From positions 1 to 20,761 of IMG/VR virus record IMGVR_UViG_3300049893_000470: a DNA stretch of 20,761 nucleotides; one strand, written 5' to 3'. A program made the translations under genes and the position numbers. The stretch comes from a virus. The notes below the pieces were generated by a model. The model saw nothing but the letters and a program-made list of their open reading frames with translations, had not been told where the DNA came from and searched no databases. Shown here in pieces: positions 1-20,761 of the stretch. The first letter of the stretch is position 1, and every line of letters begins with the position of its first letter.

Positions 1-1487
1 TATATTCTGAAGTCATCTATTAGTCCTGTATAATTAGCATCTCCTCCGCCTATTCTCCAACTTGAAGCAATAGCATTAGTGCCTGTTTGACTAAATGTTC
101 CTGTACCTTGAGATGCATTATTTATAAAAAATTCCATTGCAGTATTATTATAATTACAACATATCCAGTACCATGTATCATAAGTTAATGTTCCTAAAGA
201 GTTTATAGTAGTATTGCCAACACCTGCTTTATCTATAACAAAACTTATTTTACTAGTAGCTAGTTGTTGTGAATATACTCTGAATTCATTAGCAGTACCG
301 GTGCCTTTTCCTGCATATATAAATGAGGGCGATGCTGGTAGAACATTCCACTTATACCAGAAACATATACCGAAAGTATCTGTACGATTAAAAGCGATGT
401 TTGTAGTATCCACATTTGCGTATTGTGTAGTTGCAGTATACTTTATTGCTTTATCTATCTTTCCGATTTGATTAATTGATAATGCTCCTGTAACTTCTGC
501 ATTTGATGCATTACTTCCTGAATCAGATAATACTGTTCCAGATGTTTCATTAAATTTATAGTGTCTAGTTGGCTGAGTACCTGAAGCAGGAGTAGTTGTA
601 CTGGTTCCTAAATAACTACCATCTAATAGTACTCCATGTGCTATGCTTGTTGGATAAAATCTTCCAGCACCTGAATTATATAAATTTGTTATATCTGATT
701 GTGATAATCTTCTTTTCCACATACATACTTCATCTATATCTCCATCAAAGAAGTTTGTTCCTTCAGGATTCCTGCCTATATTCCAATTATATGTACTCGA
801 AGAATCTATCCATGAACTATTTATACTTACTGCTTGTTGTGTTCCGTTAACATAAAATTTAACTAAAGTATCTGATGGTCCTCCCCATGTACCTACTATA
901 TGTGCCCATGAGCCTAGTGTAGCATTATTATTTGCGGAAGCAGTTCTGAATGTTGAATCATAAACCATCATTCCAAACTTAGAGGATACTAGACCTAGAC
1001 TAACTACTGAGTTACCTTTACTAATTACTTTACCATTACCTGCAGAATAAGAACTAGGCTTAACCCATGCAGACAATGTTATACCAGAGGAACCAGGAGT
1101 AACATTAGCACTTGAAGACATACTTATATAACTACTTGTACCATTAAATCTATAAGCACTACCATCTATACCTGAACTTATTAAGGTAGCACCGGATACT
1201 GTACCAGTTAATCCATACTGACCAGAATCATTAGCATTACCATTGAATTGTAAAACTAAAGCAAGACTATTATCGAAATCTAAATTACTTAAAACTGGAT
1301 GGTCAAGGACAAAAGCATTACCTAAATCTCTTGAGTAAACATAATAAGAACCAGATAAACCACTGGATTCCATACTAACTAAATTAATATCAGATTTACT
1401 ATCAGTCTCTATAAAGTCCTGCTTGTAAGAGTTAGCACTAGCCATACTCTTACCCATTAATGAACCTAAATCAGTTGCATTACTCAT
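1..1487 (-). CDS. Tail adhesin with two LamG domains (3' end cut by window)
   Basis: The frame is open from ATG at 1487 to the window edge, giving 495 codons without a stop, so the C-terminus is missing. Two concanavalin/LamG-type beta-sandwich domains are visible. The first, about residues 72-262, runs from LALVLQFNGNANDSG through ITLSAWVKP and WAHIVGTW to FDGDIDEVCMWKRRLS. The second, about 308 to the edge, starts at RHYKFNETSG and ends GLIDDFRI. LamG folds bind glycans or proteins, and on tailed viruses they usually sit on the tail tip, so a receptor-binding or adhesin role is inferred. The start is set by a GAGAGG motif 5 bases upstream, and the ATG shares a TAATG overlap with the stop of the preceding tail gene. 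The first 70 residues probably anchor it to the tail. The fold is fairly certain; the ligand is unknown. Confidence 0.85.
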   Translation of the reverse strand, partial: MSNATDLGSLMGKSMASANSYKQDFIETDSKSDINLVSMESSGLSGSYYVYSRDLGNAFVLDHPVLSNLDFDNSLALVLQFNGNANDSGQYGLTGTVSGATLISSGIDGSAYRFNGTSSYISMSSSANVTPGSSGITLSAWVKPSSYSAGNGKVISKGNSVVSLGLVSSKFGMMVYDSTFRTASANNNATLGSWAHIVGTWGGPSDTLVKFYVNGTQQAVSINSSWIDSSSTYNWNIGRNPEGTNFFDGDIDEVCMWKRRLSQSDITNLYNSGAGRFYPTSIAHGVLLDGSYLGTSTTTPASGTQPTRHYKFNETSGTVLSDSGSNASNAEVTGALSINQIGKIDKAIKYTATTQYANVDTTNIAFNRTDTFGICFWYKWNVLPASPSFIYAGKGTGTANEFRVYSQQLATSKISFVIDKAGVGNTTINSLGTLTYDTWYWICCNYNNTAMEFFINNASQGTGTFSQTGTNAIASSWRIGGGDANYTGLIDDFRI

Positions 1488-1852
1488 TAAATCCTCTCGA
1501 ATGTTATCCAGAATTCTGCACTAATATCAAAGCTAGTAGTATGAGTTAATGAAGCTATTAAAGTATTAGCTTGAAGATTGCCTGAACTATAAATAGTACT
1601 ACTATTATGTAGTCCTATTACTTGTACTCTTTCATTATTTGCTTCTACTCCTGTTCTTCCTCCTACAAATTTAACTGTAGCACCAGTAGTAGATTTACTA
1701 TCAAGAATGTTTCTATCAAACTCTCCACTAGTAATTAAATCAGTAGCAGTCAATGTACCAAAGGTACTTCCGAATGCCATATAACTAGGTATAGTATAGG
1801 ATTCTCCAGCCATTAACTTAGCTGCTCCTGTAAGAAAATTATCATTAATCAT
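1487..1852 (-). CDS. Small tail-tip structural protein
   Basis: A 121-residue protein rich in Ser, Thr and Gly, with alternating hydrophobic positions typical of beta-structured virion proteins. The stretch IPSYMAFGSTFGTLTATD followed by a Glu/Arg pair (GEFDRNIL), and the C-terminal LTHTTSFDISAEFWITFERI, resemble small proteins commonly found beside tail fibre genes. No enzyme motif or membrane segment is seen. It overlaps the upstream hub-like gene by ATGA and the downstream LamG adhesin by TAATG, and GAGGTAAC lies just before the start, so it is probably co-translated with both. An adaptor or tip protein joining the hub to the adhesin is an inference from position. The exact function is not recognised. 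Confidence 0.75.
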   Translation of the reverse strand: MINDNFLTGAAKLMAGESYTIPSYMAFGSTFGTLTATDLITSGEFDRNILDSKSTTGATVKFVGGRTGVEANNERVQVIGLHNSSTIYSSGNLQANTLIASLTHTTSFDISAEFWITFERI

Positions 1853-3117
1853 ATTGTTACCTCTTCTTCAAAAGTTATACTAGTCCTTTCTTCAGACCAA
1901 GTTATATCAGATAATCTAACAAGTTTGTTAGTTAAGTCATAACTAGGAGCTGTAAGAGAATATTTGGAGCCAAGATTATAATCAAGTGTAGGCACTGTCT
2001 CTACAGTAACTTTTATTAAACCATTCTCATAAAGTGTAGAGAATGCTTTACCTCTATCTTTACCTAATCTCTTTGCCTCAGCTATGAATGCTGATACAAA
2101 TGTTTCATTACTACTTACACTCACACCCCAAGATGTAGTATAACTTGCATAACTGTTAGGAAAATTACTACTCTCAGTATATCTTGAAGGATATAATAAT
2201 CTTTCTTTATTCATTAATTCTCCAGCAATATTATGGTCAATAAGCATATAGTACTTAAATCCATGTTTAGCCCTAGATACTATATTATCATATCTTGTAG
2301 TTATTGGCTTATTTGCAGGGTCATATCCACATTTTACTACTATAAAATTTCTAACTTCTGAATTATCAATAGCGTACTTAGCATTATAGAAGTCCACACC
2401 TTCAGTAATTGCTGCATCAAAATCTGCTGTCCTCTTTCTTATAGATAGTACAGCGTTAGAAGGAGTAGTATTTCTTACATAATAATAGTATCTACCATCT
2501 CCTGTATATGAATCTTGTAAATATTTATCTAGTACACTATTAAAAGATTTATAGTACTCTCTTATTTGTTCACCATTATCAACTAATGGATATGCTCCGC
2601 CGTCGTAGGCTTTACTTACTGGATTATACTTCTGTGTAGGATTAGTATTATCCCACGATATATTAAAATTTCTATCAAAGTTTTCTATGGATAATAAACA
2701 TGCATTTAATAATTCCATAACATCCAGAGTATGTGTAGTTCCAGTATCATAAAATACTAGAGCATTAGTTATTATTTCACTAAAAGATGTACCCTCTATT
2801 CTTAGGGCTCTACCCTTATCATTAACATCTTCTGTAACCTTCTTTATAACACCGTTCATTAATAGATTACTTCCATTAACAGTATCAGCAGTGGCATCAT
2901 TAATTAATAAATAAATCTCTACCCTATCTTGTCCATTATATAATCCTATATTAGCATTCCTATAATTAGGAAGTTTGAATTCAAATACATCCTTAGTATC
3001 TCCTATACCTAAACTTACTGAAGTATCATAAGCATCATTAATAGTTGTTGGAGATGAACTCCATACTCCAGTACCTCCAATGTAAGGATATACTTTTATC
3101 TGAAATTTAACTATCAT
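1849..3117 (-). CDS. Tail hub-like / baseplate protein
   Basis: A 422-residue protein placed after the tape measure and distal-tail-like genes, where siphoviruses encode the tail hub (gp27-like / Tal N-terminal fold). The N-terminal half is beta-rich: IKVYPYIGG, then DVFEFKLPN, then DRVEIYLLIND, then LLMNGVIKKVTEDV. This pattern of a paired beta domain followed by an ALRIEGTSFSEIITNALV segment is typical of hub proteins of the gp27/gpD type. The middle (about 140-260) carries aromatic-rich sequence and RYYYYVRN. The C-terminal part (VTVETVPTLDYNLGSKYSLTAP) looks like a further beta domain. No peptidase or lysozyme domain is visible. Its ATG overlaps the preceding stop as ATGA, with GGAG upstream. 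The role is inferred from gene order plus general pattern, not from a clear motif. Confidence 0.7.
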   Translation of the reverse strand: MIVKFQIKVYPYIGGTGVWSSSPTTINDAYDTSVSLGIGDTKDVFEFKLPNYRNANIGLYNGQDRVEIYLLINDATADTVNGSNLLMNGVIKKVTEDVNDKGRALRIEGTSFSEIITNALVFYDTGTTHTLDVMELLNACLLSIENFDRNFNISWDNTNPTQKYNPVSKAYDGGAYPLVDNGEQIREYYKSFNSVLDKYLQDSYTGDGRYYYYVRNTTPSNAVLSIRKRTADFDAAITEGVDFYNAKYAIDNSEVRNFIVVKCGYDPANKPITTRYDNIVSRAKHGFKYYMLIDHNIAGELMNKERLLYPSRYTESSNFPNSYASYTTSWGVSVSSNETFVSAFIAEAKRLGKDRGKAFSTLYENGLIKVTVETVPTLDYNLGSKYSLTAPSYDLTNKLVRLSDITWSEERTSITFEEEVTI

Positions 3118-3578
3118 TTAGTCTCCATTAAATGTGCATCTATAATCCACATATAAGAATTCAAAGAATCGTCAGGGCTAATACGTAAAGTAAAGTCCAT
3201 AATAGATACAGGTATAGCAGTGATAGCAGTAGTAGTATCATCTCTAGCGTAACTAGCAAAGCTTGTATCTGCTGCACCTGCTTTTAATATAAGTGAAGTC
3301 CTAGTATTTGTGGAACCTAGGTATTCTGCTTTTGCAAATTCATTCCATAATGCCCAGGTCATACTTCCCGCAGGAGTATTATCTATAGGTATATAGAATC
3401 TTATTGTCATCCTTGGATTCTCCCAACCATTCATTACAGTTTCAGTAGTTCCAAATACTGTATTACTTGGGTTAGCATTTATTAAATTCTTCCATCCATA
3501 AGTGAATTCTGCATTAAGTAATCTTACTGCAGTACTTGTACTCAAAGATGTATTTTGTAATGTTATTAAATTAGTCAT
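3114..3578 (-). CDS. Tail protein, distal-tail-like
   Basis: A 154-residue protein starting MTNLITLQNT. I chose the ATG at 3578 rather than an earlier in-frame start because it sits one base after the tape-measure stop (TAATATG) and has AGGATGGGA just upstream; the earlier start would lie inside the tape measure. The sequence is beta-rich and contains GWENPRMTIRFYIP and IPVSIMDFTLRISPDDS, patterns seen in tail tube or distal tail proteins that form a ring at the end of the tube. Position directly after the tape measure supports a distal-tail role. There is no signal peptide or membrane segment. It could equally be a second tube-fold protein; no diagnostic residue distinguishes the two. Confidence 0.65.
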   Translation of the reverse strand: MTNLITLQNTSLSTSTAVRLLNAEFTYGWKNLINANPSNTVFGTTETVMNGWENPRMTIRFYIPIDNTPAGSMTWALWNEFAKAEYLGSTNTRTSLILKAGAADTSFASYARDDTTTAITAIPVSIMDFTLRISPDDSLNSYMWIIDAHLMETK

Positions 3579-3579
3579 A

Positions 3580-5232
3580 TTATCCCATCCTATAAGGAGC
3601 ACCACTATATTTTGTCTGATTCTTTATAACTTCTCCAAATTTTTGTTCTACTATACTATCAACTAGATTAGGAGATGTATATCCGTCTATACTTATATAA
3701 GTATTATAGTTAGTTGTTGTACTTCCTCCTTGTTGAAGTACACCGCCAGTTTTTTCTGCATATAATTCTGGGTCCACAAATTTAAGTACTTCTAAATCTA
3801 GTTCTTTAGCATTCTCTTTCATTCTCATAGCATTCTGTTGCATGGATGTAGTAAAGTTAAACTTGTTAGCTACGCCAGTCATTTCTTTCATTTTAGAATT
3901 TAAATCATCTAGTGACTTATTTACTGACGTAATTCCTAGTGCCCCTAATAAGAATCCTCCACTAGGTATCTTGGACAAGAATGTTATAATATCTAATAAT
4001 GTTCCTATTATACCTTTCCATAATCCTTGTTTAAAATTGTACTCTATAGAGTCTATCCATGTACCAAACAATGCACCTATCCATCCTAGTACTGAATTAA
4101 CTGTCTGAAAAAATGTTCCTGTCTGTACTAATTCTATAGCAAATCCTATACCAATTAATGCAGCTCCTACTCCAGTACCTGCACCTGTCAGTAACATCAT
4201 TCCACCAATAGCTTTTAGTGCTCCAGACAATGCTGTTAAGAATCCTTTTTTAAAATTACCTTTCTCAAATTCTTCAAATGCATTACCCATATCTTTTAAT
4301 GCATATCCTATAGCTATTACCCCTATACCCTTAGTTATTGTGGTACCTATTGATGCCCAATTTAAACCCTTAGCATGAACGAATAAGTCAGTAAAACCAT
4401 TCTTAGCTAATATAATAGCTCCACCGATAGCTAAAGCACTAGCTATAGCTATGCCTAGCACTGTTACTGTACGGAATAATTCTTCATTATTAGAAATCCA
4501 GTCAGAAATATAATCAATAATAGGAACAATAAAAGCTACGACAGGTTCTAAAGCTTGACCAATAGTAAATCCTAAGTACTTCATACTACCATCTAGCATA
4601 TCAGATGCGGTAACTGTACCTTCAACACTATGAGCAATTTCTTGAAATGTCTTTATACCAAATGTAGACATGGTCATTAAAGACCTTTTAACCATTTGAC
4701 CTGCAAACATTAAAGACAGTGCATACCCTGCGAATGGAGTCTTACCAGTAGCCTTATTTAATCTCTCAGTGGCTTTAGCTACTCTCTCTTGTGCAGCAGC
4801 GAACTCTGCACCATTCTTACCAGTTTTTCTATATTCTGCCCCAAGTATTCTAACATTATTTGTAGCTTTATTTAATTCAGTTCTAAGGCTAGATATAGTT
4901 CCAGAAATTTTAACAGGAGTAGTATCATCAATAGCTAATTTAACTCTTTTATTAGCAGCTTCAGCATTCCAAGTATTTACTGTATTAGCAAAAGCTAACT
5001 TAGCTTCCCTAGTATATGCAGCTTTATCAAAAGGCGGAAGTTTTGGTACAGAAGTATCAGAAATCTTTATAGAAGGAATATTTATATTTTGTAAATTATT
5101 AAAAGCACCATCAATACTGGACTTCATAGAAGCGATAGCTTTCTGACTGGACTTTGTACCAGACTGTAAAGCAGAATCATTATATCCTACATTTACTTGT
5201 ATATCATTTTGATTCGGTGACATTGGTGCCAT
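3580..5232 (-). CDS. Tape measure protein
   Basis: The 550-residue product sits between two tail chaperone genes and the tail-tip genes, the standard place for the protein that sets tail length. The first 170 residues are Ala/Lys/Asn-rich and partly helical (LRTELNKATNNVRILGAEYRKTGKNG). The middle, about 170-420, holds several hydrophobic segments, including ALEPVVAFIVPIIDYISDWIS, VLGIAIASALAIGGAIIL and GVGAALIGIGFAIELV. The C-terminus (TTTNYNTYISIDGYTSP) is typical of tape measures. At about 0.15 nm per residue, the usual rule, the tail would be roughly 80 nm. The ATG overlaps the previous stop as TAATG and has AGAGGC upstream. No peptidoglycan hydrolase domain is seen. The assignment is strong by position and composition. 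Confidence 0.92.
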   Translation of the reverse strand: MAPMSPNQNDIQVNVGYNDSALQSGTKSSQKAIASMKSSIDGAFNNLQNINIPSIKISDTSVPKLPPFDKAAYTREAKLAFANTVNTWNAEAANKRVKLAIDDTTPVKISGTISSLRTELNKATNNVRILGAEYRKTGKNGAEFAAAQERVAKATERLNKATGKTPFAGYALSLMFAGQMVKRSLMTMSTFGIKTFQEIAHSVEGTVTASDMLDGSMKYLGFTIGQALEPVVAFIVPIIDYISDWISNNEELFRTVTVLGIAIASALAIGGAIILAKNGFTDLFVHAKGLNWASIGTTITKGIGVIAIGYALKDMGNAFEEFEKGNFKKGFLTALSGALKAIGGMMLLTGAGTGVGAALIGIGFAIELVQTGTFFQTVNSVLGWIGALFGTWIDSIEYNFKQGLWKGIIGTLLDIITFLSKIPSGGFLLGALGITSVNKSLDDLNSKMKEMTGVANKFNFTTSMQQNAMRMKENAKELDLEVLKFVDPELYAEKTGGVLQQGGSTTTNYNTYISIDGYTSPNLVDSIVEQKFGEVIKNQTKYSGAPYRMG

Positions 5233-5438
5233 TACTTACGCCTCTTTGACTCTTTATTCTGCCTATCAATACTCCGTTTACGAGCATTTAATAATTGAAA
5301 AATAAAAGGAACCTCAGTATCAATTATATCTTCTTGAGTCCAATGAAATTCATTAACTAAAATAAAACATAAATCCTCTAAATCAGTAGAAGAAGATTTA
5401 GGTATCTTACTAAAGAATGAACTTATCTCAGTACTCAT
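5232..5438 (-). CDS. Tail assembly chaperone, second (T-like) component
   Basis: A 68-residue product between the first chaperone and the tape measure. The segment LCFILVNEFHWTQEDIIDTEVPFIFQLLNARKRS, followed by a very basic tail (RQNKESKRRK), matches the pattern of the short downstream chaperone partner that coats the tape measure during tail assembly. The ATG overlaps the preceding stop as ATGA and no strong ribosome-binding site is seen, so translation probably depends on coupling. In many phages this piece is made by a -1 ribosomal frameshift from the first chaperone. The reading frame here is in the -1 register, but the bases before the stop show no X XXY YYZ heptamer, so coupling is the simpler reading. 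Confidence 0.75.
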   Translation of the reverse strand: MSTEISSFFSKIPKSSSTDLEDLCFILVNEFHWTQEDIIDTEVPFIFQLLNARKRSIDRQNKESKRRK

Positions 5439-5770
5439 ATCTTTGCACTGAAGTTCAAATCTATAATTACTGGAAATAATTGTAACATATATTGACCAAC
5501 GAAAGAGTCAATATCTTCAATGCTTGAATCAGGTAAGCTTCTCTTTAAAGTATCAGTACATATAGTTACTAAGTCAGTAACTGTTTCTGTATCTAATAAT
5601 TCTAGGAATTTATCTTTATCCTGTGTATCAATAGCATTAAATTTCTTTGCTAATCTAAATAGTACTGGTAGACTTGCACCTTTGAGTGCATATAACTTAA
5701 TTACTTCTTCAGTACCATCTATATTCTTGTAACTAAAATCTTTTGTGTATAAACTTCTTTTCAAATCCAT
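5435..5770 (-). CDS. Tail assembly chaperone, first (G-like) component
   Basis: A 111-residue protein after the tube and before the tape measure. The central part (LYALKGASLPVLFRLAKKFN, then LLDTETVTDLVTICTDTLKRSLPD, then DIDSFVGQYMLQLFPVIIDLNF) has the all-helical look of the G-type chaperones that keep the tape measure soluble and guide tube polymerisation. GGGTGA lies just before the ATG. The stop overlaps the next start as ATGA. It is cytoplasmic during assembly and normally absent from the finished virion. The assignment rests on the combination of position, size and helical pattern; there is no catalytic motif to check. Confidence 0.8.
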   Translation of the reverse strand: MDLKRSLYTKDFSYKNIDGTEEVIKLYALKGASLPVLFRLAKKFNAIDTQDKDKFLELLDTETVTDLVTICTDTLKRSLPDSSIEDIDSFVGQYMLQLFPVIIDLNFSAKI

Positions 5771-5779
5771 CGTTTCACC

Positions 5780-6121
5780 CTAAAATGTTTTTCTATCACT
5801 ATTAGTAGTTTCTACTACTGTTATCTCTTTTGGTTTCATTCCATCCTCAATAACTCTTAACCTGTCATCAATGGACTTCATATATGACTCCATACTTCTA
5901 ATATCCTTATAGTGTTCAAATACTTCTAACAATAATCCAATACCTGCTAAGTATTCATTGTTACTATGTTGTGCACAGAATTTCTGAAACTTTCTATCTA
6001 TATCTAAATTACCATCAGTACTAGTATAAGTTATCTTAAAACTTACCTTACCAGTATTCCTATTTACATCACTAAGGAACTTAGCTAATTCTACTCTATC
6101 ATTTATTTCTTTCACTTCCAT
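5780..6121 (-). CDS. Small protein between tail tube and chaperones
   Basis: A protein of about 113 residues, starting MEVKEINDRVELAKFLSDVN. I chose the ATG at 6121 because a GGGTGA motif lies 4 bases upstream; the ATG immediately before it would leave only one base of spacing, and a GTG at 6133 would lie inside the motif. The protein has a short beta segment (KVSFKITYTSTDG) followed by helices (LAGIGLLLEVFEHYKDIRSMESYMKSIDDRLRVIEDG) that could form a coiled coil. It is the first gene after the tail-tube terminator. I do not recognise the family. By position it may be an extra tail-assembly factor. Confidence 0.7.
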   Translation of the reverse strand: MEVKEINDRVELAKFLSDVNRNTGKVSFKITYTSTDGNLDIDRKFQKFCAQHSNNEYLAGIGLLLEVFEHYKDIRSMESYMKSIDDRLRVIEDGMKPKEITVVETTNSDRKTF

Positions 6122-6146
6122 CATTTCACCCACTTAATTTTAATAA

Positions 6147-6179
6147 ATAAAAAAAATAATCACCCAATTAATTGGATGA
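6147..6179 (-). terminator. Intrinsic terminator overlapping the tail tube stop codon
   Basis: On the minus strand the 20 bases at 6160-6179 form an inverted repeat, TCATCCAA / TTGGGTGA, with a TTAA loop and one G-U pair. It is followed by a T-rich run with eight consecutive T (positions 6159 down to 6147). The hairpin includes the last codons and the TAA stop of the tail tube gene. A hairpin plus T-tract here should reduce transcription of the downstream tail genes relative to the abundant tube protein. Confidence 0.75.
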
Positions 6180-6713
6180 CCATACTCCTGCATTCAAGAA
6201 TGCTACTGTATTACCTACAAGTGTAGTCCCTGAAACTGTAGAAGCTCTAACATTAGCTGTACCTAAAGGAGTCATATAAGCGAACTTTAAAGTAACAGAT
6301 TTCTGTAATTCTTCTTCTGCACTCATACTAGTATCATGTGTAGTTACCTTAGCATTATTAAGTGCAAGGACATTAAGTAATGAGTTACTATAGAATGATA
6401 TATAAACCATCTTACTAGCTGGTGTATCTATTGAAGTTCCAGTTGTAGGAAAGTCCATATTAGACCATCTATGGAATGAAGATGCTACAGTGTTTGATAC
6501 TGATATATCAAATGTAAGTTCTCCTTCTCCTCTTGGCTTAACAATTTCTAACTGTCCACCAAATAGGTTCTTGTACTCAGGGTCAATGTTTAATCCCGAT
6601 AATTCAAAATTGCTAATCTCTCCAGATATTTTATCTGTAGTTGATAATGCTGATGCATTAGTATTAGCTGCAACTATATATATACTTGTTTCTGTTGGAA
6701 ATACTCCGCCCAT
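6168..6713 (-). CDS. Major tail tube protein
   Basis: A 181-residue beta-rich protein located between the connector genes and the chaperones, the usual place for the tube subunit. It starts MGGVFPTETSIYI, then has ISNFELSGLNIDPEYKNLFGG and a strand GEGELTFDISVSNTV, followed by FHRWSN and a C-terminal LQKSVTLKFAYMTPLGTANVRAS. This layout of an N-terminal extension, long hairpin loop and Ser/Thr-rich C-terminus fits tube proteins that stack as hexameric rings. GGTGA lies 6 bases before the ATG, a strong ribosome-binding site. A hairpin-plus-T terminator overlaps its stop codon, consistent with high expression. No sheath gene adjoins it, which argues for a non-contractile tail. Confidence 0.82.
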   Translation of the reverse strand: MGGVFPTETSIYIVAANTNASALSTTDKISGEISNFELSGLNIDPEYKNLFGGQLEIVKPRGEGELTFDISVSNTVASSFHRWSNMDFPTTGTSIDTPASKMVYISFYSNSLLNVLALNNAKVTTHDTSMSAEEELQKSVTLKFAYMTPLGTANVRASTVSGTTLVGNTVAFLNAGVWSSN

Positions 6714-6729
6714 GTTAATTCACCTTATT

Positions 6730-7173
6730 TTATTTTTTTAATATCTTGTTAATCTCGTTTCGTACTTTCACATTGAAAACTCTTCCATACAGTGCAGGTG
6801 CTTCACGCATCTTAGGAATACTACCTGAACTATCTTCAAAATGTTCTATAGCATTAGGTGATTCAAACATCCATCTTGGAAGATTGAACCATTTATTTCT
6901 ATATCCTCTTTCTCCTATTCTGTCTGGATGAGGGTCGAAACCTCTTCTTATTACTACTTCGTCTCGACCTCGTTTATGAACTTTAGTTGAATAAATTATA
7001 CTCCTAGCAGATTCACCAGTATCTTTTGGCATATAAAGTTTTATTGCATCCCTTATATACTTACCAGCTTCTTCTGTACTTGCATAACCAGTCTTTGTAA
7101 ATCCTTGTTCTATCCTTCGCAATCTACGAGTTATATTTCTAGTGTCTACTTTAAGACTTATTTGAGGAGGCAT
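6730..7173 (-). CDS. HK97 gp10-like head-tail joining protein
   Basis: A 147-residue basic protein. It starts with ISLKVDTRNITRRLRRIEQGF, then has a helix containing AGKYIRDAIKLYMPKDTGESARSI. The phrase P.DTG.S..S is the hallmark of the HK97 gp10 / minor tail protein family found at the head-tail junction. A full AGGAGGT motif stands before the ATG, the strongest ribosome-binding site in the window. It lies between the tail terminator and the tube gene, as in many siphoviruses. The C-terminus (VFNVKVRNEINKILKK) is strongly basic. The exact structural role of this family is less settled than that of the connectors around it. Confidence 0.85.
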   Translation of the reverse strand: MPPQISLKVDTRNITRRLRRIEQGFTKTGYASTEEAGKYIRDAIKLYMPKDTGESARSIIYSTKVHKRGRDEVVIRRGFDPHPDRIGERGYRNKWFNLPRWMFESPNAIEHFEDSSGSIPKMREAPALYGRVFNVKVRNEINKILKK

Positions 7174-7174
7174 A

Positions 7175-7597
7175 TTACCTCCTTACGTAATTGAATGTAA
7201 GTGTCTTGACTTTTATCTTCTGTTCTGCTGGGTACATTTCACTATTATCCTCCTGGACTCCATTTAGAAATGCTCCAGTGAATGCATTGTTTCTTAATGT
7301 TCCAGATACTCCATCAGATAAGTAATCTAAATCTTTATTACTTTTAGCAAAACACAATATTACTACTTGTATATCTTTAGTACTAGTACTTCTAGATGTA
7401 TCTATAGTGTAACTAGTTTCATTAACTACTATTGGAGTTATTATTATTGACGGGAATGTTATTGTTGCTAAGTCAGGAAATCCTCCATATAATGTTGGAG
7501 TGCCACTTGCACCGTAACCAGACTTATCAGTATTAATTAAGTCGTACACAGTTTCATAAATTGAGTGCCTCAGCCCTGAGTCTGTAATAGTAACCAT
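7175..7597 (-). CDS. Tail terminator / tail completion protein
   Basis: A 140-residue protein starting MVTITDSGLRHSIYETVYDLINTD. An N-terminal helix is followed by FPDLATITFPSIIITPIVVNETSYTIDT, then DIQVVILCFAKSNKDLDYLSDGVSGTLRNNA and a final strand IKVKTLTFNYVRR. This helix plus beta-sheet arrangement, with a conserved-type Pro after a strand and a helix in the middle, is that of tail terminators (gpU / SPP1 gp17-like), which cap the tube and join it to the head. GGTGA lies 4 bases before the ATG. It is preceded by the only sizeable gap in the connector block, so it may begin a sub-operon. Confidence 0.75.
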   Translation of the reverse strand: MVTITDSGLRHSIYETVYDLINTDKSGYGASGTPTLYGGFPDLATITFPSIIITPIVVNETSYTIDTSRSTSTKDIQVVILCFAKSNKDLDYLSDGVSGTLRNNAFTGAFLNGVQEDNSEMYPAEQKIKVKTLTFNYVRR

Positions 7598-7694
7598 GTT
7601 TCACCTGATTTTATCAAACTAAAATTTGCATGATGTATTGAAAAGTGACAATTTTCTTCCTTCCTCTACGGGACTGTTAGAACCAGCTTAGACA
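7598..7694 (-). other. 97-base intergenic region with two hairpins
   Basis: This gap separates the stopper from the tail terminator in an otherwise overlapping gene block. On the minus strand it shows GAAAA / TTTTC around a 7-base loop, and then ATTTTA / TAAAAT around GTTTGA, ending a few bases before the GGTGA ribosome-binding site of the next gene. The upstream half is richer in G+C and carries AGTCCCGTAG, a near copy of AGTCCGTAG at the end of the preceding gene. No open reading frame of useful length is present. It may be a translational control element or a processing site; no promoter can be asserted. Confidence 0.5.
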
Positions 7695-8069
7695 CTACGG
7701 ACTAAGAGTTTCGTGAATACGTGCTACTTTTACAAGTAACGCATCCTTCAAAGTATAATATTGGATAGCTTTTACTTTATAAACCTTTGTATTCCAAGTT
7801 ATCTTATCATTAATATCTAAAGGTTGTGAATATCTTAATGCTATATCGGAGTCTCCTGCTTCTAGGTCTCCAAATTCAAAAAAGTCTTCTCCCTTATATT
7901 TATGAGTCCAAGGTACTATAGTTATACTTGTTGTAGTTGCATAACTATCTATCCTATCCCCCCACTTATCATTAGAACCTTTAGTGTAAGAACTCCATAA
8001 AGCAGTGCTCCCTAGATTAATAAATATCTTATTTTCTATTTTACTTCTTACACTATCTGTGTCTACCAT
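7695..8069 (-). CDS. Head-tail stopper (head closure) protein
   Basis: A 124-residue protein in the connector block. A short N-terminal helix (VDTDSVRSKIENKIF) is followed by a beta domain: WGDRIDSYATTTSITIVPWTHKYKG, then LDINDKITWNTKVYKVKAIQYYTLKDALLVKVARI. The final segment, in which a strand defines an input value and the next reads VYKVKAIQ, is the usual pattern of small beta-barrel stopper proteins (HK97 gp7 / SPP1 gp16 type) that close the head. AGGAAAGTGA precedes the ATG. The stop is TAG and is followed by the 97-base gap. The assignment is by size, pattern and position. Confidence 0.7.
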   Translation of the reverse strand: MVDTDSVRSKIENKIFINLGSTALWSSYTKGSNDKWGDRIDSYATTTSITIVPWTHKYKGEDFFEFGDLEAGDSDIALRYSQPLDINDKITWNTKVYKVKAIQYYTLKDALLVKVARIHETLSP

Positions 8070-8073
8070 ATTT

Positions 8074-8298
8074 TCACTTTCCTAAATGATTAAATAATAT
8101 TCCTATAACTATAACTATTAATGTCATAGCTGTAGTTCCTAACCAGTAGTTAAGTTTTACCTTACCATTAGTTTTATCTAATCTTTGAATAATCTCTGAA
8201 TGTTGCTTAAGATTTTCTTCGTGATTCTTCTGAATCTGTTTATAAATATCTGTGTTAGTTACTTTTATAAATGTCTTGTCATTACTTTCTTTACTCAT
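8074..8298 (-). CDS. Small one-pass membrane protein, XhlA-like layout
   Basis: A 74-residue product with a charged helical N-terminal part (TDIYKQIQKNHEENLKQHSEIIQRLDKTNGKVK) and a single membrane segment at about residues 51-71 (LGTTAMTLIVIVIGILFNHLG). This amphipathic coil plus C-terminal membrane helix resembles XhlA/holin-accessory proteins, which cooperate with holins in lysis, but no holin or endolysin is nearby. Its ATG overlaps the adaptor stop as ATGA. A membrane protein between the adaptor and the stopper is unexpected. Alternatives are a superinfection-exclusion peptide or a membrane tether for head assembly. The function is not determined. Confidence 0.7.
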   Translation of the reverse strand: MSKESNDKTFIKVTNTDIYKQIQKNHEENLKQHSEIIQRLDKTNGKVKLNYWLGTTAMTLIVIVIGILFNHLGK

Positions 8299-8972
8299 AA
8301 GTCATACACCCTTGTCATCCTAAATGTTTTCATACCAGTACCAAGACTGTCATATATATCTTTTATCTCTTCATTCATACTCTTAATATAATTAACACTA
8401 TAACCACTTGGGTCGGTTATCCTTATGGTTCCAATCTGTATCTCTCCGCCTTCAGTATTAGCTTGGCTACTAGCTAGGGACATAATGATTCTCTTAGCCA
8501 CTAATAGGGTAGCAAGGCGTTGAATCTGCAGTGGAACCGAGGAGTAACCATAAACGTAAGATACTCTAAGTTTCTGCTTACCTGGATTAGGATGAACATC
8601 ATTACTGGAGTTTATTCCAGAAACGAAATGAATCTCTCCCTCATCTAAGTATTTAATATAATCATAAGTATCTCCTTCTTGTAAAGTAATCCAGTTAGCA
8701 GTGTTACCTAATGAAGAAGTATTATATTCCACCTTAGTGACTCCAACTAGGTCTGAGTAAGGAAGTCTAAAGATTCCTGAACCATCATAATCAAATAAAG
8801 TACTACTAGCAGATGTTGAAGTAAATACATCCCCTGTACGTAATTCTATCTCCGCACTAGCTTCTTGTATCCAAGTACTGACAGTACTAGATGTTGGTAT
8901 AGTGCTTGAACTAAAAGCAGTATCTGCTCTTATCTCTGCTTGTACTAAACTTGTTGTTGTATATTCATTCAT
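8295..8972 (-). CDS. Head-tail adaptor (connector) protein
   Basis: A 225-residue protein with the gp6/gp15-type connector layout. N-terminal helices (TTSLVQAEIRADTAFS, then STVSTWIQEASAEIELRTGDVF) are followed by a beta insertion (TLFDYDGSGIFRLPYSDLVGVTKVEYN, WITLQEGDTYDYIKYLDEGEIHFV). Then come KLRVSYVYGYSSVPLQIQRLATLLVAKRIIMSLA and a C-terminal helix. The phrase V.YVYGYS.VP..I..LA..L is typical of adaptors that bind under the portal. AGGAGTAGG precedes the start, and the ATG overlaps the previous stop as TAATG. The protein would form a dodecameric ring between portal and stopper. Confidence 0.85.
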   Translation of the reverse strand: MNEYTTTSLVQAEIRADTAFSSSTIPTSSTVSTWIQEASAEIELRTGDVFTSTSASSTLFDYDGSGIFRLPYSDLVGVTKVEYNTSSLGNTANWITLQEGDTYDYIKYLDEGEIHFVSGINSSNDVHPNPGKQKLRVSYVYGYSSVPLQIQRLATLLVAKRIIMSLASSQANTEGGEIQIGTIRITDPSGYSVNYIKSMNEEIKDIYDSLGTGMKTFRMTRVYDL

Positions 8973-9532
8973 TATAATCCTACTCCTGTTAATGTTCTCA
9001 TTGTTGAAACGATAGTTGAAGCAACACTGCCTCCACCACCGCCACTAGCTGTATAATAAACTTTTACTAAAATGTAATCTGTATTAATATATGCAGTTCC
9101 TCCAGTCCATGTAGGTCCAGAACGCATTTCTAAACGAAATGTTCCATCTGCAAAATCTGTATCTACCCAAGTGGTTCCCCATTTATCTGTTGCACCACCA
9201 AAAGTATTAGTATAATCTCCAGTCTGTGTATCCATAGTTATAGTTTTATATGAAGTATAACTTGAACCATTATTTTTAGATAATGCAAAAGATATTTGAC
9301 CTTGGTCTCCATTAAATACGGGTCCGTCTGCATTATTTTGAGATTGAACTTCTATACCATCTATAGTAGCTCCTGCAGGTATTCCAAATGAAAAATCTGC
9401 ATAACTGTGCCTATCATTACTTGATGTTGCATAAGCATAAACAGCATCATCAGTATAAGCGTATGTTGGGAAAGTCCATCCTCCACCTATAGCTGCATTA
9501 CTAGTTGGTGATTTAAATCCCGTATCTGCCAT
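8972..9532 (-). CDS. Jelly-roll-like virion surface protein
   Basis: A 186-residue protein rich in Ser, Gly, Thr and aromatic residues. It has a recognisable virion beta-sandwich pattern: YTDDAVYAYATSSN, then ADFSFGIPAGATIDGIEVQSQNN, GQISFALSKNNGSS and WGTTWVDTDFADGTFRLEM, ending in TDYILVKVYYT. A Gly-rich linker (SGGGGGS) joins this to a short C-terminal tail (VSTMRTLTGVGL) that may anchor it to another virion protein. GGGTTGATT lies before the start, and the ATG overlaps the previous stop as TAATG. It follows the fibre gene, so it is probably part of the same surface structure. The fold is fairly likely; the location on head or tail is uncertain. Confidence 0.7.
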   Translation of the reverse strand: MADTGFKSPTSNAAIGGGWTFPTYAYTDDAVYAYATSSNDRHSYADFSFGIPAGATIDGIEVQSQNNADGPVFNGDQGQISFALSKNNGSSYTSYKTITMDTQTGDYTNTFGGATDKWGTTWVDTDFADGTFRLEMRSGPTWTGGTAYINTDYILVKVYYTASGGGGGSVASTIVSTMRTLTGVGL

Positions 9533-9801
9533 TATTGAATCAACCCAATTTGTTGTCTATAAGCTTTAATTGCTCCTGAACGATGTTCTTCTTTTGTAAA
9601 TACTGCACAAGACCAGAAGTCAAAAGTATAATCATTCTTATTTACTCCTGCTTTTGTACAAAAATTGTCTATTAATGCCATAGCTTCTATAAATTCAGGT
9701 AAATCTGTAGGGTATTGTCCACCATTAGTTAAGAACCAATTATATAAAGTGGTTCTTAGTGCCTGTGCATCACTTTTAGTTTTACCATTTAGTATAATCA
9801 T
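9532..9801 (-). CDS. Hypothetical 89-residue protein
   Basis: A small soluble protein (IILNGKTKSDAQALRTTLYNWFLTNGG, then LPEFIEAMALIDNFCTKAGVNKNDYTFDFW) that looks mainly helical, with two Cys residues (48 and 65). I do not recognise the family. Its ATG overlaps the fibre stop as ATGA, with GGTGAAG upstream, and its own stop overlaps the next gene, so it is certainly translated within this operon. Lying between the fibre and the jelly-roll protein, it could be a fibre-assembly factor or a small structural joint. Confidence 0.65.
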   Translation of the reverse strand: MIILNGKTKSDAQALRTTLYNWFLTNGGQYPTDLPEFIEAMALIDNFCTKAGVNKNDYTFDFWSCAVFTKEEHRSGAIKAYRQQIGLIQ

Positions 9802-12209
9802 ACGTTCTTCACCGCTTGAATAGTTGTTATAATACTTGATACTGCTCCACTACATTGTATAGTCCATGGATTGTTTGCAGTTGTTTGTGTAAAAGGTGTT
9901 TGGAATACTGCACCTGTAGTAGCACTTCCTGGACATGTTAAAGTAAGTCTTACAGTTCCAGTAGTAGCATCTCTTATATCTACATTAACAGGAGTACTAG
10001 TACTCGTATTAGATACTGTTATTGCAGTTAAGTCTTGGAATACTCCAGAACCTCCTGCAGCTAAAATACTTGTTTCAGTAGCAGATGCTAGGACTAAACG
10101 ATTCTGTACTACTAAATCTCTTACGTGAGTATTAGAAGTAACTAATCTTCCAACATCATCAGTCATTATATTTACTAAATCTCCACTTGCAGATACTGCT
10201 GTAGGATTTGCTTGAGCGGCTCTTCCTCCTATATTTATAGGATTAAGATTAACTGCAGCATCAACAAGAGTACCACCACCTGTAAGTGAAGATACTGTTG
10301 TAGCAGTTGTTAAAGTACCAATATTCCATGTCCCAGATTGTGAAGCTGGAACTACATCATCAGTTGCTATTGTGACTCTTTGAGTACCTGCACTTCTAGT
10401 ACCTGTACCCATAGCTATAGGTTGACCATTCATACTCGTTACAGTATTTAATGTAGCAATATTCCAAGTACCTGACTGGGTAACTGGAATACTAGCATTT
10501 GTGACGTATGAACTTGGATTAAGTACTGAAGTATTTAGTGTAGCAGCAATACTAACTGGCTGTGTACTCTGCCAAAATGTTCCTGTTACAGGAGTTGTTG
10601 GCATAGATGTGTTAGTTATATAAGTACTTGCATTAAGTACACTGGTATTAACAGTTGCAGCCAATGATACTGGTTGAGTTGCCTGATAGAATGTTCCAGT
10701 AACTGGAATACTTGTATTTGTTATAAATGAACTTGTATTAACTAATCCACTTATAGCAACAGTACTTCCCGTTCCAAGATTTGCCGTAACTGTACCACTT
10801 ATTGGCTGAGTTGTCTGCCAGAAAGTACCAGTGACTGGTATACTAGCATTAGTTATGTATGAACTAGGATTAAGAGTACTTGAATTAATTGTACCACTTA
10901 CTACCCACGGACTAGTAGATTGTGTTACTGCTACAGTACCAGTAACATCCGCTGATAAAGCTCCACTAGGATTAACTTTAACATCAACCCAAGAACCTCC
11001 ACCAACAGTAGTATGACCTTGTAAAGCAGCCATGACAACTTGACCAGTATCTTGGTCAGTTAAGGCACTACCAATAAACTTTCTAGTTTGTCTAACAGCA
11101 AATGGTTGAGCAAAAGCAGAAACTCTAAAAGTTCCCTGAGCAGAAGCTCCATTAGTATAAACAAGTCTAACATAGTGAGCCTTACGACCAAAAGTAATCA
11201 TATTACCAACACTAGCAGCATAAGTAGTTTGGTCTACAAAGTCCCAATTAGAACCATCATTAGACCATTGAATCTTTAATCCATTAGCTGCAGATGCTTG
11301 GTCTGCAAATATAGTAACACTCCAAGAAGCAAAATCATTCATATAAAAAGCAGTACCAGTAAAAGTAGCATTACTACCTAAAGGAGTCGTTGTACTATTT
11401 CCAGTATCTTGAACAACTGGAGCATCTATAAAAATAGGAGTACTAGAAGTATTAATAACACTAGCAGTTACACTTCCAGAAACTGCTTGAACTGAAGGAT
11501 AAAAATAAGTACTAGGATTAAGAATGCTAGAATTAACAGTAGAACTAAAAGTAACTGGTAAACTAGAATTAGTAATATATGTACTAGGGTTTAAGATACT
11601 AGAACTTACAGTTCCAGAGAATGTTACAGCCTGAGTTGCAGGGAAATTAGTAACATAAGTAGATGGATTAAGTATGCTTGATTGCACAGTTCCAGAAAAA
11701 CTTACAGGCTGTGTAGTTTGCCAAAATGTGCCAGTAACTGCTTGACTTGCTGGAAAGTTTGTAACAAAAGTACTAGGATTTAAGATACTAGTATTGACTG
11801 TACTAGCAAGACTAACAGGTTGTGTAGATTGATAAAAAGTACCAGTAACAGGTATAGAAGCATTTGTTATATAAGTTGAAGGATTTAGTATACTAGAATT
11901 AAGAGTTCCTGATATAGTTACAGCTTGAGAAGCTGGAAAATTGGTTACGAATGTAGAAGGATTAACTATACTTGAATTAACAGAACCAGATATAACTTGA
12001 GTACCTTGAGGAATATTTCTAGTTACTAAAGCGGATTCAGAACCAACAACAGAACTAGCGACAATACAAGCATGTGTATCACTATCATAATCTTGAAGTA
12101 TCATAAAATGTTCATGTACTGAACTTCCAGAAACTGTTCTCTCATTACTTCTAACCTTCTTGCCAGTATTAGCACTATCATTTGGTAACTGTATATAAGA
12201 CTCTGTCAT
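9798..12209 (-). CDS. Large Ser/Thr-rich repeat fibre protein
   Basis: The 803-residue product starts MTESYIQLPNDSANTGKK. I chose the ATG at 12209 because GGTGA lies 5 bases upstream; an earlier in-frame start would lie across the previous gene's stop. Residues 79-250 and 436-590 hold tandem repeats built on SILNPSTYVTN and VTGTFWQTTQPVS. Residues 262-370 form a discoidin-like beta-sandwich (SWSVTIFADQASAANGLKIQ, SNDGSNWDFVDQTT, HYVRLVYTNGA, FRVSAF). The C-terminus, 715-803, is another beta-sandwich (TSTPVNVDIRDATTGTVRLTL, then TANNPWTIQCSGAV). Such repeats with periodic QPVS/TGTF strands occur in phage fibres and form trimeric beta-stalks. The location just after capsid and decoration genes favours a head or neck fibre, but a tail fibre cannot be excluded. 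Confidence 0.8.
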   Translation of the reverse strand: MTESYIQLPNDSANTGKKVRSNERTVSGSSVHEHFMILQDYDSDTHACIVASSVVGSESALVTRNIPQGTQVISGSVNSSIVNPSTFVTNFPASQAVTISGTLNSSILNPSTYITNASIPVTGTFYQSTQPVSLASTVNTSILNPSTFVTNFPASQAVTGTFWQTTQPVSFSGTVQSSILNPSTYVTNFPATQAVTFSGTVSSSILNPSTYITNSSLPVTFSSTVNSSILNPSTYFYPSVQAVSGSVTASVINTSSTPIFIDAPVVQDTGNSTTTPLGSNATFTGTAFYMNDFASWSVTIFADQASAANGLKIQWSNDGSNWDFVDQTTYAASVGNMITFGRKAHYVRLVYTNGASAQGTFRVSAFAQPFAVRQTRKFIGSALTDQDTGQVVMAALQGHTTVGGGSWVDVKVNPSGALSADVTGTVAVTQSTSPWVVSGTINSSTLNPSSYITNASIPVTGTFWQTTQPISGTVTANLGTGSTVAISGLVNTSSFITNTSIPVTGTFYQATQPVSLAATVNTSVLNASTYITNTSMPTTPVTGTFWQSTQPVSIAATLNTSVLNPSSYVTNASIPVTQSGTWNIATLNTVTSMNGQPIAMGTGTRSAGTQRVTIATDDVVPASQSGTWNIGTLTTATTVSSLTGGGTLVDAAVNLNPINIGGRAAQANPTAVSASGDLVNIMTDDVGRLVTSNTHVRDLVVQNRLVLASATETSILAAGGSGVFQDLTAITVSNTSTSTPVNVDIRDATTGTVRLTLTCPGSATTGAVFQTPFTQTTANNPWTIQCSGAVSSIITTIQAVKNV
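10440..10904 (-). repeat. Second fibre repeat block
   Basis: Fibre residues 436-590 carry further degenerate copies of the same unit (SSTLNPSSYITN, TGTFWQTTQPIS, TGTFYQATQPVS, NTSVLNASTYITN, TGTFWQSTQPVS). The copies diverge more from each other than those in the first block and end in TQSGTWNIATLN, a motif repeated once more at about residues 623-633. Confidence 0.75.
11460..11975 (-). repeat. First fibre repeat block
   Basis: Fibre residues 79-250 consist of tandem units starting at S-I-L/V-N-P-S-T. Successive spacings are about 26, 35, 37, 26 and 24 residues. The longer units contain an extra segment of about 11 residues, TGTFWQTTQPV or TGTFYQSTQPV. DNA copies are similar but not identical, which allows gain and loss of units by recombination. 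Confidence 0.8.
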
Positions 12210-12213
12210 TGTT

Positions 12214-12414
12214 TCACCTTGGACCAAAGAAGCCCATATAAATAAAATGTACGATTGTACTTCCAGAAGGACTTAATCCCTCGGTAGTCATCTTCATACT
12301 TAGTGGAGGACCATACCAATTCCAGTCCCACTCACTCGGAATAATACTAGGAGCTACGAACTCCATAGTTAATGGAAATGGAAAAGCATCGTTTAAATAC
12401 CAATTAGTTTCCAT
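12214..12414 (-). CDS. Trp-rich 66-residue protein
   Basis: A short protein with five Trp/Tyr-rich spots (NWYLNDAFPFPLTMEFVAP, EWDWNWYGPPLSMKM) and a C-terminal TIVHFIYMGFFGPR. It is not recognised. The aromatic and proline content fits a small structural piece or decoration subunit rather than an enzyme, and there is no clear signal peptide or full membrane segment. AGGTG lies before the ATG. Its TGA stop lies inside the GGTGA ribosome-binding site of the fibre gene, so the two are tightly coupled, suggesting a link to fibre attachment or folding. Confidence 0.65.
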   Translation of the reverse strand: METNWYLNDAFPFPLTMEFVAPSIIPSEWDWNWYGPPLSMKMTTEGLSPSGSTIVHFIYMGFFGPR

Positions 12415-12422
12415 GATAACAC

Positions 12423-12857
12423 CTACGTGCCATCATCGTCATAATAAGTAATTATACCAACGACATTAACACCTGCTGATAAATTAAGTACTAAAGCCTC
12501 ACCTGCATTAGTACCAAAAAGGAATGAAGGAGCTGCAGTTGCCTGAGTAATACCTTCTCTTGTTTGAAAATTAAAGACACCACTTAAGGGTGTACTATTT
12601 GAACGGAACTGAACATTAACAGTTCCTAATGATTGTAAAATATAACCTATAACTTTTATTCTCTTGCTTGTGACTGCAGAAACCAGTGTATTATTGCCTG
12701 AACTTCCTACTGATACAACAGCACTCTTAATAGTTTTACCGTGAGTAGTAGTTATTGTACTACCTGAACCACCTATATTTGTGGAAAGGGTATTTGTACT
12801 AGCATCATAAACATTGTTTATAATCCTTTGTGTTTCAAAACTTGTATCAATACCCAT
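12423..12857 (-). CDS. Decoration-type beta-sandwich virion protein
   Basis: A 144-residue protein. After a Ser/Thr/Gly-rich N-terminal part (TNIGGSGSTITTTHGKT), residues about 45-144 follow a pattern common in phage decoration and fibre-tip proteins: KRIKVIGYILQSLGTVNVQFRSNSTPLSG, then SFLFGTNAGEALVLNLSAGVNVVGIITYYDDD. The phrase T.AGEAL.LNLSA.V.V.G...Y is the most recognisable piece. GAGGTAATC lies before the ATG. It is the first gene after the capsid terminator and precedes the fibre, so a role as a capsid-bound head protein or fibre base is inferred. Confidence 0.75.
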   Translation of the reverse strand: MGIDTSFETQRIINNVYDASTNTLSTNIGGSGSTITTTHGKTIKSAVVSVGSSGNNTLVSAVTSKRIKVIGYILQSLGTVNVQFRSNSTPLSGVFNFQTREGITQATAAPSFLFGTNAGEALVLNLSAGVNVVGIITYYDDDGT

Positions 12858-12866
12858 GATTACCTC

Positions 12867-12903
12867 AAAAAATATAAAGACTACGAGGATTACTCCCCGT
12901 AGT
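12867..12903 (-). terminator. Hairpin terminator after the major capsid gene
   Basis: On the minus strand ACTACGGGGA pairs with TCCTCGTAGT, a 10-bp stem with one G-U pair, around a GTAA tetraloop (GNRA type) at 12880-12903. It is followed by CTTTATATTTTTT. On the plus strand the same stem has an A-C mismatch, so the structure favours minus-strand RNA. Placed between the capsid gene and the decoration gene, it would lower transcription beyond the capsid. Confidence 0.85.
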
Positions 12904-12916
12904 TAAAAAAATTTAC

Positions 12917-13834
12917 TTATGCGTCGTAAGACTCAATAGTACATATACCATTAGCTCTTAAAGTTGCTACGTCCCATTCTTCTACACCAACAAAGTCAGT
13001 ATATCTTCCTAGTTCGAATCTTTGAGAACGAATTGCTGGATTTGCTTTTATACAGAATCCAAATGGTGATTCACCACTAAGGTCCATTCCTAACATAATT
13101 GCTTTTGACTTACTTGATGCTGGAGTGATTAATGTTGAGTAAACAACTGTTAATCCTGCAATTTGTTTTAATTCTCCGCCAAGTACAGTTTCTCTTCCAC
13201 CATATTGTGATGCATCTCTGAAAGCTGCATTTTGCATAAGATGTCCAAGTTGTCCTGGAGATACAATTAGTATTCTAGGTACTAATTTATCTTTTCTTAT
13301 TTCAGTCATAGCATTTACGATGTCATCGTAATCTATTTTATCAGATGTAGTTATCAATGAAGATAAAACACCATTTGCAGTTACTGTATTTCCTGCAGTT
13401 GTTTGAAGTTCTGAAATTGCATCAGTATCTCTTTTTAATGCTAAAGCATATCCGATTTTTCTAGTCATATCACTAGCAACATCATAGAATGCTCTTCTAG
13501 CTTCCTTGTCAGAAAGTTGGTAAGCAAATGCGTATTCTGTTGGAGTAAATATAACTTGAGTTACTGCGTAAGCTGCGATTGTTACATCGTTACTTTCTAG
13601 TACTGCTGCTGCAGCTGCTGGAGCTGAATTAACTGTTACATTCAATGTGTCTCCTGGTGCTCCTAGTAAATCATTATATACTTTTGCGTATCTAGATACT
13701 ATGATTGTATCTTCTACATGTCTTAATACTTGTGTATTCCATACATCTGGATTTATATAACCTGCAGCTGTTGCTGTAGATTGGAATCCATTACTACCTA
13801 TTGCGTTCATTACGAACTCTTTAAAATTTTCCAT
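12917..13834 (-). CDS. Major capsid protein (HK97 fold)
   Basis: A 305-residue protein starting MENFKEFVMNAIG. The ATG at 13834 has GAGGTTGA upstream and is preferred to a TTG three codons earlier. The start resembles short HK97-fold capsid proteins: INPDVWNTQVLRHVEDTIIVSRYAKVYNDLLGAPGDTLNV, then VTQVIFTPTEYAFAYQLSDKEARRAFYDVASDMTRKIGYALALKRD (spine helix). Further on is DDIVNAMTEIRKDKLVPRILIVSPGQLGHLMQNAAFRDASQYG, with LGGELKQIAGLTVVYSTL, and at the end the CIKANPAIRSQRFELGRYTDFVGVEEWDVATLRANG strand. There is no long N-terminal delta domain; a separate scaffold-like gene lies just upstream. A strong terminator follows. Confidence 0.92.
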   Translation of the reverse strand: MENFKEFVMNAIGSNGFQSTATAAGYINPDVWNTQVLRHVEDTIIVSRYAKVYNDLLGAPGDTLNVTVNSAPAAAAAVLESNDVTIAAYAVTQVIFTPTEYAFAYQLSDKEARRAFYDVASDMTRKIGYALALKRDTDAISELQTTAGNTVTANGVLSSLITTSDKIDYDDIVNAMTEIRKDKLVPRILIVSPGQLGHLMQNAAFRDASQYGGRETVLGGELKQIAGLTVVYSTLITPASSKSKAIMLGMDLSGESPFGFCIKANPAIRSQRFELGRYTDFVGVEEWDVATLRANGICTIESYDA

Positions 13835-13857
13835 CTTGTTCAACCTCGTTGTTATTT

Positions 13858-14313
13858 CTATTTTTTAAAATACCAGTTTGGTAAATTAAAATATCTTCTA
13901 AACTCTTCAGCACTCTGCTTTTCAATTTCAGCATAATTCAACTTAGATACATCCACTTCTTTGCCATCAATAATCTTTATATTAGGATTACTGGATGCCT
14001 CAAAAGGACTTTGAGTATTAACAATACCTTTACGTGAAGCTTCTAATTCTTGTAATCTCTTCTCGAATGCTTCTTGTTGTGACTTCAATTTAGCTTCCTG
14101 GTCTTGTCTTATACTCTCTAATTCTTTATTAGTCTTATCTAATTGTTCTTTTAACTTATCTGACTCCATCTTTTCAGTCATCTCTTTACGAACCTTATCT
14201 TCTATCTCTTTAGCTCGTTGTTCAGATAACTGATTTAATGCTTCAGCCTTATTCTTAAGTACTTCTGCTTCTATAGCCTTTATTTCTTCTGCTGTAACAC
14301 CTTTAGTTTCCAT
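13858..14313 (-). CDS. Scaffold-like coiled-coil protein
   Basis: A 151-residue, highly charged protein directly before the capsid gene, the classic place for the scaffold. Residues about 8-100 form a long Glu/Lys/Gln-rich coiled coil (IKAIEAEVLKNKAEALNQLS, then KLKEQLDKTNKELESIRQDQ, then FEKRLQELEASRKG). The C-terminal section after residue 110 (IIDGKEVDVSKLNYAEIEKQSAEEFRRYFNLPNWYFKK) is basic and aromatic, a likely capsid-binding end. GAGGTAAC lies before the start, which lies inside the end of the preceding gene. It is expected to be removed from the procapsid, probably by the protease encoded upstream. Confidence 0.82.
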   Translation of the reverse strand: METKGVTAEEIKAIEAEVLKNKAEALNQLSEQRAKEIEDKVRKEMTEKMESDKLKEQLDKTNKELESIRQDQEAKLKSQQEAFEKRLQELEASRKGIVNTQSPFEASSNPNIKIIDGKEVDVSKLNYAEIEKQSAEEFRRYFNLPNWYFKK

Positions 14314-14713
14314 TTTCTGTTACCTCTTCTTTGTTCTCTTCAATCCATTTTAGAACCCTATCCTTTTCTTTAGTAAGTGATTCTAATTGAGCATTAACTG
14401 CATTAACTTGTTCTTGTAGTCTCATCTTGAGCATTCCAAATTCCATCATCTTCTTTTCATGATTTAATTTATTAAGCTCTTTTAGTACTACATGATATTC
14501 TTCTGTAGTCTCAAATTCCCAAGTAGGCTTTATAATCTTAAAATGATTTAAAGCAATCTCAACCTGTTTATTTGTTAATTCAATCTCTTTATCCATCATA
14601 TCTTGACGTACCTTAATATCAGGTATCTGTCTAGTAGCTAAATCTATTTCTCTATTAAGATTTGCTAGATGTCGTTCTTTGTTCTGTAATTCTCTCTGTT
14701 TCTCTTCATTCAT
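14303..14713 (-). CDS. Coiled-coil protein before the scaffold gene
   Basis: A protein of 136 residues beginning MNEEKQRELQNKERHLANLN. The ATG at 14713 is chosen because GGTGA lies 5 bases upstream; a longer version would overlap the preceding glycosyltransferase. Two long helices (residues about 2-60 and 75-130) flank a short WEFETTEEYH segment, giving a prefoldin-like hairpin of coiled coils. It overlaps the scaffold gene at its 3' end. The family is not recognised. By position it may be a second scaffold or a capsid-assembly chaperone. Confidence 0.75.
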   Translation of the reverse strand: MNEEKQRELQNKERHLANLNREIDLATRQIPDIKVRQDMMDKEIELTNKQVEIALNHFKIIKPTWEFETTEEYHVVLKELNKLNHEKKMMEFGMLKMRLQEQVNAVNAQLESLTKEKDRVLKWIEENKEEVTENGN

Positions 14714-14724
14714 TTCATTCACCT

Positions 14725-15438
14725 TTATCTGTCTTGTACAAATGCCCAATCACTCGGGTAATGTTTGACTATAAAATTGGTATCAACATAAACTGGAATC
14801 TTATTATTATGCAAGTCCATGTAATAATATACATCTGAATGTTTGTTATCAAATCTCTCGTCATGCCAGAAAGAGAATCTTTCAATAATATCTCTCCTGA
14901 ACACAGTGCATCCTAATCCCATACCATGAACTTGTCTAAGTCCTGTATTAAGGAATCCTGGAACTTCTTGTAATGTAATTAATCTAGTACCATTAGCATC
15001 AACTTCAGGCTTGTATTCAGTAAAGAATATACAGGGTACTTCTAGATTTTGTTGGTGGTCCTTAAGATAATAAGTTGCTCCAACAACAGGTAATTCATAA
15101 CTTATAAGTCTAGAAATAGCGTCAGGAGTTGGTATAATATCGGATTCAATGAACATTAAATAATCATATCCTTCACTTAATACCTTTTCTCTTGCCCAGT
15201 TCTGTGCATTACATAATGCTTGTCTGGAATTCTGTCCTCTTGGAACGTGAACAACCTTTGCTCCACGTCTCCTCAAGAGACTTAAATAACTGTCCCCTTT
15301 GCTATTATCTATATAAATATAATCGTAATTTGGATAATCTAACTTTCTTATCGCATCCCAATGTTCTTGGAATATATAATCTTTTCCATTATATGTTGGA
15401 GATGCTACTAATACTTTCGGATACACTTTTCCAGTCAT
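14725..15438 (-). CDS. Glycosyltransferase, GT-A fold
   Basis: A 237-residue protein. The start MTGKVYPK at 15438 is chosen because AGAGGT lies just upstream and overlaps the stop of the protease gene. It has the GT-A order: VLVASPTYNGKDYI (nucleotide-binding strand), YDYIYIDNSKGD, RGQNSRQALCNAQNWAREKVLSEGYDYLMFIESDIIP with an ESD motif in place of DxD, then VVGATYYLK, and a C-terminal HSDVYYYMDLHNNKIPVYVDTNFIVKHYPSDW. It transfers a sugar from a nucleotide donor to an unknown acceptor. It lies within the head assembly genes, between the protease and the scaffold, so virion proteins are possible acceptors; cell-surface glycan or DNA bases are alternatives. Confidence 0.88.
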   Translation of the reverse strand: MTGKVYPKVLVASPTYNGKDYIFQEHWDAIRKLDYPNYDYIYIDNSKGDSYLSLLRRRGAKVVHVPRGQNSRQALCNAQNWAREKVLSEGYDYLMFIESDIIPTPDAISRLISYELPVVGATYYLKDHQQNLEVPCIFFTEYKPEVDANGTRLITLQEVPGFLNTGLRQVHGMGLGCTVFRRDIIERFSFWHDERFDNKHSDVYYYMDLHNNKIPVYVDTNFIVKHYPSDWAFVQDR

Positions 15439-15448
15439 TTCAATACCT

Positions 15449-16153
15449 CTATGCAGCAACTTTCACGATGTCTGCATTTATAAGTTTAGGATTATTAGTA
15501 AATGTAAATCCTAAGTATATAGGTTTTCTTAACCTTCCACTTGGCTCACTGTCTGCTAATGCTTCTATGCTTAATGATTTGAATTTGTCTGTATGATTCT
15601 TGTATCTCTTATCTAATGCTGTTTGTATCCAAAGTTTTCCTTTTTCTACAACAGCTTTTATACTTTTAAAAATTCCTTTTTCATTCCTTAATTCTGCTCG
15701 TATCTTATCAGTATCTCTACCGTACTTCTTTATTAAGGATGTTAATTTCTCGTGGTCTACATCTGGTAGTGTACTTCCCCAAGTGTTTATTTGACCAGCA
15801 ATATCTTGTAACTCTTCTTCAGTAAAGAATTTACCTTCCTTATTTGGTGTATTGTCTGCTAGTATAGCATCCATTACTAATTCTTCCGTCTCGGAATTCA
15901 TTACTATCTTTGGGTCTTCTGTATCCATCTCGAATGTAAATATTTCTGGCATCTCATTTGATTCAGCTACCCAAGTACCTTCTACTTGTCTGAACTTCTT
16001 TTTAATTATAAGCCAAGCTATTTCAAAAGAGTCAGCATCAGATAATCCAGCCTGTTTCTCTACATTAAATATATGTAAAAATAAAGCTAAAGCTTCTTCT
16101 GGCATTGTCTCTCGCATTACCTTTGGTAAATCATTAGTTGTGGATATTATCAT
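15449..16153 (-). CDS. ChaB domain fused to prohead protease-like domain
   Basis: A 234-residue protein; the ATG at 16153 has GTGAT upstream and lies inside the portal 3' end. Residues 8-62 match a ChaB domain (LPKVMRETMPEEALALFLHIFN, then AWLIIKKKF, then GTWV). Residues about 90-234 look like the XkdF-type or related prohead serine protease: AILADNTPNKEGKFFTEEEL, then LPDVDHE with candidate catalytic His134, then FKSLSIEA with candidate nucleophile Ser195, then LGFTFTNNPKLINADI. Such proteases cleave scaffold and capsid during maturation. Position between portal and scaffold agrees. The catalytic residues are assigned by pattern only. Confidence 0.85.
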   Translation of the reverse strand: MIISTTNDLPKVMRETMPEEALALFLHIFNVEKQAGLSDADSFEIAWLIIKKKFRQVEGTWVAESNEMPEIFTFEMDTEDPKIVMNSETEELVMDAILADNTPNKEGKFFTEEELQDIAGQINTWGSTLPDVDHEKLTSLIKKYGRDTDKIRAELRNEKGIFKSIKAVVEKGKLWIQTALDKRYKNHTDKFKSLSIEALADSEPSGRLRKPIYLGFTFTNNPKLINADIVKVAA

Positions 16154-17510
16154 CTTCAATCACGTATGGAAATTTACTATAATCTGGTAAAGATATTTCA
16201 CTATTTCTTACCATTGTTTTTGTATTAGCTTTACTTATCTGGTTAGGATTCTGACGCATTCTACTAGGCATTAAATCCTTATTCTTATTACCAATAGAAC
16301 CTTCATTACCTGTACCAACAGTATCATTAGATTCTCCTATAGCTTCTTGCATCTTTTCTGCTTCTTCTACAGGGTCCTTAAATATTTTATCAGTACTAAA
16401 AACTATGCCTTGAGATTGTAAGTATTCAGTAATAGCTTCATCACTAAACATACTATTCTTCATTATTTGAACATTCTCAAATACTTTAGTCCTAGCAGTT
16501 TCATCAAGTACTCCAAACTTAAATCTATTTAAATCATAACCTATCTTTGTAAATAAATCGAATGTAAAAACATCCTCTAATAATCTTTGAATACTTAATG
16601 TTCTAGTATTCAATGCTTGATATTGTTCTACACTATTACTTCTTCCAGAGGAATCTGGCATACCTACTGCAATAGGAGGAACTTGTAAAACCATTAATAT
16701 TTGACTATCACACCAATCCATTAACTTCATTAAAGATTCCCCTTCATCAAAAGTATTAAGTTTCTGATATATAGCATCTCCCTCAATAATTACTGGTTTA
16801 GTTTTATCTTTCTCAGAAGCTTTAAGGTAAGATACAAAATCCTTAATCTTTGCTTGACTAGCTCCTGACTTGATAACATAAAGACCTCTTAACTGATTAG
16901 TTCCAAAGAACCAAGTTAAGTACTGTCTTATATAATCTTTCAATTGAACTGTCTCATAAAGTGATTGTACATCTAATGGTTCTGCCCATACACTAGCAAT
17001 AATCTCTGATAATTTAATATGCACTATCTTATCAGGTAACCATTCAATATCTCCACGTCCACCTTGTTGTTGAACATAAGATACTATATCACCATTATCT
17101 TTAGCTTTTACTTTAGTTAATGTAGTCTCAAGAACATTTAAATCAGTAAGTTCTTCACCCTTCTTAACTATTTCAATAAATGTATTATTATAAAGGAATA
17201 AGTTGAATAAAGCCTTTCTTAAGACTAGATTAAATCTTGACTTCTCTAACTTCTTTTCTAACTCTTTAAGTCTAGATTTTCCATTAATTGGTTCTATTCT
17301 CCATCCAGATTGTAGAACCTTATCTACTAATGTAGTAATTGCTGCCTTAACAGTAGGGTCATTCTTTATTACATCCAACGCCTTATTTATATTAAAAGCA
17401 GAAGGAGTCCTTGCTATTAAGCCTTCAGTAAAAGACCTATCACCACTACCGTAGTAGTCTATCAACAAGCCTTCACTATTAGCGTTTGTTACAATATCTT
17501 TGGATTTCAT
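16134..17510 (-). CDS. Portal protein
   Basis: A 458-residue protein with the HK97/phi29-like portal order. The N-terminal region contains DPTVKAAITTLVDKVLQSGWRIEP. The stem region has RKALFNLFLYNNTFIEIVKKG and the wing has DIEWLPDKIVHIKLSE. Near residues 265-312 lies CDSQILMVLQVPPIAVGMPDSSGRSNSVEQYQALNTRTLSIQRLLE, the most conserved segment of the family. The C-terminal 70 residues are Asn/Lys-rich and likely disordered. It forms the dodecameric DNA gate. No ribosome-binding motif is visible before the ATG (the preceding bases are T-rich), unlike nearly every neighbour. Confidence 0.93.
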   Translation of the reverse strand: MKSKDIVTNANSEGLLIDYYGSGDRSFTEGLIARTPSAFNINKALDVIKNDPTVKAAITTLVDKVLQSGWRIEPINGKSRLKELEKKLEKSRFNLVLRKALFNLFLYNNTFIEIVKKGEELTDLNVLETTLTKVKAKDNGDIVSYVQQQGGRGDIEWLPDKIVHIKLSEIIASVWAEPLDVQSLYETVQLKDYIRQYLTWFFGTNQLRGLYVIKSGASQAKIKDFVSYLKASEKDKTKPVIIEGDAIYQKLNTFDEGESLMKLMDWCDSQILMVLQVPPIAVGMPDSSGRSNSVEQYQALNTRTLSIQRLLEDVFTFDLFTKIGYDLNRFKFGVLDETARTKVFENVQIMKNSMFSDEAITEYLQSQGIVFSTDKIFKDPVEEAEKMQEAIGESNDTVGTGNEGSIGNKNKDLMPSRMRQNPNQISKANTKTMVRNSEISLPDYSKFPYVIEDDNIHN

Positions 17511-17640
17511 AAGTAGAAAAAAAGTACCGCATGAACTAAGCTTACAGGTTTACTGACCCAGTTCAGAGACGGTCACCACAAATCAACAGCTACCTGCTAC
17601 CCGTTATTGGATTAATAAATTTATTATGTCCTAATGATAA
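17511..17640 (-). ncRNA. Candidate structured RNA / portal leader
   Basis: This 130-base gap has no coding potential that I can support. The part at 17525-17610 is about 48% G+C by hand count, well above its surroundings. Read on the minus strand, GCAGGT (17592-17597) can pair with ACCTGT (17544-17549), enclosing TGACC (17571-17575) paired with GGTCA (17554-17558). Seven T follow at 17523-17517. At 17613-17626 a 14-base perfect AT palindrome (TAATAAATTTATTA) precedes the G+C-rich part and might be a promoter element. A small packaging- or regulation-related RNA ending at the T-run, or a structured leader of the portal mRNA, are the two readings. The pairing is hand-drawn and covariation has not been tested. 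Confidence 0.4.
17613..17626. promoter_or_regulatory. 14-base AT palindrome
   Basis: The sequence TAATAAATTTATTA is a perfect inverted repeat located between the stop of the 69-residue gene and the G+C-rich segment before the portal. It could be a promoter (TATA-like), an operator, or simply an AT-rich spacer. Nothing else in the window shares it. Confidence 0.3.
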
Positions 17641-17850
17641 TTATTGGGTAGCTTCTGCTTTATAAACCTTTCGTTTATTCTTGAACTTTCCTGTCTTATA
17701 ATTAATGAAATTGACCTTAAAGACACTTAACTGGTTATTATCTAGATTATCAAGGTAGAATCTAGGGTTAAGTATAACTCTATCACATACCTCATTAAAG
17801 TACTCATGCTCTTCTTCTAGAGTCATGAAGTGCCATAACTTGTTATCCAT
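17641..17850 (-). CDS. Small hypothetical protein (69 residues)
   Basis: The product starts MDNKLWHFMTLEEEHEYFNEVCDRVI and ends in a basic stretch (INYKTGKFKNKRKVYKAEATQ). The frame can be read 40 codons further upstream to a TTG. I prefer the ATG at 17850 because the upstream stretch is already used, in another frame, by a convincing 41-residue gene whose stop lies 7 bases before this ATG. The segment NPRFYLDNLDNNQLSVFKVNF looks like a compact beta/alpha domain. The family is not recognised. Position between terminase and portal suggests a packaging or head-vertex helper. No strong ribosome-binding motif is seen, so coupling is likely. Confidence 0.6.
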   Translation of the reverse strand: MDNKLWHFMTLEEEHEYFNEVCDRVILNPRFYLDNLDNNQLSVFKVNFINYKTGKFKNKRKVYKAEATQ

Positions 17851-17857
17851 GTCGTAA

Positions 17858-17983
17858 CTAGTCTTCGTCTTCATCTGGGTCAAAGTAATCTTTATAATTT
17901 CCTTCAGCAGGGTTACCATAAGATAATCTATAGTATCCATTAACCTCTTTGAAAGGAACCTTTTTTGCAATCTTCCTAAGCAT
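17858..17983 (-). CDS. Overlooked 41-residue acidic-tail mini-protein
   Basis: The reading frame ATG at 17983 to TAG at 17858 encodes MLRKIAKKVPFKEVNGYYRL, then SYGNPAEGNYKDYFDPDEDED. It has a basic N-terminal half and an acidic C-terminal tail, which reads like a real small protein, while the overlapping longer frame reads poorly in this section (MQKRFLSKRL MDTIDYLMVT). The ATG overlaps the terminase stop (ATGCTTAG), so translation is probably coupled to it. The function is unknown; it could bind the terminase or portal. Confidence 0.6.
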   Translation of the reverse strand: MLRKIAKKVPFKEVNGYYRLSYGNPAEGNYKDYFDPDEDED

Positions 17984-19556
17984 ATACTGTACCATACGTG
18001 TCTCCGTCATCACTATAATCTCCTAAATCATAATATTTAAATGACTCATCTTCCTTAACATAAAAGTAACAAGACATAACAAATGAGTCAATTAAGTCAT
18101 CACTATATCCTGGAGCATGTTGAATCAATGATTGTTTAGTACCAGAACTGAATTCTAATGCTAACATCTCTGTCTTTAAATCTTCATCTACATAAGATTT
18201 TATTTCTTGCCTATTTAGTGAAGCCCTGAATGCTCCATACTTCTTTACCTTTTCTTGGCGGAAATTCATTGGATGAACATCCCAGCCTTTCTCTAACATT
18301 CTTCTTATTAAGAAGTCTCCTGCAGGACAATCATCAGGGATAATCCTTTGGATATTAAATCTCTTCATTAACTCTTCAACATCATCAAGTAAGGATAAAT
18401 CTTTTCCTACTTCATAAACCTTTTCATAAAGTCTAATAGCAATATTATCATTCCTTATAGTAGATATAGTTATTACTGTCCTACTTGTTACTTGTCCACC
18501 GAAGTCAATACCCATGTCACATTCTCCAAGATAAGAATCAAGTCTAACTAATTCTTTATCAAAACATGAACGTACTGATTCAGGATTAAAGTAAACAGCT
18601 TCACCTTTTACAAATCTACAAAAATATGCACGTTGTACCTCATCTGTTTTACCATCACGATTCATTTGCTCAATAGTCTTGGATACTGTAGCATAATATT
18701 CTGGAGCCTCTTCTTCTATAGCATCAATAGTAAACATTAACCTATCTGCAGGATGGTCATTATAATCCTCATTAGGGTCAGCTAGTCTATAAAAGAATCC
18801 ACTAGGAACCCATGGCGTTGATGTATAGATACGTATTGCGTTAGTTGAGTTCCCAGTAGGATAAACGTAATCATAATGAAATTGGTCATCCATTCTATCG
18901 GTCTTACCAGCTTCATCTTCAATAACTATAGTAAATGTTTCTCCAAGTACAATACTTGTAGGAGGATAAGATTTTATAACACTTCCTGATTTACTATCCT
19001 TAAGTAAATATTCTCCGTGTACTTTTGGATTATAAGGTTTGAATGTTACTGTTGTTGTATTATTAGGTTCTGCATCATCTAATAATTTAGAAAAGAATTT
19101 ATCTCCGAATTGTGCTTCTCCTTTGGCATCCTTATAAGTCTCTCGCATAAAAATATCTCCTGCTCTTATAAGTTTCTTCATTTCATAAAGTAACTTCTTT
19201 GCTTGAACATCAGAGGCACTAACTATACCAACTACAGTGTTATTATGCACTGTTCCTGGATATTTATTAAATACACAAGCCCAAGTACTAAGTATAGCAA
19301 CACTCATACTTTTACCAATCTGCCTTGAAGTAAGTGCTACAAATTCTTTAGTCCAGTAATCATTATTCATACTCTTGGATATTCTAGTTAATAAATCTAC
19401 TTGCCAGGAGTAAAGTTTAATGCCTAACATTTTCTCACTAAAGAGTACTACATTAGAACTACACTGTTCAAGTAGTCCTTTACCTTTCTCTGTCTGTCTA
19501 TATTCATTCATTCTTTCAATGAATACCTTGTCTACTTTTGTTTCTGTTAATGCCAT
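17976..19556 (-). CDS. terL: Terminase large subunit
   Basis: A 526-residue packaging motor. The ATPase half has a Q-type entry (YSWQVDLL, 49-56), a Walker A-like TSRQIGKS at 76-83, Walker B TIVIEDE at 209-215 with Glu215 as probable catalytic residue, and the coupling motif TSTP at 245-248. The nuclease half has the three acidic clusters of the RNase H-like fold: CDMGIDFGG with Asp347/Asp351, IPDDCPAGD with Asp408/Asp409, and GYSDDLIDS with Asp486/Asp487/Asp490. The C-terminus is acidic. It moves DNA into the procapsid through the portal and cuts it. Its ATG overlaps the stop of the preceding glycosyltransferase as TAATG, with GGAG 12 bases upstream. No small subunit is seen in the window. 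Confidence 0.96.
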   Translation of the reverse strand: MALTETKVDKVFIERMNEYRQTEKGKGLLEQCSSNVVLFSEKMLGIKLYSWQVDLLTRISKSMNNDYWTKEFVALTSRQIGKSMSVAILSTWACVFNKYPGTVHNNTVVGIVSASDVQAKKLLYEMKKLIRAGDIFMRETYKDAKGEAQFGDKFFSKLLDDAEPNNTTTVTFKPYNPKVHGEYLLKDSKSGSVIKSYPPTSIVLGETFTIVIEDEAGKTDRMDDQFHYDYVYPTGNSTNAIRIYTSTPWVPSGFFYRLADPNEDYNDHPADRLMFTIDAIEEEAPEYYATVSKTIEQMNRDGKTDEVQRAYFCRFVKGEAVYFNPESVRSCFDKELVRLDSYLGECDMGIDFGGQVTSRTVITISTIRNDNIAIRLYEKVYEVGKDLSLLDDVEELMKRFNIQRIIPDDCPAGDFLIRRMLEKGWDVHPMNFRQEKVKKYGAFRASLNRQEIKSYVDEDLKTEMLALEFSSGTKQSLIQHAPGYSDDLIDSFVMSCYFYVKEDESFKYYDLGDYSDDGDTYGTVYA

Positions 19557-20221
19557 TAGTAATGTTCTCCAATTAATATATCTGTAAATCGGTACTCATT
19601 CTCTGAACATATACGTTCATAAATATGAGCATCACTAGCCATAGTAATATCATACCAGTAATGAATCCTCTCCCATAAATCCTTAGTAGCTACTAGACTC
19701 ATCATATCAATATTTCCATAAACAGGAGGATTACCAGTCAATATAGTGAACTTAGAATAATCTCTAGGATTATCATAATATACTGTCCTGAAATTAATTA
19801 ATTGACCATTCTTCTTAATCTGTCTACCCTCAGTACTTCCAAGACCCATCATCTTAACATTACTAATAAATACTTCAATACTAGCATTTTTTAAAATAAA
19901 ATTATATAAATCTTCCAAAGCATTTGGATAATAAATATTATCCGAGTTAGTATTAATTATAAATTTACCACTAGCTTTCTGTATTCCTAAACTTCTTAGA
20001 TTATGTCCCCAAGCATTACCTCGGAATAAAGAGTTAATGAATTCTATCTTTAAATCTTTAGTATCCACTGTAGAAATATCTAGAGACCTTTCACCGTCAT
20101 GCATAATGAATACTTCGAAGTCCTTAAATGTTTGAGACTTTAGACTATTAATAAATCTTTGAAGAATATCGGTAGGAACTGTACCATCAAAATCTGTTGC
20201 AACTATAGTAAAGAATGTCAT
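19556..20221 (-). CDS. Glycosyltransferase family 2-like
   Basis: A 221-residue protein of the GT-A type. It starts MTFFTIVATDFDGTVPTDILQRFINSLKSQTFKDFEVFIMHDG, as in GT2 enzymes. It then has GHNLRSLGIQKASGKFIINTNSDNIYYP with NSDN at the DxD site, and a late SDAHIYERICSENEYRF that would hold the catalytic base region. It transfers a sugar to an acceptor that cannot be deduced. AGAGGTAAAC lies before the ATG, which overlaps the upstream stop as ATGA, and its stop overlaps the terminase start. It is thus embedded in the virion operon rather than a separate cassette. Confidence 0.87.
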   Translation of the reverse strand: MTFFTIVATDFDGTVPTDILQRFINSLKSQTFKDFEVFIMHDGERSLDISTVDTKDLKIEFINSLFRGNAWGHNLRSLGIQKASGKFIINTNSDNIYYPNALEDLYNFILKNASIEVFISNVKMMGLGSTEGRQIKKNGQLINFRTVYYDNPRDYSKFTILTGNPPVYGNIDMMSLVATKDLWERIHYWYDITMASDAHIYERICSENEYRFTDILIGEHY

Positions 20222-20761
20222 ACTGGTTTACCTCTTTTAACATGCTCAGTTAATGAGCTGACACTACTAGCATGAGACATATAGTATTCTTGTTCTTCTG
20301 TTAAGTTCTTAGTATCAATATACCAATCTAGATGTCTAGCCATATAAGGTTCATGTACTCTAAGACCATTATTTAATCTACGGAATACGAAACTTCTACG
20401 ATACATTCCGAATGTAGTATCAATAGCAGCAGGTTGAATCATAGAATCCTTAAATACAATAGTCCTATGTCCCCAGAATTGCATAATATGACTTTCTTGC
20501 ATCTCTTTCTTTAATCCAAAACATTCAGGAATATCATTAATACGCAACATAGGACCAACAACAGTACACTTATCAAAAGTTTTTAAGCAGTCAATATAGT
20601 ACTCCAAAAGTTTAGGACTAGGATTCTCTAACTCAATATCAGGGTCAGTAACAATGTAGTAATCATACTCATGAGTTAAACCATAATGAGTAATGATAGT
20701 ACCAACACTTTCACTAATATCAGCAGTATTAAATAACTCTTTATTCCTATAAATCTTATAA
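20218..20761 (-). CDS. Glycosyltransferase-like protein (5' end outside window)
   Basis: The frame stays open from the window edge (first full codon at 20760) to the stop at 20218, giving 180 residues of a partial protein whose N-terminus is missing. An internal TTG at 20607 is not the true start, because upstream codons encode a typical nucleotide-sugar site: ITHYGLTHEYDYYIVTDPDI, with TDPD as the metal-binding DxD. Downstream come TVVGPMLRINDIPE, then FGMYRRSFVFRRLNNGLRVHEPYMARHLDWYIDTKNLTEEQEYY, an acceptor-side domain seen in GT2-like enzymes. It is the first of two tandem glycosyltransferase genes before the terminase. Confidence 0.82.
   Translation of the reverse strand, partial: YKIYRNKELFNTADISESVGTIITHYGLTHEYDYYIVTDPDIELENPSPKLLEYYIDCLKTFDKCTVVGPMLRINDIPECFGLKKEMQESHIMQFWGHRTIVFKDSMIQPAAIDTTFGMYRRSFVFRRLNNGLRVHEPYMARHLDWYIDTKNLTEEQEYYMSHASSVSSLTEHVKRGKPV

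What the first reader, a model, noticed from the sequence alone, without database searches (positions are those of the whole stretch)
14725..20761. Three glycosyltransferases woven into the packaging and head operon
Two GT-A genes run directly into the terminase and a third sits between the protease and the scaffold, each translationally overlapped with structural genes. Their DxD sites differ (TDPD, NSDN, ESD), so they are not recent copies and may act in sequence. Expression timed with virion assembly suggests glycosylation of virion proteins, for example the Ser/Thr-rich fibre, although DNA-base or cell-surface modification is possible.
Basis: partly seen in the sequence, partly recalled or inferred. 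Interest (0 to 1): 0.65.

Follow-up and report, generated by a model that had tools for sequence, protein, structure and literature searches.

The report
Archaeal virus capsid-operon sugar transferase
A tailed virus that probably infects an archaeon keeps a sugar-attaching enzyme inside its capsid-building operon, unchanged in place across all relatives found and as conserved as the capsid protein itself, which suggests that it sugar-coats its own virus particle as part of assembly.

Summary
GT3 (14725-15438, -) is a core head gene. It sits between protease and scaffold in 17 of 17 contigs fetched with the capsid protein alone, and its conservation (mean pairwise identity 0.47) matches MCP (0.49) and terminase (0.46) and exceeds portal, protease and scaffold. 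GT2 and the truncated GT1 are accessory: GT2 recurs in one relative, GT1 in none. GT3 is not translationally overlapped (10- and 11-base gaps); GT1/GT2/TerL are.

New: a BRE/TATA-type archaeal promoter (CGAAA-N2-TTTATA; 20 seen against 0.4 expected, none in control phages) precedes the portal in the window and most relatives. So the host is probably archaeal, and GT3 lies in the portal-to-capsid unit, GT1/GT2 upstream of it. The GT3 profile's best PDB match is A197, the essential glycosyltransferase of archaeal virus STIV, with DxD site and catalytic base aligned.

Best explanation: GT3 glycosylates a virion protein, most likely the capsid protein; accessory enzymes vary the glycan. The fibre is not the obligate target. 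Head-operon GTs are known in mycobacteriophages; an invariant one in an archaeal tailed-virus lineage is a new variant. No glycan has been shown.

The parts
20218..20760 (-). GT1: C-terminal part of a probable GT-A glycosyltransferase, 5' end off the contig; TDPD site
   Evidence: ORF; 39% identity to L054:4650-5486; no family hit; AF2 failed
19556..20221 (-). GT2: family 2 GT-A glycosyltransferase, NSDN site; accessory, ortholog only in L010
   Evidence: PF00535 6e-12; CgT/SpsA by phmmer; L010 ortholog
17976..19556 (-). terminase large subunit
   Evidence: Terminase_6N, phrog_2
17641..17970 (-). small conserved gene after terminase (hyp109)
   Evidence: conserved in relatives
17661..17673 (-). 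predicted archaeal BRE/TATA promoter CGAAAGGTTTATA, 163 bases upstream of the portal start; only exact match in the window
16134..17510 (-). portal
   Evidence: Phage_portal 4.5e-16
15449..16159 (-). putative head protease gene (prot236) with N-terminal ChaB-like domain; protease role inferred from position
   Evidence: ChaB 2e-6; synteny
14725..15438 (-). GT3: core GT-A glycosyltransferase of the head operon; ESD metal site, HSD catalytic-base motif
14303..14713 (-). coiled-coil protein paired with GT3 in nearly all relatives
13858..14313 (-). putative scaffold
   Evidence: position before MCP, coiled-coil composition; conserved
12917..13843 (-). major capsid protein, HK97-type; favoured acceptor
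   Evidence: phrog_544 4e-19, Phage_capsid_4
9798..12227 (-).

Best explanation
GT3 is a soluble, metal-dependent GT-A glycosyltransferase made together with portal, protease, scaffold and capsid protein from an archaeal-type promoter just upstream of the portal gene. It attaches a sugar from a host nucleotide-sugar to a virion protein in the cytoplasm, most likely the major capsid protein, as a constant step of head formation in this lineage. GT1, GT2 and, in relatives, other GTs, methyltransferases and radical-SAM enzymes are interchangeable extras that would extend or cap the glycan. Shown: enzyme fold and conserved active site, invariant position, strong constraint, promoter motif. Inferred: activity, the acceptor, the role of the accessory enzymes.
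For: 17 of 17 contigs fetched with the MCP alone carry GT3 between protease and scaffold, down to 29% MCP identity. GT3 mean pairwise identity is 0.47, against MCP 0.49, TerL 0.46, portal 0.39, protease 0.34, scaffold 0.27. E98, D100, H200, D202, H226 and W231 are invariant in 23 orthologs. AF2 pLDDT 94; nearest folds COLGALT1, LH3, Mnn9, mimivirus R699, SpsA, STIV A197. The GT3 profile's best hit among 177,635 PDB sequences is STIV A197 (E 0.0057), aligning ESD with its DED and D202 with its Asp151. A197 knock-outs are inviable and the STIV MCP is glycosylated (PMC10551542). Promoter: 20 sites seen, 0.4 expected. The closest GT3 relatives in 50,697 phage records sit beside MCP or connector genes: Manatee Spring phages and a Methanobacteriales virus. 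No hydrophobic segment long enough for a membrane anchor. Precedent: mycobacteriophage head-operon GTs and glycosylated capsids.
Against: No glycan, substrate or expression data exist for this lineage. The A197 match is weak by sequence (E 0.0057) and A197's own acceptor is unproven. Fold matches include enzymes acting on polysaccharides (SpsA, TarP, hyaluronan synthase). The contigs are fragments of unknown completeness. Operon position alone does not fix the acceptor.
Confidence: 0.6

Rival explanations
1. The enzymes modify host cell-surface glycans or lipid-linked oligosaccharides late in infection (receptor masking, superinfection exclusion).
For: GT1's only relative is in a cellular polysaccharide cluster; GT2 resembles EPS and capsule GTs; environmental phages often carry such genes (PMC7029224).
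Against: GT3 is co-conserved and co-positioned with head genes and is as constrained as MCP, unlike variable conversion genes; no membrane segment in the three proteins and no flippase or GtrA-type gene recognised among the window ORFs.
Confidence: 0.17
2. The GTs glycosylate modified bases in the virus DNA just before packaging.
For: Two genes sit directly upstream of terminase; accessory paralogs in L005, L014 and L020 weakly match the TET-associated glycosyltransferase TAGT.
Against: GT3 itself gives no TAGT match, and the search of 15 contigs, the window included, found TAGT only in two others and below cut-off. No TET/JBP, thymidylate-synthase-like or C5-methylase gene in 15 contigs, three of them 42-45 kb, although these may be incomplete.
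Confidence: 0.07
3. The acceptor is specifically the Ser/Thr-rich fibre encoded after the capsid gene.
For: The 809-aa protein is 30% Ser+Thr and lies downstream on the same strand.
Against: GT3 is present in all ten contigs with a resolved MCP-to-connector interval, but a large gene fills it in only three. N-glycosylation sequons in the fibre are not clearly enriched (20 against 16.3, sd 3.4).
Confidence: 0.1
4. GT3 is a structural or chaperone protein with a glycosyltransferase fold that has lost catalysis.
For: The best fold matches include the accessory GT-like domain of LH3.
Against: Metal-site and catalytic-base residues are invariant in 23 orthologs at 40-60% identity to the window protein.
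Confidence: 0.05

Closest known systems
STIV A197 (archaeal virus glycosyltransferase, PDB 2c0n)
   Same: Small single-domain soluble GT-A enzyme of an archaeal virus; aligned metal site and catalytic base; best PDB sequence hit of the GT3 profile, VIA Z 17.1 at 22% identity.
   Different: STIV is an unrelated tailless double-jelly-roll virus. GT3 sits in an HK97-type head operon, is longer (237 aa), and lies in a lineage where its slot is invariant.
Mycobacteriophage cluster O (Corndog) and cluster J (Wanda) head-operon glycosyltransferases
   Same: GTs and methyltransferases between portal and protease or after MCP; virion glycosylation reported for Che8, Corndog and Myrna (PMC12363180).
   Different: Bacterial hosts; different slots; the Corndog-type GTs barely match the GT3 profile (6.5 bits) though Wanda gp15 does (30.9 bits). 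There the enzymes come as a cassette; here one is universal and the rest vary.
Head-module GTs of Manatee Spring phages, Microcystis phage Mel-JY34 and Methanobacteriales virus vir323 (phrog_1574-like)
   Same: Distant GT3 relatives placed one or a few genes from MCP or tail-connector genes.
   Different: About 24-34% identity over part of the protein, placed after the MCP rather than before the scaffold; function unstudied.
Collagen galactosyltransferase COLGALT1, LH3, Mnn9
   Same: Closest solved folds (Foldseek E 1e-11 to 1e-8; VIA Z 18-21); Anp1 (Mnn9-family) Pfam match.
   Different: Eukaryotic, 10-15% identity, extra domains; the LH3 match is to its accessory domain; no 2OG-Fe hydroxylase of family PF13640 in 15 contigs.

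Membership tests
GT-A glycosyltransferase family 2 (PF00535) | Profile match above curated cut-off | tested here: met
   GT2 46.2 and GT3 33 bits against 23.3. GT1 has no match.
GT-A glycosyltransferase family 2 (PF00535) | DxD-type metal site and Asp/Glu catalytic base conserved | tested here: met
   GT3 E98, D100, D202 invariant in 23 orthologs; aligned to A197 DED and Asp151
STIV A197-like virion glycosyltransferase | Sequence homology covering the catalytic motifs | tested here: inconclusive
   Best PDB hit, E 0.0057, two stretches over both motifs
STIV A197-like virion glycosyltransferase | Encoded by a virus of archaea | tested here: inconclusive
   BRE/TATA sites 20 against 0.4 expected, fixed spacer of 2, upstream of portal in most contigs, absent from control phages point to an archaeal host; the host itself was not identified
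STIV A197-like virion glycosyltransferase | Essential for infection; capsid protein glycosylated | not testable with these tools
   Needs virus culture and MS
Mycobacteriophage-type virion glycosylation genes | GT genes inside the head operon | tested here: met
   GT3 between protease and scaffold
Mycobacteriophage-type virion glycosylation genes | Glycans on capsid or tail-tube subunits | not testable with these tools
   No virions available
TAGT / DNA hypermodification glycosyltransferase | TAGT profile match of the enzyme | tested here: not met
   GT3 orthologs give no PF20691 match; accessory paralogs only
TAGT / DNA hypermodification glycosyltransferase | Partner base-modifying enzyme in the virus | tested here: inconclusive
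   No TET/JBP, thymidylate-synthase or C5-methylase match in 15 contigs, which may be fragments
GtrB-type O-antigen conversion | Membrane-anchored GT with GtrA partner | tested here: not met
   No hydrophobic segment (max 19-residue Kyte-Doolittle 0.93); no such partner recognised among the window ORFs

The most novel reading that the evidence does not exclude
Across an undescribed lineage of archaeal tailed viruses, capsid glycosylation is a built-in and obligatory step of head assembly: one invariant enzyme puts the first sugar on the capsid protein, while neighbouring, rapidly exchanged glycosyltransferases, methyltransferases and radical-SAM enzymes build strain-specific caps, giving a constant primer and a variable glycan coat.
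Probability: 0.35. Interest if true: 0.72.

Novelty: new variant of a known kind. Interest (0 to 1): 0.55.

Why it matters
Virus-encoded virion glycosylation is known from a few bacteriophages and archaeal viruses, where it looks optional or is unexplained. Here a glycosyltransferase is a fixed part of the capsid operon across a diverse, apparently archaeal tailed-virus lineage and is as constrained as the capsid protein. If true, glycosylation would be part of head assembly itself, and the acceptor question left open for STIV A197 becomes testable by expressing two or three genes together. The arrangement also separates a constant enzyme from a variable set, a natural experiment in glycan-coat diversification.

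Tried and rejected
Rfam scan of the window for an RNA in the 130-base gap before the portal: no match; the gap aligns poorly between relatives apart from the promoter. AF2 of GT1 with one homolog failed, so its fold is untested. A GT1 scan of viral contigs found nothing; a GT3 scan of genome contigs found no provirus that would name a host. tblastn of TerL, GT1 and GT3 against annotated phage records gave nothing; only a GT3 consensus found distant relatives. Cyanophage GTs that match the same family sit near baseplate genes, so head placement is not universal in the wider family. Hydroxylysine-type linkage, suggested by the COLGALT/LH3 folds, has no hydroxylase support. N-x-S/T enrichment in the fibre as a sign of an acceptor: not significant. 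dN/dS was not computed: the near-identical contig pairs differ by at most a few bases and the rest are too diverged. Corndog records AY129335 and NC_004685 are not held, so Idergollasper was used.

Full report
What is there. The window is a whole IMG/VR record of 20,761 bases. All genes that match known virus families lie on the minus strand: GT1, GT2, terminase, a small gene, portal, protease, GT3, coiled coil, scaffold, capsid, then fibre, connector and tail genes. GT2 and GT3 are family 2 GT-A enzymes by Pfam. GT1 lacks its first part and has no family match; a 39% identical Psychroserpens protein in a polysaccharide cluster is its only relative found. The three are unrelated beyond the superfamily.

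Corrections. GT1/GT2 and GT2/TerL overlap by 4 and 1 bases. GT3 does not overlap its neighbours: the protease stop ends at 15449 and the ATG is at 15438, the GT3 stop ends at 14725 and the next ATG is at 14713. Orthologs begin at the same place, and in several of them GT3 does overlap the preceding gene by 4 bases.

GT3 is core, GT1/GT2 are not. Scans with GT3 alone, a GT3 alignment, TerL and an MCP alignment brought in about two dozen related contigs. In all 17 contigs recovered through the MCP, which is blind to GT3, GT3 lies between the protease and the coiled coil/scaffold/MCP block (L033 and L034 are identical in sequence, so 16 independent). L025 also has it, although my ORF caller hid it under an antisense frame. 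GT3 diverges as slowly as MCP and terminase and more slowly than portal, protease, scaffold and coiled coil. GT2 has an ortholog only in L010, again just before terminase, behind a radical-SAM and two methyltransferase-like genes (the methyltransferase reading is by eye). GT1 has none. Other relatives carry other extras near GT3 or upstream of the portal: L014 (GT), L005 (a GT and a GT-like ORF), L015 (GT fragment), L020 (three GT-like genes with a B12 radical-SAM protein).

Archaeal promoter. The motif CGAAA-N2-TTTATA occurs 20 times against 0.4 expected in 362 kb of the lineage, only with a 2-base spacer (apart from one hit at spacer 5), and never at spacer 2 in 153 kb of control phages (counted again with a reversed-pattern control). 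It places G at -6 and A at -3 of the TATA box, the TFB preference quoted in PMC11065993. The window has one exact copy, at 17673-17661 on the minus strand, 163 bases upstream of the portal; most relatives have it or a copy with 1-3 mismatches in the same place. I infer an archaeal host, of unknown group, and separate promoters for the terminase unit (with GT1 and GT2) and the head unit (with GT3).

Enzyme. 23 orthologs keep E98, D100, H200, D202, H226 and W231. The model is confident (pLDDT 94, pTM 0.91). Nearest solved folds are collagen galactosyltransferase, Mnn9, mimivirus R699, LH3 and SpsA (Foldseek), with STIV A197 at Z 17.1; LH3 matches through its accessory domain, so the ranking does not show the acceptor type. 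By sequence profile the best of 177,635 PDB sequences is A197 (E 0.0057), aligning both the metal site and the catalytic base Asp151. In STIV, A197 is essential, D151E delays replication, and the capsid protein is glycosylated, presumably in the cytoplasm (PMC10551542; PMC4187194).

Wider relatives. In 50,697 phage records the GT3 consensus finds, below E 1e-3, only GT genes of Manatee Spring phages and a Methanobacteriales virus, all within a few genes of MCP or tail-connector genes. Their relatives include Microcystis phage Mel-JY34 (next to MCP) and gp15 of mycobacteriophage Wanda, the first of several GTs between MCP and head-tail connector; cyanophage members sit near baseplate genes instead. 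Corndog-type phages have an O-methyltransferase and GTs between portal and protease, and capsid and tail-tube glycosylation is reported for that group.

Which acceptor. The fibre is not required: GT3 is present where no large gene follows MCP. DNA is disfavoured: no base-modifying partner found and no TAGT match for GT3. The constant partners of GT3 are portal, protease, coiled coil, scaffold and MCP; MCP is the parsimonious acceptor because glycosylated MCPs are the known cases. This step is inference. Confidence is 0.6 that GT3 modifies a virion protein in assembly, most likely MCP, and lower for the constant-primer, variable-cap model (0.35).

Verdict. Real, partly as described, better founded for one gene and worse for two. 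A new variant of a known kind: virus-encoded virion glycosylation, here with one invariant head-operon enzyme in an apparently archaeal tailed-virus lineage without isolates in the collections searched.

Noticed in passing
window 17661-17673 (-): Archaeal BRE/TATA promoter motif upstream of portal, conserved in the lineage: the virus probably infects an archaeon, host group unknown.
   Followed up: yes
window 17511-17640 (-): A 130-base non-coding stretch before the portal, ending in a T-run; no Rfam match, not conserved in sequence.
   Followed up: partly
window 9798-12227 (-): Fibre-like protein built of repeated units like NSSILNPSTYITN / PVTGTFWQTTQPVS; in relatives the slot after MCP holds other large proteins or nothing.
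   Followed up: partly
window 3-1487 (-): Protein with two Laminin-G/ConA-like lectin domains (PF13385, 2e-41), a likely glycan-binding tail or adhesion protein.
   Followed up: no
L020 2378-5881: Three GT-like genes plus a B12-binding radical-SAM protein inserted between protease and GT3.
   Followed up: partly
L049 2811-4395: Another relative carries a TOD1/MUCI70-type GT-like gene and two methyltransferases outside the head operon.
   Followed up: no
L065 9354-15310 (mycobacteriophage Wanda): Several GTs, a kinase and a methyltransferase between MCP and head-tail connector, a large head-operon glycosylation cassette.
   Followed up: no
L056 7381-7980 (vir323, Methanobacteriales virus): Unannotated phrog_1574 GT in the head-tail region of an archaeal virus, the top relative of GT3 outside the lineage by profile score.
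   Followed up: partly
L041 4366-4992: ORF made of repeated TGHGAHSST-like peptides at the contig end.
   Followed up: no
L040 9660-10904 and 11971-12058: RtcB-like ORF (by eye) and a tRNA-Ser in the same contig of the lineage.
   Followed up: no
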